Below, piece by piece: positions 1 through 64,000 of a stretch of 64,000 nt of DNA; position 1 is the stretch's first letter, and each line of letters opens with the position of its first letter. Below the pieces are notes generated by a model. It saw nothing but the letters and a program-made list of their open reading frames with translations, did not search any database and was not told the origin of the DNA. The position numbers and the translations under genes were made by a program. Source of the DNA: Bradyrhizobium sp. PSBB068 (GTDB taxonomy: Bacteria > Pseudomonadota > Alphaproteobacteria > Rhizobiales > Xanthobacteraceae); assembly GCA_016839165.1 (NCBI GenBank), contig CP069300.1:3534001-3598000 (forward strand), written 5' to 3'.

Positions 1-28
1 TGATCCGCCGGATGAAAGCCTTCAGAGC

Positions 29-754
29 ATGATGCAATTGATCAGCAGCCCGGAAGCCTGGGCAGCGCTGTTGACCCTGACTGCGCTTGAGATCGTGCTC
101 GGCATCGACAACGTCATCTTCCTGTCGGTGCTCGTCTCGCGGATTCCGCAACCGCAGGCCAACCGCGCGCGGCAGATCGGTTTGCTGCTGGCGCTGGTGT
201 TCCGCATTCTGCTGCTGTCGATCCTGGTCTGGCTGATCGGGCTGACCCAACCGGTGATATCAGTGCAGGACATCTCACTGTCGTGGCGCGACATCATCCT
301 GATCGGCGGCGGCCTGTTCCTGATCGCCAAGGCGACCCACGAAATCCACGGCGAGGTCGAGGCGCGTGACGTCGAGGAGAGGGAGAAGCCGAGCCCCAAC
401 GCATTCTTCTGGGTGATCGTGCAGATCATCATCATCGACCTCGTGTTCTCGCTGGACTCGATCATCACCGCGATCGGTATGGCGCAGGACATCGAGATCA
501 TGGTCGCGGCGGTCGTGATCGCCTGCGCCATCATGTACATCTCGTCCGGACCGGTGGCGCGGTTTGTCGCGGAGCATCCGACCACCAAGATGCTGGCGCT
601 GGCGTTCCTGGTGCTGATCGGCGTGGCACTGGTAGCCGACGGCTTCAAATTCCACATTCCGCGCGGCTACATCTATTTCGCGATCGTCTTCGCGGTCGCG
701 GTCGAGATGTTCAACGTGCTGGCCAAACGCAACCGCAAGAAGGCCGCGCGCTAA
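29..754 (+). CDS. TerC family integral membrane protein
   Basis: A 241-residue, very hydrophobic protein with about seven membrane segments. Two family signatures are visible: an acidic motif GIDN near residue 25 within the first helix, and FSLDS near residue 140. TerC/YjbE-type proteins are inner-membrane proteins linked to metal-ion (often manganese) efflux or tellurite resistance, and the conserved membrane acidic residues are thought to bind the ion. The gene begins with two consecutive ATG codons and either could be the start, because no convincing Shine-Dalgarno sequence precedes them. It ends with a basic tail rich in Arg and Lys. No neighbour suggests an operon. The family call is firm; the substrate is unknown. 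Confidence 0.9.
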   Translation: MMQLISSPEAWAALLTLTALEIVLGIDNVIFLSVLVSRIPQPQANRARQIGLLLALVFRILLLSILVWLIGLTQPVISVQDISLSWRDIILIGGGLFLIAKATHEIHGEVEARDVEEREKPSPNAFFWVIVQIIIIDLVFSLDSIITAIGMAQDIEIMVAAVVIACAIMYISSGPVARFVAEHPTTKMLALAFLVLIGVALVADGFKFHIPRGYIYFAIVFAVAVEMFNVLAKRNRKKAAR

Positions 755-796
755 GACATGATGAGATTGGGTTGAAGTGGATCGGCAGTGGAGGTT

Positions 797-919
797 CACC
801 TCTCCCTTGGGAGAGGTCGGCGCGTAGCGCCGGGTGAGGGGTTATAGTCCCTCGTTAGCGCTGCGGCCCCTCACCCGATTTGCTTCGCAAATCGACCTCT
901 CCCCGATGGGGAGAGGTGA
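797..919. repeat. Palindromic intergenic repeat element (Bradyrhizobium-type)
   Basis: A compact element built from nested inverted repeats. ACCTCTCCC arms bound it at both ends (798-817 and 895-917, each itself a hairpin). GGGTGAGGGG at 832-841 pairs with CCCCTCACCC at about 867-876. A small hairpin GATTTGC-TTC-GCAAATC lies at 877-893. It fills most of the gap between the TerC-like gene and the quinone oxidoreductase gene. Elements of this look are, to my knowledge, dispersed in many copies between genes in Bradyrhizobium. It is non-coding, and reading frames through it are artefacts. Confidence 0.7.
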
Positions 920-1046
920 AGTCGCGCGTGGCCGAACCGATTCGATCCCAACACATCTTGCTCTGGGCCGGCTCCAGGCCGCTTGGTTGACAAGAAGGTG
1001 CCGATGGCATTCGCTCGGCAGGTCAGAATTTGAGGGGAGCGACGAC

Positions 1047-2021
1047 ATGACCAAGGCTGTGCGCGTGCACAAGGTGGGGGGACCGGAAGTCCTGACCTAT
1101 GAGGACGTCGAGGTGGGCGCACCCGGGACCGGCGAGGTCAGGATCCGCCAGCATGCGGTCGGGCTCAACTTCATCGACGTCTATTTCCGCACCGGCCTCT
1201 ACAAGGCGCCCGGCCTGCCGTTCATTGCCGGCAACGAGGCCGCGGGCGAGGTTTTGGCGGTCGGTCCGGGAGTGACCAATTTCCACCCCGGCGATCGTGT
1301 CGCCTACTACTACAACCTCGGCGGTTACGCCTCCGAGCGCGTCATCCCGGCCGACAAACTCGTCAAACTGCCCGACCACATCACCTATGAGCAGGGCGCC
1401 GTGCTGATGCTCAAGGGGCTCACGGTCTGGTACCTGCTGCACAAGACCTTCAAGGTCGAGCAGGGCCATCGGGTACTGATCCACGCCGCGGCCGGCGGCA
1501 TCGGGCTGCTCGCCTGCCAGTGGGCGCGGGCGCTCGGCGCACATGTCATCGGCACTGTCGGCTCGAAGGCGAAGGCCGATCTCGCGCTCGCCAATGGCTG
1601 CGACCATGTCATCCTCTACAACGAGGAGAACTTCGTCGAACGCGTCAAGCAGATCAGCCGCGGTGAGCTCTGCGACGTGGTCTATGACGGCGTCGGCAAG
1701 ACCACGTTCCCGGGATCGCTATCGTGCCTCAGGCCGCGCGGCCTGTTCGTCTCGTTCGGCAACGCCTCGGGCCCGGTGCCGCCGTTCCCGCTCGCCGAGC
1801 TCAACAACCACGGCTCGCTGTTCGCGACGCGGCCGAAGCTCAACGATTATGTCGGCACCCGCAAGGAACTGCTCGAAGGCGCCGACACGCTGTTCGCCGC
1901 CGTGATCAACGGCAAGCTGCACGTGCCGATCAACCACGCCTACGCGCTGAAGGATGCGGCGAAGGCGCATATCGACCTGGAAAGCCGGGCCACCACCGGC
2001 GCGGCAATTCTCAGGCCGTAG
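1047..2021 (+). CDS. Quinone oxidoreductase (zinc-independent MDR family)
   Basis: A 324-residue medium-chain dehydrogenase/reductase of the Qor type, expected to reduce quinones with NADPH in the cytoplasm. The N-terminal GroES-like fold is followed by a Rossmann domain with the dinucleotide motif AAAGGIG around residue 147. The zinc-binding cysteines of alcohol dehydrogenases are missing, as expected for quinone reductases. ATG 1047 is preceded by a purine-rich GAGGGGAG; the frame stays open upstream to 834, but that part lies in the palindromic repeat and looks non-coding. Length is normal for the family. It is followed by a second repeat element and the convergent aminotransferase gene. 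Confidence 0.9.
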   Translation: MTKAVRVHKVGGPEVLTYEDVEVGAPGTGEVRIRQHAVGLNFIDVYFRTGLYKAPGLPFIAGNEAAGEVLAVGPGVTNFHPGDRVAYYYNLGGYASERVIPADKLVKLPDHITYEQGAVLMLKGLTVWYLLHKTFKVEQGHRVLIHAAAGGIGLLACQWARALGAHVIGTVGSKAKADLALANGCDHVILYNEENFVERVKQISRGELCDVVYDGVGKTTFPGSLSCLRPRGLFVSFGNASGPVPPFPLAELNNHGSLFATRPKLNDYVGTRKELLEGADTLFAAVINGKLHVPINHAYALKDAAKAHIDLESRATTGAAILRP

Positions 2022-2028
2022 TTCTCGC

Positions 2029-2110
2029 CGTCATTGCGAGCGAAGCAATCCATTATCTCCGCACATGCGGATCGATGGATTGCTTCGCCGCTGCGCTCCT
2101 CGCGATGACG
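2029..2110. repeat. Inverted-repeat intergenic element between convergent genes
   Basis: CGTCATTGCGAGCGAAGCAATCCAT on the left is mirrored by ATGGATTGCTTCGCC...CTCCTCGCGATGACG on the right, giving a long imperfect stem. It sits between the convergent stop codons of the quinone reductase and aminotransferase genes, a position where such elements may also help end transcription. The sequence type is, to my knowledge, highly repeated in Bradyrhizobium genomes. Confidence 0.75.
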
Positions 2111-2123
2111 AGCGGGTTGGTTC

Positions 2124-3320
2124 TTACGCCACCCGCCTTGCTGCTCCGACCTTGGTCAGCACCGTATCCAGGCAGTCGATCATCAAGGCGATCTCCTCCC
2201 GTGTGACGTTGAGCGCCGGCATGAAGCGCAGCGTGTCGGGCTGCGGCGAGTTGACCAGCACGCCGGCCGCTAACGCCTCGGCCATCACAGCTGCGCCGAT
2301 CGGCATCTTGAGGTCGAGCGCGAGCAGCAGGCCGCGGCCCCTGATCTCGCCGAGCCCGTGCCGCGCCGATAGCCGCTGCAATTCACGCTCGAGCAGCAGC
2401 CCGGTGTCGGTGACCGATTTCAGGAAATCGGGCTTGCCGATCTGATCGAGCACGACGAGACCCGCGGCACACATCAGCGGATTGCCGTTGAAGGTGCCGC
2501 CCTGATCGCCGTGATCGAAGCAGGAGGCATGTTCGGTTGCGAGCAGCGCCGCCAGCGGCACGCCGCCGCCGATGCCCTTGCCGAGCGTCATGATGTCGGG
2601 CGCGATCCCGGCATGCTCATGGCCGAACAGCTTTCCGGTCCGGCCGATGCCGGTCTGGATCTCGTCGACGATGAGCAGCAGGCCGCGCTGCTGGGTCAGC
2701 GCGCGCAACTCCTGCAGGAATGCGTCGCTCGCAGGCCAGACGCCGGCTTCGCCCTGGATCGGCTCGAGCATGACCGCGACCGTCGACGGGGAGATCAACT
2801 TCCGCACCGACTCGATATCGTTCAGCCGCGCTTTCCGGAAGCCCGAGACCTTCGGCTCGAACAGCGGCTCGAACGCCTTCTTGCCCGAGGCCGACATGGT
2901 CGCGAGCGTCCGGCCGTGGAAGCCGCCTTCGAAGGTGATGATCTCGTGCGCTCCGCCCTTGTACTTGGCGCCGAATTTCCGCGCGAGCTTGATCGCGCCT
3001 TCGTTGGCCTCCGCGCCGGAATTGGCGAAGAACACCTGGTCGAAGCAGCTGCTGTCGACCAGCGCCTTGGCCAGTTTCAGGCTCTGCTCGTTGTAGAACG
3101 CCGGGCTCGGCGTCAGCAGCCGCCGGGCCTGCGCCGCCAGCGCGTCGGCGACGATGACCGGCGAATGGCCGAGCGGATTGACGGCCCAGCCCTGCACGAA
3201 ATCGAGATAGCGGTTGCGGTTGGCGTCCCAGAGATAGGAGCCGGCGCCGCGCACGAACACGACCTCCGGGCGGGCGGTGATGTCCATCAGCGCGTCGAAC
3301 GGATGGGTGGCGTTGGTCAT
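2124..3320 (-). CDS. argD: Acetylornithine aminotransferase family protein (class III)
   Basis: A 398-residue PLP-dependent class III aminotransferase. The NSGAEANE phosphate-binding segment, the [12 protein letters not shown] segment and the PLP lysine in TLGKGIGGG (Lys248) are all present. The closest role I recognise is ArgD, which converts N-acetylglutamate semialdehyde to N-acetylornithine in arginine synthesis. Related enzymes act on succinyl-ornithine, GABA or other omega-amino acids, so the substrate is not certain. Start ATG 3320 follows AGGAG at good spacing. The gene stands alone, without argF downstream, so it may be a second ArgD-type copy. An Arg-rich leader ORF and a strong terminator upstream (3369-3520) support an arginine role. 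Confidence 0.8.
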
Positions 3321-3368
3321 GTCGATCTCCTCTGGGGACAGTGTTGGGAAAAAGGGCAGGCCGAAAAG

Positions 3369-3403
3369 CGAGAAGGCCGCGCTTTGGGGGCGCGGCCTTC
3401 TCG
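3369..3403 (-). terminator. Candidate attenuator terminator ahead of the argD-like gene
   Basis: A perfect 14-bp stem (3369-3382 with 3390-3403) closes a 7-nt loop. Read on the minus strand it is followed by CTTTT and, a few bases on, another run of T. It lies between the stop of an Arg-rich leader ORF (3431) and the aminotransferase start (3320), the place where an attenuator terminator belongs. I could not find a convincing antiterminator pairing by eye. Confidence 0.7.
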
Positions 3404-3430
3404 AAAACCTCAGCTGATGCTTTTAGCTAA

Positions 3431-3520
3431 TCAGCGCTGGCGTCGGACATGGCGCGACCCTTCATCGTCGTTGCGACGACGCTGGCAGGTGGCGCGGCGG
3501 TTGGTCCGGTTCAGCTTCAT
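3431..3520 (-). CDS. Arg-rich leader peptide (29 aa), candidate attenuator ORF
   Basis: A 29-codon ORF upstream of the argD-like gene, on the same strand. Ten of its 29 residues are arginine, including the cluster CQRRRN and a C-terminal VRRQR. It is followed by a terminator-like hairpin at 3369-3403. No Shine-Dalgarno sequence precedes the ATG. A TTGACA (3553-3558) and a TATGAG (3529-3534) sit just upstream, so the transcript may begin almost at the start codon, as reported for the trp leader peptide of Sinorhizobium. The design matches tRNA-charging attenuation by arginine. Arg-rich ORFs are easy to obtain in GC-rich DNA, so conservation must decide. Confidence 0.6.
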   Translation of the reverse strand: MKLNRTNRRATCQRRRNDDEGSRHVRRQR

Positions 3521-3528
3521 GGCGCGGG

Positions 3529-3558
3529 CTCATACAGCCGAACCGGCGGCGGTGTCAA
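3529..3558 (-). promoter_or_regulatory. Candidate sigma-70 promoter of the leader / argD-like unit
   Basis: Minus strand: TTGACA (3558 to 3553), an 18-nt spacer, then TATGAG (3534 to 3529). Initiation about seven bases on would fall within a few bases of the leader ATG at 3520, implying a leaderless or nearly leaderless leader ORF. Confidence 0.5.
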
Positions 3559-3633
3559 GCGGGAGGTGATCTCGCACGCAAGCGGCTCGTGGAGCGTGTT
3601 AGGCTGCCGCCAGGCAATCCTGGAGGTGGCGCC

Positions 3634-3930
3634 GTGATCAAGCTGCTGATCGAACGAGATCTTCCTGCCAATTTCGATGTCACCGATGACGCGCAGGCGG
3701 CGCGGCATGCGCGCATTGCGCTGGACGCAATCATCGCAACGCAGGGCAAGATGCACTGGCTGTGCACCTACGCCACCGATGACCGCAAGCTGTTCGGCCT
3801 CGTCGTGGTCGAGAGCGAGGAGGTCATCGATGCCTATGTGCGCAACGCAGGCATCGGCAGCTCGGTCCGCATCCGTCGGGTACTGCGCACGCTGGATCCG
3901 GCGCTCGCGGCTCCGCCGGCCGCCAATTAG
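3634..3930 (+). CDS. DUF4242-type small protein
   Basis: A 98-residue protein starting at GTG 3634 behind TGGAGGTGG. The N-terminal IKLLIERDLP and the central MHWLCTY segment followed by an alternating strand/helix pattern fit the DUF4242 (ferredoxin-like, nickel-binding-annotated) family. These proteins commonly begin with a strand of the type YVIERE and contain a WxxSY/WLCTY motif. The biochemical function is not established. It is convergent with rimO (stop-to-stop gap of six bases) and divergent from the argD leader unit. The family call rests on motif resemblance. Confidence 0.7.
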   Translation: MIKLLIERDLPANFDVTDDAQAARHARIALDAIIATQGKMHWLCTYATDDRKLFGLVVVESEEVIDAYVRNAGIGSSVRIRRVLRTLDPALAAPPAAN

Positions 3931-3936
3931 CCGAGG

Positions 3937-5262
3937 TCAGAATCCGGCGACGGTGCCGTGGAGATCGTATTCGTCGGAACGCTCGATCTTGGCGGTGACG
4001 ATTTCGCCGACCTTCAGCGGGCGGCGGCTGCTGAGGTACACCGCGCCGTCGATCTCCGGCGCGTCGGCCTTTGAACGGCCTTTTGCCACTGTCGGACCGA
4101 CCTCGTCGATGATCACCTGCTGGCGGGTGCCGACCTTGCGCTTGAGGCGGCGCGCGGAAATCTTCTGCTGCCGGGCCATCAGCGCGTTCCAGCGCTCCTG
4201 CTTGACCTCGTCGGGCACCGGGTTGCCGATCGCATTCGACGTGGCGCCGGCCACCGGCTCGTATTTGAAGCAGCCGAGGCGATCGATCCCGGCTTCATCG
4301 AGCCAGTCGAGCAGATAGGCGAAATCGGCATCGGTCTCGCCGGGGAAGCCGACGATGAAGGTCGAGCGCAGCGTCAGCTCCGGGCATTGCTCGCGCCACT
4401 TCTGGATCCGTGCCAGCGTCTTCTCCTGCGCGGCCGGACGCTTCATCGCGCGCAGCACGTCGGGGCTCGCATGCTGGAACGGGATGTCGAGATAGGGCAG
4501 CACCTTGCCATCGGTCATCAGGCCGATGACCTCGTCGACATGCGGGTAGGGGTAGACATATTGCAGCCGCACCCAGGCGCCGAGCTCGCCGAGCTCCTTT
4601 GCCAGATCGTAGAACTTCGCGCGCACCGAGCGATCCTGCCACGGGCTCTCGGCATATTTCAGGTCGACGCCATAGGCCGAAGTGTCCTGCGAGATGACCA
4701 GCAATTCCTTCACGCCGGCCTTCACCAGCTTCTCGGCCTCGCGCAGCACGTCATTGGCCGGCCGCGACACCAGGTCGCCGCGCAGCTTCGGAATGATGCA
4801 GAAGCTGCAACGGTTGTTGCAGCCTTCGGAGATCTTCAAATAGGCGTAGTGGCGCGGCGTCAGCTTGACGCCCTGCGGCGGCACCAGGTCGAGATGCGGA
4901 TTGTGCGCCGGCGGCAGCGCCCGATGCACGGCGTCCAGCACGCTCTCATATTGCTGCGGTCCGGTGATCGAGAGCACGCCGGGATAGGCGCTCTCGATCT
5001 GCTCGGGTTCGGCGCCCATGCAGCCGGTGACGATGACCTTGCCGTTCTCCGCCATGGCTTCGCCGATCGCGGCGAGCGATTCCTGCTTGGCGCTATCTAG
5101 GAAGCCGCAGGTGTTGACGATGACGATGTCGGCCCCGTCATGCTTGCGCGCCAGCTCATAGCCCTCCGCGCGCAGCCGGGTGATGATGCGTTCGGAATCG
5201 ACCAGCGCCTTGGGGCAACCCAAGGACACAAAGCTCACTTTCGGCGCGGCGGCCTCTTGCAT
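3937..5262 (-). CDS. rimO: Ribosomal protein S12 methylthiotransferase RimO
   Basis: A 441-residue radical-SAM enzyme that adds a methylthio group to a conserved aspartate of ribosomal protein S12. In order: an N-terminal UPF0004 domain with three cysteines (SLGCPK, NTCGF, VTGCMG) holding one Fe-S cluster; the radical-SAM motif CNNRCSFC near residue 148 holding the second; a (beta/alpha) barrel; and a C-terminal TRAM domain. The [11 protein letters not shown] pattern separates RimO from the tRNA enzyme MiaB. Length is typical. It is divergent from nasT. Confidence 0.95.
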
Positions 5263-5381
5263 ATCGTCCCAAATCTGCCTGATTGATGGGCAGGAGCTAG
5301 TCCCAATTGCCGAGAATTACAACCCTTTCCCGGACCTTCTGGCGTGATATGGATGCAGTCGCCGGGGCTTAAGAGTTGTCG

Positions 5382-5972
5382 ATGAGCGCAGAATCGTCTC
5401 CCAGGATCGTCATCGTCGACGAGAGCCCGATCCGCGCGGCCATCCTGGAGGAGGGGCTGCGGGAGGCCGGCTACACCGACGTGGTCCATATCAGCGAGAT
5501 GCAGAGCCTGCTGTCGCGGATCTACGCGCTCGATCCCGAAATCATCGTCATCGACCTTGAGAACCCCAGCCGCGACGTGCTGGAACAGATGTTCCAGGTC
5601 AGCCGTGCGGTGCGCCGGCCGATCGCGATGTTCGTCGACCAGAGCGACGCTGCCTCGATCCAGGCCTCGGTGGAGGCGGGCGTCTCCGCCTATATCGTCG
5701 ACGGCCTCAAGAAGGAGCGGATGAAGCCGATCCTCGATCTCTGCGTGTCGCGCTTCAATGCCTTCGCCAAGCTGCAGGATGAGCTCGACCGCACCAAGCA
5801 CGCGCTGGAGGAGCGCAAGGTGATCGACCGCGCCAAGGGCATCCTGATGAAGGTGAAGGGGCTGACCGAGGAGGAGGCCTATGTGCTGATGCGCTCGACC
5901 GCGATGCGCGAGAAAAAGAAAATCGGGGAGATCGCGCAATCGATCCTGACGGCGTCGGAGCTCTTGAAATGA
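5382..5972 (+). CDS. nasT: Nitrate antitermination response regulator NasT (ANTAR)
   Basis: A 196-residue protein with an N-terminal receiver-like domain (IVIVDESPIRAAI, residues about 8-125) and a C-terminal ANTAR RNA-binding helical domain (about 130-190, with IDRAKGILMKVKGLTEEEAY). In NasT-NasS systems NasT binds leader-RNA hairpins and allows read-through into nitrate assimilation operons once NasS, having bound nitrate, lets it go. ATG 5382 is used; a TTG two codons upstream is possible. The stop overlaps the start of nasS (ATGA), so the two are translationally coupled. No nitrate transport or reductase gene lies in the window, so targets are elsewhere. Confidence 0.9.
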   Translation: MSAESSPRIVIVDESPIRAAILEEGLREAGYTDVVHISEMQSLLSRIYALDPEIIVIDLENPSRDVLEQMFQVSRAVRRPIAMFVDQSDAASIQASVEAGVSAYIVDGLKKERMKPILDLCVSRFNAFAKLQDELDRTKHALEERKVIDRAKGILMKVKGLTEEEAYVLMRSTAMREKKKIGEIAQSILTASELLK

Positions 5973-7126
5973 CCACACCCTTGCGCATCGGGTTCATTCC
6001 TCTGGTCGACGCCGCCGCATTGATCGTCGCCGTCGACAAGGGTTATGCCGCGACTGAGGGCCTCGACATCACGCTGGTCCGCGAAGTGTCGTGGTCGAAC
6101 GTCCGCGACAAACTGAATATCGGCCTGTTCGATGCCGCCCATCTGCTGGCGCCGGTCGCGATCGCCTCGAGCCTCGGGCTTGGCCACGTCAAGGTGCCGA
6201 TTACAGCGCCGTTCAATCTCGGGCTTAACGGCAACGCCATCACGGTCTCGCCGGCGCTGCATGCCGCGCTGATGGAGGAGATCGACGGTGACCGCTTCGA
6301 TCCGATGGCGACCGCGCAGGCGCTGGCCCGCGTGGTTGCGAAGCGGCGCAAGAGCGGGGCCGAGCCGCTGACCTTCGGCATGACCTTCCCGTTCTCGACC
6401 CACAATTATCAATTGCGATTCTGGATGGCTGCCGGCGGCGTCGATCCCGATGAGGACGTCCAGCTCGTGGTGCTGCCGCCGCCCTACATGGTCGACAGTC
6501 TCGCCAACGGGCACGTCGATGCGTTCTGCGTCGGCGCGCCTTGGAATTCGATCGCGGTTGATCTCGGCGTCGGCCACATCCTGCACTTCGTCTCCGACAT
6601 CCTGCTCAGCGCGGTGGAGAAGGTGCTCGCGGTGCGCCAGAGCTGGTCGGAGAAGCATCCAGACGTCGTGGCGTCACTGGTGCGCGCGCATCTGCGCGCC
6701 GCCGAGTTCATCGAGCAACCGGAGAACCGGCCCGAGGTCGCGCGCATTCTTAGCTCACCCGAGCGGCTCGGCGTCGACGCCAGCGTCATCCAGCGCACGC
6801 TCGATGGTCGTTTGAAGATCTCGCCGGACGGCACCATGCGCGAGAGCAATCGCTATTTGCTGGTGGGGCGCGAGGCGGCGGCGCGGCCGGATCCCGCGCA
6901 GGCGGCCTGGCTCTACGCCCAGATGGTGCGATGGGGCCAGACACCGTACCGGCCGGAGGCGCTGAAGGCCGCCATGGCGGTGTTCAGGCCCGACCTCTAC
7001 GACGCCGCGTCCGGTCGCCCGGCAGGCGCCTCCCACGCCATCGGCGCGTTCGCCGGTCCACCGTTCGATCCGGCCGACATCCCCGGCCATCTGGCTGCAT
7101 TCAGGATCGGGCGCTGGAAGCCCTGA
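5969..7126 (+). CDS. nasS: Nitrate sensor NasS (NrtA/CmpA-like, cytoplasmic)
   Basis: A 385-residue protein of the NrtA/CmpA substrate-binding family. It starts directly with a beta strand (LRIGFIPLVDAA) and has no signal peptide or lipobox, which marks it as the cytoplasmic sensor NasS and not the periplasmic nitrate-binding subunit of a transporter. NasS holds NasT inactive and releases it upon binding nitrate or nitrite. The ATGA overlap with nasT supports this pairing. In Bradyrhizobium, NasST has also been linked to control of nitrous oxide reductase. No structural nas genes follow. Confidence 0.9.
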   Translation: MTTPLRIGFIPLVDAAALIVAVDKGYAATEGLDITLVREVSWSNVRDKLNIGLFDAAHLLAPVAIASSLGLGHVKVPITAPFNLGLNGNAITVSPALHAALMEEIDGDRFDPMATAQALARVVAKRRKSGAEPLTFGMTFPFSTHNYQLRFWMAAGGVDPDEDVQLVVLPPPYMVDSLANGHVDAFCVGAPWNSIAVDLGVGHILHFVSDILLSAVEKVLAVRQSWSEKHPDVVASLVRAHLRAAEFIEQPENRPEVARILSSPERLGVDASVIQRTLDGRLKISPDGTMRESNRYLLVGREAAARPDPAQAAWLYAQMVRWGQTPYRPEALKAAMAVFRPDLYDAASGRPAGASHAIGAFAGPPFDPADIPGHLAAFRIGRWKP

Positions 7127-7249
7127 GTGCGGGTAGTGGCCGACGCCAGCGGGGGGCCTCCGACTCCTTTGCATGGGGTTGTTTTCGAGATTTTCGGTCA
7201 CGCGGGACTGGCGCGGGTTCCCGACGCCTCGAATTGCGACGAATAACAT

Positions 7250-7267
7250 TCTCGGGCGAGCCCGAGA
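7250..7267. other. Palindrome in the nasS / small-protein intergenic region
   Basis: The 18-base perfect palindrome TCTCGGGC-GA-GCCCGAGA lies in the 264-base gap between nasS and the small gene at 7391. Two more short hairpins follow directly (GAGGAA/TTCCTC at 7265-7281 and GGAACC/GGTTCC near 7284-7296). It could be the end of the nasTS transcript or a structured leader of the next gene; there is no T-tract. Confidence 0.4.
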
Positions 7268-7390
7268 GGAAGAAGATTCCTCCGGGAACCGGGTTCCTCG
7301 CGGGTGTGGCGTCGCTATTTTTGCCACCCGCTTGAATTGCGCCACGAACGATATTCCATATGCCCGAGAATGGGGCGTTGGAGATCGACC

Positions 7391-7543
7391 ATGCGCGAAC
7401 TATCGGCGGAAGCCCGCCTGCACTTTCACGCGCGGCAAGTTTCAAGAAAGTCCGGGGCCGGAATTCACACCGCGGCGCTGTACAGCGCCTTTGCTGTGAT
7501 CGCGGCGATCGTGTTCGGCACGCTGTCCGTCCACCCGTTCTGA
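7391..7543 (+). CDS. Small single-pass membrane protein (50 aa)
   Basis: A 50-codon ORF with an N-terminal basic, polar half (MRELSAEARLHFHARQ) and one C-terminal hydrophobic helix of about 20 residues (TAALYSAFAVIAAIVFGTL). ATG 7391 is preceded by GGAG at about eight bases. A strong bidirectional terminator follows at 7561. I do not recognise the family. The start signal, membrane helix and terminator together suggest it is expressed. Confidence 0.55.
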   Translation: MRELSAEARLHFHARQVSRKSGAGIHTAALYSAFAVIAAIVFGTLSVHPF

Positions 7544-7560
7544 GACCTTCTGAACAGTCA

Positions 7561-7595
7561 AAAGCCGCCGTCTGATGTGATCAGGCGGCGGCTTT
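7561..7595. terminator. Bidirectional terminator
   Basis: A 16-bp stem (one G-U) with a three-base loop, beginning AAAGCCGCCG and ending CGGCGGCTTT, between the convergent genes at 7391 and 7618. Both strands have T-rich sequence after the stem, so it can serve both. Confidence 0.85.
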
Positions 7596-7617
7596 GTATT
7601 GGCTGGGTGTGGATCGC

Positions 7618-8022
7618 TCAGTAGCGGCCGTAGCCGTAGCCGTAGCCGCCGCAGGTGTTGCAGGTCTGCTGAACCGGGGCGTAGTAGGAATAGCCCGGCG
7701 AGACCATCTCGGTGCGTTCCTGGGTGGCGTATTGCGGCGCGATCCGCTCATAGGCGACGCCTTCGGGCGCGACCATCACGGTCTTCGGCACCATCACGGT
7801 GCGATACTGCGCAGGGGTGCGATGCGCGACGACGCGGCCCGGCGCCACCATCACGGTTTCCTGCACGGTGCGATACTGCGGCGGCACCGTCTGCACCTGA
7901 TAGCAGGTCGTGCAGGGCTGGGGCGGCGGCGTATAGCAGCTGTAGCAGCCGGCGGATGCAGCGCTGGTGAAGGCGGCGGTGGCAACCGCCGCAATGGCGA
8001 GGGAGAGGCTGGTGCGGAACAT
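7618..8022 (-). CDS. Exported Cys/Tyr-rich repeat protein of unknown function
   Basis: A 134-residue protein with a clear signal peptide (MFRTSLSLAIAAVATAAFTSAASA) from ATG 8022; an upstream start at 8052 would only add ten non-signal residues. The mature part contains CYSCYTPP, CTTCYQ and CNTCGG cysteine pairs and a repeated VP-(K/Q)TVMVAPG(R/E) pattern interspersed with QYRTV segments, ending in a Gly-Tyr tail. This suggests a small disulfide-bonded or metal-binding exported protein. I do not recognise a named family. Confidence 0.7.
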   Translation of the reverse strand: MFRTSLSLAIAAVATAAFTSAASAGCYSCYTPPPQPCTTCYQVQTVPPQYRTVQETVMVAPGRVVAHRTPAQYRTVMVPKTVMVAPEGVAYERIAPQYATQERTEMVSPGYSYYAPVQQTCNTCGGYGYGYGRY

Positions 8023-8126
8023 GCTTTCGTACCCAATTTCCTGAGAGGACAATCAAAGGCTCGGAATCTGCACCTAGCAATCAAACGGCAAGTTTGGGTT
8101 TAAGAAGACTCTTAACGGAATCTAAA

Positions 8127-8150
8127 AGGGCCGGCGCGGTGGCCGGCCCT
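8127..8150 (-). terminator. Terminator of the pxpBCA operon
   Basis: A 9-bp perfect stem (AGGGCCGGC with GCCGGCCCT) and six-base loop, followed on the minus strand by TTTTAGATT, twenty bases after the pxpA stop. Confidence 0.8.
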
Positions 8151-8169
8151 CGGTCATTGCGTGGGCTGT

Positions 8170-8943
8170 TCAGTGCGCGGTCTTGAACGGCGCAACCGTG
8201 ATGCCGGCCTGCTTCAGCGCTTCGCGCAGGCCCTGCGCGATCTCGACGGCGCCGCGCGTATCGCCGTGAATGCATACGGTATCGGTCTGCATCTTGATCA
8301 CCTTGCCGGTGACCGAGACGACCGCACCATCCTGCACCATCCGCACCACGCGCTCGGCGATCGCCTTGGGATCATGCAGCACCGCACCGGGCTTCTTGCG
8401 CGACACCAGATTGCCGTCGTCCTCATAGGCGCGATCGGCAAACACCTCATGCGCCATCCGTAAGTTGGCGGCTTCGCCGGCGCGCACCAGCTTCGAGTTT
8501 GCCAGCACCACGAACACGAGGCTCGGATCGACGGCCTTGATCGCATTGGCGATCGCCCGCGCGGTCATGTCGTCCTCGCAGGCGACGTTGGAAATCGCGC
8601 CATGCGCCTTCACGTGGGTGACCTTGTGGCCGGCCGCAGTCGCGATCGCCTGCAAGGCGCCGATCTGGTAGGCGATCAGGTTCTCGATCTCCGAGGACGT
8701 CAGCCCCGGCATCGGACGGCGACCGAAACCATGCAGGTCGCGATAGCCGGGATGGGCGCCGACGCTGACGCCGCGCGCCTTCGCGAGCTCGACCGTCTTG
8801 CGCATGATGTCGGCATCGCCGGCATGGAAGCCGCAGGCGACGTTGACCGAGGTCGCTAGCTCGATCATCGCCGCATCATTGCCCATTTCCCAGGGGCCGA
8901 AGCTTTCGCCGAGATCGCAATTGAGGTCGACGGTTTTGGTCAT
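8170..8943 (-). CDS. pxpA: 5-oxoprolinase subunit PxpA (LamB/YcsF family)
   Basis: A 257-residue LamB/YcsF family protein. The N-terminal [11 protein letters not shown] and the [12 protein letters not shown] and HVKAHGA segments are family hallmarks. With PxpB and PxpC it forms the ATP-dependent 5-oxoprolinase that opens 5-oxoproline (pyroglutamate) to glutamate. It is the last gene of the minus-strand operon pxpB-pxpC-pxpA, 27 bases after pxpC, and is followed by a terminator. Length is standard. Confidence 0.93.
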
Positions 8944-8970
8944 GACGATCGATCCGTTTGTTGTGTTGAT

Positions 8971-10005
8971 TCAGGGTAACGCGACTTGCCAGGTCGATAC
9001 ATCCACAGCGCTGACCGCCTGGCCCGCGACATTCGCATCCCGCAGCGCTTCGATGTTGAGACCAAAATCCTCGATGCCGCGGAGGCGGTCGGGCAGTGAA
9101 CGCAGCAGCGCGTGGAGCTTGATCGCTTCGGCCTGCGCTTCCGCCATCGTCACCGCTTTGAAGCGGAACGGCCGGCCGGCCGAGAGCTGCGCGAAGCGAC
9201 CGAAATCCGCCGTGATCACGGTCGCTATCTTCGGATAGCCACCGCTGGTGCCGCGGTCGGGCATCAGCACGATCGGCTGGCCGTTGCCGGGCACCTGGAT
9301 GCTGCCGTTCACGGTGCCGTCGGAGACGATGTTGTGGCCGTCGAGGTGCCTGATGACGGGACCCTCGAGACGGTAGCCCATGCGGTCGCTGGTGGCCGAG
9401 ATCTTCCACTCGCTGTCGATGAACAGCTTCTTGTTGTCCTCGGCGAACTCGTCGTCCTGCGGGCCGAACACGACGCGGATCGGCGCATCGGTCTCCGCCG
9501 GCAACTCGATGCGGCGCTCGGCGGCGGCGCTGGCGGCTTTTGTCGTCAGCTCGTCGCCGCTCTGCAGCGGGCGCGGGTAGGGGCTGCCGAGCCCGGCGCG
9601 GGCATTGACCGCGAGGCTGCCGAACATCGGCTCGCCTTCGATGCCGTGCTCGATCGCGAGATAGCTGAACGAACCACCGCGCGCGAAGCCGAGATTGAGC
9701 GTCTCGCCCTCGGCGAGCGTCGCCGAACTGTCGAACGCGACCGGCCGGCCGCCGATGTCAGCGTTGCGCGATGCCCCGGCGAGCCCGACGCGCACCGCGC
9801 CGCCGCGTGCGGTGAAGGCGGCGCCGAACGGGCCGATTTCGACCGCGGCGGCGAACGGGTCGTTGCCGACCAGCGTGTTGGCGGCCGCCAGTGAAAGCCG
9901 GTCCATCGCGCCGCTCGGCACCAGGCCGTAACGCTGCGAGCCCGGGCGCCCGCCGTCCTGCACCGAGCTTGCCGGGCCGATCGAGGTGACGACGAGCTTG
10001 CTCAT
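8971..10005 (-). CDS. pxpC: 5-oxoprolinase subunit PxpC (biotin-dependent carboxyltransferase-like)
   Basis: A 344-residue KipA/PxpC protein, similar to the carboxyltransferase domain of urea amidolyase. Visible motifs are GPASSVQDGGRPG at the N-terminus, PSGAMDRLS, and MPDRGTSGGYPK. ATG 10005 overlaps the stop of pxpB (ATGA), so translation is coupled; the longer open frame up to 10197 overlaps pxpB and is discarded. It acts with PxpA and PxpB in the 5-oxoprolinase complex. Confidence 0.93.
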   Translation of the reverse strand: MSKLVVTSIGPASSVQDGGRPGSQRYGLVPSGAMDRLSLAAANTLVGNDPFAAAVEIGPFGAAFTARGGAVRVGLAGASRNADIGGRPVAFDSSATLAEGETLNLGFARGGSFSYLAIEHGIEGEPMFGSLAVNARAGLGSPYPRPLQSGDELTTKAASAAAERRIELPAETDAPIRVVFGPQDDEFAEDNKKLFIDSEWKISATSDRMGYRLEGPVIRHLDGHNIVSDGTVNGSIQVPGNGQPIVLMPDRGTSGGYPKIATVITADFGRFAQLSAGRPFRFKAVTMAEAQAEAIKLHALLRSLPDRLRGIEDFGLNIEALRDANVAGQAVSAVDVSTWQVALP

Positions 10006-10760
10006 GGCGTCACCAGTTCCGCGACGACCTCGCCGGCCTCGGCGGCGCGGTCCTGTTCTGCAAAGGTCTTGGCGTCGATCGCCGTAAAGGTGATGGCATC
10101 GCCTGGCTCCAGCAGGAACGTCGGGTCGCGATGCAATTGGTAGGTTCGCACCGGGGTGCGGCCGAGCAGGTGCCAGCCGCTCGGGCCGGCCAGGCACTGC
10201 ACGCCGGTCTGGATGCCGCCGATCGAGATGGTACCGGCCGGGGTCAGCAGCCGCGGATCCTTGCGCCGGGGCATGTGCAGGAATGTCTCCAGCCCGCTGA
10301 GATAGGACCAGCCGGGCGTAAAGCCGATCATGGCGACGCGATAGTCGCCGGCGACATGGCGGGCGACGATCTGGTCGGGCGTGGTCTTGAGGCTCTTGGC
10401 GACATCCTCGAGATCGATGCCGTGCTCGCCGCCATAGGTGACGGGAATCCGCCAGCGCCGCGTGCCGGTCTCGGTCGGCGGTGCCTTGGCGGCGCGCGCG
10501 AGCAGCTGCTCGCCGAGCGCGTCGAAGCTGATCTGCACGGGATCGTAATGCACCAGCAGCGAACGGTAGGTCGGCACGGTCTCGGTGATGCCGGCGATCG
10601 GCTCGGCTGCGATCACCCGGTCGAGCGCGAGCACCCGCCGGTTGGCGGCATCATCGATGGTGCGGCTGAATTCCACCGTGATGGCGGCATCGCCACTCGG
10701 CAAAAGGCGGGGAGGACTTAAGGGTTCGGCCATTTGGATCAAGCGGACTTCGTCGGCCAT
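10002..10760 (-). CDS. pxpB: 5-oxoprolinase subunit PxpB (KipI-like)
   Basis: A 252-residue KipI/PxpB protein and first gene of the pxp operon. Characteristic segments are LLPSGDAAITVEF near the N-terminus, the FTPGWSYLSGL motif, and GGIQTGVQ. Two starts are reasonable, ATG 10760 or ATG 10733 (243 residues, closer to the usual N-terminus); neither has a clear Shine-Dalgarno sequence. The frame is open to 11339, but that extension is antisense to the divergent RraA-like gene. It shares a 187-base intergenic region with that gene. Confidence 0.9.
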   Translation of the reverse strand: MADEVRLIQMAEPLSPPRLLPSGDAAITVEFSRTIDDAANRRVLALDRVIAAEPIAGITETVPTYRSLLVHYDPVQISFDALGEQLLARAAKAPPTETGTRRWRIPVTYGGEHGIDLEDVAKSLKTTPDQIVARHVAGDYRVAMIGFTPGWSYLSGLETFLHMPRRKDPRLLTPAGTISIGGIQTGVQCLAGPSGWHLLGRTPVRTYQLHRDPTFLLEPGDAITFTAIDAKTFAEQDRAAEAGEVVAELVTP

Positions 10761-10947
10761 CAAGCTAGCGTGTTTCGTGACAAAACGGAATTCGCTTCGT
10801 GCAAAATGACGCAGCAACTTCAATAAATTAATCGGCATGCCGGCGATAAATTTGGCTGATCGCAGCATTTTCGCGCAGCCCTTGACGCACGCCCTTTGCC
10901 CGGCAACATGCGCCGGTCTTTCCCTCCCATCGGAGCAAGCTCTCGAG

Positions 10948-11646
10948 ATGTCACTGTCCACTGAGGCGATCGCGACGCTGTCGCACGTGTCCACCGCCAC
11001 CATCACCACGGTCCTGCTCAAGAAGGGCCTGCGCAATATTTGGATGCGCGGCACCAAGCCGTTGAAGCCCGGGCTGAAGCGGCTGGTCGGACCGGCCTTC
11101 ACGCTGCGCTTCGTTCCGGCCCGCGAGGACCTGGCGACGCCGGAATCGTGGTCGTCGCCGATCTCGACCCGCACCGCAATCGAGGCGATGCCGGCGGGCT
11201 GCATCGCGGTGGTCGATGCCATGGGCATCACCGACGCCGGCATCTTCGGCGACATCCTTTGCGCGCGGATGGTCAAGCGCGGGGTGACGGCGCTGATCAC
11301 CGACGGCGTGGTGCGCGATGTCGAGGGCGTGCTCGGCACCGGCCTGCCGGTGTGGTGCGACGGCTACGCCGCGCCGCCGTCGGTCGCAGGGCTGACCTTC
11401 GTCGGCTGGGGCGAACCGATCGGCTGCGGCGGCGTTGCCGTGTTTCCGAACGACGTGGTGGTGGCGGACCAGGACGGCGCGGTGCTGATCCCGCAGGCAT
11501 TCCTCGATCACGTGCTGGCCGAAGGGCCGGAGCAGGAACGGATGGAAGCCTGGATCGTCAACGAGGTGAACAACGGCGCCCAGCTGCCCGGCCTGTATCC
11601 GATGAATGCCGATACCAAGGCGCGTTACGCCGCATCCAAGAAATAA
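10948..11646 (+). CDS. RraA-like / HMG aldolase-type protein
   Basis: A 232-residue member of the RraA-like superfamily, which includes 4-hydroxy-4-methyl-2-oxoglutarate (HMG/CHA) aldolases and regulators of RNase E. The metal- and oxyacid-binding core is recognisable: GDILCARMVKRGV followed by GVVRDVEG, and the cap segment FPNDVVVADQDGAVLIP. In soil alphaproteobacteria such proteins are usually aldolases or oxaloacetate decarboxylases, not RNase regulators. ATG 10948 is chosen because the family N-terminus fits; the frame is open to 10837. A cupin gene follows at 23 bases and probably forms an operon with it. Confidence 0.85.
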   Translation: MSLSTEAIATLSHVSTATITTVLLKKGLRNIWMRGTKPLKPGLKRLVGPAFTLRFVPAREDLATPESWSSPISTRTAIEAMPAGCIAVVDAMGITDAGIFGDILCARMVKRGVTALITDGVVRDVEGVLGTGLPVWCDGYAAPPSVAGLTFVGWGEPIGCGGVAVFPNDVVVADQDGAVLIPQAFLDHVLAEGPEQERMEAWIVNEVNNGAQLPGLYPMNADTKARYAASKK

Positions 11647-11669
11647 CGTCAAGAAAGGGAGGTAACCCG

Positions 11670-12074
11670 ATGGATATCCACGTTTCCGGCTCGCGGCCGA
11701 CCCGCCGCGCGCCGAAGGAGCATTTCACCGGCAGCGTGCTGCAGGATCCGATCAACATGGCCCCGGCGCCGGCCCGGCTGAACGCCTCGCGGGTGTCGTT
11801 CGAGCCCGGAGCGCGCACCGCCTGGCACACCCATCCGCTCGGGCAGACGCTCTACGTGATCTCGGGCATCGGCCGCGTGCAGGCCAAGGACGGGCCGATC
11901 CGGGAAATCCGCCCCGGCGACGTGGTCTGGATTCCGCCGAACGAGAAGCACTGGCACGGCGCTTCGCCCGACAACAGCATGACCCACATCGCCATGCAGG
12001 AAGCGCTCGACGGGGTGTTCTCGACCTGGATGGAGCACGTCACCGACGAGGAATACAACGGCAAGCTCGGCTGA
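11670..12074 (+). CDS. Cupin-domain protein
   Basis: A 134-residue single-domain cupin. The first cupin motif is WHTHPLGQTLYVISGIG, with two histidines and a PGDVVWIPPNEKHWHG segment providing the second motif, so metal binding looks intact. Proteins of this length with the start MDIH...P are often annotated as quercetin-2,3-dioxygenase-like or as carboxymuconolactone-decarboxylase partners; the substrate cannot be read from sequence. A strong AAAGGGAGGT ribosome site precedes ATG 11670. It is likely co-transcribed with the RraA-like gene and followed by a terminator. Confidence 0.87.
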   Translation: MDIHVSGSRPTRRAPKEHFTGSVLQDPINMAPAPARLNASRVSFEPGARTAWHTHPLGQTLYVISGIGRVQAKDGPIREIRPGDVVWIPPNEKHWHGASPDNSMTHIAMQEALDGVFSTWMEHVTDEEYNGKLG

Positions 12075-12097
12075 CCGGTCGTTGCCGGCCAAAGGCA

Positions 12098-12132
12098 GAA
12101 GCCCCGCTTGTGAGCGGGGCTTCTACTTTTTC
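12098..12132 (+). terminator. Rho-independent terminator after the cupin gene
   Basis: An 11-bp perfect stem AGAAGCCCCGC / GCGGGGCTTCT with a six-base loop, then ACTTTTT on the plus strand, 23 bases after the cupin stop codon. Confidence 0.9.
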
Positions 12133-12143
12133 GGGACAGGCAA

Positions 12144-12935
12144 TCAATTCACCCGCGTCCAGGTCTGGCCGCCGCAGAACATGCCGCCGAACGCGCAGCC
12201 CTGTACGCGCAGCGTGTCGGGGCTCTTCAGCGCGATGGTGGAATCGTAGGTGCTGCCGCTGTTCGGATCGAAGATGCGGCCGCTCCACTTGTCCTTGCCC
12301 GGCTTCATGTTGATCAGAACCTGTTCGCCGTTGGCGTTCGACTTCTTGTCGACCGAGTAGCCGCAGAGATTGGCGCCGCATTGCTCGATGCGGACCTTGC
12401 CTTCCTTCTCTTCAGTCAACCAGACGCCCAGCGGCGAGTTGGCTGCCTGCACCGGGTTCGCTGCAGGCGATGCGACACCGACCGTTGGCACTGGGACCGG
12501 ACTCGCCGCCGGCGCCGCGCTTTGCTGCACGACCGGTGGCGGCTGTGGTGGTGGCGGTGCGGTCGCTGCCGTAGCCGGAGGTGGTGCGACGCTCGTGTTC
12601 GCGGGCTCGGTCATTGCGGCTGACGGCGCCGCCGGGGCGGCAGCCTGATCAATCGTAGCCGGAGCGGGTGATGCAGTGGCAGCGGGTGGCGTGACGGGCG
12701 GAGAGGGAGAATCCGTCCTGGCGTCTTTCGGTGTCGTCTCGCGCTTCTGCTCGGCGTCCCTGTGCTTGGTGCGTTTGGAACTGCGGCTGGTGTTGTCATA
12801 GACGCCGGGGATCGAAACCGTTCCACGATCCGGATCGATGCGGATGGTGCGGCCGCCGTAATCGAATGTGTATTGTGCCTGCGCTGTCACGGTGCTCGCC
12901 AGCACGAGCGCGGCGATCGCCAGAAGCTTCTTCAT
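12144..12935 (-). CDS. Exported DUF2147-domain protein with Pro/Ala-rich linker
   Basis: A 263-residue protein with a signal peptide (MKKLLAIAALVLASTVTAQA) from ATG 12935. Residues about 20-60 resemble a short beta domain (TFDYGGRTIRIDPDRG). Residues about 60-170 are a low-complexity Pro/Ala/Thr linker. The C-terminal 90 residues (GVWLTEEKEGKVRIEQCG...) are a DUF2147 domain, an eight-stranded beta-barrel fold found in exported proteins, with cysteine pairs likely forming disulfides. The function is unknown. It is convergent with the cupin gene across the terminator. Confidence 0.83.
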   Translation of the reverse strand: MKKLLAIAALVLASTVTAQAQYTFDYGGRTIRIDPDRGTVSIPGVYDNTSRSSKRTKHRDAEQKRETTPKDARTDSPSPPVTPPAATASPAPATIDQAAAPAAPSAAMTEPANTSVAPPPATAATAPPPPQPPPVVQQSAAPAASPVPVPTVGVASPAANPVQAANSPLGVWLTEEKEGKVRIEQCGANLCGYSVDKKSNANGEQVLINMKPGKDKWSGRIFDPNSGSTYDSTIALKSPDTLRVQGCAFGGMFCGGQTWTRVN

Positions 12936-13118
12936 CTCGATCTCCAGTGCAGGGAATCCCGTTCGCAAGGCTATCTGGTGGCTGCCTCGTTGAACGTGTC
13001 CCAGATCACGGTCAGAACATGAGTCGTGTCCTCGCGGCTTAGGTTCAAAGCATTGGATCGCGGTTCGGTTTCAGGCCGTGCGCATCAATTTTTCGGAGCC
13101 GGGGTCTGACGCTGCAGG

Positions 13119-13892
13119 TTATTCGAACCACGCAGCGTAGATCTTCGCGTAGCTGCCGTCTTCGCGCGTGATGTGAAGCCACTGGTCGACGAACGCCTTC
13201 AAGGCGACGTCGCGCTGCATCCAGTAGGCTTTCTCGGCGAAGTCGAACGGCTTGTCGGGATGCACGGCGCAGAGCACACCGAGGTGCAGCTTCTGCTGAT
13301 AGCGCGTCTCGGAGGCGTCGGTCATCATCAGATCGGCGTCGCCCTTGGCGATCTCGTCGAAGATTTTGGTGTTGTCGCTGAAGACGCGGATGTCGGCGGC
13401 CGTCACATTGGCGCGCGCAAAGCGCTCGTTGGTACCGCCGGGATTGACGATGACGCGGGTGCCGGGCTTGTCGATCTCGGCGAGCGTCTCGAACTTGCCC
13501 TTGTCGGCGCAGCGCGCGATCGGCGTCTTGCCCTCGCGCATGATCGGCGTCGAGAACAGGCCCTTCTTCTGCCGGTCGTAAGTGATGGAGATGCCGCCCA
13601 TCGCGATGTCGAAACTGTCGGCCTCGAAATCCTTCATCATTTGCGGCCATGATGTCGGCACGAACTCAACCTTGACGCCGAGCGCCTTGCCGAGCGATTG
13701 CGCCATGTCGACGTCGAAGCCGCGAAATATCTTGGTCTCCTTGTCGAGCGCCGTGAAGGGCAGATAGTCGCCGGTCATGCCGACCCGCAGCGTGCCGCGC
13801 GCGACGATCTCATCGAGCCGAGATGGCGCCGGCTGTGCATGCGCAGCCGACAGGAGCAGAACGAGAGCGAGACCGGCCAGCGCGCGAAACAT
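13119..13892 (-). CDS. pheC: Periplasmic cyclohexadienyl dehydratase (PheC-like)
   Basis: A 257-residue exported protein of the solute-binding fold, signal peptide cleaved after MFRALAGLALVLLLSAAHA. The sequence follows Pseudomonas PheC much more closely than amino-acid ABC binding proteins: TGDYLPF, GFDVDMAQ, FDIAMGGISI, GKTPIARC, VNPGGTNERFARAN, DLMMTDASE and ex-CAVHPDKPFDFAEKAYW. PheC converts prephenate to phenylpyruvate and arogenate to phenylalanine in the periplasm. There are no transporter genes next to it, consistent with an enzyme. Automatic annotation would often call it a transporter binding protein. Confidence 0.8.
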   Translation of the reverse strand: MFRALAGLALVLLLSAAHAQPAPSRLDEIVARGTLRVGMTGDYLPFTALDKETKIFRGFDVDMAQSLGKALGVKVEFVPTSWPQMMKDFEADSFDIAMGGISITYDRQKKGLFSTPIMREGKTPIARCADKGKFETLAEIDKPGTRVIVNPGGTNERFARANVTAADIRVFSDNTKIFDEIAKGDADLMMTDASETRYQQKLHLGVLCAVHPDKPFDFAEKAYWMQRDVALKAFVDQWLHITREDGSYAKIYAAWFE

Positions 13893-13977
13893 CTGATTTC
13901 TCCGTCAATTCCGATGACATGTCGTTGCGGAGCATTTAGACCAGATGGGACGATCGAGCCAGTATTGCGGGGCAAAA

Positions 13978-14502
13978 GTGACCATCTCGCTCCATGACGC
14001 ATCCGTCGGTGTTTATGTGCCGTATCTGCGCAATCTTTCCGCGCTGCTCGATCATGCCGAGGCGCACGCCAGGGCGCGCAAGCTCGATCCAGACGTGTTG
14101 CTCGGAATGCGGCTCGCGCCGAACATGTACAGCCTTCGCCAGCAGGTCGGGGAGGCGAACCGGCACGTCGTCCTGAGCTGCGCCTTGCTGGCGGGGTGTG
14201 CGCCGCCGGTCTTCCCTGACGCGTCAATCGACATCGCCGGGCTGAAAGCGCGGATTGCCGCTACGATCGATTTTGTGCAGGGCCTGCCGCGGGAGGTGAT
14301 CGACGCCGCGACCGACATGAACGTCGTATTCACGTTCAGGAGCGGCGCAACCAGGCCATTCACCGGCAAGTCCCTGATCCTGACCTTCAGCGTTCCGCAG
14401 TTCTTCTTCCATGTCGCAACCGCCTACGACATCCTGCGTCACGCCGGCGTCGATCTCGCGAAGAAGGACTTTCTGGGACCGCCGCGGCCGCCGCAGGGCT
14501 AG
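13978..14502 (+). CDS. DUF1993 family protein
   Basis: A 174-residue protein starting at GTG 13978, whose N-terminus (TISLHDASV...YLRNLSALLDHAEAHA) is the normal start of DUF1993 proteins; an ATG at 13945 would add eleven unrelated residues. The family has a DinB-like four-helix fold; its function is not established. It shares its TAG stop, through the palindrome CTAG, with the convergent gene at 14499. Confidence 0.85.
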   Translation: MTISLHDASVGVYVPYLRNLSALLDHAEAHARARKLDPDVLLGMRLAPNMYSLRQQVGEANRHVVLSCALLAGCAPPVFPDASIDIAGLKARIAATIDFVQGLPREVIDAATDMNVVFTFRSGATRPFTGKSLILTFSVPQFFFHVATAYDILRHAGVDLAKKDFLGPPRPPQG

Positions 14503-15152
14503 GCCTCGTTGCTGTCCCGGCTCATCCGCAGGGCGGCCGCAGTGCGGCTGGCGATCTCGTGCTTGAAATGCTCGAAGCGCCGCCGCGCTTCGGCTTCGCG
14601 ATCATCGACGAATTTGATCGCGGCATCCCGGCCCATCGGGCCATTGACCAGTGGGGCCGTTCCTTCGCCGACGGTCTCGTCGACATAGTACTGGGCGCCG
14701 TCCTGGCGCACCGTCCAGCGGAAGCGCAGCGCAGCCATCGGGCCTGGGCCGGACTTGGAATAGCCGTCGGCCTCGATCGGTTGGGGCGGCTGGATCGGCT
14801 CCGGCTCCGGCGCGCTCGGCTCGGGCTCACTCGTCGGCGGCTCACTGGGCTCAGCCTGTGCGACCGGCTGTGACGGTTCGGTCGGCGCCGGCTCCTCGAT
14901 CGGCTCCGGCTCGACAGCCGCCGGTTCGGCGGGCGCGGCCTCGATGGTCACGGTCTTGATGGATACGGTCTCGACGGTAACGACTTCGATCGACGTCGGC
15001 AGGGGCGGTGGCATTGCGATCGAGACTGGCGGCGTCGGCTCAGCCGCCCCGTCGGTCGTGTCGTCCGGCGACTTGGCCTTCTCGTGAGGTGTCTTGGTCT
15101 GATCGAGAATGCTCGCGATCGCGGCAAGCGCATTGTCGGTCGGGTCGCTCAC
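14499..15152 (-). CDS. Pro/Glu-rich hypothetical protein
   Basis: A 217-residue protein from GTG 15152. Residues 1-40 are polar and helical. Residues about 40-130 are low complexity, dominated by Pro, Glu, Ser and Thr. The C-terminal 85 residues look folded (LRFRWTVRQDGAQYYVDETVG ... AAIKFVDDREAEARRRFEHFK) and end in an amphipathic helix. No signal peptide. I do not recognise a family; the C-terminal part resembles conserved Bradyrhizobium hypothetical proteins. Its stop overlaps that of the DUF1993 gene. Confidence 0.7.
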   Translation of the reverse strand: MSDPTDNALAAIASILDQTKTPHEKAKSPDDTTDGAAEPTPPVSIAMPPPLPTSIEVVTVETVSIKTVTIEAAPAEPAAVEPEPIEEPAPTEPSQPVAQAEPSEPPTSEPEPSAPEPEPIQPPQPIEADGYSKSGPGPMAALRFRWTVRQDGAQYYVDETVGEGTAPLVNGPMGRDAAIKFVDDREAEARRRFEHFKHEIASRTAAALRMSRDSNEA

Positions 15153-15254
15153 GGTTCGGTCTCCCAGGCACAACGCCGGCGGAATCGCGCCGACGCCCTT
15201 TCTATCTACCTGATCTGACTATCCTTTGTCAGCTAGGCGCTTCGCTTGATGGAG

Positions 15255-16679
15255 CTAGGCGCAGACCGGCGGTCGCTTGTCCTTCCAGGGACGAACCTGT
15301 TCAAGCTGGGCGGCCAGGCGGAACAGCAGTCCTTCCTCGCCGAGCTTGGCCGCAAACATCATGCCGAGCGGCAGGCCGGCCTTGTTCCAGGCCAGCGGCA
15401 CCGACATCGCCGGCTGCCCGGACATGTTGAACATCGAGGTGCCCGGCATGTAGCGGCGCAGCACCGGCGCGATGTGGCTCAGATCCTCGGACATCGTGTT
15501 CAACTCGCCGAGACGAAGCGGCGGCGCGCACAGGGTCGGGCTCAGGAAGACGTCGCAGCCCTCGAAGAAGGTCGCGAGCCCGCGCGAGACCTGGAACGCC
15601 GCAAGCTGCGCCGCGACATAGTCGGCCGGCGTCATCTTCACCGAGTTCTGGCCGCTGGCGAGCGTCAGCCGCTCGACGTCGTCAGATGTCAGCGTGCGCC
15701 CGACCCGCTGCTCGAGCAGGCGAATGGTCAGGGCCGTGTTGCCGCCGACGATCGTGGTCATGAGCGCGGCGGGATCGGCTGCAAGCGGCGGCGCGCGCTC
15801 CTCGACATGATGGCCAAGGCCGGCCAGCAGCTTGGCGGTGTCGCGCACCGCCGCTGATATCTCCGGGTCGATGGCATCGCCATAGGGCGACTTGTCGGTG
15901 AAGCTGATGCGCAGCTGGCCGGGGTCGCGGCCGACTTCCTGCGAGAACGGCCGCTCCGGCGGCGGCGCGACGTAGAGGCTCGACGGCTCCGGGCCATGGA
16001 TCGCATCCATCATCACGGCGCTGTCGCGGACGCTGATGCTGAGCACATGGCCGACCGAGAAACCGCCCCAGCCTTCGCCGCGATCGGGACCGCAGGGGTT
16101 GCGGGCGCGCGTCGGCTTCATGCCGAACACGCCGCAGGCGGAGGCGGGAATCCGGATCGAGCCGCCGCCGTCGCTGGCATGCGCGACGGGCAGGATGCGC
16201 GCGGCGACCGCAGCGCCGGCGCCGCCGGACGAGCCGCCGGAGGAATGCTGGAGATTCCAGGGATTGCGGGTCGGGCCGAACAGACGCGATTCCGTCGTCG
16301 GCATCAGGCCGAATTCCGGGCTCGCGCTCTTGCCGAAGATCGCAAGTCCCGCATTGAGGAAGCGCTGGGTCAGCGTCCCGTTGTGGTCTGCGACGAAGTC
16401 CTTCAGCAGGCTGGCGCCCGACGTGGTGCGGGTGCCCTCGAGCAGATCGAGGTCTTTCAGCAGGAACGGAACGCCGGTGAACGGGCCGTCGGGCAAGCCC
16501 TTGGCGATCTGGCGCTCGGCGTAGTCGTAATGCTTGACGACGACCGCGTTGATCTTTGGGTCGACGGCGGTGGTGCGCGCGACCGCCTCGTCGAGCAGCT
16601 CCTTCGCCGTCACCTCTTTCTTGCGGACCAGCTCGGCGAGACCGACCGCATCGTAGTTGCCGAATTCCTTGAAGGCCAT
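15255..16679 (-). CDS. Amidase (amidase signature family)
   Basis: A 474-residue amidase-signature hydrolase with the Ser-cisSer-Lys triad: the lysine in PFLLKDLD, and serines in HSSGGSSGGAGAAVAA and GGGSIRIPAS. It hydrolyses a carboxylic amide or carbamoyl compound; the substrate is not evident. Start ATG 16679 gives the usual N-terminus (MAFKEFGNYDAVG). It is 67 bases after the 2-hydroxyacid dehydrogenase gene and probably the last gene of the ABC-importer operon, suggesting that an imported molecule carries an amide. Confidence 0.9.
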   Translation of the reverse strand: MAFKEFGNYDAVGLAELVRKKEVTAKELLDEAVARTTAVDPKINAVVVKHYDYAERQIAKGLPDGPFTGVPFLLKDLDLLEGTRTTSGASLLKDFVADHNGTLTQRFLNAGLAIFGKSASPEFGLMPTTESRLFGPTRNPWNLQHSSGGSSGGAGAAVAARILPVAHASDGGGSIRIPASACGVFGMKPTRARNPCGPDRGEGWGGFSVGHVLSISVRDSAVMMDAIHGPEPSSLYVAPPPERPFSQEVGRDPGQLRISFTDKSPYGDAIDPEISAAVRDTAKLLAGLGHHVEERAPPLAADPAALMTTIVGGNTALTIRLLEQRVGRTLTSDDVERLTLASGQNSVKMTPADYVAAQLAAFQVSRGLATFFEGCDVFLSPTLCAPPLRLGELNTMSEDLSHIAPVLRRYMPGTSMFNMSGQPAMSVPLAWNKAGLPLGMMFAAKLGEEGLLFRLAAQLEQVRPWKDKRPPVCA

Positions 16680-16746
16680 TTGGGTACTCCGCATCGCCGG
16701 GCCGATCCTGCCGATCGGCCGCGGCGCCAACGAGAAAGCTGAAAGG

Positions 16747-17736
16747 TCAGCCGAGGACGTCCTGGTTGATTACATTCTGGCGCAGCGGATTGCCGTCCAG
16801 CACGCTCAGGATATTGCGCGCGGTCTGCTCGCTCATGCGATCGACGGCCTCGACGGTCACGCCGGCCACATGCGGTGCCATGATCACGTTGGGCAAGGCG
16901 TGCAGGGGCTGGCCAACCGGCGGCGGCTCGACCTCGAACACATCGAGACCGGCGCCGGCGAGCTTGCCCGACACCAGCGCGTCGTGCAGCGCATTCTCGT
17001 CGACGATGCCGCCGCGGGCGGTGTTGATGAGGTAGGCGGTCGGCTTCATCAGCCTGATCCGCGCGGCGTTGAACAGGCCGACGGTCTCGGGCGACTTCGG
17101 GCAGTGGATGGTGACGAAATCCGCTCGCGGCAGCGCCGCCTCCAAGCTCGGCACGGCCTCGCAGCCGGCCGCGGTGATCTCGCTGGCGGGCTTGTAGGGA
17201 TCATAGACCAGCACGTTCATTTCCATCGCGAGGCAACGCTTGGCGGTGCGGGTGCCGATCCGGCCGAAGCCCACGATCAAAACGGTCTTGCCGTAGAGAT
17301 CGAAGGGCAGCACGCCGAGCCGGCTCGCCCAGGTGCCGTCCTTGACCATCGAGTGCATTTCCTGCGCGCGCTTGGCCAGCGTCAGCATCATGAACAAGGC
17401 ATGCTCCGCGACCGACGGCGAGTTCGCGGTGCCTGCGACCATCAGCGGCACCTTGCGGCGGGACAGCGCCGGCACGTCGACCGCGTCGTAACCAACGCCG
17501 ATCCGGGTCACCACCAGCATGCCCTTGGAGGCCTCGAGCTCCGCCTCGCCGAAGCGGGTGGCGCCGAGCGCCACACCATGGACCGGCGCGTGCTGCTCCA
17601 GCATCGCCTGGAAGTCCTTGGCCGAGATCAGGTTGGGAAATTCGATGAGTTCGACGTCGTCCCGCTCGTTGAGGAGCGCCCGTGCCCCCGGTGACAGAGT
17701 CTGGGTGATGAAAATCTTCTTCTTGTTGGTGGCCAT
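16747..17736 (-). CDS. NAD-dependent D-2-hydroxyacid dehydrogenase
   Basis: A 329-residue member of the D-isomer-specific 2-hydroxyacid dehydrogenase family (phosphoglycerate / hydroxypyruvate / glyoxylate reductase type). The Rossmann motif VGFGRIGTRTAKR, the RGGIVDE segment with catalytic Arg, and the APHVAG segment with the catalytic His are present. ATG 17736 follows AAGGGCAGGAA. It lies 29 bases downstream of the ABC ATPase gene, so it is probably an operon member that processes the imported compound. Confidence 0.9.
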   Translation of the reverse strand: MATNKKKIFITQTLSPGARALLNERDDVELIEFPNLISAKDFQAMLEQHAPVHGVALGATRFGEAELEASKGMLVVTRIGVGYDAVDVPALSRRKVPLMVAGTANSPSVAEHALFMMLTLAKRAQEMHSMVKDGTWASRLGVLPFDLYGKTVLIVGFGRIGTRTAKRCLAMEMNVLVYDPYKPASEITAAGCEAVPSLEAALPRADFVTIHCPKSPETVGLFNAARIRLMKPTAYLINTARGGIVDENALHDALVSGKLAGAGLDVFEVEPPPVGQPLHALPNVIMAPHVAGVTVEAVDRMSEQTARNILSVLDGNPLRQNVINQDVLG

Positions 17737-17765
17737 TTCCTGCCCTTGAGGTTTCTTGTAAGCCG

Positions 17766-18866
<1,101 letters not shown>

Positions 18867-18887
18867 GAATTCCTACCCTTGTCGCGT

Positions 18888-19799
18888 TCAACCCTTCGTC
18901 GCACCGGCGGTCAGGCCGGCAATGTAGTAGTCCATCAGGAAAGCGTAGATGATCAGCGGCGGCGCGGCGCCGAGCAGGGCGCCGGTCATGATCTGTCCCC
19001 AGTTGAAGACGTCGCCTTTGATCAAGGTGGTGATGATGCCGACCGGCAGTACGAGCTGATCCGTCGAGGTCGTGAACACCAGCGGATAGAGGAACTGGGC
19101 CCAGGAAACCGTGAAGGCAAAGATCGTGGCCGCGATCAGGCCTGGCAGGGCGACCGGGATGAAGATCCGGGTCAGCGTCTGGAACCAGCTCGCGCCATCG
19201 ATGATCGCGGCTTCGTCGAGCTCCTTCGGGATCGAGGCGAAATAGCCGATCATGATCCAGGTGCAGAACGGCACCGTCAGCGTCGGATAGATGAACAGCA
19301 GCACGTACCAGCGATTGACGAGCTGGATGCCAGTCCAGTCGCCGAACACGGCGAACATCTTGAACAGCGGGATGAACAGCAGGCTGTCCGGGATGAGATA
19401 GGTGAGGAACACGCCGGTCGCGAGCGTCGCCGAGCCCCAGAATTTCATCCGCGCCAGCGCAAAGGCGGCCGGCACGCTGATCAGCATCGTGATGGTGACG
19501 ACGATGATCGAGACCCAGGCCGAATTCCAGAAGAAGCGCAGGAACTGGTTCGAGGTCAGCAGCTGGACGTAGTTTTCGAGTGTGGGTTGATGCACCCACC
19601 ACGGATTGGTCGCCGCTGAAATCTCCGCGCTACCCTTCAGCGACGTGATCAGCATGTAGAATGGCGGTGTCAGCGAGAAGATCGCAAACAGCGTCAGGAA
19701 GAAATAGGACCAGCGCAGCGCCCAGGTCCGGTCACGGCTCATGCTGCCGTATTTCACCTTGCGCGTCGGTCCCGCCTTGTCGATCGTCACGGTGCTCAT
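18888..19799 (-). CDS. Carbohydrate ABC importer permease (MalG/UgpE type)
   Basis: A 303-residue inner-membrane permease with six predicted helices and the cytoplasmic EAA loop (ELDEAAIIDGASWFQ) that docks on the ATPase. ATG 19799 overlaps the stop of the upstream permease in a TGATG arrangement, so translation is coupled. The longer open frame to 20090 overlaps the neighbouring permease and is discarded. Confidence 0.93.
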   Translation of the reverse strand: MSTVTIDKAGPTRKVKYGSMSRDRTWALRWSYFFLTLFAIFSLTPPFYMLITSLKGSAEISAATNPWWVHQPTLENYVQLLTSNQFLRFFWNSAWVSIIVVTITMLISVPAAFALARMKFWGSATLATGVFLTYLIPDSLLFIPLFKMFAVFGDWTGIQLVNRWYVLLFIYPTLTVPFCTWIMIGYFASIPKELDEAAIIDGASWFQTLTRIFIPVALPGLIAATIFAFTVSWAQFLYPLVFTTSTDQLVLPVGIITTLIKGDVFNWGQIMTGALLGAAPPLIIYAFLMDYYIAGLTAGATKG

Positions 19800-20737
19800 C
19801 AGGATTCGTTGCCGCGTTTGGTGATGTCGCGCAGGATGAAGATCGCCGCGACAGCGAGGATCGGCACCATGAACAGCGAGACGCTGGCGCCGAGCGGAAT
19901 GTCGCTGCCCTCGATGCCGACGCGGAACGCCCAGGTTGCGAAGATGTGGGTGTGGTCGAGCGGGCCGCCCGCGGTCAGGATGCGGACGATGTCGAAATTG
20001 GCGAAGGTCACGATCAGCGAGAAGAGCGTCGTGATCGCGATGATGTTGCGCATCATCGGCAGGGTCACGTACCAGATGCGCTGCCACCAATTGGCGCCGT
20101 CGATTGCCGCCGCCTCATAGAGCTGCTCGGGTACCGATTTCAGCGCCGCCAGATACATGATCATGAAGAACGGCGCGCCGTACCAGACATTGACCAGGAT
20201 CACCGAGAACCGCGCCCACATTGCGTCGCCGGTCCACGGGATCGGCCCGATGCCGAAGATGGAGAGCGTATAGTTGAACGCGCTGTAGGACGGGTCGAAC
20301 AGCCACAGCCAGGCCAGCGTACTCATCGCCGGCGGGATCACCCACGGCACCAGCAGCATGCCGCGCCATTTGCGCTGCTTGTTGGCGGGCACGTTGTGCA
20401 CAAAATGCGCGACGATGAAGCCGATCAGCGCTTTGAAGATCACCGCGGAGATCGCGAAAATGCAGGATTGCTTGACCACCAGCCAGAAAGTGTCGCGCTT
20501 GAACAGGAACTCGAAATTGCCGAAGCCGACGAACTTCGTCATCGCCTTGTTCAGCGTCGCCAGATGCAGCGAATAGATCGCCGGATAGATCACCAGCACG
20601 GCGATCAGCAGGATCAACGGCAGCGTCATCAGGAACGCGGACATCGACTTGCGCCGCAGCGCGTTGCGCAGGCCGACCCGTCTACGCCCCGACTGGGCTG
20701 CAGCTGTGCGGTTGGACTGGAATGCGACATCGACCAT
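19799..20737 (-). CDS. Carbohydrate ABC importer permease (MalF/UgpA type)
   Basis: A 312-residue permease with an N-terminal cytoplasmic basic segment (residues 1-32), six membrane helices and the EAA loop (QLYEAAAIDGANWWQ). It pairs with the permease encoded next. It follows the binding-protein gene after 115 bases, a gap in which an expression-tuning element could lie. Confidence 0.93.
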   Translation of the reverse strand: MVDVAFQSNRTAAAQSGRRRVGLRNALRRKSMSAFLMTLPLILLIAVLVIYPAIYSLHLATLNKAMTKFVGFGNFEFLFKRDTFWLVVKQSCIFAISAVIFKALIGFIVAHFVHNVPANKQRKWRGMLLVPWVIPPAMSTLAWLWLFDPSYSAFNYTLSIFGIGPIPWTGDAMWARFSVILVNVWYGAPFFMIMYLAALKSVPEQLYEAAAIDGANWWQRIWYVTLPMMRNIIAITTLFSLIVTFANFDIVRILTAGGPLDHTHIFATWAFRVGIEGSDIPLGASVSLFMVPILAVAAIFILRDITKRGNES

Positions 20738-20852
20738 AACGGAGGTCCCTCGCGCGGGTTGGTTGCACAGCTCGCCGGTTCGGCGGTCGGGGTACGAAAA
20801 CGAGACCTCGCGCGACCGGCACTATCTGCGGCCGCGCGGGGCTCGATTGCCG

Positions 20853-22193
20853 TCAGCTTCGCATGAAGCCTTCGCACTCGCCCTCGGCCCAGGCTAGCGT
20901 CTTCTCCATGGCTTCACCCTGGTAGTACCGCAGGCACATCTTGGTCAGGGTGGCCTGGAAGTAGATCTGCTGCGCGACCTTGGGCGGTGCAGGCGAGGCC
21001 GCAATCGACAGCGTCTGGTGCTTGTAGGGGTTCGGGTAGTGATAGAGCGTGCCCTTGGGCGGGCCTTGCTCTTCCCAGACCTTCAATGTCGTGAGCTTCT
21101 CGTAGGCCGGCAGGTCGTAGCCGCCGCTCGCGACCACCATCTTCTCGATCGACGCAGGTTGCGACAGGAAGGAAAGCAGGCTCTTGGCCGCCTCCTTGTT
21201 CTTTGAGAACGACCAGATCGACCAGAAGAACGGCAGATAGGGCGCAAAACGTCCCTTCGGGCCGGCCGGGAACCCGTGCGTCCAGCATTGCTCCGCGACT
21301 TGCGGCGCGTCGCGCTTGGCAACCGCCCACGCGCTCGGCGGGTTCATGATCATCGCGCCTTTGCCCGCGACCAGCCATTTGTTGTTGGAGGCATCGTCCC
21401 ATGCGGCGACGTCTGGCGGCAGGAAGGCGAGCAGCTTCTTGTAGAATTCGAGCGACTGGCGCACCGCGTCGGTCTTGACGGTCAAATTGCCCTTGGCGTC
21501 GACCAGCTGCGCACCGAACGACTGGAAGATCGCACCGGCGGTGTCGACACTGTCGCTGGTCTCGCCGAGGCCGATACCGAACGGGAAGCCGGCCTTGTGG
21601 CAGGCTTCGGCCGCTTTGAGGAACGTATCGAGGGTCCAGTTATCCGCCTTCGGCGGGCTCCCGGCCGGATACATTTCCTGCACATCGATGCCGGCGTGCT
21701 TCTTCATCAGGTCGATGCGCGAGCAGGGGCCCTTGATCTGGCTGCCGACGCTGGCGGGAACGCCAAGCCATTTGCCGTCGGCCTGGCCGAGATACTTCAC
21801 CGTGCCATTGACCTCGCCATTCAGCTTGACGAGCGGGTCCATGATGTCGTTGACCGGCTCGAGCAGCTCGGCATTGGCCTGCGGCCACCACGTCGGCATC
21901 TGGAAGATATCGTGACCCGATTTCGCCTGCGCCTCGGCAGCGATGGTGACGATGTTCTTGTTGCCCTGGCTGGTGATGTAGTCGATCTGGACCTCGACCT
22001 TTTCCTTGGCGGCCCATTCATTGACCAGATCGGTGGACGCACTGTTCGCGCCCGGCACCCAGTGATCCCAGAAGCCCATCGAGAGCTTTCCGGCTGCGTA
22101 GGCGCCACGCACGTAGGGGGCTGTGATGAGCGCCGCCGATGACAGCGCTGTCGCTGCAACGAATTCTCGGCGTGAAAGCGTCTTCCGTGACAT
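20853..22193 (-). CDS. Tat-exported ABC substrate-binding protein (extracellular family 1)
   Basis: A 446-residue binding protein starting at ATG 22193 behind GGGAGGGAA. The N-terminus SRREFVAATAL is a twin-arginine signal, so the protein is folded before export, less common for sugar binding proteins. The body follows the MalE-like family 1 fold (DIFQMPTWW, PFGIGLGE, GAMIMNPPSAWA). It is the first gene of a probable six-gene operon. Trp-rich segments suggest an aromatic platform for a sugar or sugar-acid ligand; the ligand is unknown. Confidence 0.9.
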   Translation of the reverse strand: MSRKTLSRREFVAATALSSAALITAPYVRGAYAAGKLSMGFWDHWVPGANSASTDLVNEWAAKEKVEVQIDYITSQGNKNIVTIAAEAQAKSGHDIFQMPTWWPQANAELLEPVNDIMDPLVKLNGEVNGTVKYLGQADGKWLGVPASVGSQIKGPCSRIDLMKKHAGIDVQEMYPAGSPPKADNWTLDTFLKAAEACHKAGFPFGIGLGETSDSVDTAGAIFQSFGAQLVDAKGNLTVKTDAVRQSLEFYKKLLAFLPPDVAAWDDASNNKWLVAGKGAMIMNPPSAWAVAKRDAPQVAEQCWTHGFPAGPKGRFAPYLPFFWSIWSFSKNKEAAKSLLSFLSQPASIEKMVVASGGYDLPAYEKLTTLKVWEEQGPPKGTLYHYPNPYKHQTLSIAASPAPPKVAQQIYFQATLTKMCLRYYQGEAMEKTLAWAEGECEGFMRS

Positions 22194-22633
22194 GGCGTTC
22201 CCTCCCTGGCGAGCCACCGGACAAAAGACTTTTCGAATCCCGTTGTCGTTTTTGTGCGTCGCGTTCGCGCGACGTCGCGGGATTTCGTTCACACTGATCA
22301 GAACAGAATTGCCGGCGGCTGTCGAGAAACGAGATGCCCTTGTCGCGTAGTACTAACGTTGTGGTCAAATCGCAGGCAGTGCCGGCGTCACCGCGGATTA
22401 CAGCACCTGTTGAGATCTTGCTGCGGCGCACGCGAGACCTGCTGAACGCACGCGCCGACGGGTGCGCGGTTGAGCCGCAGCTCTCAAGTCTGCCTGACCG
22501 AACCCTGTTCCGTCATGTTGATGCCCGGTGCAGCCGATAGACTTGCCGAAGGGGGAGACGATAAAATTCGGATTCGTCGAGCCTGCCCGCCGCATCAACC
22601 CTGCAATCCACCATCGATCACGGAGACCCGATC
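22194..22633. other. 440-base divergent intergenic region
   Basis: This region lies between the binding-protein gene and the Spy-like gene, with regulatory sequence needed in both directions. I see no convincing ORF, repeat or terminator. No regulator gene for the importer lies next to it in the window. Confidence 0.5.
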
Positions 22634-23383
22634 ATGCTCATCCCGGTAGCGAAGCTGCGAGCACGATGGAGATTGTGCGCCGCGGTTGCGGCCACCACCG
22701 TCACGCTGCTTGCAGTGCCTCATATGGTCGATGCGCAGATCGTGCAGGGGGTCGAGCAGGGCGCGCGCGAAGGCAACAAGGCTGCCGGACCGGTCGGCGG
22801 GGTTCTCGGCGGAGCCATCGGCGGCGTGGTCGGGGTCGTGACCGGCGTGACCGGGGTGTTGACCGGCAACAACGGCAACCCCAATGCCGGCAACAGCAAG
22901 AACGCACAGGCGCCGGCGTCCGGTGACAAGCAGGGCGCTAAGGCCGCCAAATCGGCCAAGGCCGCCGCCAAGGACAAGGGCGCCAAACAAGCGCCGACGG
23001 TGCTGACCCAGGCCGGCGCACCGCAGCTCACGGCCGAACAGATCGTCGCCAACAGCGACGCCAACATCGAGCGGATCAAGAAGGAGCTCAACCTGACGCC
23101 GGAGCAGGAGAAGAACTGGGCCGGCTTCAACAGCGCGATGCACTATCTCGGCCACAATGGCGCGGACCGGCTCAACCTGCGCATTGCACGCGCGCAGCGA
23201 GATCCGCCTGACGACATCATCGAGCAGATGCGCAACGAGGCCCAGTTCCTCAACGATCGCGCGGTCGATCAGCGCGGCGTGGCGGACGCCGCCGAGCCGC
23301 TGTTTGCGAGCCTCGACGACAAGCAGAAGCAAATCTTCATCAACGAAATGGTTCGCCTCAGCCACGAGCGCGGGCTCGACTAA
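22634..23383 (+). CDS. Exported Spy/CpxP-like LTxxQ protein
   Basis: A 249-residue exported protein. An N-terminal signal/anchor (AAVAATTVTLLAVPHMVDA) is followed by a Gly/Val-rich segment (residues about 50-80, GGVLGGAIGGVVGVV), an Ala/Lys-rich linker, and a C-terminal helical domain with the LTPEQEKNW motif of the Spy/CpxP family. Such proteins are periplasmic chaperones or envelope-stress sensors. The Gly-zipper-like segment ahead of the domain could contact the membrane. A long inverted repeat follows the gene. Confidence 0.8.
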   Translation: MLIPVAKLRARWRLCAAVAATTVTLLAVPHMVDAQIVQGVEQGAREGNKAAGPVGGVLGGAIGGVVGVVTGVTGVLTGNNGNPNAGNSKNAQAPASGDKQGAKAAKSAKAAAKDKGAKQAPTVLTQAGAPQLTAEQIVANSDANIERIKKELNLTPEQEKNWAGFNSAMHYLGHNGADRLNLRIARAQRDPPDDIIEQMRNEAQFLNDRAVDQRGVADAAEPLFASLDDKQKQIFINEMVRLSHERGLD

Positions 23384-23398
23384 GCGCGAAGTGGGGAC

Positions 23399-23454
23399 GA
23401 ATAGCCGGGCCACCATGCCCTGGGGTAGGTTAAAGGCGCAGCACCCGGCTATTC
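23399..23454 (+). other. Long stem-loop after the Spy-like gene
   Basis: GAATAGCCGGG (23399-23409) and its exact complement CCCGGCTATTC (23444-23454) frame a 34-base loop sixteen bases after the stop codon. No T-tract follows. It may protect the 3' end, end transcription with Rho, or be part of a small RNA. Confidence 0.45.
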
Positions 23455-23621
23455 TGCCGCAGCGGCGCGGCCCGGTTAATTCGTCATTCAATGTTGAAGA
23501 AAAACCGACCGGATCACGCCCGAGTGATGGCCGAGTCAGGGCCTTGTCGGGAACCGCTTTCGCAATGGGAAATATTGGCCGGCGCTTTGCGTCGGCGATT
23601 TGTTGAGCAGGGAAATCCGCT

Positions 23622-24023
23622 TCAGCTCTTGGGGAAGTTCAGCTCCACGCCGACGCCGTCGGGATCGTAGAGGAATATCTGGGTGTCGCCGGTGCGCGGC
23701 ACGATCTGCTCGCGGAAGCTGATGTTGTTCGCCTGGAGGCGCTTGCGTACGGCATCGACGTCGGTCGCGGCAAAGGCGATATGGTCGAGACGACCGGTGT
23801 CCTCATATTTCTTCTCCGTCCCACGCACGACGATGCCGTCGCGTGGCTTGCGGGTGCCCATTAAATGGACGGCGGCCTGGCCGCCGGAATAGAGCCAGTA
23901 GCCGGGGAAATCGAGCGGCGGCCGATCGCCATTCTCGAGCCCGAGCACGTCGCAATAGAACGCCTTGGTCTTCTCCAGATCCTGCGGCTCGATGGTGAAA
24001 TGCTGCAGTCCGCCCAATGGCAT
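23622..24023 (-). CDS. VOC (glyoxalase/bleomycin-resistance/dioxygenase) family protein
   Basis: A 133-residue protein with one vicinal-oxygen-chelate module pair. It begins GGLQHFTIEPQDL (metal-ligand His), has LDHIAFAATDVDAV as the second half, and ends YDPDGVGVELNF with the metal-binding Glu. It could be a small dioxygenase, isomerase or resistance protein. It lies 24 bases after the flavin monooxygenase-like gene, the third gene of a probable three-gene operon, so it may act on a product of that enzyme. Confidence 0.87.
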   Translation of the reverse strand: MPLGGLQHFTIEPQDLEKTKAFYCDVLGLENGDRPPLDFPGYWLYSGGQAAVHLMGTRKPRDGIVVRGTEKKYEDTGRLDHIAFAATDVDAVRKRLQANNISFREQIVPRTGDTQIFLYDPDGVGVELNFPKS

Positions 24024-24047
24024 GGTTCTTCTCCCTGAGAATTCAGA

Positions 24048-25235
24048 TCAGACGAAGCTGAGGTCGGCATCGACGCCGAGCATCCAGGCGCCGACGGTCT
24101 CGAAATGGCTCAAGCGTCCCTGCAGCTGCTGGGTCACGGTGTGGATGTCGCGGAAGCGGCGTTCCAGCGGATGGCCGTCGAAGATCGCGGTGGCGCCGGC
24201 CGTGCTGTAGGCGAAGTCGACGGCTTCCCGCGCCTTGTGGATGGCGTGCGTTGCCGCCATCCGGATCGTCATGCGCTGCGCGACCGTGATGCTGTGGCCG
24301 GCAACCAGGTCTTTCCAGATGTCCGCCATCGACTGCAGCAGGAAGGCGCGGGCGGCGCGCAGACTGACCTCGGCCTGGGCGAGGCCGGATTGCACCACGG
24401 CATTGTCGCGCAAGGTCGTCTTCATGCCGCGCGGCACCTTGTTGCGGGCGACGTCGACGAAATTGTCCAGTGCGCTGCGGGCGATGCCGCAGGCGACCCC
24501 GGCGAAACCGACCTGGTAGCAGGTGTGGTTGCTCATCCGGTACAGCGGCCCGTTCTCGCGGCACTCGCGGTCGAATTCGCGGGTGATCGAATGGTCCGAG
24601 CGGACGAAGAAGTCGTTGAGCGCGAACTGGTCGCTGGCGGTGCCGCGCAGCCCGACCGTGTTCCAGATGTCGGTCCATTCGACGTCCTCGGTCCGCACCA
24701 GCATGGTGCGCTCGAGCTGCTCGCCGTTGGCGTCGCGGCGCGGCGAGCCGTCCGCGGCGTAGATCGGGCAGTGGGCGCCGAGCCAGGTGGCGTGCCGCCC
24801 GCCAGACGCGAATGACCAGACCCCGCTGACGCGGTAGCCACCCGCGCATTCGATCGCCTTGACCTTCGGGCCGGGGCCCCAGGCCAGCACGGCGCGCGGG
24901 TCGGCAAACATCTCCTGCGCGACCGGCAGGTCGAGATAGGCGGCCGACATCGCGCAGCCGCCGGCCTGGCTCAGGCACCACGCCGTTGAGGCATCAGCCT
25001 TGGCGATGGTCTCGATGACATGGAAGAAGGTGACGGGATCGGTCTCGATCCCGTTGGTCGAACGCGGCAACAGCAGGCGGAACAGCCGCGCCTCATGCAG
25101 CCGGTCGAGCAAATCGGGCGGCAGCCGGCGGGTTGTCTCAATTTCGTCGGAGGCGGCCGCAACCACGTCCCGGACCGCCTCGGCGCGGGCGATCACGTCA
25201 CGGTCGCCGGCAAGATCCGCAGAAGTCGTATTCAT
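24048..25235 (-). CDS. Acyl-CoA-dehydrogenase-fold flavin monooxygenase
   Basis: A 395-residue acyl-CoA dehydrogenase superfamily protein. The pattern VSGVWSFASGGRHATW and the C-terminal dehydrogenase domain with no catalytic Glu in the usual place resemble the HsaA / p-hydroxyphenylacetate hydroxylase group, which uses reduced flavin to hydroxylate aromatics or oxidise S or N compounds (DszC-like). The N-terminus (ARAEAVRDVVAAASDEIETTRRLPPDLLDRL) is typical. A reductase gene is not adjacent. Operon: MFS transporter (11-base gap), this gene, VOC protein. Confidence 0.83.
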   Translation of the reverse strand: MNTTSADLAGDRDVIARAEAVRDVVAAASDEIETTRRLPPDLLDRLHEARLFRLLLPRSTNGIETDPVTFFHVIETIAKADASTAWCLSQAGGCAMSAAYLDLPVAQEMFADPRAVLAWGPGPKVKAIECAGGYRVSGVWSFASGGRHATWLGAHCPIYAADGSPRRDANGEQLERTMLVRTEDVEWTDIWNTVGLRGTASDQFALNDFFVRSDHSITREFDRECRENGPLYRMSNHTCYQVGFAGVACGIARSALDNFVDVARNKVPRGMKTTLRDNAVVQSGLAQAEVSLRAARAFLLQSMADIWKDLVAGHSITVAQRMTIRMAATHAIHKAREAVDFAYSTAGATAIFDGHPLERRFRDIHTVTQQLQGRLSHFETVGAWMLGVDADLSFV

Positions 25236-25246
25236 GTCCGCCTCCC

Positions 25247-26653
25247 TCAGGCGCGCCGGATCGTTGCGGAGGCCGCGACGTCAGCCGCCGCGTTGAGCTC
25301 CCGGTCGATCTGCTCGATCGATTTGCCGCGGGTCTCAAGCCCGAAGAACAGATAGACCGCGCCCGCCATCAGGAACCAGCAGCCGAGATAGACGAAGGCG
25401 GTCGGGATCTGGGTCAGCGGCACGTCCGGCTTGAGATAGTTGCTCGAGCCGACGATCAAGGCGAGGCCGACCGGCCCGATGATCTTGCCGATGCCGCCGA
25501 AGCCGTAGGCGGATCCCATGCCCGTGGTGCGCAGATGCGACGGCCAGACCTCCGCGGCATAGGGGCCGACGATCGCAAAGCCGCCGTCGGCGAAGAAGAA
25601 GGCTGCGCCGAGCAGCAGCCAGAACGCCGACATGCCGAACAGCGTCGCGTCGTAGTGATAGCCGGCAATGATGGTCAGCGCTCCGGCGCCGAAGCCGAGC
25701 AGGCCGCCGGCCACGCGCCGTCCCAATAGCTCCGAGAAATACGAGAACGAGAGGCGGCCGAGGAAGCCGGTGACGCTGAGCAGGATCATCATCTTGGCAG
25801 CCTCCTGCGGCGTGACCTTGAGCAGCAGCACGAACAGCGCGGGCGCCCATAGCGTGATGCCGTAGACGCCGGTCTGCGCGCCGGCATTGCCGAGCCAGGA
25901 GACGATCAGGCTGCGCGGATATTTGAACAGGTCGAACCAGCTCGTCTTGACGATCGGGCCGGCGTCGGCCGCGCTCGGCAAAGGCAGTTCCGATGGCGGC
26001 ACCTCGAGCGCCCAGGCGAGCGACTTGCGGGCGTCGTCGTAGCGTCCCTGCCGGCACAGCCAGCGCGGCGACTCGGGAACCCAGAGCCTGACCAGCAGCA
26101 CCAGGACCGCCGGCAGCACGCCGATCGCAAACAGCAGCCGCCACTGATCGGTGCCCATGATCGCGCCCAGCACCGCGCCAAGGCCGACGCCGAGCGGGAT
26201 CACGCAGGTGACGAGGCCGCCGACCCAACCGCGCTTGTGCGAGGGCATGAACTCCTGCACCAGCGGCAGGTCGACGCAATACAGGCCGCCGACGCCGGTG
26301 CCGACGAAGAAGCGCAGGATCGCCAGGTAAACCCAGCCATTGTCGGGGGTGAAATAGAGCAGGCCGGTCGCGATCGAGAAGTTCAGCACCGTGCCGATGA
26401 AGACGATGCGGCGCCCGACGCGGTCGGCGAGCCAGCCCCAGAGATAGGCGCCGATGATGGCGCCGATGCCGGAACTCATCAGCACGGTGGCCGACTGGCC
26501 GAAGGTGAGCTTCCACGGGCCGATCAGGAAGGCGAGCACAAAGCCGATCAGGAAGTAGTCGAAGAATTCCAGCGCATCGCCGATGATGGCCGCGGCAAGG
26601 ATCTTGATCTGGTTGCCGGTCAGAGTCGTCCGGCGATCGAGAATCTCGAACAT
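25247..26653 (-). CDS. MFS transporter, sugar-porter/MHS-like
   Basis: A 468-residue transporter of about twelve helices. The loop 2-3 signature GWLADRVGRR and the C-terminal FGLETRGKSIEQID (PETKG-like) place it in the sugar-porter or metabolite:H+ symporter branch of the major facilitator superfamily. Start ATG 26653 is preferred over 26668. As first gene of the operon with the flavin monooxygenase and VOC genes it probably imports their substrate. Confidence 0.9.
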   Translation of the reverse strand: MFEILDRRTTLTGNQIKILAAAIIGDALEFFDYFLIGFVLAFLIGPWKLTFGQSATVLMSSGIGAIIGAYLWGWLADRVGRRIVFIGTVLNFSIATGLLYFTPDNGWVYLAILRFFVGTGVGGLYCVDLPLVQEFMPSHKRGWVGGLVTCVIPLGVGLGAVLGAIMGTDQWRLLFAIGVLPAVLVLLVRLWVPESPRWLCRQGRYDDARKSLAWALEVPPSELPLPSAADAGPIVKTSWFDLFKYPRSLIVSWLGNAGAQTGVYGITLWAPALFVLLLKVTPQEAAKMMILLSVTGFLGRLSFSYFSELLGRRVAGGLLGFGAGALTIIAGYHYDATLFGMSAFWLLLGAAFFFADGGFAIVGPYAAEVWPSHLRTTGMGSAYGFGGIGKIIGPVGLALIVGSSNYLKPDVPLTQIPTAFVYLGCWFLMAGAVYLFFGLETRGKSIEQIDRELNAAADVAASATIRRA

Positions 26654-26920
26654 GGCGCGTCTCCCCATGGCGCCTGTTCATTGTTGTTGGGAGCGTGCGT
26701 TGCGCCAGCGCATCGCCCATAGGATGAAGCTATCCTTGCGCCGTCGCGAACGGCAAGCCCGCACCGACGCGGGGCTCATCTGCACGGACGCGATAAGCAA
26801 TCCGGCTTACTGCTGCGCACAAATCGTAGTGCGAAAACCCGAAGTGGGCGGCACCAGCCGTTGACTCCGGCAATGCCGATCCCCCACGTTTGGGTACACA
26901 AAGCTTGGGGGGCAGGCCGG

Positions 26921-27172
26921 GTGGACGAAAAGCGCAAGCATCCGCGAACCGAGGTCAATGAACCCGGCTATGTCTCGTCGGGCGGTTCGGTCATGCATTG
27001 CACGATCGTGAACATTTCGCCGGAAGGCGCCGCCATCGAGGTCGAGAATCCGGCCTTCGTCCCGCACAGATTCCGCCTGATGATGGCCCGTGAGGCATCC
27101 GTCGTCTATGAGTGCCAGGTGATCTGGAGCAAGAAGACCCGGATCGGAGTGAGCTTCGTGGCGACCGCGTGA
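26921..27172 (+). CDS. PilZ-domain protein
   Basis: An 83-residue single PilZ domain starting at GTG 26921. The RxxxR-type segment (KRKHPRTEVN) and the NISPEGAAIEVE segment (matching (D/N)xSxxG) of c-di-GMP-binding PilZ domains are visible. Stand-alone PilZ proteins couple c-di-GMP to motility or polysaccharide outputs. The frame is open upstream to 26861, but that part does not resemble the family. No partner genes are adjacent. Confidence 0.85.
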   Translation: MDEKRKHPRTEVNEPGYVSSGGSVMHCTIVNISPEGAAIEVENPAFVPHRFRLMMAREASVVYECQVIWSKKTRIGVSFVATA

Positions 27173-27298
27173 GCGCGGCGATCAGCAACTGTCCTAGCGG
27201 CGCGCCGGAGCCGCCTGGAATGGCCGTCTGCCGATTACGGACGGCGCGTTGCGCCGGCGGCTTCGTTCCGGGTCATGCGAAAATCCCTTGAACCCGTG

Positions 27299-29368
27299 TC
27301 AGCGCCACATGCCACGCATCCGGGCGCCGATGTCGATCGGCGGCGCGCGATTGGCGGTTGAGGCTTGCGCGGCGGCGGCGCGTGGCCAGGTGGTCCGCTC
27401 GAACATCGGCAGCAGTCGCTCCGGGATGAAGCGGGTCCGCGAGGCGTACATGTGGCGGTCGCCCCTGGCGGCCTGGCCGTGGACGAAGAAGCGCTGCGGC
27501 ACCAGCAAATGCAGGTCGTCCTTGGCCCGGGTCATCGCGACATAGAGCAGGCGGCGCTCCTCCTCGAGTTCGGCCGAGGTGCCGGCACCGAGGTCGGACG
27601 GCATGCAGCCGTCGACGACGTTGAGCACATAGACCGATTTCCACTCCTGCCCCTTGGCGGAATGGATGGTCGACAGGATCAGGTAATCCTCGTCGAGCAG
27701 CGGCACGCCCGCCTGGTCGCTGGTCGCGTCGGGCGGATCGAGCGTGAGCTCGGTGAGGAAGCGTTCGCGTGACGGATAGCCGGCGGCGATCTGTTCGAGT
27801 TGGATGAGGTCGGCGCGGCGGACCTCGCTGTCTTCATGGATGCGATCGAGATGCGGCTCGTACCAGAGCCGCGCGCGCTCGATGTCGACGGGCCATTCCG
27901 AGTAGCGGAGGTTCTCGATCGCCTCGACGAACAGCCGCCAGTCGGCGCCGGCGCGGGGTGGGGCGGGCAGCGCTGCGAGCGCAGCAATCGGATCGGCGGC
28001 CTCGGCCATGCGGTCGAGTACGCGCTGTGCCGAGGCCGGCCCGACGCCGGGCAATAGATGCAGGATGCGAAAGCCCGCGACCCGGTCGCGCGGATTGGCG
28101 GCGAAGCGCAGCAGCGCCAGCATGTCCTTGACGTGCGCGGCGTCGAGGAATTTGAGGCCGCCGAATTTCACGAACGGAATATTGCGGCGAGTCAGCTCGA
28201 CCTCCAGCGGACCGCTGTGCGAGGAGGTGCGGAACAGCACCGCCTGGTGCTTCAACAGCGTGCCTTCCTCGCGATTGGCCAGCACCTGCTCGACGATGTA
28301 GCGGGCCTGATCGGCCTCGTCGCGGACCGTGACCAGCAGCGGTTTGCGGGTCGAGGTGCGGTCGCTCCACAGGTTCTTGGTGAAGCGTTCCTTGGCGAGC
28401 GAGATCACGCCGTTGGCGGCCGACAGGATCGGCTGGGTCGAGCGATAGTTGCGGTCGAGCGTGACGATCTCGGCGGCCGGGCTGAACTGGCTCGGGAAGT
28501 CGAGGATGTTGCGCACGGTGGCGGCACGGAACGAATAGATCGACTGCGCGTCGTCGCCGACCACGGTGAGCCCGTGCCCGGCCGGCTTGAGCGCGAGCAG
28601 GATCGAGGACTGCAGGCGGTTGGTGTCCTGATATTCGTCGACCATGACATGATCGAAGCGGCCGCCGATCTCCTCGGCCAGCGCGCTGTCCGTCACCATC
28701 TGCGCCCAGTAGAGCAGGAGGTCGTCGTAATCGAGCACGTTCTGCCGCTGCTTGGCTTCGACATAGGCCGCGAACAGCTGCTTCAATTCACTGGCCCAGC
28801 CGGAGCACCAGGGGAAGAACTGGCCGAGCACGGCCTCGACCGGCAGTTCCGCATTCACGCAGCGCGAATAGATCGCAAGGCAGGTGCCCTTGGTGGGGAA
28901 CCGGCTTTCGGTACGGGAGAAACCGAGATCGTGACGGACCAGGTTGATCAGGTCGGCGGAGTCCTCGCGATCATGGATCGTGAATGCCGGGTCGAGCGCG
29001 ATACGCTCGGCGAATTCGCGGAGCAGCCGCGCGCCGATGCCGTGGAACGTGCCGGCCCAATTCAGCGCATCGGTCATGACGGAGGCGCGATCGCCGAGCA
29101 CACGGCGGGCGATGCGCTCGACGCGGCCGGCCATCTCGGCCGCGGCACGCCGCGAGAAGGTCATCAACAGGATGCGGCGCGGATCGGCGCCGGCGACGAT
29201 CAGATGCGCGACGCGATGGGCGAGCGTGTTGGTCTTGCCCGAGCCCGCGCCCGCGATCACCAGCAGCGGCGCGCCGACGATGCCATCGTCGCCGACCCCG
29301 TACTCGACGGCGCGGCGCTGCTCGGAATTAAGCGCATCGAGATAGGCCGTGTTGGCAAGATCAGGCAC
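27299..29368 (-). CDS. UvrD/PcrA-type ATP-dependent DNA helicase
   Basis: A 689-residue superfamily 1A helicase. Visible in order: Q-motif LNSEQRRAVEY, Walker A AGAGSGKT near residue 40, motif Ia, Walker B MVDEYQDTN, GDDAQSIYSFR, LDRNYRSTQPIL, the TIHSAKGQEW motif, and VAMTRAK near the C-terminus. This is a full-length 3'-5' helicase of the UvrD/Rep/PcrA group used in repair and replication restart. The main UvrD of the organism is probably elsewhere; this could be a second family member. It stands alone. Confidence 0.93.
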   Translation of the reverse strand: MPDLANTAYLDALNSEQRRAVEYGVGDDGIVGAPLLVIAGAGSGKTNTLAHRVAHLIVAGADPRRILLMTFSRRAAAEMAGRVERIARRVLGDRASVMTDALNWAGTFHGIGARLLREFAERIALDPAFTIHDREDSADLINLVRHDLGFSRTESRFPTKGTCLAIYSRCVNAELPVEAVLGQFFPWCSGWASELKQLFAAYVEAKQRQNVLDYDDLLLYWAQMVTDSALAEEIGGRFDHVMVDEYQDTNRLQSSILLALKPAGHGLTVVGDDAQSIYSFRAATVRNILDFPSQFSPAAEIVTLDRNYRSTQPILSAANGVISLAKERFTKNLWSDRTSTRKPLLVTVRDEADQARYIVEQVLANREEGTLLKHQAVLFRTSSHSGPLEVELTRRNIPFVKFGGLKFLDAAHVKDMLALLRFAANPRDRVAGFRILHLLPGVGPASAQRVLDRMAEAADPIAALAALPAPPRAGADWRLFVEAIENLRYSEWPVDIERARLWYEPHLDRIHEDSEVRRADLIQLEQIAAGYPSRERFLTELTLDPPDATSDQAGVPLLDEDYLILSTIHSAKGQEWKSVYVLNVVDGCMPSDLGAGTSAELEEERRLLYVAMTRAKDDLHLLVPQRFFVHGQAARGDRHMYASRTRFIPERLLPMFERTTWPRAAAAQASTANRAPPIDIGARMRGMWR

Positions 29369-29492
29369 GAATCACCCCCAGGAAACGCCGGATGAAACGC
29401 TAACAGACATTGCGATTCAGTGGGGCAGGCGCAGCTGCGCGGACGCGGAGAAATTAGATTGACATTAACGCGCCGCGGCGCACAACCGCGCC

Positions 29493-29750
29493 ATGGGTGA
29501 CACTTCCAAATCCGACACGCCGCTGAAGGCGACATTCAAGGTGCGGCTGAATGGCGAGACGGTGACGCTCGCGACCGTCGGCCAGGCCTACCGCTTCATC
29601 AGCAATCTCAGCGCCGTCGAATGGATGGAGTTCCGCTCGCTGCACGACGACGCGCTGGCTGCGCTGGAGCGAGCCGCCGGCAACGCCATGCTGACCGTGC
29701 AGGCGACCAGCGCGCTGCGGGTGCTGTTCGTCCGCGCAAAATTGATTTGA
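29493..29750 (+). CDS. DUF982-like small protein
   Basis: An 85-residue protein with the plan of DUF982: an N-terminal strand pair (FKVRLNGETVTLATVGQAYRFI), then a helical region with an Ala-rich helix (HDDALAALERAAGNAM) and a final helix (ALRVLFVRAKLI). DUF982 proteins are abundant, of unknown function, and largely confined to Rhizobiales. No clear ribosome site precedes ATG 29493. Confidence 0.75.
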   Translation: MGDTSKSDTPLKATFKVRLNGETVTLATVGQAYRFISNLSAVEWMEFRSLHDDALAALERAAGNAMLTVQATSALRVLFVRAKLI

Positions 29751-29758
29751 AAAGAAAT

Positions 29759-29787
29759 GGGCCGCCTTTGGCCCTCCGAGGCGGCCC
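29759..29787 (-). terminator. Terminator-like hairpin between convergent small genes
   Basis: GGGCCGCCT pairs with AGGCGGCCC around an 11-base loop. On the minus strand it runs into ATTTCTTTTC, so it most likely ends transcripts of the minus-strand gene at 29913, although it sits just after the plus-strand DUF982 gene. Confidence 0.6.
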
Positions 29788-29912
29788 GAGAGTGCGGCCG
29801 AAGTGCATGGTGCGCCCGGCCGTCGCGTGTACCGCCGTTACCTTGTTTGCGGCCATAACGACAAGGGCCGTACGCAACCACCGCCGATTCGGCTGTAGCT
29901 GCCGCGCCACAA

Positions 29913-30200
29913 TCAGGAGCCGGCGTCGTCGACGAGGCGGTCATACACAAGCGCAGAGCGCATGTTGATCGTCGCGATCCTCAGGTAGCTGGGTTCGCGC
30001 ATCGCGTTGTTGAACATCAGGATCGCCGTCTTCCAATAGCCGCGCTCGCGCTGATCCGCGTTCAGCGCTGACAGATAGTCCGCCGCGTCGCCAACCGTTG
30101 CGAGTATTCGCCCGTCCTTGAGCGTGATCGGGAACGCAAGCGGCGAGCGCTTCTCCAACTCGAGCACGAAAGACTTCCCCCCCAGATCAAGCAGCGGCAA
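29913..30200 (-). CDS. Small protein, possibly DUF982-related
   Basis: A frame of up to 95 residues. The core FPITLKDGRILATVGDAADYL followed by a helix WKTAILMFNNAM and a C-terminal Arg/Ala helix has the same strand-strand-helix-helix order as DUF982 proteins such as the neighbour at 29493. No ATG is available near the domain start; the frame can start at TTG 30200 or GTG 30167. The family assignment is tentative. Confidence 0.55.
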   Translation of the reverse strand: MPLLDLGGKSFVLELEKRSPLAFPITLKDGRILATVGDAADYLSALNADQRERGYWKTAILMFNNAMREPSYLRIATINMRSALVYDRLVDDAGS

Positions 30201-30259
30201 AGCAGCAATAACAGAACAGACCCAGCTGCGCCGCTATATCAGAGCCTCAGGGGGGTGGC

Positions 30260-30460
30260 TCAGAACGAGTCCGCCAGCGCGATCTCCGCCCGGAGGGCGT
30301 CGATGCGCCGTTCGGCTTCCTCCGACGTCAAGTCGCGCGCGTACTGGTCCGGCTGATAAGCCTCCTCGGCCAGGCTCCTCAACCGCAGCGCCTGGGCGCG
30401 CGACATCAGACCGCCGAAGCGGTCCGCAACCCCGCCAAATCTCACCGCCGCTGTGCTCAT
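30260..30460 (-). CDS. DUF3072-like small protein
   Basis: A 66-residue protein from ATG 30460, which follows AGGTGG. Residues about 18-62 (LMSRAQALRLRSLAEEA ... LTSEEAERRIDALRAEI) match DUF3072, where a helix with a TxxQxxxL pattern precedes LTKxEASxxID. The family function is unknown. It is divergent from the coiled-coil gene at 30522; the shared region contains a perfect LexA-type box, so it may be damage-inducible. Confidence 0.7.
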   Translation of the reverse strand: MSTAAVRFGGVADRFGGLMSRAQALRLRSLAEEAYQPDQYARDLTSEEAERRIDALRAEIALADSF

Positions 30461-30487
30461 GGTCCACCTCACTTGCCGGATCGTGAC

Positions 30488-30516
30488 TTGACAATATGTT
30501 CTATTTTTGTTCTAAC
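30488..30516 (+). promoter_or_regulatory. Consensus-like promoter containing a LexA box
   Basis: TTGACA at 30488-30493 and TCTAAC at 30511-30516 are 17 bases apart. Between and overlapping them is GTTC-N7-GTTC (30498-30512), the operator recognised by alphaproteobacterial LexA. Initiation would occur close to ATG 30522, so the mRNA may be leaderless; no Shine-Dalgarno sequence precedes the ATG. Confidence 0.7.
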
Positions 30517-30521
30517 AACCC

Positions 30522-30836
30522 ATGGACAACAAGATCAATGAAATTCGTCGCAGGATCAGCACTTTGCGGGCTGAGATGACCTTGATCGAAGCGTCGATCC
30601 GGGACCAGGTCAATCGCGACCTGGATTGCAGCGAAGCGTCATACCGGCTGATGGCGATGCGCGCAGAGGTCGCCGAGCTGATCGGCCGATGGAAAGCCGC
30701 CGGTGGCGGCGAGCGCCTCCCGACCGTTCGCGAGCGGCTCAGCCGAAGCTATGCGGATCGCCCGATTGCATCGGTCAAGGCGGACAAGGCCAGGCCGGAC
30801 AAGCCTAAGCCCAAACCGGGCCACGCCAGGGTGTGA
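30522..30836 (+). CDS. Small coiled-coil protein, candidate SOS gene
   Basis: A 104-residue hydrophilic protein. Residues 1-60 are predicted helical with heptad-like spacing (INEIRRRISTLRAEMTLIEA ... YRLMAMRAEVAELIGRW). The C-terminal 35 residues are Lys/Pro-rich (KADKARPDKPKPKP) and could bind nucleic acid. I do not recognise a family. The promoter has a perfect GTTC-N7-GTTC box, so induction by DNA damage is the best guess about regulation. Confidence 0.7.
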   Translation: MDNKINEIRRRISTLRAEMTLIEASIRDQVNRDLDCSEASYRLMAMRAEVAELIGRWKAAGGGERLPTVRERLSRSYADRPIASVKADKARPDKPKPKPGHARV

Positions 30837-30965
30837 TCCGGCCGCCCGGTCGAACCAGCGCGGACGCGCGCTTCGAGCGTAAATCGGGTTTCCGAGTCGG
30901 AACCTGAGCCGCAGGATCGGCATTTTCTTGTGGTGAGAGCCAACACCATAGCATTGCCCAGCGCC

Positions 30966-31184
30966 ATGATCGCCGATCCGACCGCGCCACCGCGGGCATC
31001 GATGAATGACGATCGCAGCCCGCTGCTGACGCTGATCTCCTGCATCAGCTGCATCAGGACGATGCGGCTTGAGAGCAGCTATCCGGGCAGCGAGGGCAAG
31101 GACATCCTTCAATACCGCTGCGAACAATGCAGCCGCATCGAGCGGGTGCAATTGGTGCGGCGAAGCTGGCCGGCCGAACGCTAG
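30966..31184 (+). CDS. Small zinc-ribbon-like protein
   Basis: A 72-residue protein (start ATG 30966; ATG 31002 or GTG 30930 also possible). Two cysteine pairs spaced like a zinc ribbon are visible: LISCISCIRTMRL and, 22 residues on, YRCEQCSRIERVQL. This CxxC...CxxC layout suggests a single zinc site. No recognised family name. A gap of 192 bases separates it from the poly-HAMP kinase gene. Confidence 0.6.
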   Translation: MIADPTAPPRASMNDDRSPLLTLISCISCIRTMRLESSYPGSEGKDILQYRCEQCSRIERVQLVRRSWPAER

Positions 31185-31322
31185 TCCCACTCTGCGAAAA
31201 GTTACAATGCCGGGTCGGAACTTTTGGTTCCATTAGCGATTAAGTCACTCGGTTTGCGTCACAAATCGCGGTTTTGGCGTTTTCCCGCTTGAATCGATCA
31301 AGAGCAATCATTCTTATGGTCA

Positions 31323-31361
31323 CACTGGCTTTTCCGAGTCTTTAGGATTCGTAAGCCAGTG
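31323..31361 (+). promoter_or_regulatory. Stem-loop directly before the kinase ribosome-binding site
   Basis: CACTGGCTT (31323-31331) and AAGCCAGTG (31353-31361) form a 9-bp perfect stem with a 21-base loop. It ends just before AGGGGAA and the ATG at 31377. It could control translation of the very large kinase or be an operator. Confidence 0.5.
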
Positions 31362-31376
31362 CGTAGGGGAAATTAC

Positions 31377-37670
<6,294 letters not shown>

Positions 37671-37683
37671 TCGGCGATCGAAC

Positions 37684-39180
37684 ATGATGGACCATGAAAA
37701 GGTAAATATCCTTCTGGTCGATGACCAGCCGGCGAAGCTGCTGGCTTACGAGGTCATCCTGAAGGAACTCGGCGAGACGCTGGTCCCGGTTTCGTCGGGC
37801 CGCGAGGCGCTCGAGTTCCTGCTCAAGAACGAAGTCGCCGTGATCCTGGTCGACGTCTGCATGCCAGAGCTCGACGGCTTCGAGCTCGCCGCGATGATCC
37901 GCGAGCATCCGCGCTTCCAGAAGACCGCGATGATCTTCATCTCGGCCATCCAGGTCAGCGACATCGACCGGCTGCGCGGCTATGAGATGGGCGCGGTCGA
38001 CTACGTCCCGGTGCCGGTCGTTCCGGAAGTGCTGCGCGCGAAAATCCGCGTGTTCGCCGAGCTCTACCGCAAGACGCGGCAGCTCGAACGCCTCAATGCC
38101 GAGCTCGAGGACCGGGTGCGTGCGCGCACCGCCGAGCTCGAGCAGTCGACCACACGGCTGGTCGAGAGCGAAGCGCGCCGCAGCATGGCGATCGCCGCAG
38201 GCAAGATGGGCTCGTGGGACTGGGACTGGGTCAACGGCGACTGGATGTGGGACGAAGGGCAGTACAAGATCTTCGGCGTCGATCCGAAATCCTTCGCGCT
38301 GACGTCGGACAATATCCAGCAACTGTTTCATCCCGACGATGTCGAGGAACTGCGCGAAGCCTGGGCCGGGTTCGGCAAGGGACAAACGTCCTATGAGGCC
38401 GAATTCCGCGTCATGCGGCCTGACGGCGAGGTGCGCTGGTGTGTCGGCACGGCTGCTGCCACCAGCGACCGGAACGGCAGGGTGGTGCGGGTCAGCGGCG
38501 TCACCGTCGACATCACCGATCGCAAGAAGGCCGAGGAACGGCAGAGCCTGTTGACCCGCGAGGTCGACCATCGCGCCAAGAACGCGCTCGCACTGGCGCA
38601 ATCGATCGTACGGCTGACGCGCGCGCAGAACGTCACCGCCTATGTGCGGGCGGTCGAGGGCCGGATCACGGCGCTGGCGCGCGTGCACACCGTGCTGTCG
38701 CTGTCGAGCTGGCAGGGCGCCGAGATCCGCCGGCTGGTGACCGAGGAGATCGCACCTTATTCCGAAGCCGGACAGATCCAGATCGATGGCGCGGAGGTGC
38801 AGTTGCAGCCCGCGACCGCGCAGACGTTGGCGCTGGCGCTGCACGAGCTCGTCACCAACTCCGCCAAATACGGCAGCCTGTCGGTGTTGCCGGGCCGGCT
38901 CGCGATTACCTGGGAAGTGCAGGACGAGACGCTGATCCTGGCCTGGGTGGAGTCCGGCGGGCCTCCGGTGACCAAGCCGAAGCAGAAAGGTTTCGGCACG
39001 CGAAGCGTCATCGCCAGCATCGAGACCCAGCTCGGCGGCCGGGCTGACTTCGATTGGCGCGCCGAGGGCCTGATCTGCCGGCTCACGGTTCCTCTCAAGG
39101 CGATGGCTGGAGAAACCGCGGTCTATCCCGACCTGTCGGCGGCCGCCCAACGCAAGCCGATGGTCAGCTCCAGGGTTTGA
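37684..39180 (+). CDS. Response regulator / PAS / HWE-family histidine kinase
   Basis: A 498-residue protein. REC domain (residues 1-125: LLVDDQPAK, LVDVCMPELDG with the phosphorylatable Asp), a coiled coil (about 130-170), a PAS domain with PAC motif (about 175-290), and an HWE-type kinase domain starting REVDHRAKNALALAQS (phospho-acceptor His) with HELVTNSAKYG as N-box. HWE kinases are frequent in Rhizobiales, often working in light, stress and general stress (PhyR/EcfG) pathways. It lies 13 bases after the poly-HAMP kinase, so the two likely form one phosphorelay. Confidence 0.93.
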   Translation: MMDHEKVNILLVDDQPAKLLAYEVILKELGETLVPVSSGREALEFLLKNEVAVILVDVCMPELDGFELAAMIREHPRFQKTAMIFISAIQVSDIDRLRGYEMGAVDYVPVPVVPEVLRAKIRVFAELYRKTRQLERLNAELEDRVRARTAELEQSTTRLVESEARRSMAIAAGKMGSWDWDWVNGDWMWDEGQYKIFGVDPKSFALTSDNIQQLFHPDDVEELREAWAGFGKGQTSYEAEFRVMRPDGEVRWCVGTAAATSDRNGRVVRVSGVTVDITDRKKAEERQSLLTREVDHRAKNALALAQSIVRLTRAQNVTAYVRAVEGRITALARVHTVLSLSSWQGAEIRRLVTEEIAPYSEAGQIQIDGAEVQLQPATAQTLALALHELVTNSAKYGSLSVLPGRLAITWEVQDETLILAWVESGGPPVTKPKQKGFGTRSVIASIETQLGGRADFDWRAEGLICRLTVPLKAMAGETAVYPDLSAAAQRKPMVSSRV

Positions 39181-39323
39181 TCCCGCGCCCATCGATCATC
39201 AAGCCGGGTGATCCGACGCGCAGCGCCTCCAACGACAACGACGCAGACGACATTGTGACCGCAGCCGGCGGTCGAACCGCGCTATGAACTCTGCAACTGA
39301 CGCAGACATCGCCCGAGGAGCAC

Positions 39324-40670
39324 ATGCCGAAGACGAATCTGGCCGGCGCAGGTCTGTCGGTCATTCTCCTCGCAGCCGCGATCGGTATCGGAGCGGCGGC
39401 GGCCGAGCCGGTCCTGAAAGGCACGGAGGCGTTCGGCGACTGGCAGCGCGACAGGCCGGGCACGGTGCGGCTGATCACCCCGCAAGACTTGCCCAGACCG
39501 GGGGCAACGGCCTCCAGCAGCAATGCGTCACGCGTTGTGCAGCGACCCGCCTCGGCATTGCCGCAGGTGCCGGCGGGGTTCAAGGTCGAGCTGTTCGCGA
39601 GCGGGCTGAGCGGACCGCGGACCATCCGGACCGCGCCCAATGGCGACATCTTCGTCGCGGAAACCGGTCCGGGCCGCATCCGCGTCCTGCGCAGCGCGGA
39701 CGGCGCCGCAAAGGCTGCAAACAACGAGGTCTACGCAAGCGGACTGAACCGGCCGTTCGGCATCGCGTTCTTCCCGAACGGCGACAATCCGCAATGGCTC
39801 TATGTCGCCAACACCGACAGCGTCGTGCGCTTTGCCTACCGCAACGGTGATCTCAAGGCGTCTGGAGCGCCCGAGACGATCGTGGCCCGGCTGCCGCACG
39901 GCTACGGCCATTCCACGCGCGACATCGTGTTCACGCCGGACGGCAAGCGGATGCTGGTGTCGGTCGGATCCGCGGGCAACGCAGGCGAGGGCCTCGGCCG
40001 GCCCCCGGAAGGTATCGAAGCCTGGAGCCGCGACCACGCGCTTGGCGCGGCCTGGGGCGCCGAGACCGATCGCGCCGCCGTGCTTGCGTTCGATCCCGAC
40101 GGCAAGAACCAGAAACTGTTTGCGACGGGTATCCGCAACTGCGTGGGCCTCGCGATCCAGCCGGGCAGCGGCACGCCATGGTGTTCGACCAATGAGCGCG
40201 ACGGCCGCGGCGACAACCTCGTGCCTGATTATGTGACCCGGATCCGCGAAGGCGCGTTCTACGGCTGGCCCTGGTATTACATCGGCGCCAACGAGGATCC
40301 CGCGCATGCCGGCGAGCGGCCCGACCTGAAGGACAGGGTGACGGTTCCTGACGTCTTGTTGCAGGCCCACTCGGCCTCGCTTGGCCTGACCTTCTACACC
40401 GGCAGCAGCTTTCCGCCCGAGTATCGCGGCGATGGCTTTGCTGCTGAACACGGCTCGTGGAATCGGTCGAAGCGCACCGGCTACAAGGTCATTCGCATCA
40501 GGTTGAGGGACGGCGTGCCGACCGGCGAGTACGAGGATTTCGTCACCGGCTTCGTCGTCGGCGACAACGAGGTCTGGGGCCGACCGGTTGGCGTGACCGT
40601 GGCGCGCGACGGTGCTCTGCTGGTCTCCGAAGACGGCAACGGCACGATTTGGCGGATCAGCCACGAGTAG
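39324..40670 (+). CDS. Exported sorbosone-dehydrogenase-like (glucose/sorbosone DH) protein
   Basis: A 448-residue protein with a signal peptide (SVILLAAAIGIGAAAAEP) and a six-bladed propeller of the glucose/sorbosone dehydrogenase family. Recognisable segments are GLSGPRTIRTAPNGDIFVAE, GLNRPFGIAF, FTPDGKRMLVSVGS and AAEHGSWNR. Family members are PQQ-dependent or closely related periplasmic sugar/aldose oxidoreductases; others have no proven activity. ATG 39324 follows GAGGAGC. It stands alone, with no adjacent cytochrome gene. Confidence 0.87.
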   Translation: MPKTNLAGAGLSVILLAAAIGIGAAAAEPVLKGTEAFGDWQRDRPGTVRLITPQDLPRPGATASSSNASRVVQRPASALPQVPAGFKVELFASGLSGPRTIRTAPNGDIFVAETGPGRIRVLRSADGAAKAANNEVYASGLNRPFGIAFFPNGDNPQWLYVANTDSVVRFAYRNGDLKASGAPETIVARLPHGYGHSTRDIVFTPDGKRMLVSVGSAGNAGEGLGRPPEGIEAWSRDHALGAAWGAETDRAAVLAFDPDGKNQKLFATGIRNCVGLAIQPGSGTPWCSTNERDGRGDNLVPDYVTRIREGAFYGWPWYYIGANEDPAHAGERPDLKDRVTVPDVLLQAHSASLGLTFYTGSSFPPEYRGDGFAAEHGSWNRSKRTGYKVIRIRLRDGVPTGEYEDFVTGFVVGDNEVWGRPVGVTVARDGALLVSEDGNGTIWRISHE

Positions 40671-40688
40671 CCGTTCTGTCGGACGCCG

Positions 40689-40946
40689 CTACCCCAAGCC
40701 GTCCTTGAGGCCGTATTCCTCATAGATTGTCAGCGGATTGGTATCGGGAAACAACCGGCACTTCGCCTGCGCCAGATGCAGCGTGACGGCGCCGGCCTCG
40801 CACCGCGCAGTCAGAATCTTCCGGACATCCTCCATATGCGCACGCGGCTGGTGCTTCGACGGCAACTGTTCCAGCGCAACCAGCGCCGTGGCCAGGGCCT
40901 CGGTGACCACCCACTCGTCGTGTCCGGTAATTCCCTTCCGCGGCAT
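40689..40946 (-). CDS. Small hypothetical protein (85 aa)
   Basis: An 85-residue soluble, helical protein from ATG 40946, which follows GGAGGG at seven bases (GTG 40952 is too close to it). Sequence features: HDEWVVTEALATALVALEQL and YEEYGLKDG at the C-terminus. I do not recognise the family; the strong ribosome site supports it being real. It is convergent with the sorbosone-dehydrogenase-like gene. Confidence 0.6.
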   Translation of the reverse strand: MPRKGITGHDEWVVTEALATALVALEQLPSKHQPRAHMEDVRKILTARCEAGAVTLHLAQAKCRLFPDTNPLTIYEEYGLKDGLG

Positions 40947-41058
40947 CGCCACACCCTCCGTCGCACCGGCTGCGACATTGTAGCGCGAGAGGGGTAGGGG
41001 CTGTCATCAGCCAACATGGGCAGGGCAACGCGGAACCGGTTGGCGCGCCCCTGCCACG

Positions 41059-41961
41059 ATGCGCCGCAGGGAACCAGCATGGCAGCGCGCAGCGGCAGTG
41101 ATTACAACGACGGTCGCGCCCTTCACCACCCAGCCTGCCTGGATGTTTGAACCCTATCTCTCGGCCTGGAGCCTGGTCTCCGACGGCGACGTGATCGTCA
41201 CGCACGCCGCACGGTTGCTGCCGGTGCGGCAGCACGGCGAACCGGCCATGCTCAAGCTTTCGCACGAGCCGAACGAGCGCCTCGGCGGCATCGTCATGGC
41301 GTGGTGGGATGGCGACGGCGCGGCGCGGGTCCTGGCCCGTGACGGCAAGGCGCTGCTGCTCGAACGGGCGATGGGTGCAGCGTCGCTGAGCGACATCGCC
41401 CGAACCGGCCGGGACGATGAGGCCTGCCGAATTCTCTGCGCAACAGCCGAGCGGCTGCATGCCCGGAGAGCAAAACCGAGGCCGGACTTGACGCCACTCA
41501 GAGACTGGTTTCGCGCGTTGTGGCCGGCGGCGAGAGCGCACGGCGGCATCCTGAACCGATCGGCCGACACCGCTGAGGCGCTGCTCGGCGATCCGCGCGA
41601 GATCGTGGTGCTGCATGGCGACCTGCACCATGACAATGTGCTCGACTTCGGCGCGCGCGGCTGGCTCGCGATCGATCCCAAGCATCTGGTCGGCGAGCGC
41701 GGCTTCGACTTCGCCAACATCTTCACCAACCCCGATCTTGCCGATCCGACACGGCCGGTCGCAACCGAACCCGGCCGCTTTGCGCGGCGTCTCGACGTCG
41801 TCGTGGAAACGGCGCGGCTGGATCGCCGGCGCCTGCTGTCATGGATCATCGCCTGGACAGGCTTGTCGGCAGCATGGTTCCTGGGCGATGGCGATCCGCT
41901 CGCCGAGATCGACCTTGCGATCGCACGACTTGCCGTAGCGGAGCTCGACCGGATGGCGTGA
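41059..41961 (+). CDS. APH(6)-type aminoglycoside / hydroxyurea phosphotransferase
   Basis: A 300-residue member of the aminoglycoside/hydroxyurea resistance kinase family (StrB/APH(6)-like). The catalytic loop LHGDLHHDNVLDF and the metal-binding AIDPKHLVGERGFDFANIF are intact, so an active kinase fold is expected. It may phosphorylate streptomycin or a natural metabolite; chromosomal members in soil bacteria often have unknown natural substrates. Start ATG 41059 has no clear ribosome site; GTG 41098 is an alternative. Confidence 0.87.
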   Translation: MRRREPAWQRAAAVITTTVAPFTTQPAWMFEPYLSAWSLVSDGDVIVTHAARLLPVRQHGEPAMLKLSHEPNERLGGIVMAWWDGDGAARVLARDGKALLLERAMGAASLSDIARTGRDDEACRILCATAERLHARRAKPRPDLTPLRDWFRALWPAARAHGGILNRSADTAEALLGDPREIVVLHGDLHHDNVLDFGARGWLAIDPKHLVGERGFDFANIFTNPDLADPTRPVATEPGRFARRLDVVVETARLDRRRLLSWIIAWTGLSAAWFLGDGDPLAEIDLAIARLAVAELDRMA

Positions 41962-41974
41962 AGGCGCGCAGCGA

Positions 41975-42142
41975 CTATGCCGCCGCGACGCTGGCCCCGC
42001 TCAACGACACGCTCAGGATCCGCCACTTCGAGATATCGAAGAAGTAGGCGGCCTTGATACGTGCGGACGCGGGATCCGGCGCCTGAATCGCCGTGTGGAA
42101 TTGCCGCGTTCCATCGCTCAGCGAAATCCGGAATGTCTGCAT
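41975..42142 (-). CDS. Small hypothetical protein (55 aa)
   Basis: A 55-residue protein starting at ATG 42142 behind GGAGG at ideal spacing. It shows an N-terminal strand pair (FRISLSDGTRQFHTAIQAPD) and a helix (PASARIKAAYFF), a compact alpha/beta layout. No family recognised. It is convergent with the APH(6)-like gene. Confidence 0.6.
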   Translation of the reverse strand: MQTFRISLSDGTRQFHTAIQAPDPASARIKAAYFFDISKWRILSVSLSGASVAAA

Positions 42143-42229
42143 TGGTCGAACCTCCACGCAGCCGATGCTGCGGCAAGGAGGGTTAAGATCCGGTTGCCGG
42201 TGACGGTGTCCGCGCCGCGCACGCGCGCC

Positions 42230-42700
42230 TTACGCGATGCCTTTCCCGGCCGAAGCCTGCGGCGACCGCACCATCGTATCTTCTGCACCGACGACGCGTC
42301 CGTCCTGTGCGCGCAGTTCTAGTCGCCGCACCGGCAACCCGTTCTTTCGATCGACCAGGAGCACATGCGCCTCGTCGGGCTCGAAGAAGAAATCCTCGCC
42401 CCACTGCCGGAGCGCGACGAGGAGCGGGAACAGCCCGCGACCTTTCTCGGTCAGCACATATTCCTGATACGCGCTTCCGTCCGCCGCGGGCACGGTCTCC
42501 ATGATGCCGTGCGCCAAGAGATTGCGCAGCCGGGCGGAGAGGATGTTCTTGGCAAGCCCGAGGCTCTTCTGAAATTCGCCAAACCGGCGCAGCCCGTCGA
42601 ACGCGTCGCGGACGATCAACAGCGACCACCAGTCGCCGATCGCATCGAGCGGCCGGGCCACTCCGCACATCGAGTCCCTGTGGCTCACTCGCTTGGCCAT
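42230..42700 (-). CDS. HxlR-family transcriptional regulator
   Basis: A 156-residue winged-helix regulator of the HxlR family: CGVARPLDAIGDWWSLLIVRDAFDG, the recognition helix region KNILSARLRNLLAHGI, and the wing AYQEYVLTEKGRGLFP. The N-terminal Cys in the SMCGVA segment is the usual sensing position for HxlR proteins reacting with aldehydes or thiol-reactive compounds. ATG 42700 follows AGGCGG; upstream in-frame ATGs (42724, 42778) are less likely. It is divergent from the hydrolase gene and probably controls it through the dyads at 42771-42820. Confidence 0.87.
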   Translation of the reverse strand: MAKRVSHRDSMCGVARPLDAIGDWWSLLIVRDAFDGLRRFGEFQKSLGLAKNILSARLRNLLAHGIMETVPAADGSAYQEYVLTEKGRGLFPLLVALRQWGEDFFFEPDEAHVLLVDRKNGLPVRRLELRAQDGRVVGAEDTMVRSPQASAGKGIA

Positions 42701-42770
42701 CGTGATCCGCCTGACGTCTTTCATCGCGGCGCGGCCCGAAAAGACCGCCCGATCGAGAACTCGATATATC

Positions 42771-42820
42771 GGTTGCAAAGTAAAACCTCAAGCGATACAT
42801 GATGGTTTCAAATTAAAACT
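42771..42820. promoter_or_regulatory. Paired operator-like dyads between hxlR and hydrolase genes
   Basis: Two similar 17-base sites, GGTTGCAAAGTAAAACC (42771-42787) and GGTTTCAAATTAAAACT (42804-42820), start 33 bases apart, i.e. about three DNA turns, and each is roughly symmetric. They lie in the divergent region of a regulator and its likely target. I infer that they are binding sites for the HxlR regulator. Confidence 0.6.
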
Positions 42821-42834
42821 ATCCGAGGCCCACC

Positions 42835-43755
42835 ATGATCCAACCCGATGCAACGTTCGACGGCACCTTTCCCTTCACGCCGCATTTCAGCGCGGCGCTG
42901 GGCTTTCCGATGCATTATGTCGACGAAGGCCCGCGGGACGGCGAGGTGGTGCTTTGCCTCCACGGCGAGCCAACCTGGGGCTATCTGTTCCGGCATCTGG
43001 TGTCGGTCCTGCGCGCAACGCACCGCGTGGTCGTCCCGGATCACATGGGCTTTGGCAAGAGCGCAACGCCGGCGCAGCGCAGCTACTGGCTGCAGGATCA
43101 TGTCGACAATCTCGAGGCCCTGGTCCTTGCGCTCGACCTCACCAATATCACCCTCGTGATGCATGATTTCGGCGGTCCGGTCGGCATGGGGTTCGCGGCA
43201 CGCCATCCGGATCGGATCCGCCGCGTCATCTCGGCCAACGGACCGACGCCGTTCGGGCAAAGTGATCTGTTCGCGCGCGTCACCGCGAATGCGCAGGTCT
43301 CGCCCTGGTTTCAATGGATCGCAGCAGCCGAGACGAACGGCGAGCTCGAGCCGGTGCTCGGCCAACTCGGCTTCAATATTCTCAGCACGCTGAAGCTCAA
43401 CGGCTTCGAGAACAACGCGGTCATCACCGACGCCTGGCTCGCCGCCTACGGGGCGCCTTTCGCGCGCCCGGCCGACTGCCTCGGCGCGATCGGATGGGCG
43501 AAGGGCTTTGCGACCGGGGCGCACCAATTCGAGGCGCCGACGCCTGCCGCCGATCGCGCGATCCGCAGCAGGCCGGCGCTGGCGATCTGGGGCGAAGCGG
43601 ACCGCACGCTGCATGCAGACCATTTCCTGCCGCTGTTCTCCGCGATCTTCCCGGCGGCGCCGGTCAGGCGCCTTGCCGGCGTCGGGCATTACTGCTTCGA
43701 GGATGCGCCGCAGGACATTGCCGGCCTGATCGTGGAGTTCATTGCGCTGACTTGA
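42835..43755 (+). CDS. Alpha/beta hydrolase, haloalkane-dehalogenase-like
   Basis: A 306-residue alpha/beta hydrolase. The oxyanion segment HGEPTWGYLFR and the nucleophile elbow VMHDFGGPVG place Asp at the nucleophile position, as in haloalkane dehalogenases. The catalytic His lies in GVGHYCFEDAP. Such enzymes cleave carbon-halogen bonds, but the dehalogenase halide-binding Trp is only partly clear here, so another hydrolysis is possible. GAGG precedes ATG 42835. It is divergent from hxlR, so it may be induced by its substrate. Confidence 0.83.
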   Translation: MIQPDATFDGTFPFTPHFSAALGFPMHYVDEGPRDGEVVLCLHGEPTWGYLFRHLVSVLRATHRVVVPDHMGFGKSATPAQRSYWLQDHVDNLEALVLALDLTNITLVMHDFGGPVGMGFAARHPDRIRRVISANGPTPFGQSDLFARVTANAQVSPWFQWIAAAETNGELEPVLGQLGFNILSTLKLNGFENNAVITDAWLAAYGAPFARPADCLGAIGWAKGFATGAHQFEAPTPAADRAIRSRPALAIWGEADRTLHADHFLPLFSAIFPAAPVRRLAGVGHYCFEDAPQDIAGLIVEFIALT

Positions 43756-43879
43756 CGGCGGCCCGGCAAGACCTGGCCGTCGGGATCACGCAGCAGAGAT
43801 CCGGGACATTGATTGGATTACGCCTGCACGGACGACGCGCAGGCCGTCCGCATTCCCATCCAAATCGGCGCGTAGCGGT

Positions 43880-44167
43880 TCAGCTCGCGCCGGCGAGGAT
43901 GACGAGGTTGTTGATGACAGGCGTCGAGCAGAACGCCACGACAAGGGCAATCTTGGCAAGGCTTTCACTGCGCCACAGCAGCGCGATGACGAGATAGGTC
44001 AAGCCAAGTTTCGGGATCAGCCACCAGACGCCGAACCAGGCCTGGGCCATCTGCATGAACGGATTCGCCTCGCCGAATCCGAGCTCCAGAATCCTGTTGG
44101 TGGTGGCGAGGTCAGCGCATCCCAGAACCAGTACGGAAAGCAACAGCAGTGCCTTGACCCAATTCAT
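43880..44167 (-). CDS. DUF5658-like small membrane protein
   Basis: A 95-residue membrane protein with three helices. ATG 44167 follows GAGAGGTTGAG. The helix 1-2 region CADLATTNRILELGFGEANPFMQ resembles the DUF5658 pattern (D.ATT..L..G..EANP). No function is established. It marks the last ordinary gene before the island-like region begins. Confidence 0.7.
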   Translation of the reverse strand: MNWVKALLLLSVLVLGCADLATTNRILELGFGEANPFMQMAQAWFGVWWLIPKLGLTYLVIALLWRSESLAKIALVVAFCSTPVINNLVILAGAS

Positions 44168-44445
44168 CTCAACCTCTCGGTGCCGGACGCCGAACGGGCA
44201 TTGCACCTACCATTCAAGCTGATTCGTTAATTGTTGGTTGGGGCAGGGAACTGCAACCGGGCCAGCTTGCGGAGGCGGTGAGCGTGGCGGAAGGGGTGTC
44301 CTGTCAACTCGGCTGGAATGATTTGGCATTTTGAATCATGGTCACCAAAAGCCACGGTATGAACTACGGTCAGCGACAGTTGGGGTGGGCGCGGATTGGT
44401 CTTTGCTGGCGAGCATCTGAGCATCGAGATTCTGCCATTCAAAAT

Positions 44446-45003
44446 TCAGTCCTCGATCATCAGACCCGACGGCAAGTAAGCAAGTAACTTTCCGTCCGGC
44501 GGACCGTATCTCCAAAAGCGGGCGGCGCGGTGAAAGCCATCGATTAATATCAGAAAGCTGAACGAGCGGCCAAACGTGATCGGATCCGCAGGAAATTCAT
44601 AGCTCGTTCCCTTGCGAAGCACGTTTCGAGGATCATCTGGATCGACGCTTGTCGTTGTCATGTATTCCTCGAACGAAACAAAGCGTCCCTCGCTTTCGGG
44701 ATCCCACACATTTGGCGGCACGAACATCGAGCCCAATCTGGTCCGGCCAATTTCGATAACGTCGAATGAGAGCACTCCGGTCAGAAATGCGAGCAGGACG
44801 GGCCGAGCGCAAGCGGTACCAAAGGCGAGCTCATATTGTTCGGCTTCGGACAACTGCTCGAATGCCGTCCCGCTCGATCGCTTTGTGACGAGATGCTCCA
44901 GATGAGAATAGTGCCGGGCGGCCGCAGAATCTGTCAGCTCGCTGTAAGCCCATCGAGCTTGAACTTCCAACAGGGGCACGTTTTGCAGTCTCAAGTCATC
45001 CAC
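44446..45003 (-). CDS. Hypothetical protein downstream of the giant glycosyltransferase gene
   Basis: A 185-residue soluble protein, start GTG 45003, 72 bases after the giant glycosyltransferase gene and on the same strand, so probably co-transcribed. It contains LQNVPLLEVQARWAYSEL at the N-terminus and a C-terminal beta-rich half ending FLILIDGFHRAARFWRYG. The phrase IDGFHRAA suggests a ParB/Srx-like nucleotide-binding motif, but the preceding part does not fit well. I do not assign a function. Confidence 0.65.
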   Translation of the reverse strand: MDDLRLQNVPLLEVQARWAYSELTDSAAARHYSHLEHLVTKRSSGTAFEQLSEAEQYELAFGTACARPVLLAFLTGVLSFDVIEIGRTRLGSMFVPPNVWDPESEGRFVSFEEYMTTTSVDPDDPRNVLRKGTSYEFPADPITFGRSFSFLILIDGFHRAARFWRYGPPDGKLLAYLPSGLMIED

Positions 45004-45075
45004 TTTCTCTCGATCGAAATTGGGCTAGCTCTATCCAGGCCATTCCGCGATTGCGCCACATTGACAGTAATCGCG

Positions 45076-48000
45076 CTATTTGGTGCTCAGCCGGTCGCTG
45101 ACACCATCGTCGCGCTGAACCACCAGGGGAGGGATGCAGACGTAGCTTTGCAATGTGGGATAAGCCAAGTTCATAGCGCCGTCGATCCCCTGATCCTGAT
45201 CGACGATCGATGTTCCTGGAAACGGCACGAACTGCTTCTTGAGCGGCAGAACGCTGCCCAAGAGGCGCCTCGCTCCGCGTGGACTAATTGAGTATGCCTG
45301 TGTTCCGTAGGCGTGCCTGAGCCTGTGGGGGTGATAAATTGGTCGGCCGTCCGAAGTATCGCTCCAGGTAAAAGGTTCGGTTCGATCGTAAAACCGCATC
45401 TCCGAGGCGGAGAATCCAAGATCGATCCAGAGGAAAAGTGGATCGTAAATGAACCCCCACAATATTATATCCCAATCGGTTGGAAGCTGGGCCAGCACCG
45501 CCAGGCGGTGCTCATCGAATACAGGATGACTAAGCGCGTCGTCCTCGAAGATCGTCAACGGCTGGTCTTGAGACGCGGCCTTTTGCCAAAGCTGTATGTG
45601 AGACAGCGCGCAACCCAAGGCTCCCGCGCTGTAGTCAAGTTCAGGGGCAATGAGCCCTTGTCTTTCGAGGTCTAAGCGATCCAGCTTGCGGCCGTCGATC
45701 GCTGAAACTCGCTCAAAGTTGCCGAGCTTGGCATTGCGAGATCTGAACTTATCCCAGCGAGCCGTGCTTCGGTCCAAATTGATTACATGAATAGCATTCG
45801 CTGATTGCTTATTCTTTTGCGCCGCTCGAAATGGCGCGTTTGACCCCTTTGCTAGCAGGTACGAACCTAAGCCATTTGATACGATCGAGCGAGCCGCAGC
45901 CTCGGCGCCGATCGGATTTAGGTGAAATGCGTCTTGAAAAATGTCGGTACGGCCAGCCAATTGCGCTTCCAAATCGCACAGGGCGTGTTCTCCAGAACGA
46001 GCAGCCGCGCGAGTGGTCTCGTTGATCAGTACGCGAGTTCGGGCGATGCCGGGATCGATACTTTCGTCCCGCAGATGGGGAATAGTCGCGAACCAAAGCT
46101 CGATACCAAACGATCGCGCGGCTAGGGAAAAGAGATCGAGTAGCCGACGACGATCCGCGACGTTCGGCGCGGAAAGCAGGTTTTGGTCGCGCCACGAGTT
46201 GTTTGCATTAAGGTCGACGATCGGCTCGAGCCAACAATCGCGGCTCCAAAAGCTCGACTCGAGATTCGCAACATCCACATCCACAATCCCTGTCATCAGA
46301 ATGACGACGTCAGGCTTGAGCGGTATGATCTTGTTGAGAAACAAGTTCAGCATATGGAGAGTGGTCGCACCGCTGTAGCCCCCGTTTCTCACGATGACAT
46401 CTACAGCATTCTCGCTACGCAGAATGGTCTCTAGCTTTGCGCAAAATCGGTCATCGGGATCGAGGTACATACCTTCGACCACGCTGTCGCCGAGAACGAT
46501 CACGGTTTGGGCCGCTGTAGTCGGGGACTTTGATCCACGAATGAAGCCGAGAGCGTCAGTCTCCAGAAGATATGGCTTTCGGACGAGAGTATGATTCCGA
46601 CTTTGGACGTACTCATCTGAAGGTGTGTGAGAGAAGGACGCATTTGCCGGATACTCCTTCAATCGTATCGCTCTTTTCCCATCGCTGGCTGGAACGGTGT
46701 CCTTTCTCGGTGCTTCCCGTGCGGGCTTGGCGGCAAGTTCTCCGGCGATCAGCGGTCGGATTGCCTCCCCATCGGACGCGAAGGTCAGCCATCCGTAGAC
46801 TTCGCGAGTGTCTAATATCTGTGAGATTCCCGCGCGTCGCGCGCTGTCGGCGAATACCACATATTCATACCGGCCCGATCCATCATCGTAGGTCAATTGC
46901 GGTATGGCGTCTGCGCGAACCAGATATGTGCAATGCACCACCGGCACCTCGTGGAGGCCCGGCGACGACCGGCTGAGAATAGTGTTGTATTCGTCGCTCG
47001 GAAGAAAATATCCGTTCGCGTCGATCTTCTGGTGATAGTTCGAGTACAGCGGCCGGTCGGCGTCGACACACTTGAGCAGCGGCGCTACGATCGGAAGATT
47101 GAGTTCTACAAGGTGCCGCAAGGTGAGGGGACGTAGGTAGTTGTCGACGTCGACCACGAAATAATAGTCGCATCCCAGAGCCAAAGTCTGGTTCATGCTG
47201 TGTTGGCGAATTCGACCTAGCACGGAGAAGCGAGTGGCATTCCACTCATGGTCAGCAAAGTCCTGAACGCGTTCCGAAACATTGCTATCGTCAAGTTCTA
47301 CGTGCGAATATCGCGATCCGACACGCTGAAGCCAGTCCCGGAGAATTTCGGCGGTATCATCCCGGTTGTTGTTGGTCCGGACGTGGAGCGCGATCCGCTC
47401 CGACGGATAGTCGAGCGCTTCGATGCAGTCCAGAAACAGCGGCAAGTGGCCAGCTTTGCTTTTGGCAAGAATTGCTATCAGCACTTTGGGAAGCGGACGA
47501 TTTCCGTCGGGTTCATTGAGTGCATTCGGTAGTTCGACCCTTTCGGATATCCGGTCCTTCGCAAAACGCAGATTGTCTTCTACGCGGCTTCTCAGGCCTT
47601 CATCGATTGACGGATTCTGAAGGATGCGAAGGCAGGCGTCCATGCAGCCTTGATAATCGCCAGCCCAAAAAGCGTTGACGGCGAATTCATCGAGTAGTCC
47701 GAACTCATAGATCCATTCCTCGGCGAACAGCGCTCCAACAGGCATCGGCAAATCAATGCCGCGGCGCGCGATATCAGCTCCCTCCTTGTTGCGACCCTTT
47801 GAACGGCAGTAGCGGCTGGCACCATGCAACGCCTCAGCTCGCGCGAGCTGAGAATCGGCGGCCCGCTGATAAGCCGCGATGACCTCGTGTTCAGGATGAT
47901 CGAGCGCTTCCTTGAGCCGCGCCGCAGAATAGAGAGAAATAAAGACCTCTTCCTGCCAAAAGCCCATTTCAGCGCGCGCCAAGTAGTGGGGCAGCGCTTT

Positions 48001-50763
48001 CTCGGGCTCGTTGCAGTCACGATAGCTTTGAGCAAGGTAGAACGTGTAACGAGAGCGGAGAAACGCGTCCGTCTCGTTCTGCAGGGCGCCCTCCAGCAGC
48101 GCTGCATCTTTGCGGTATTTCTCGGGATCCTGGCTGCGTGCACCGCCGCCGCCAATCTGGATCGCAAAGCCGGAAGCGGTCTCCCGACCGCGAGCGTCGG
48201 CCGGCGCTTCCACGAACTCGTGCAAGACACCTCGAAAATAGAACTCCTTCTTGTTGCTGCAAAGCTGAGGCCGATGATGGCGGATGCCGTTGTGGTTGAT
48301 GGCCACGTCATAGAGGTCGGCAGTCATGCCAGACTTGAAGGCGGCGACGTCAAACCCCGGCTCGATGGTGAGCGCGTCATCGGCGTCGATGATGAGGGCG
48401 TAGTCGACGTCCGGGTTCCGGCGCAGGCAAGCGAGCGCATGCGATCGGTTGTAAGCGAAATCCCGCCAGGGTTCGTCGATGACTTCGCCTGTCAATCCAT
48501 TGCTGTCGAGCCACTGTCGTATGATGTCTTGCGTGCCGTCGGTCGAGCCGGTGTCTTCGATCAACACATAGTCGATCATCGGTCGAACGCTGTCGAGGCA
48601 ACGAACGATAACCGCCGCCTCGTTCTTGACGATCATGCACAGGCCGATCGACTTTCCGTTTGGTTTCGACAATCCGGACTCCTTGACCACAGGCTCTTTA
48701 TTGCTGCGCTCGTTCTCGCACCGCTGGGAAGACGGAGCAGCTGAAACCGCGGTTGGCGGCGCCGAATTGCCTTCAAGTGCAGTACTCACTTCGGCCGCCT
48801 CAATCGAGGCGATCCAGGATTCGCTATCGGCGACACCGTAAGATACGAGCAGGCGACGGCCGTCTGGATGCCAAGCCAGCCCCGCCGCGAACTCGACCCC
48901 TTTTTCCTTGAAATAGAACGGGCGACTAAGCCGGCGCAGATTATTTTCGCTATCGAACCATACAAAGCGATGCTGATAGAACCTTCGATCGTTCTGCCAC
49001 TGAACTTCATGAACGAGTGCGAGCCATCCTTCGTCAAACTCAATGAGTTGTGTTCCGCCTCGGAACTGTTCGACGGCGAAGCCGGCATCGCTCTCTGAGA
49101 CGGTTTCACCCCTGTCGTTTACGATCCTGGTCGGGTCGCATGAGTAGATGAAATGCAGACTTGCGCCCTTGGCTTGCGGCATCCAGTTCTTTTCATGGAG
49201 TCGTGGACCCTCAGGACGAAGCACGAGCCACTCAGCGAGTCGGGTTTCCGAATTGCTTCGTTGTTCAATCCGGGCGATCAACTGTTCGCACCAGCCTTCA
49301 GCATTCAACTCGCGGACGCATGAGCTGCCCCATAGCGAGCCATTCCAACTGAACAAACGAATATCCTCGAGTCCTTGCACTTCCTCGAATTGGGTTTTTG
49401 GGAAGTCGGCGGGCAGCAGAAGTTCGGCCGCAGTTTCCACCTCAAGATCCGCGTTCAACCGTAGCAGATAGTTGCGCGTTCGAATGGGAGCGCCGTTATC
49501 TGTCTCATAGGTGCCGTCTTTGAGCAGGCGAAAATTCACTGTCCGCTGCACGAGATAGAGGTCATTTCCATGACGCGAGACAGAGGGATTGGTTGGCCGA
49601 TAGCCTTGAGGGACGTCGCAATCCACCTGTCGTGCAGAAAATGATCCAAATAGCCGCTCCGCCGGCTGCAGGTAAAAGAATAAGTTTGTCCGCGCGAGCT
49701 CACGTGGGGCGTCCGGAATTGCTCGGTTGAGCGCCAGGCTGTTGCAAATCGAGTAGCCACGGTCCCAGCGGGCGGCGTCCTGACTATAATTTGCGGCGAT
49801 CGAGAATTCCTCGCGAAGGCCGGTCTGGTAGACGTCGGTTTCAATGAAAAGGATGTCGTTTTCGGGGGCCGATATCGAAAGGCCGAGCTCGGAAAAGTGG
49901 AGGCTTGTCTCATACCTGCCGCGTTCTCGATAGTATCGTGCCAGTTCGTAAAGGGGTTCCGCGCGTGTCGGCCTTTGCTTGAACGCTTCAAGTGCCTTGC
50001 TGACGAAGCCGTCTTCGTCGCCCAGGTCTCGCAGGCACCGTGCGTGCTGCAGCCGTGCCATCCACGCTTCTTCGTCCCAGCCTTCCATGTCCGCGCGCTT
50101 GGCAAAGGCTGCGGCGGCTTCGACATATTGGCAGGCATCTCGGTAGGACCACGCAAGATAAAACCAGTACCGAGCGTTGTCGGGCTCAAGGTCGAGCGCC
50201 GCTTTGAGTAGTCGGATATCCCGCTCTGATTTGTCGCCACGATTCGATCCATCGGCGTGATCGATGTACCAGGCGCCCTGCAGTTCAACGACGTCTCCCG
50301 GGACGTCGATATATTCGTGCGTCACTCCAAAGTACTTCGAACCACTGTCACGCCGAACCAGTCGGGTGTTCCAGTAGCTCAATCCGCCCGACGCGCGCTG
50401 CAAGAGGCGGTAGCCTGGACCGGAAAGGGACTTACGAAATTCGGCGTTGTCGACGATGAGCTCCATATCGGCGTCGTTGAACAGGACGTAATCGAACTCA
50501 AGCTCTGAGGCGCAGGCACGATCGAGCGCGTCGTTCCGAGCTTGTCCGAAATCGTGGAACGGAATTGTATGAAGTTCTCCCGGAAGATTGCGCCGGGCAA
50601 AGAACGTCTTGATGAAGTCCTGCGTGCCGTCAGACGAACCGGTATCGCAGATGACCCAGCAAGCGATGTGGTCAGCGACCGCCGCCAGGCAGCGCTCGAG
50701 ATTTGCCACCTCGTTCTTGACGATCATGTTCAGGCAAAGGCGCTTATTTTCCACCACCGCCAA
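45076..50763 (-). CDS. Giant multidomain glycosyltransferase (GT2-TPR x2, COLGALT-like, SGNH, GT25)
   Basis: An 1895-residue protein of separate enzymes in one chain. (1) GT2 fold 1-170 (CDTGSSDGTQD, FNDADMEL), TPR to about 350. (2) A beta-propeller/GH130-like segment (about 350-690, GLEDIRLF). (3) A second GT2 (about 702-870: EDTGSTDGTQD, IIDADD) and TPR to 1080. (4) About 1090-1340: LIAILAKSKAG, HVRTNNNRDDT, VVDVDNYL, like the first half of animal procollagen galactosyltransferase. (5) SGNH hydrolase (about 1420-1645; VLGDSVVEG, FHLNP). (6) GT25 (1653-1895; VINLDRS, IFEDDA). Start TTG 50763 or GTG 50757; no ATG. Opposite strand to the collagen-like gene; inferred to glycosylate it. Confidence 0.9.
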   Translation of the reverse strand: MAVVENKRLCLNMIVKNEVANLERCLAAVADHIACWVICDTGSSDGTQDFIKTFFARRNLPGELHTIPFHDFGQARNDALDRACASELEFDYVLFNDADMELIVDNAEFRKSLSGPGYRLLQRASGGLSYWNTRLVRRDSGSKYFGVTHEYIDVPGDVVELQGAWYIDHADGSNRGDKSERDIRLLKAALDLEPDNARYWFYLAWSYRDACQYVEAAAAFAKRADMEGWDEEAWMARLQHARCLRDLGDEDGFVSKALEAFKQRPTRAEPLYELARYYRERGRYETSLHFSELGLSISAPENDILFIETDVYQTGLREEFSIAANYSQDAARWDRGYSICNSLALNRAIPDAPRELARTNLFFYLQPAERLFGSFSARQVDCDVPQGYRPTNPSVSRHGNDLYLVQRTVNFRLLKDGTYETDNGAPIRTRNYLLRLNADLEVETAAELLLPADFPKTQFEEVQGLEDIRLFSWNGSLWGSSCVRELNAEGWCEQLIARIEQRSNSETRLAEWLVLRPEGPRLHEKNWMPQAKGASLHFIYSCDPTRIVNDRGETVSESDAGFAVEQFRGGTQLIEFDEGWLALVHEVQWQNDRRFYQHRFVWFDSENNLRRLSRPFYFKEKGVEFAAGLAWHPDGRRLLVSYGVADSESWIASIEAAEVSTALEGNSAPPTAVSAAPSSQRCENERSNKEPVVKESGLSKPNGKSIGLCMIVKNEAAVIVRCLDSVRPMIDYVLIEDTGSTDGTQDIIRQWLDSNGLTGEVIDEPWRDFAYNRSHALACLRRNPDVDYALIIDADDALTIEPGFDVAAFKSGMTADLYDVAINHNGIRHHRPQLCSNKKEFYFRGVLHEFVEAPADARGRETASGFAIQIGGGGARSQDPEKYRKDAALLEGALQNETDAFLRSRYTFYLAQSYRDCNEPEKALPHYLARAEMGFWQEEVFISLYSAARLKEALDHPEHEVIAAYQRAADSQLARAEALHGASRYCRSKGRNKEGADIARRGIDLPMPVGALFAEEWIYEFGLLDEFAVNAFWAGDYQGCMDACLRILQNPSIDEGLRSRVEDNLRFAKDRISERVELPNALNEPDGNRPLPKVLIAILAKSKAGHLPLFLDCIEALDYPSERIALHVRTNNNRDDTAEILRDWLQRVGSRYSHVELDDSNVSERVQDFADHEWNATRFSVLGRIRQHSMNQTLALGCDYYFVVDVDNYLRPLTLRHLVELNLPIVAPLLKCVDADRPLYSNYHQKIDANGYFLPSDEYNTILSRSSPGLHEVPVVHCTYLVRADAIPQLTYDDGSGRYEYVVFADSARRAGISQILDTREVYGWLTFASDGEAIRPLIAGELAAKPAREAPRKDTVPASDGKRAIRLKEYPANASFSHTPSDEYVQSRNHTLVRKPYLLETDALGFIRGSKSPTTAAQTVIVLGDSVVEGMYLDPDDRFCAKLETILRSENAVDVIVRNGGYSGATTLHMLNLFLNKIIPLKPDVVILMTGIVDVDVANLESSFWSRDCWLEPIVDLNANNSWRDQNLLSAPNVADRRRLLDLFSLAARSFGIELWFATIPHLRDESIDPGIARTRVLINETTRAAARSGEHALCDLEAQLAGRTDIFQDAFHLNPIGAEAAARSIVSNGLGSYLLAKGSNAPFRAAQKNKQSANAIHVINLDRSTARWDKFRSRNAKLGNFERVSAIDGRKLDRLDLERQGLIAPELDYSAGALGCALSHIQLWQKAASQDQPLTIFEDDALSHPVFDEHRLAVLAQLPTDWDIILWGFIYDPLFLWIDLGFSASEMRFYDRTEPFTWSDTSDGRPIYHPHRLRHAYGTQAYSISPRGARRLLGSVLPLKKQFVPFPGTSIVDQDQGIDGAMNLAYPTLQSYVCIPPLVVQRDDGVSDRLSTK

Positions 50764-51247
50764 ACTTTTTCGGTTTCCGCAAGCAATTGTAAAAAGTTCA
50801 AACCAGGAAATATTGTGCTCGACGCCCTAGGTCAGCGAACCCGTTGTTCCATCGAACGTCGCGAAACAATTTAGCTGAAATTGTTCGGGCAGCAAATTCA
50901 GTGAGTTGTGCGCTACATGCGAGGTCAGCCCGCTGGTTAATGGAAATGGGGAGCGAAATAATTTGATGTATTTTGATTTCGATCTTGAATTTTCTTGCGC
51001 TCGCTTTCTCAGTCTGCTTTACATCTTAAGGGATAATTAATTTTGCGGTCCGTCTGCGATTCAGGCGGGAACTTTTTGAATGACGTTCAATCTTGGAATG
51101 TGATCTTCAGCGCGTTTTTGGCGACTGAAGTGAGTGTAGCGGGTACCACCCAAGGTTGAACCACTAAATTGTGGTTGGTTCGAGCGTCGGTCTCCGGACA
51201 AACGTGCTCCGGGATTCGATCTCGTGAAATGCGTTGGGTGGCGCCGT
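50764..51247. other. AT-rich divergent intergenic region
   Basis: 484 bases without a supported gene, visibly more AT-rich than the chromosome around it. It must hold the promoters for the giant glycosyltransferase gene (minus) and the secretion locus (plus). I see AT-rich promoter-like stretches such as GGGATAATTAATTTTG near 51030, but no strong consensus pair or dyad. Reading frames here are short. Confidence 0.5.
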
Positions 51248-51649
51248 ATGGTTAAGTCAGGTCCGGCCGATAAGTCGGCCTCTTCCCGCAGCTCTGTTTC
51301 CGTCACACCTCCCTTAACGGGAGAAGGCATTGCCAAATATGCGGGGCTTCTCTCCGCGGGCATCTCAAACGAAATCACGGTAACCGGATCGTTGCCGCGT
51401 GGCGCGACCACCCAGAACATTACCTACTTCGTCGTCGATCGAGCCACGAAGACGATCGTTTCCCAGGTCATTTTACCAGACGCGTCCGATCGCTTCAGCG
51501 CGGTCGAGATGCGGATGAAGGTCGGGCGCTACGCGAGTGCCTACGACATCGGCACTTTTGATTCGAACGGCGAGTTTACGGTCTGTCCGTTTCTGTCCGT
51601 CCGAAGCTCTCTGAGTCTCTCATCACCAAGCGGACCAAGTAGCAAATAG
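51248..51649 (+). CDS. Hypothetical beta-rich protein at the start of the secretion locus
   Basis: A 133-residue protein from ATG 51248. The first 30 residues are Ser/Lys-rich and disordered; the rest looks like an all-beta domain (GISNEITVTGSL ... ITYFVVDRATKTIVSQVILPD ... YASAYDIGTFDSNGEFTV). No signal peptide, as expected if it were secreted by the type I system, or cytoplasmic. I do not recognise it. It precedes the collagen-like gene by 101 bases on the same strand. Confidence 0.6.
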   Translation: MVKSGPADKSASSRSSVSVTPPLTGEGIAKYAGLLSAGISNEITVTGSLPRGATTQNITYFVVDRATKTIVSQVILPDASDRFSAVEMRMKVGRYASAYDIGTFDSNGEFTVCPFLSVRSSLSLSSPSGPSSK

Positions 51650-51720
51650 TCTGAACGCACTACAGAGCGTCTGCACATTGATTTGGGCTGAGGCGGCAAC
51701 CCGCGCTCGGCCTGACGTGA

Positions 51721-56646
<4,926 letters not shown>

Positions 56647-56672
56647 GGTCGGCGGCTGAAAAAGTGATGGAT

Positions 56673-56705
56673 GAGGAGGCCAGGGATCGCATCCCTGGGC
56701 TCCTC
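56673..56705 (+). terminator. Strong hairpin between collagen-like and metallopeptidase genes
   Basis: Two 15-base arms (56673-56687, 56691-56705) with one G-G mismatch and a CGC loop, 27 bases after the collagen-like stop. No T-run follows. It probably limits read-through, or protects the upstream mRNA, so that the structural protein is made in excess over the export proteins. Confidence 0.6.
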
Positions 56706-56728
56706 TCCGATCAGGCCGAGAATTGCCG

Positions 56729-57619
56729 ATGGTAGGCACTACGAAAATCAATCGCCGACGCTTCCTCGTTCTCTCGGGCAGCGCGGCGGTTCTTAGCGTC
56801 GTTGGAATCGGGAGGGGCTTCGGGCGCGAGGTCGCCCCGACAGAAGACCTTCGAAGCGCTCCGATCGAACTGTCGGGCGATTGGCATGCGGCGCCGACCG
56901 ACGCTGTGATGCGTGTACTCACGCGGATCCGGGAGGTCGATCTGTCGGGAATGCGATTGCTGTCGGATCGGCAACCCAGGAAGCTTCGTATCGAAAACCA
57001 TAGCGAAGTTGCGCCGGCGATCTGGCTGCACAGCGATCAGCCCGACATGGCTTCGATCGTCGTGAACATCGGCTATGCCGACTGGTGCAGGCTCGCGTAT
57101 CAATTCGGTCACGAGCTTGGGCATGTCCTCAGCAACAGCTGGCAATTTTCCGCAAAACCACAACCTCCGACACAATGGCTCGAGGAGGTGCTCGTGGAGA
57201 CATTTTCGGTTCGCGGCCTGCGGCTGCTCGCCGATAGCTGGGAGAAATCGCCGCCATTTGCGGGGGACGCAGGTTTTGCCCGTGCTGTTCGTCAATATGG
57301 CTCCGCGCTGCTGGACAAATTCAAAGCTGACTATCTTTCCCCGCTCAAGTGGTTCCGGATGAATCGCGCGAAGCTGGAAATTGGATCCGGCAAGGACGTT
57401 CTGTGGGGACCCGCGGTGGTCGGTGTCCTCCAGATCTACGAGGACGTCAAACCTGGCAAACCAACCTGCCTCGATGATCTCGGAGCCTTGAACCGCTGGC
57501 CGGAGCGGACCTCCGTTCCGATCGAACGCTATCTCGATTTGTGGACAGAAAGCTGTGTTGCAATTGGCTCCACCGGCGAATTGCCGTCCCGGCTACGGCA
57601 ATTGTTCGCGATCGCGTGA
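56729..57619 (+). CDS. Tat-exported zinc metallopeptidase-like protein
   Basis: A 296-residue protein from ATG 56729. The N-terminus NRRRFLVLSGSAAVLSVV is a twin-arginine signal, so it acts outside the cytoplasm. The zinc motif HELGH (residues 128-132) is followed by an LEEVLVETFS helix about 25 residues later that could supply the third (Glu) ligand, as in gluzincins. No named family is recognised. Between the collagen-like gene and its exporter, it may process the secreted protein or release it from the surface. Confidence 0.75.
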   Translation: MVGTTKINRRRFLVLSGSAAVLSVVGIGRGFGREVAPTEDLRSAPIELSGDWHAAPTDAVMRVLTRIREVDLSGMRLLSDRQPRKLRIENHSEVAPAIWLHSDQPDMASIVVNIGYADWCRLAYQFGHELGHVLSNSWQFSAKPQPPTQWLEEVLVETFSVRGLRLLADSWEKSPPFAGDAGFARAVRQYGSALLDKFKADYLSPLKWFRMNRAKLEIGSGKDVLWGPAVVGVLQIYEDVKPGKPTCLDDLGALNRWPERTSVPIERYLDLWTESCVAIGSTGELPSRLRQLFAIA

Positions 57620-57751
57620 GATGTCGGTGCGAGCAGGGTCCAATCGCGTCAACCAACTGGAGGGATTTCGGTGTTGCGACCGGTCGAATTCGTCTAGATT
57701 GCCGCGATATAGTGAAGATTTTTATTCTGTTGTCGATTTAGGAGGGTGACC

Positions 57752-60616
57752 GTGGACCCGCATAGCGGAGCCTTTGGGGAGCCGGGACCTGGCAAGTATG
57801 TCCGCTTGCTGCAGAACGCAATTGACGATCTTGGTGCGGACGATGAAGCGTCGCGTGATGCGCTTTACAGCCGGGCACGTGCCCTTTTGGAGAGCCGGCT
57901 CGCCGCCAGAAGGGATATGTCGCAGGCACAAATCGACACTGAGAAAGGTGATTTCGATCAGGCAGTATGGCGCGTCGAAGGGCAGGTCCGACCCGGCGTA
58001 ACGGCACCGGTGAGAACGCCATCGTACAATGTCCCCGGCGACCTGGATGTCATCCCGGCTCGGAGCGGTGACCGGTCACACGTTGTGGCGTCACGAGATA
58101 TTCGTTCCGAACGCCCGCGAGGACGCTCACGCGCCGCCAAAGGGCCGAGCACCTCGCGACGTGCCTGGCAAACGGCGAAAGCGCAATTCGCGGCGCGATG
58201 GTCCGGTCTCCCGCGTAGATTCATGGATAGTCTCCGTGGAGGCGGCGAGCTAGTGACCGATCTCGGTGTCCGCGCATGCCACTCCGCACAACGGATTTGC
58301 GCGGAGCTCGCCGCAAAGGTCAACGTAGAGGCTCTGTCAAAGCCGCTTGCCGTTTCATCCGCACCGAAATTAACCGGGGTTGATCCGCAACAAGGGCATT
58401 CAATCAATCGCCTGGACGCGCAACGCAGTCCGCAATACCAGGCACGACTGCAGGCGGTTATTCAGGTGGCCCGTCATTACGGCGTCGAGCTTGATGCCAG
58501 CGAATTGAGAGCTGGTGAACCCGATATCTATCCATCGGCTGCCGCACTCTCGACCTGGGCACAGAACGCCGGTCTGTGGTCTCGTGCGGTACGAACCAGT
58601 TGGCGGCACTTGCAGGGCATGAGCGAGGCTGGTCCCGTCGTCCTGTTGTTTGCCGATGGCAGCGCCGCGCTCATGGTTGGCGCAAACGGCGATCAGAATA
58701 TCGTTATGCTCAGGGATCCCGGCGCCCCGGCAGACGCGGCCGTGCCCGTCGATGAGTTGCGCCTTTCTCAGGTGTGGAGCGGTGAGGCCATCCTGGTGCG
58801 CGCGAGCCGAAGCGGCACTGCGGCCGACGCTCCGTTTGATTTGCGCTGGCTTTTCGATCTCGTTCTGCGCGAAAGGCGCTTGCTGCGGGACATCGGCATC
58901 GCCTCGCTCACCATCAGCTTCCTCACCATCTTCCCACCACTCCTGGTGATGACGATGGTGAACAAGGTCCTGCAATTTCACAGCACGTCGACTTTGGTGA
59001 TGCTTGCGGCAGTCATGGCGGTCGTCATCATTTATGAATCCCTCCTGGGACATGCGCGACGTCATATCATTGCGGTCGTCGGCGCGAGGCTCGACGCAAA
59101 ACTCAATCTGCACGTCTTCAATCGGCTGCTTCGCCTGCCACTGGATTACTTCGAGCGCCATCCTGCCGGCGAAACGATGTATCGCATCGCGCAGGTCTAT
59201 CGCGTTCGCGAGTTTCTGACCGGCCGCCTTCTGACGACGTTTCTCGACCTGATGACGCTTTGCGTGCTGCTCCCGTTCCTGTTCTATCTAAGTCCGATCC
59301 TCGCCAGCATTGTTCTTGGCTGCGCTTGCCTGATCTTGCTGATCATCATCGCATTCCTGAAGCCGATGCGAGAGATGTATGGACGGGTCGCCACCGCCGA
59401 GACGTGGAAATCGGCGACGCTCGGTGAGACGATCGTGGGGATCAAGACGGTCAAGGCTTTGGCGCTTGAGCCGCAACGTCGCGCCCTCTGGGACGAACGC
59501 ATTGCCGAGGCAGGAAAATGGCGGCTCGAATTCGGCCGCTTGTCCAATTGGCCGCAGACTTTGGTTACACCGATAGAGCGCTTGATGGTGCTTGGCACGA
59601 CCATGCTTGGTGCATATCTCGCGATGAGCGACCAGTCAGGCTACATGGTCGGCGGATTGTTCGCGTTCCTGATGCTGAGCGCGCGGGTCGCCCAGCCGCT
59701 GGTCGGGCTGGCGCGACTGATCGAGGACTATGAGGAGGTTGGGGCCGCGATTGGAGAAGCGAGCTCCGTTCTCAATCGGCCCACTGAGAGCGGTGCGCGA
59801 GCGGGAGGCTTGAGGCCGAAGTTCGCAGGTGAAATAGCCTTCCAGGACGTCAGCTTCACCTACCTCAACACAACTGTCCCCGCACTCGACAGGATCAGCT
59901 TCTCCGTTCCTGCCGGATCGACGCTAGGGATAGTTGGCCGCAGCGGATCCGGCAAGTCGACGGTTACGCGCCTGCTGCAGGGTATTAATCGTGACTACAA
60001 GGGATTTGTGAAGATCGATGGCGCTGATCTGCGCGACGTTGATCTACGGCACCTTCGACAGAGCCTCGGTGTCGTCTTGCAAGAGAATTTTCTCTTTCGC
60101 GGTTCCATCAGAGATAACATCATCGCCGGTCGACCGGGGCTGACCTTGTCCGATGCTGTTTATGCGGCAAGGCTCGCCGGTGCGGAGGAATTCATCGAGC
60201 GGATGCCCAATGGCTTCGAAACCTACATCGAAGAGGGATCTCCAAACCTTTCCGGCGGCCAAAGGCAGCGACTGGCGATTGCACGAGCGCTCATTGCAGA
60301 TCCACGCATCCTGATATTGGACGAAGCGACCAGCGCACTTGACCCGGAAAGTGAAGCCGTCGTGACGGCCAACCTTGAACGTATCGCCAGCGGACGGACA
60401 ATGGTCATTGTTTCGCACCGGTTGTCGTCGCTGGTCGGCTGCGATCAAATTCTAGTTCTCGATCAAGGTAAGATCGTCGACTGCGCTACGCACAACGTTT
60501 TGGTGGAGCGTTGCACGATCTACCGACAACTTTGGAACCAGCAGAACCGGCACGTCGAACCGACGCGCCAGTCGGTTACTCCGAAGCTGGTCACGGGCGG
60601 AGCGAACGCACCATGA
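57752..60616 (+). CDS. Type I secretion ABC transporter with degenerate C39-like domain
   Basis: A 954-residue exporter starting at GTG 57752 behind GGAGGG. Residues 1-225 are a long, polar, Arg-rich extension unusual for the family. Residues about 225-350 resemble a C39-like peptidase domain (VIQVARHYGVELDASEL, VVLLFADGSAALMVG) without the catalytic cysteine, as in HlyB/LapB exporters of RTX-like proteins. Six membrane helices lie from about 365 to 670, then the ATPase domain: GRSGSGKST, LSGGQRQR, LILDEATSALD, VSHRLSS. The stop overlaps the HlyD gene (ATGA). Substrate inferred: the collagen-like protein. Confidence 0.92.
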   Translation: MDPHSGAFGEPGPGKYVRLLQNAIDDLGADDEASRDALYSRARALLESRLAARRDMSQAQIDTEKGDFDQAVWRVEGQVRPGVTAPVRTPSYNVPGDLDVIPARSGDRSHVVASRDIRSERPRGRSRAAKGPSTSRRAWQTAKAQFAARWSGLPRRFMDSLRGGGELVTDLGVRACHSAQRICAELAAKVNVEALSKPLAVSSAPKLTGVDPQQGHSINRLDAQRSPQYQARLQAVIQVARHYGVELDASELRAGEPDIYPSAAALSTWAQNAGLWSRAVRTSWRHLQGMSEAGPVVLLFADGSAALMVGANGDQNIVMLRDPGAPADAAVPVDELRLSQVWSGEAILVRASRSGTAADAPFDLRWLFDLVLRERRLLRDIGIASLTISFLTIFPPLLVMTMVNKVLQFHSTSTLVMLAAVMAVVIIYESLLGHARRHIIAVVGARLDAKLNLHVFNRLLRLPLDYFERHPAGETMYRIAQVYRVREFLTGRLLTTFLDLMTLCVLLPFLFYLSPILASIVLGCACLILLIIIAFLKPMREMYGRVATAETWKSATLGETIVGIKTVKALALEPQRRALWDERIAEAGKWRLEFGRLSNWPQTLVTPIERLMVLGTTMLGAYLAMSDQSGYMVGGLFAFLMLSARVAQPLVGLARLIEDYEEVGAAIGEASSVLNRPTESGARAGGLRPKFAGEIAFQDVSFTYLNTTVPALDRISFSVPAGSTLGIVGRSGSGKSTVTRLLQGINRDYKGFVKIDGADLRDVDLRHLRQSLGVVLQENFLFRGSIRDNIIAGRPGLTLSDAVYAARLAGAEEFIERMPNGFETYIEEGSPNLSGGQRQRLAIARALIADPRILILDEATSALDPESEAVVTANLERIASGRTMVIVSHRLSSLVGCDQILVLDQGKIVDCATHNVLVERCTIYRQLWNQQNRHVEPTRQSVTPKLVTGGANAP

Positions 60617-62010
60617 GCGAAGTGCAGGCCAATTTGCTGCCGCTACCGTTCAGATCGAAGAAGAGCGATCCGACGTTGCCAGTGATTCTTGAATTCCAGC
60701 AACCGTCAACGGCGATTGTTAATGCACCTGTCCCGCGCGCAGCCCGTGGCACCGTCTGGATCGTCTCCAGCATGGTCGCTGCCTTGGTTCTAGTTGCGGG
60801 TGTATTGCCCGTCGATCAGGTCGTCACAGCGCGCGGCCTTGTGGTTTCGCAATCCTCCACCGTTCTCGTGCAGCCACTTGAAACCGCAATCGTTCGTTCA
60901 ATCGACGTCAGCGAAGGCCAGCGCGTGCGGTCGGGCGACGTGCTGGCACGGCTAGATCCAACCTTCGCGGAAGCAGATCGAGTGGCTTTAGAGGGGCAAC
61001 TGAACAGCCTTGAGCCCGAACTTGCGCGTCTGCGCGCTGAGGCAGATGGACAGCCGTTCACGTACTCCGGCAATGATCCAAATTGGACCTTGCAGGCCTC
61101 GATTTTCAACCATCGAAAGGCGCAATTTGATGCCAAGGTCGAGAACTACGAGCATCGCCTGCAGGAACTGAATTCCGTTATAGCGAGGGCGGACTCTGAT
61201 GCTGTAGGCTATCGTGATCGCCTCGGTGTCGCCCAAAGCATCGAGGATATGCGCCGGCAACTGGAGGCGACCCAGACCGGAAGTCGGCTGAACTCGCTGA
61301 TCGCAAAGGATACACGCGTTGAAATGCAGCGGTCGCTTTCCAACGCTGTTGCGACAGGGGAGGGGGCGAAGCGCGATCAAGCGGCACTTGCTTCCGACCG
61401 CGACGCCTACGTTCGTGGCTGGAAGGCTGAAGCATCGCAAAAGTTGCAGGAGATCACCGTCAAGGCGGCCGATACACGCGAGCTGCTGACCAAGGCGAAC
61501 CTGCGACGCAAGCTGGTCGAGATCCGCGCCGGGCTGGACGCGATCGTGCAATCGGTCGCAAAGGTCTCGGTAGGATCCGTCATGCAGTCGGGCCAGCAAT
61601 TCATTACGCTCGTGCCGGCAGACGCGCCGCTTGAGATCGAGGCCAACATCGCGGGCAAGGATAACGGCTTTGTGCACGTCAAGGATCCCGTGGCCATCAA
61701 GTTCGACACGTTTCCATTCTCTCAGTACGGTATGGCCGAGGGTGTCGTGCGCATCGTGAGCCCGGACAGCTTTAATGCTCAGGTAGAGGCGCGCAATCCG
61801 ACCAGTGCCATTCCGACGACGAATCTGGAGCCATTTTACCGAAGCCGCATAAGTATCGATCGGGTGGCCCTGCACGACGTGCCGGCCGGTTTCCAGCTCA
61901 CGCCAGGCATGCCCGTAACCGCTGATATCAAGGTGGGGCAGCGCACCGTACTAAAATACATGCTCGGCCTGATGCTTCCGGTGACGCAGGAAGCGATGCG
62001 CGAGCCCTGA
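60613..62010 (+). CDS. HlyD-family type I secretion membrane fusion protein
   Basis: A 465-residue periplasmic adaptor from ATG 60613 (overlapping the exporter stop; the frame is open to 60511 but that is within the exporter gene). A single N-terminal membrane helix (WIVSSMVAALVLVAGVLP, about residue 45) is followed by a lipoyl half (VVSQSSTVLVQPLETAIVRSI), a long coiled coil, the second lipoyl half, and a C-terminal beta-barrel (FITLVPADAPLEIEA). It links the ABC exporter to a TolC-type outer-membrane channel, which is not in this window. Confidence 0.93.
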   Translation: MSEVQANLLPLPFRSKKSDPTLPVILEFQQPSTAIVNAPVPRAARGTVWIVSSMVAALVLVAGVLPVDQVVTARGLVVSQSSTVLVQPLETAIVRSIDVSEGQRVRSGDVLARLDPTFAEADRVALEGQLNSLEPELARLRAEADGQPFTYSGNDPNWTLQASIFNHRKAQFDAKVENYEHRLQELNSVIARADSDAVGYRDRLGVAQSIEDMRRQLEATQTGSRLNSLIAKDTRVEMQRSLSNAVATGEGAKRDQAALASDRDAYVRGWKAEASQKLQEITVKAADTRELLTKANLRRKLVEIRAGLDAIVQSVAKVSVGSVMQSGQQFITLVPADAPLEIEANIAGKDNGFVHVKDPVAIKFDTFPFSQYGMAEGVVRIVSPDSFNAQVEARNPTSAIPTTNLEPFYRSRISIDRVALHDVPAGFQLTPGMPVTADIKVGQRTVLKYMLGLMLPVTQEAMREP

Positions 62011-62052
62011 TCGAGATGGCTTTGCTGTACGACCCGACGGAGCCTTCTGGAA

Positions 62053-63798
62053 ATGCTCTTTGATCGCTTGATCGGAAAGGCGTCACCCGAAACGGGGCTA
62101 CGCCGGGCGATCGCTCTTATCGAGAAAGAGCGGTTTGCTGAAGCGTTGCCGCATCTGGCCCGAATGGCAGAGGCCGGCAGCGCGGAAGCTGCATATTTTA
62201 TCGGAAAGCTCTACCTTCAGGGCGGTGGCGTTCCGTTCAGTCGAACGGAGGGCGCGCGTTGGCTGGAACGCGCGGCGTTGGATGGCCACGTGGAAGCGCA
62301 GTCCCTGCTGGCGGCGCTCTTGCTCCAAGGGCTCGGCCCGCAATCGCGTGAAAGCGGCGATGCTGCCGCGCGATTGTTTTCGCACGACAGCACGGCGAAG
62401 CCGGATTTCGAAGCCGCCCTGAAGTGGGCCCGTCTAGCGGCTGACGCCGGTTCTCCCGATGGGCAAGCTCTATTGGCTTACATTCTGACCTATGGTCCGC
62501 CGCCGCTCAGAGACCTCATACAGGCGAGGGAATGGTATCGCCGCTCCGCCGCCGCGGGCTGCGCGCAAGGACAATTGGGATATGCGCTGTCGCTTGCTGG
62601 AGACCCGAACCGGGCCGTTCATCGGGACGAGGTCGTCGAAAACATGCGAGCGGCGGCCGCCGCCGAAATTCCGACGGCCGTCTTCATGCTGGGTGTCCTG
62701 ACCGAAGGTGGGATCAGTGGCCCGCATGACCCGGGCGCCGCTGCTGAGCTGTACCGCAAGGCCGCAGAATTGGGACATCGCGGTGCGCAGATAAAATGGG
62801 GCACCTTACTGATTGAAGGCACGGTTGTTGCGAGAGACCTTGTTTTGGGAGAGACGTGGCTTCGTCGTGCGGCCCTGGCAGGCGACGTTCGTGCAGCGGA
62901 GTTGGTCGGCGACCTCTATGCAAAGGGCGGAGCACTACCGCCGAATTACGTGGAAGCGGCAAACTGGTATCGCCGCGCAGCTGAGGGGGGCAATGCGGCG
63001 GCGGCTCGGTCGTTGAGTTCATTTTACATGACCGGAGCCGGAGTACCTCAGGACAATCATGAAGCGGCCCGATGGTTGCGCATCGCTGCCGAGGCCGGAA
63101 ATGTAGATGCTCAAGTCGACGTCGGAAATGACCTGCTGGAACGAGCAGTCAGAGGAGAGGAATGCCCGCCGGTAGCGGATTGGTTCATGAATACAGCGCA
63201 ACGCGGCAATCTTGTCGCCGCGTTCAATCTTGGCGTATGCCTTCTCCAGGGCATCGGCGTTGAGCGCAACGAACAGCAGGCGGCCGTCTGGTTGCGGCGC
63301 GCTGCCGAAGGGGTTCCGGAGGCGCAGTTTATGATCGGTCGCCTATTTGCCGACGGCCGAGGTGTGCCGGCCGACCTGAAAGCAGCACGCGGTTGGTTCG
63401 CGCGTGCGGCGGAGGGAGGGATCACCGATGCTCAGGTTGCCCTGGCCGAGATGCTCGTGAACGGTCGAGGGGGACCACAAGACACTCCTGCCGCGCTCAA
63501 ATTATGCGAACAGGCCGCCGCGAAAGACCACGCTGGAGCAATGTTTGCACTAGGCGCAATGTATAGCGGCGGCCATGCCATTGCCGTTGATCGAGCCAAA
63601 GCCGAGCATTGGTTTCGCGCAGCCGCAGAGCGCGGGCATGGTCAAGCTCAACTCATGCTCGGGCGCTATTTGCGTAGCGGTGCGGCTGGCCATAGTGACC
63701 CTAAGGAGGCGAGCTACTGGCTGGAGCTGGCCGTTGCCCAAGGCGTCGTAGATGCAGACGCAGAGCTGGCGGAACTGACAAGAACTGCTTCAAGATGA
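62053..63798 (+). CDS. Sel1-repeat (TPR-like) protein
   Basis: A 581-residue protein almost wholly made of Sel1-like repeats, about fourteen units of roughly 36 residues (pattern AEAAYFIGKLYLQGGGVP..TEGARWLERAALDGHVEA, and similar). There is no signal peptide or membrane helix. Sel1 proteins are protein-protein scaffolds, in bacteria often linked to envelope, secretion or host interaction. It starts 42 bases after the HlyD gene and is likely the last gene of the secretion operon. Confidence 0.88.
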   Translation: MLFDRLIGKASPETGLRRAIALIEKERFAEALPHLARMAEAGSAEAAYFIGKLYLQGGGVPFSRTEGARWLERAALDGHVEAQSLLAALLLQGLGPQSRESGDAAARLFSHDSTAKPDFEAALKWARLAADAGSPDGQALLAYILTYGPPPLRDLIQAREWYRRSAAAGCAQGQLGYALSLAGDPNRAVHRDEVVENMRAAAAAEIPTAVFMLGVLTEGGISGPHDPGAAAELYRKAAELGHRGAQIKWGTLLIEGTVVARDLVLGETWLRRAALAGDVRAAELVGDLYAKGGALPPNYVEAANWYRRAAEGGNAAAARSLSSFYMTGAGVPQDNHEAARWLRIAAEAGNVDAQVDVGNDLLERAVRGEECPPVADWFMNTAQRGNLVAAFNLGVCLLQGIGVERNEQQAAVWLRRAAEGVPEAQFMIGRLFADGRGVPADLKAARGWFARAAEGGITDAQVALAEMLVNGRGGPQDTPAALKLCEQAAAKDHAGAMFALGAMYSGGHAIAVDRAKAEHWFRAAAERGHGQAQLMLGRYLRSGAAGHSDPKEASYWLELAVAQGVVDADAELAELTRTASR

Positions 63799-64000
63799 TC
63801 TCGCGAACGGACCCGCCGTTCTAACAGTATGTGAAGCTCAGCTCGGCAAACAAAATCGGACCTATCATCAATTCCGCCACGTCAGTGGACGTTCTGAATG
63901 AGGTCACGCAAAGCCAGCAGGGCGGTGGCGCGACGTCCGACCTAAGCTTTGGGGCAAAGCGGACGATCTGCGCGAGGCTTCCTTTGCGACGCCGTCAACC
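63799..64000. other. Unannotated right edge
   Basis: The last 202 bases contain no supported gene, repeat or terminator. Whatever follows begins outside the window. Confidence 0.5.

What the first reader, a model, noticed from the sequence alone, without database searches (positions are those of the whole stretch)
44446..63798. Possible dedicated system for a secreted, glycosylated bacterial collagen
One continuous locus holds a 1631-residue Gly-X-Thr protein with a DUF4347 head, a Tat-exported metallopeptidase, a type I ABC exporter and HlyD adaptor, a Sel1 scaffold, and a divergent 1895-residue glycosyltransferase with modules like animal procollagen galactosyltransferase. The gene order, overlapping genes and lack of unrelated genes suggest one function: making and exporting a surface collagen-like glycoprotein. 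DUF4347 proteins are usually large type I-secreted adhesins; the combination with collagen repeats and a COLGALT-like enzyme is one I do not know as a described system.
Basis: partly seen in the sequence, partly recalled or inferred. Interest (0 to 1): 0.92.

Follow-up and report, generated by a model that had tools for sequence, protein, structure and literature searches.

The report
Bacterial glycosylated-collagen export locus
A soil bacterium carries a conserved gene set that appears to make a threonine-rich collagen, decorate it with sugars and export it, including a sugar-adding module whose closest relatives of known structure are the enzymes that decorate animal collagen.

Summary
At 44446-63798 lie a 1631-residue DUF4347 + collagen protein (419 triplets, 403 with Thr in position Y), a Tat-type zinc peptidase, a type I ABC exporter, HlyD, a Sel1 protein, and a divergent 1895-residue glycosyltransferase whose residues 1084-1327 match human COLGALT1. 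In a phylum sample drawn without regard to collagen, all 4 peptidase-positive genomes of 398 have the whole set. Two corrections: the constant enzyme is the TPR-GT2 core, while the COLGALT-like module (12 of 47 enzymes) is one of several interchangeable add-ons; and the repeat has no lysine, so the acceptor would be Thr/Ser, not hydroxylysine. Best reading: a cytoplasmically O-glycosylated collagen exported by a dedicated type I system, analogous to serine-rich-repeat/accessory-Sec loci. Glycosylation, export and triple helix are inferred, not shown. My paper searches found no description.

The parts
44446..45003 (-). 185-aa protein of unknown family, downstream of the glycosyltransferase on the same strand
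   Evidence: ORF; no Pfam match; found only in the two closest loci, L056 and L059, 84-86%: an optional part
45076..50763 (-). 1895-aa multidomain glycosyltransferase (TPR-GT2, TPR-GT2, COLGALT-like GT-A, SGNH, GT25)
   Evidence: DxD, EDD, GDS and DxxH motifs present
49684..50763 (-). first TPR-GT2 core (residues 1-360)
   Evidence: 31-34% identical to the second copy; GT2 Pfam 2 stretches; residues 10-204 hit SunS 7msp, E 6.8e-5
47584..48666 (-). second TPR-GT2 core (residues ~700-1060), like GmaR and SunS
   Evidence: PDB GmaR 22ao E 2.8e-9, residues 701-801; NCBIfam SunS E 4.8e-15, residues 700-778, far below its cut-off
46783..47514 (-). COLGALT1/LH3-like GT-A module (residues 1084-1327) with DVD motif at 1205-1207
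   Evidence: DxD kept in 23 of 27 related stretches, three loci of which appear twice
45901..46497 (-). SGNH/GDSL hydrolase-like module (residues 1423-1621)
   Evidence: Pfam PF13472 E 1.4e-11; GDS and DxxH motifs
45250..45795 (-). GT25 module (residues 1657-1838) with EDD 1740 and DWD 1763-1765
   Evidence: Pfam PF01755 E 1.5e-16; motifs
50764..51223 (.). shared divergent regulatory region between the two halves
   Evidence: 84% mean column identity over three genomes with long invariant blocks; no sigma-70-like promoter found
51224..51649 (+).
   Evidence: 56-82% identical homologues upstream of the collagen in Bradyrhizobium loci; more distant relatives in L090 and L103 carry a full DUF4347; no Pfam match
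51751..56646 (+). 1631-aa collagen-like protein
51769..52257 (+). DUF4347, caspase/CPD-like head with invariant His61 and Cys104
52258..52533 (+). beta-strand cap between DUF4347 and the repeat
   Evidence: strands in the model, low confidence; aligned
52534..56334 (+). collagen region, 413 + 6 Gly-X-Y triplets, Y = Thr 403 of 419, no Lys
   Evidence: tandem DNA repeats
56335..56643 (+). non-collagen C-terminal tail ending LPKHDS, probable type I secretion signal
   Evidence: 89-93% conserved in the two nearest relatives; terminal motif in 31 of 36 complete collagens
56723..57619 (+). 298-aa Tat-type zinc peptidase (HELGH, gluzincin-like)
57746..60616 (+). 956-aa type I ABC exporter with degenerate C39-like domain (no catalytic Cys)
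   Evidence: TIGR01846 HlyB 540 bits, below its cut-off; PF03412 E 0.039 over 236-353, below cut-off; no Cys between 185 and 506
60610..62010 (+). HlyD-type periplasmic adaptor
   Evidence: TIGR01843 392 bits, cut-off 208.65
62053..63798 (+). 581-aa Sel1-repeat protein, no signal peptide seen by eye
   Evidence: Pfam Sel1, 9 stretches; conserved next to ABC/HlyD

Best explanation
A dedicated biogenesis locus for a secreted, O-glycosylated bacterial collagen. Shown: the gene set and its conservation. Inferred: (1) in the cytoplasm the TPR-GT2 core of the large glycosyltransferase places a first sugar on Thr/Ser of the Gly-X-Thr chain, and the add-on modules (here COLGALT-like, GT25 and an SGNH module that could add or remove acetyl groups) extend and tailor it; (2) the chain leaves C-terminus first through the ABC exporter, HlyD and a housekeeping TolC, guided by its tail ending in (L)PKH/LKPH; (3) the DUF4347 head, translated first and exported last, acts as an N-terminal retention or self-cleaving module; (4) the Tat-exported zinc peptidase trims the N-terminal part or polices the exporter from the periplasm, in the manner of LapG on LapA; (5) three chains wind into a surface or matrix fibre in which sugar on Thr replaces hydroxyproline as stabiliser. 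The Sel1 protein is a cytosolic scaffold coupling glycosylation to export.
For: Co-conservation: 63 of 71 peptidase loci have Gly-X-Thr collagen on the same contig (46 within the fetched flank; 15 just outside it; 2 more, L085 and L115). GT core in 62 of 71; ABC in 25, HlyD in 16, Sel1 in 18 within the flanks only, with ABC-HlyD-Sel1 found further out in several Mesorhizobium loci. No such run in 44 kb of the window or in 33 kb downstream. COLGALT module alone as bait: 8 of 10 places in an order sample (the own locus included) lie beside a collagen-like run or the exporter/peptidase set (at least three are loci of the 71 met again). GT2 cores resemble SunS and GmaR. HlyB-type exporter with no C39 Cys. 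Common C-terminal motif in 31 of 36 collagens against 19 of 973 ORFs of the same loci. Conserved divergent promoter region.
Against: No glycan, secretion or triple helix has been observed. The repeat is poor in Pro (12 in residues 261-1531), so stability without sugar is uncertain. The TPR-GT2 family (320 proteins) and the COLGALT-like module (463 proteins at E 1e-10) occur in many other multidomain proteins whose surroundings I did not check. The peptidase is Tat-type while a type I substrate bypasses the periplasm. Eight of 71 peptidase loci show no collagen: L078, L108, L111 and L112 end at contig edges on the side where it would lie; Rhodopila globiformis (L132) has peptidase and GT but no collagen in 37 kb examined; L124 is a second copy in M. 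sophorae with none of the partners in about 60 kb; L139 is a fragment; L138 is a weak planctomycete match. Two of the 10 COLGALT places (both in G492) have no such partners. The COLGALT DxD is lost in 4 of 27 modules, all in Xanthobacter and Ancylobacter. The C-terminal motif was chosen after seeing the data, artefact frames were filtered out, and many of the sequences are from one genus.
Confidence: 0.72

Rival explanations
1. The glycosyltransferase builds a polysaccharide (capsule, LPS side chain) that the exported collagen binds or that is merely co-regulated; the collagen itself is not glycosylated.
For: GT25 family members act in LPS synthesis (family description); add-on modules include Caps_synth, pyruvyl- and methyltransferases; relatives occur in many other proteins; Rhodopila has peptidase and GT without collagen nearby.
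Against: No polymerase, flippase or priming transferase among the locus genes; the enzyme has TPRs and SunS/GmaR-like GT2 units; a Thr-rich chain is beside the peptidase in 63 of 71 loci.
Confidence: 0.18
2. DUF4347 is an enzyme (protease) displayed or delivered by the collagen fibre, for instance against competitors, and the collagen is a stalk.
For: Caspase/CPD-like predicted fold with invariant His61/Cys104; the T6SS protein Tce1 (PA0256) has DUF4347 and a putative His/Cys dyad (PMC8262886 and PMC13323088, passages read).
Against: Collagens of the same system in L125, L133 and L063 lack DUF4347; no obvious immunity gene in the locus; DUF4347 heads large ORFs (1879-14095 aa) in 12 other genomes of the genus sample that lack the peptidase.
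Confidence: 0.12
3. A conventional type I adhesin with a collagen spacer; peptidase and glycosyltransferase are hitch-hiking neighbours on a low-GC island.
For: GC 0.51-0.62 except the repeat, against 0.645 in the left flank; next to tRNA-Ser here and in 3 of 7 other Bradyrhizobium loci.
Against: The same partners keep together in Xanthobacter, Ancylobacter, Methylobacterium and Mesorhizobium with rearranged order, which hitch-hiking does not predict.
Confidence: 0.05

Closest known systems
Serine-rich-repeat glycoproteins with the accessory Sec system (GspB, Fap1, SRRP)
   Same: Long repetitive Ser/Thr polypeptide glycosylated inside the cell, dedicated exporter, and an exporter component (Asp2) that O-acetylates the sugars (PMC5578698, abstract); glycosyltransferases encoded beside the adhesin (recalled)
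   Different: Gram-positive, SecA2/SecY2 instead of type I secretion; serine repeats, not collagen; GtfA/GtfB are GT4 (recalled), not TPR-GT2
Animal COLGALT1 / LH3 and mimivirus collagen-modifying enzymes
   Same: Residues 1084-1327 are homologous to COLGALT1 and LH3; both DxD motifs found essential in GLT25D1 (166-168, 461-463; PMC3244457, passages) have counterparts at 1205-1207 and 1763-1765; mimivirus modifies its own collagen (review PMC8968730, passage)
   Different: Substrate repeat lacks Lys, no lysyl hydroxylase among the locus genes; an SGNH module separates the halves; much larger protein
BclA and other bacterial collagen-like proteins
   Same: Thr-rich Gly-X-Y; BclA is glycosylated (review PMC8968730, passages read)
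   Different: BclA is a spore-surface protein; no type I exporter, no such peptidase, no DUF4347 (recalled)
LapA-type retained type I adhesins with LapG protease (recalled)
   Same: Type I export, N-terminal module exported last, periplasmic protease encoded nearby
   Different: LapG is a cysteine protease and LapA has RTX repeats; here a zinc peptidase and no RTX nonapeptide
DUF4347 large adhesins and Tce1
   Same: Same head domain
   Different: The genomes of the other 12 DUF4347 ORFs in the genus sample lack the peptidase; Tce1 is a type VI cargo

Membership tests
Collagen-like proteins (PF01391) | Long Gly-X-Y repeat above the family cut-off | tested here: met
   451 bits, cut-off 27.2; 413 + 6 triplets
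Collagen-like proteins (PF01391) | Forms a triple helix | not testable with these tools
   needs circular dichroism or microscopy
DUF4347 (PF14252) | Profile match over the whole domain | tested here: met
   127 bits, cut-off 24.6, 1-164/164
Clan CD / CPD-like cysteine peptidase | Caspase-like fold with His/Cys dyad | tested here: inconclusive
Collagen galactosyltransferase (COLGALT) | N-terminal GT-A domain with first DxD | tested here: met
   DVD 1205-1207
Collagen galactosyltransferase (COLGALT) | C-terminal GT25 half with DxD and the RMQV stretch | tested here: inconclusive
   GT25 half aligned weakly (18 bits), DWD present; the COLGALT1 alignment ends at 1769, before RMQV would follow; by eye the window reads otherwise there
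Collagen galactosyltransferase (COLGALT) | Acts on hydroxylysine of collagen | tested here: not met
   no Lys in the repeat of the neighbouring collagen; Lys only at 4, 84, 1531, 1553, 1583, 1628
Type I secretion system | ABC exporter plus HlyD adaptor of the type I families | tested here: met
   HlyD above cut-off (TIGR01843); ABC best hit is TIGR01846, 540 bits, but below its cut-off 725.55
Type I secretion system | C-terminal uncleaved signal in the substrate | tested here: inconclusive
   conserved tail and terminal motif, no secretion assay
RTX adhesins | GGxGxDxUx nonapeptides | tested here: not met
   0 in the collagen
Gluzincin metallopeptidases | HExxH plus downstream Glu in a thermolysin-like fold | tested here: met
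Serine-rich-repeat / accessory Sec locus | SecA2/SecY2 translocase and serine-rich repeats | tested here: not met
   exporter is ABC/HlyD and the repeat is Gly-X-Thr: an analogue in layout, not a member

The most novel reading that the evidence does not exclude
The COLGALT/LH3-like GT-A module is an ancient collagen-reading glycosyltransferase domain: alphaproteobacteria use it to glycosylate Thr of Gly-X-Thr collagens, and the machinery that decorates animal collagens shares descent with it through the module's original use on bacterial collagen.
Probability: 0.22. Interest if true: 0.92.

Novelty: new variant of a known kind. Interest (0 to 1): 0.74.

Why it matters
It would be a Gram-negative, type I-secreted counterpart of the glycoprotein-adhesin loci of streptococci, built around collagen, in rhizobia and other soil and water bacteria. 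It offers a directly testable case of Thr-glycosylation standing in for hydroxyproline in stabilising collagen, a source of collagen glycosyltransferases whose modules are exchanged, a function for the orphan DUF4347, and a lead on where the animal collagen galactosyltransferase domain came from.

Tried and rejected
Rejected: that the collagen ORF is a frame artefact. The repeat is open on several frames (one search lists a 1210-aa ORF on the - strand and a 1275-aa ORF on another + frame), but head, tail and neighbours are conserved around the collagen frame.

Rejected: that the COLGALT module defines the system. It is in 16 of 71 peptidase loci by tblastn and in 12 of 47 main enzymes by Pfam (47 of the 56 loci that had a complete frame of at least 450 aa, one enzyme each; nine loci were left out to stay under the residue limit).

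Rejected: that DUF4347 marks the system. In the genus sample 18 of 146 genomes have DUF4347, 6 of them with the peptidase.

Led nowhere: a profile of the head against PDB sequences found nothing; no sigma-70 promoter in the divergent region; Pfam on the 141-aa and 185-aa proteins and on the tail found nothing. PF01391 alone is useless as a marker: 134 of 146 genomes match. L167 was fetched as a neighbour of L115 but its contig length differs, so it was dropped; the right contig was found. My C-terminal motif was first too narrow (7 of 46, frame artefacts included), then widened and tails with over 12% Arg+Trp dropped as artefacts (31 of 36): post hoc. The tRNA-Ser beside the locus is not universal: it is seen in 4 of the 8 Bradyrhizobium loci whose Sel1 side was held (yes L003, L058, L061, L062; no L057, L060, L071, L072).

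Literature: ten searches. None listed a collagen-like/type I/glycosyltransferase locus in alphaproteobacteria; only open-licence papers are held. Seen: passages of PMC3244457, PMC8968730, PMC8262886, PMC13323088; abstract of PMC5578698; all other papers as search listings only. Recalled, from no call: LapA/LapG, functions of SunS and GmaR, HlyB C39-like domain, GT family and location of GtfA/B, BclA not being type I secreted, meaning of HExxH and twin-arginine motifs.
Full report
WHAT IS THERE. The window is part of a 7.54-Mb contig of a 7.67-Mb genome. The genus is Bradyrhizobium by inference: genomes placed in its genus have contigs of the same length as named Bradyrhizobium contigs. Every gene named in the finding is open at its coordinates; the domains claimed are found by Pfam, except that the peptidase has no Pfam family and the COLGALT likeness rests on the PDB comparison. 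The collagen has 413 + 6 triplets; Y is Thr in 403 of 419, X is Ala 236, Ser 115, Gly 43; the repeat holds no Lys and 12 Pro. The DNA of the repeat is tandem, with 54-bp and 108-bp periods among others.

THE GLYCOSYLTRANSFERASE. From the N-terminus: two TPR-GT2 units 31-34% identical to each other, a GT-A module (1084-1327) whose PDB relatives are human COLGALT1 (E 2.3e-35 for the whole protein) and LH3 (E 2.8e-13), an SGNH module, and a GT25 module that matches the C-terminal half of COLGALT1 weakly. Both DxD motifs reported essential in GLT25D1 (residues 166-168 and 461-463, PMC3244457) have counterparts aligned with them, DVD 1205-1207 and DWD 1763-1765. The first GT2 unit hits SunS (residues 10-204, E 6.8e-5), the second GmaR (701-801, E 2.8e-9), and the NCBIfam SunS model matches the second unit far below its cut-off; I recall both as protein or peptide glycosyltransferases.

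A MISSED GENE AND THE ENDS. A 141-aa ORF at 51224-51649 lies 101 bp before the collagen. It copies the strand-rich cap that follows DUF4347; orthologues at 56-82% stand in the same place in other Bradyrhizobium loci, and in L090 and L103 the counterpart carries a full DUF4347. The region between the divergent halves is 84% conserved over three genomes, with long invariant blocks. Beyond Sel1 come a tRNA-Ser(TGA) (L003 c1491-1580, which is 64491-64580 in window numbering, 0.7 kb from the Sel1 stop), then by eye rlpA-, dacC- and tmk-like genes. The same tRNA-Ser stands beside the locus in L058, L061 and L062 but not in the held stretches of L057, L060, L071 and L072. GC is 0.51-0.62 outside the repeat against 0.645 in the left flank.

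CO-CONSERVATION. The zinc peptidase is the most discriminating marker. Genus sample: 8 of 146 genomes, all 8 with Gly-X-Thr collagen near it on the same contig (for G280 the collagen lies in L170, fetched under another handle from a contig of the same length). The COLGALT module is in 3 of 146, DUF4347 in 18 of 146. Named species genomes: 71 loci in Bradyrhizobium, Mesorhizobium, Xanthobacter, Ancylobacter, Rhodomicrobium, Methylobacterium, Microvirga, Rhodoblastus, Blastochloris, Reyranella, Rhodopila and others. Of the 71, 46 have a run of at least 10 triplets with mostly Thr in Y inside the fetched flank; 15 more have one just outside on the same contig, contigs being matched by length; L085 and L115 were resolved last: 63 of 71. 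The other eight are L078, L108, L111 and L112 (contig edges; L078 has the exporter set and L108 a DUF4347 head), L132 (Rhodopila, peptidase and GT but no collagen in 37 kb), L124 (second copy without partners), L139 (fragment) and L138 (weak match). The glycosyltransferase core is in 62 of 71, the COLGALT module in 16, a DUF4347-type head in 30, ABC in 25, HlyD in 16 and Sel1 in 18 within the flanks. For the exporter parts these are lower bounds, because in the Mesorhizobium loci followed further the exporter lies beyond the collagen. Phylum sample, drawn without regard to collagen: 4 of 398 genomes have the peptidase, this one and three of the same order; all four have collagen, GT, ABC, HlyD and Sel1 on the contig. 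Two of the three share contig lengths with loci of the 71 and so are not independent data.

WHAT VARIES. In 47 main enzymes (one per locus, 47 of 56 loci with a complete frame of at least 450 aa) GT2 occurs in 47, Gly_transf_sug in 19, Anp1 (the COLGALT-like module) in 12, GT4 in 8, GT25 in 7, with rarer pyruvyl-, methyl- and GT7 modules. So a constant core carries interchangeable tailoring modules, as expected if sugar structures diversify under selection. With the COLGALT module as bait in 397 genomes of the order, 9 genomes and 10 places were found; 8 of the 10 lie beside a collagen-like run or the exporter/peptidase set (own locus included; L189 has the exporter set and ends at a contig edge; the run in L185 is collagen-like but not Thr-pure), while the two places of G492 have none or only a Gly-rich stretch. 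Some of these places are loci of the 71 met again. The first DxD is kept in 23 of 27 stretches, three loci being counted twice, and is lost in two Xanthobacter and two Ancylobacter modules. The module occurs in 463 proteins at E 1e-10 or better (best 120 listed); their surroundings were not examined.

HOW IT PROBABLY WORKS. Cytoplasmic O-glycosylation of Thr, C-terminus-first export by a dedicated HlyB/HlyD-like pair, retention or self-processing of the N-terminal head, and trimming by a periplasmic zinc peptidase. The first step rests on conserved adjacency and on the kinship of the GT2 core; the second on gene content and the tail; the last two are by analogy with LapA/LapG and are the weakest. 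The best analogue of the whole is the serine-rich-repeat/accessory-Sec locus, where glycosylation, O-acetylation and export are coupled (PMC5578698, abstract).

VERDICT. I found no description in ten paper searches, of which bear on it directly, but only open-licence papers are held. The individual parts are known kinds; the assembled system is, as far as I could see, undescribed.

Noticed in passing
31896-34895: About 11 copies of a 276-bp tandem repeat inside a 2103-aa ORF (31359-37670); from the repeat unit I guess a poly-HAMP sensor kinase, not tested.
   Followed up: no
L003:1491-1580 (64491-64580 in window numbering): tRNA-Ser(TGA) directly behind the locus, also beside it in L058, L061 and L062 but not in four other Bradyrhizobium loci; a possible integration site. 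No integrase was looked for.
   Followed up: partly
L057:5809-6579: A second zinc peptidase (46% identical) near the complete locus of G301; second copies also in B. mercantei (L072/L114) and M. sophorae (L124/L135).
   Followed up: no
L140, L141, L142: DUF4347 in open frames of 13,832-14,095 aa in three genomes of the genus: probably giant adhesins; the peptidase was not found in these genomes.
   Followed up: no
L157, L160, L161: Some Mesorhizobium loci hold two large collagen genes in tandem, with runs of up to 638 triplets; one run of 672 in L165.
   Followed up: partly
L062 / L076 (B. viridifuturi): Collagen and peptidase appear split over several frames; decayed locus or assembly error in the repeat.
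   Followed up: no
L132, L205, L206 (Rhodopila globiformis): Peptidase and GT core together but no collagen run in 37 kb: the one clear case of the pair without its collagen.
   Followed up: partly
44446-45003: 185-aa protein of no known family after the glycosyltransferase, found only in the two closest loci.
   Followed up: partly
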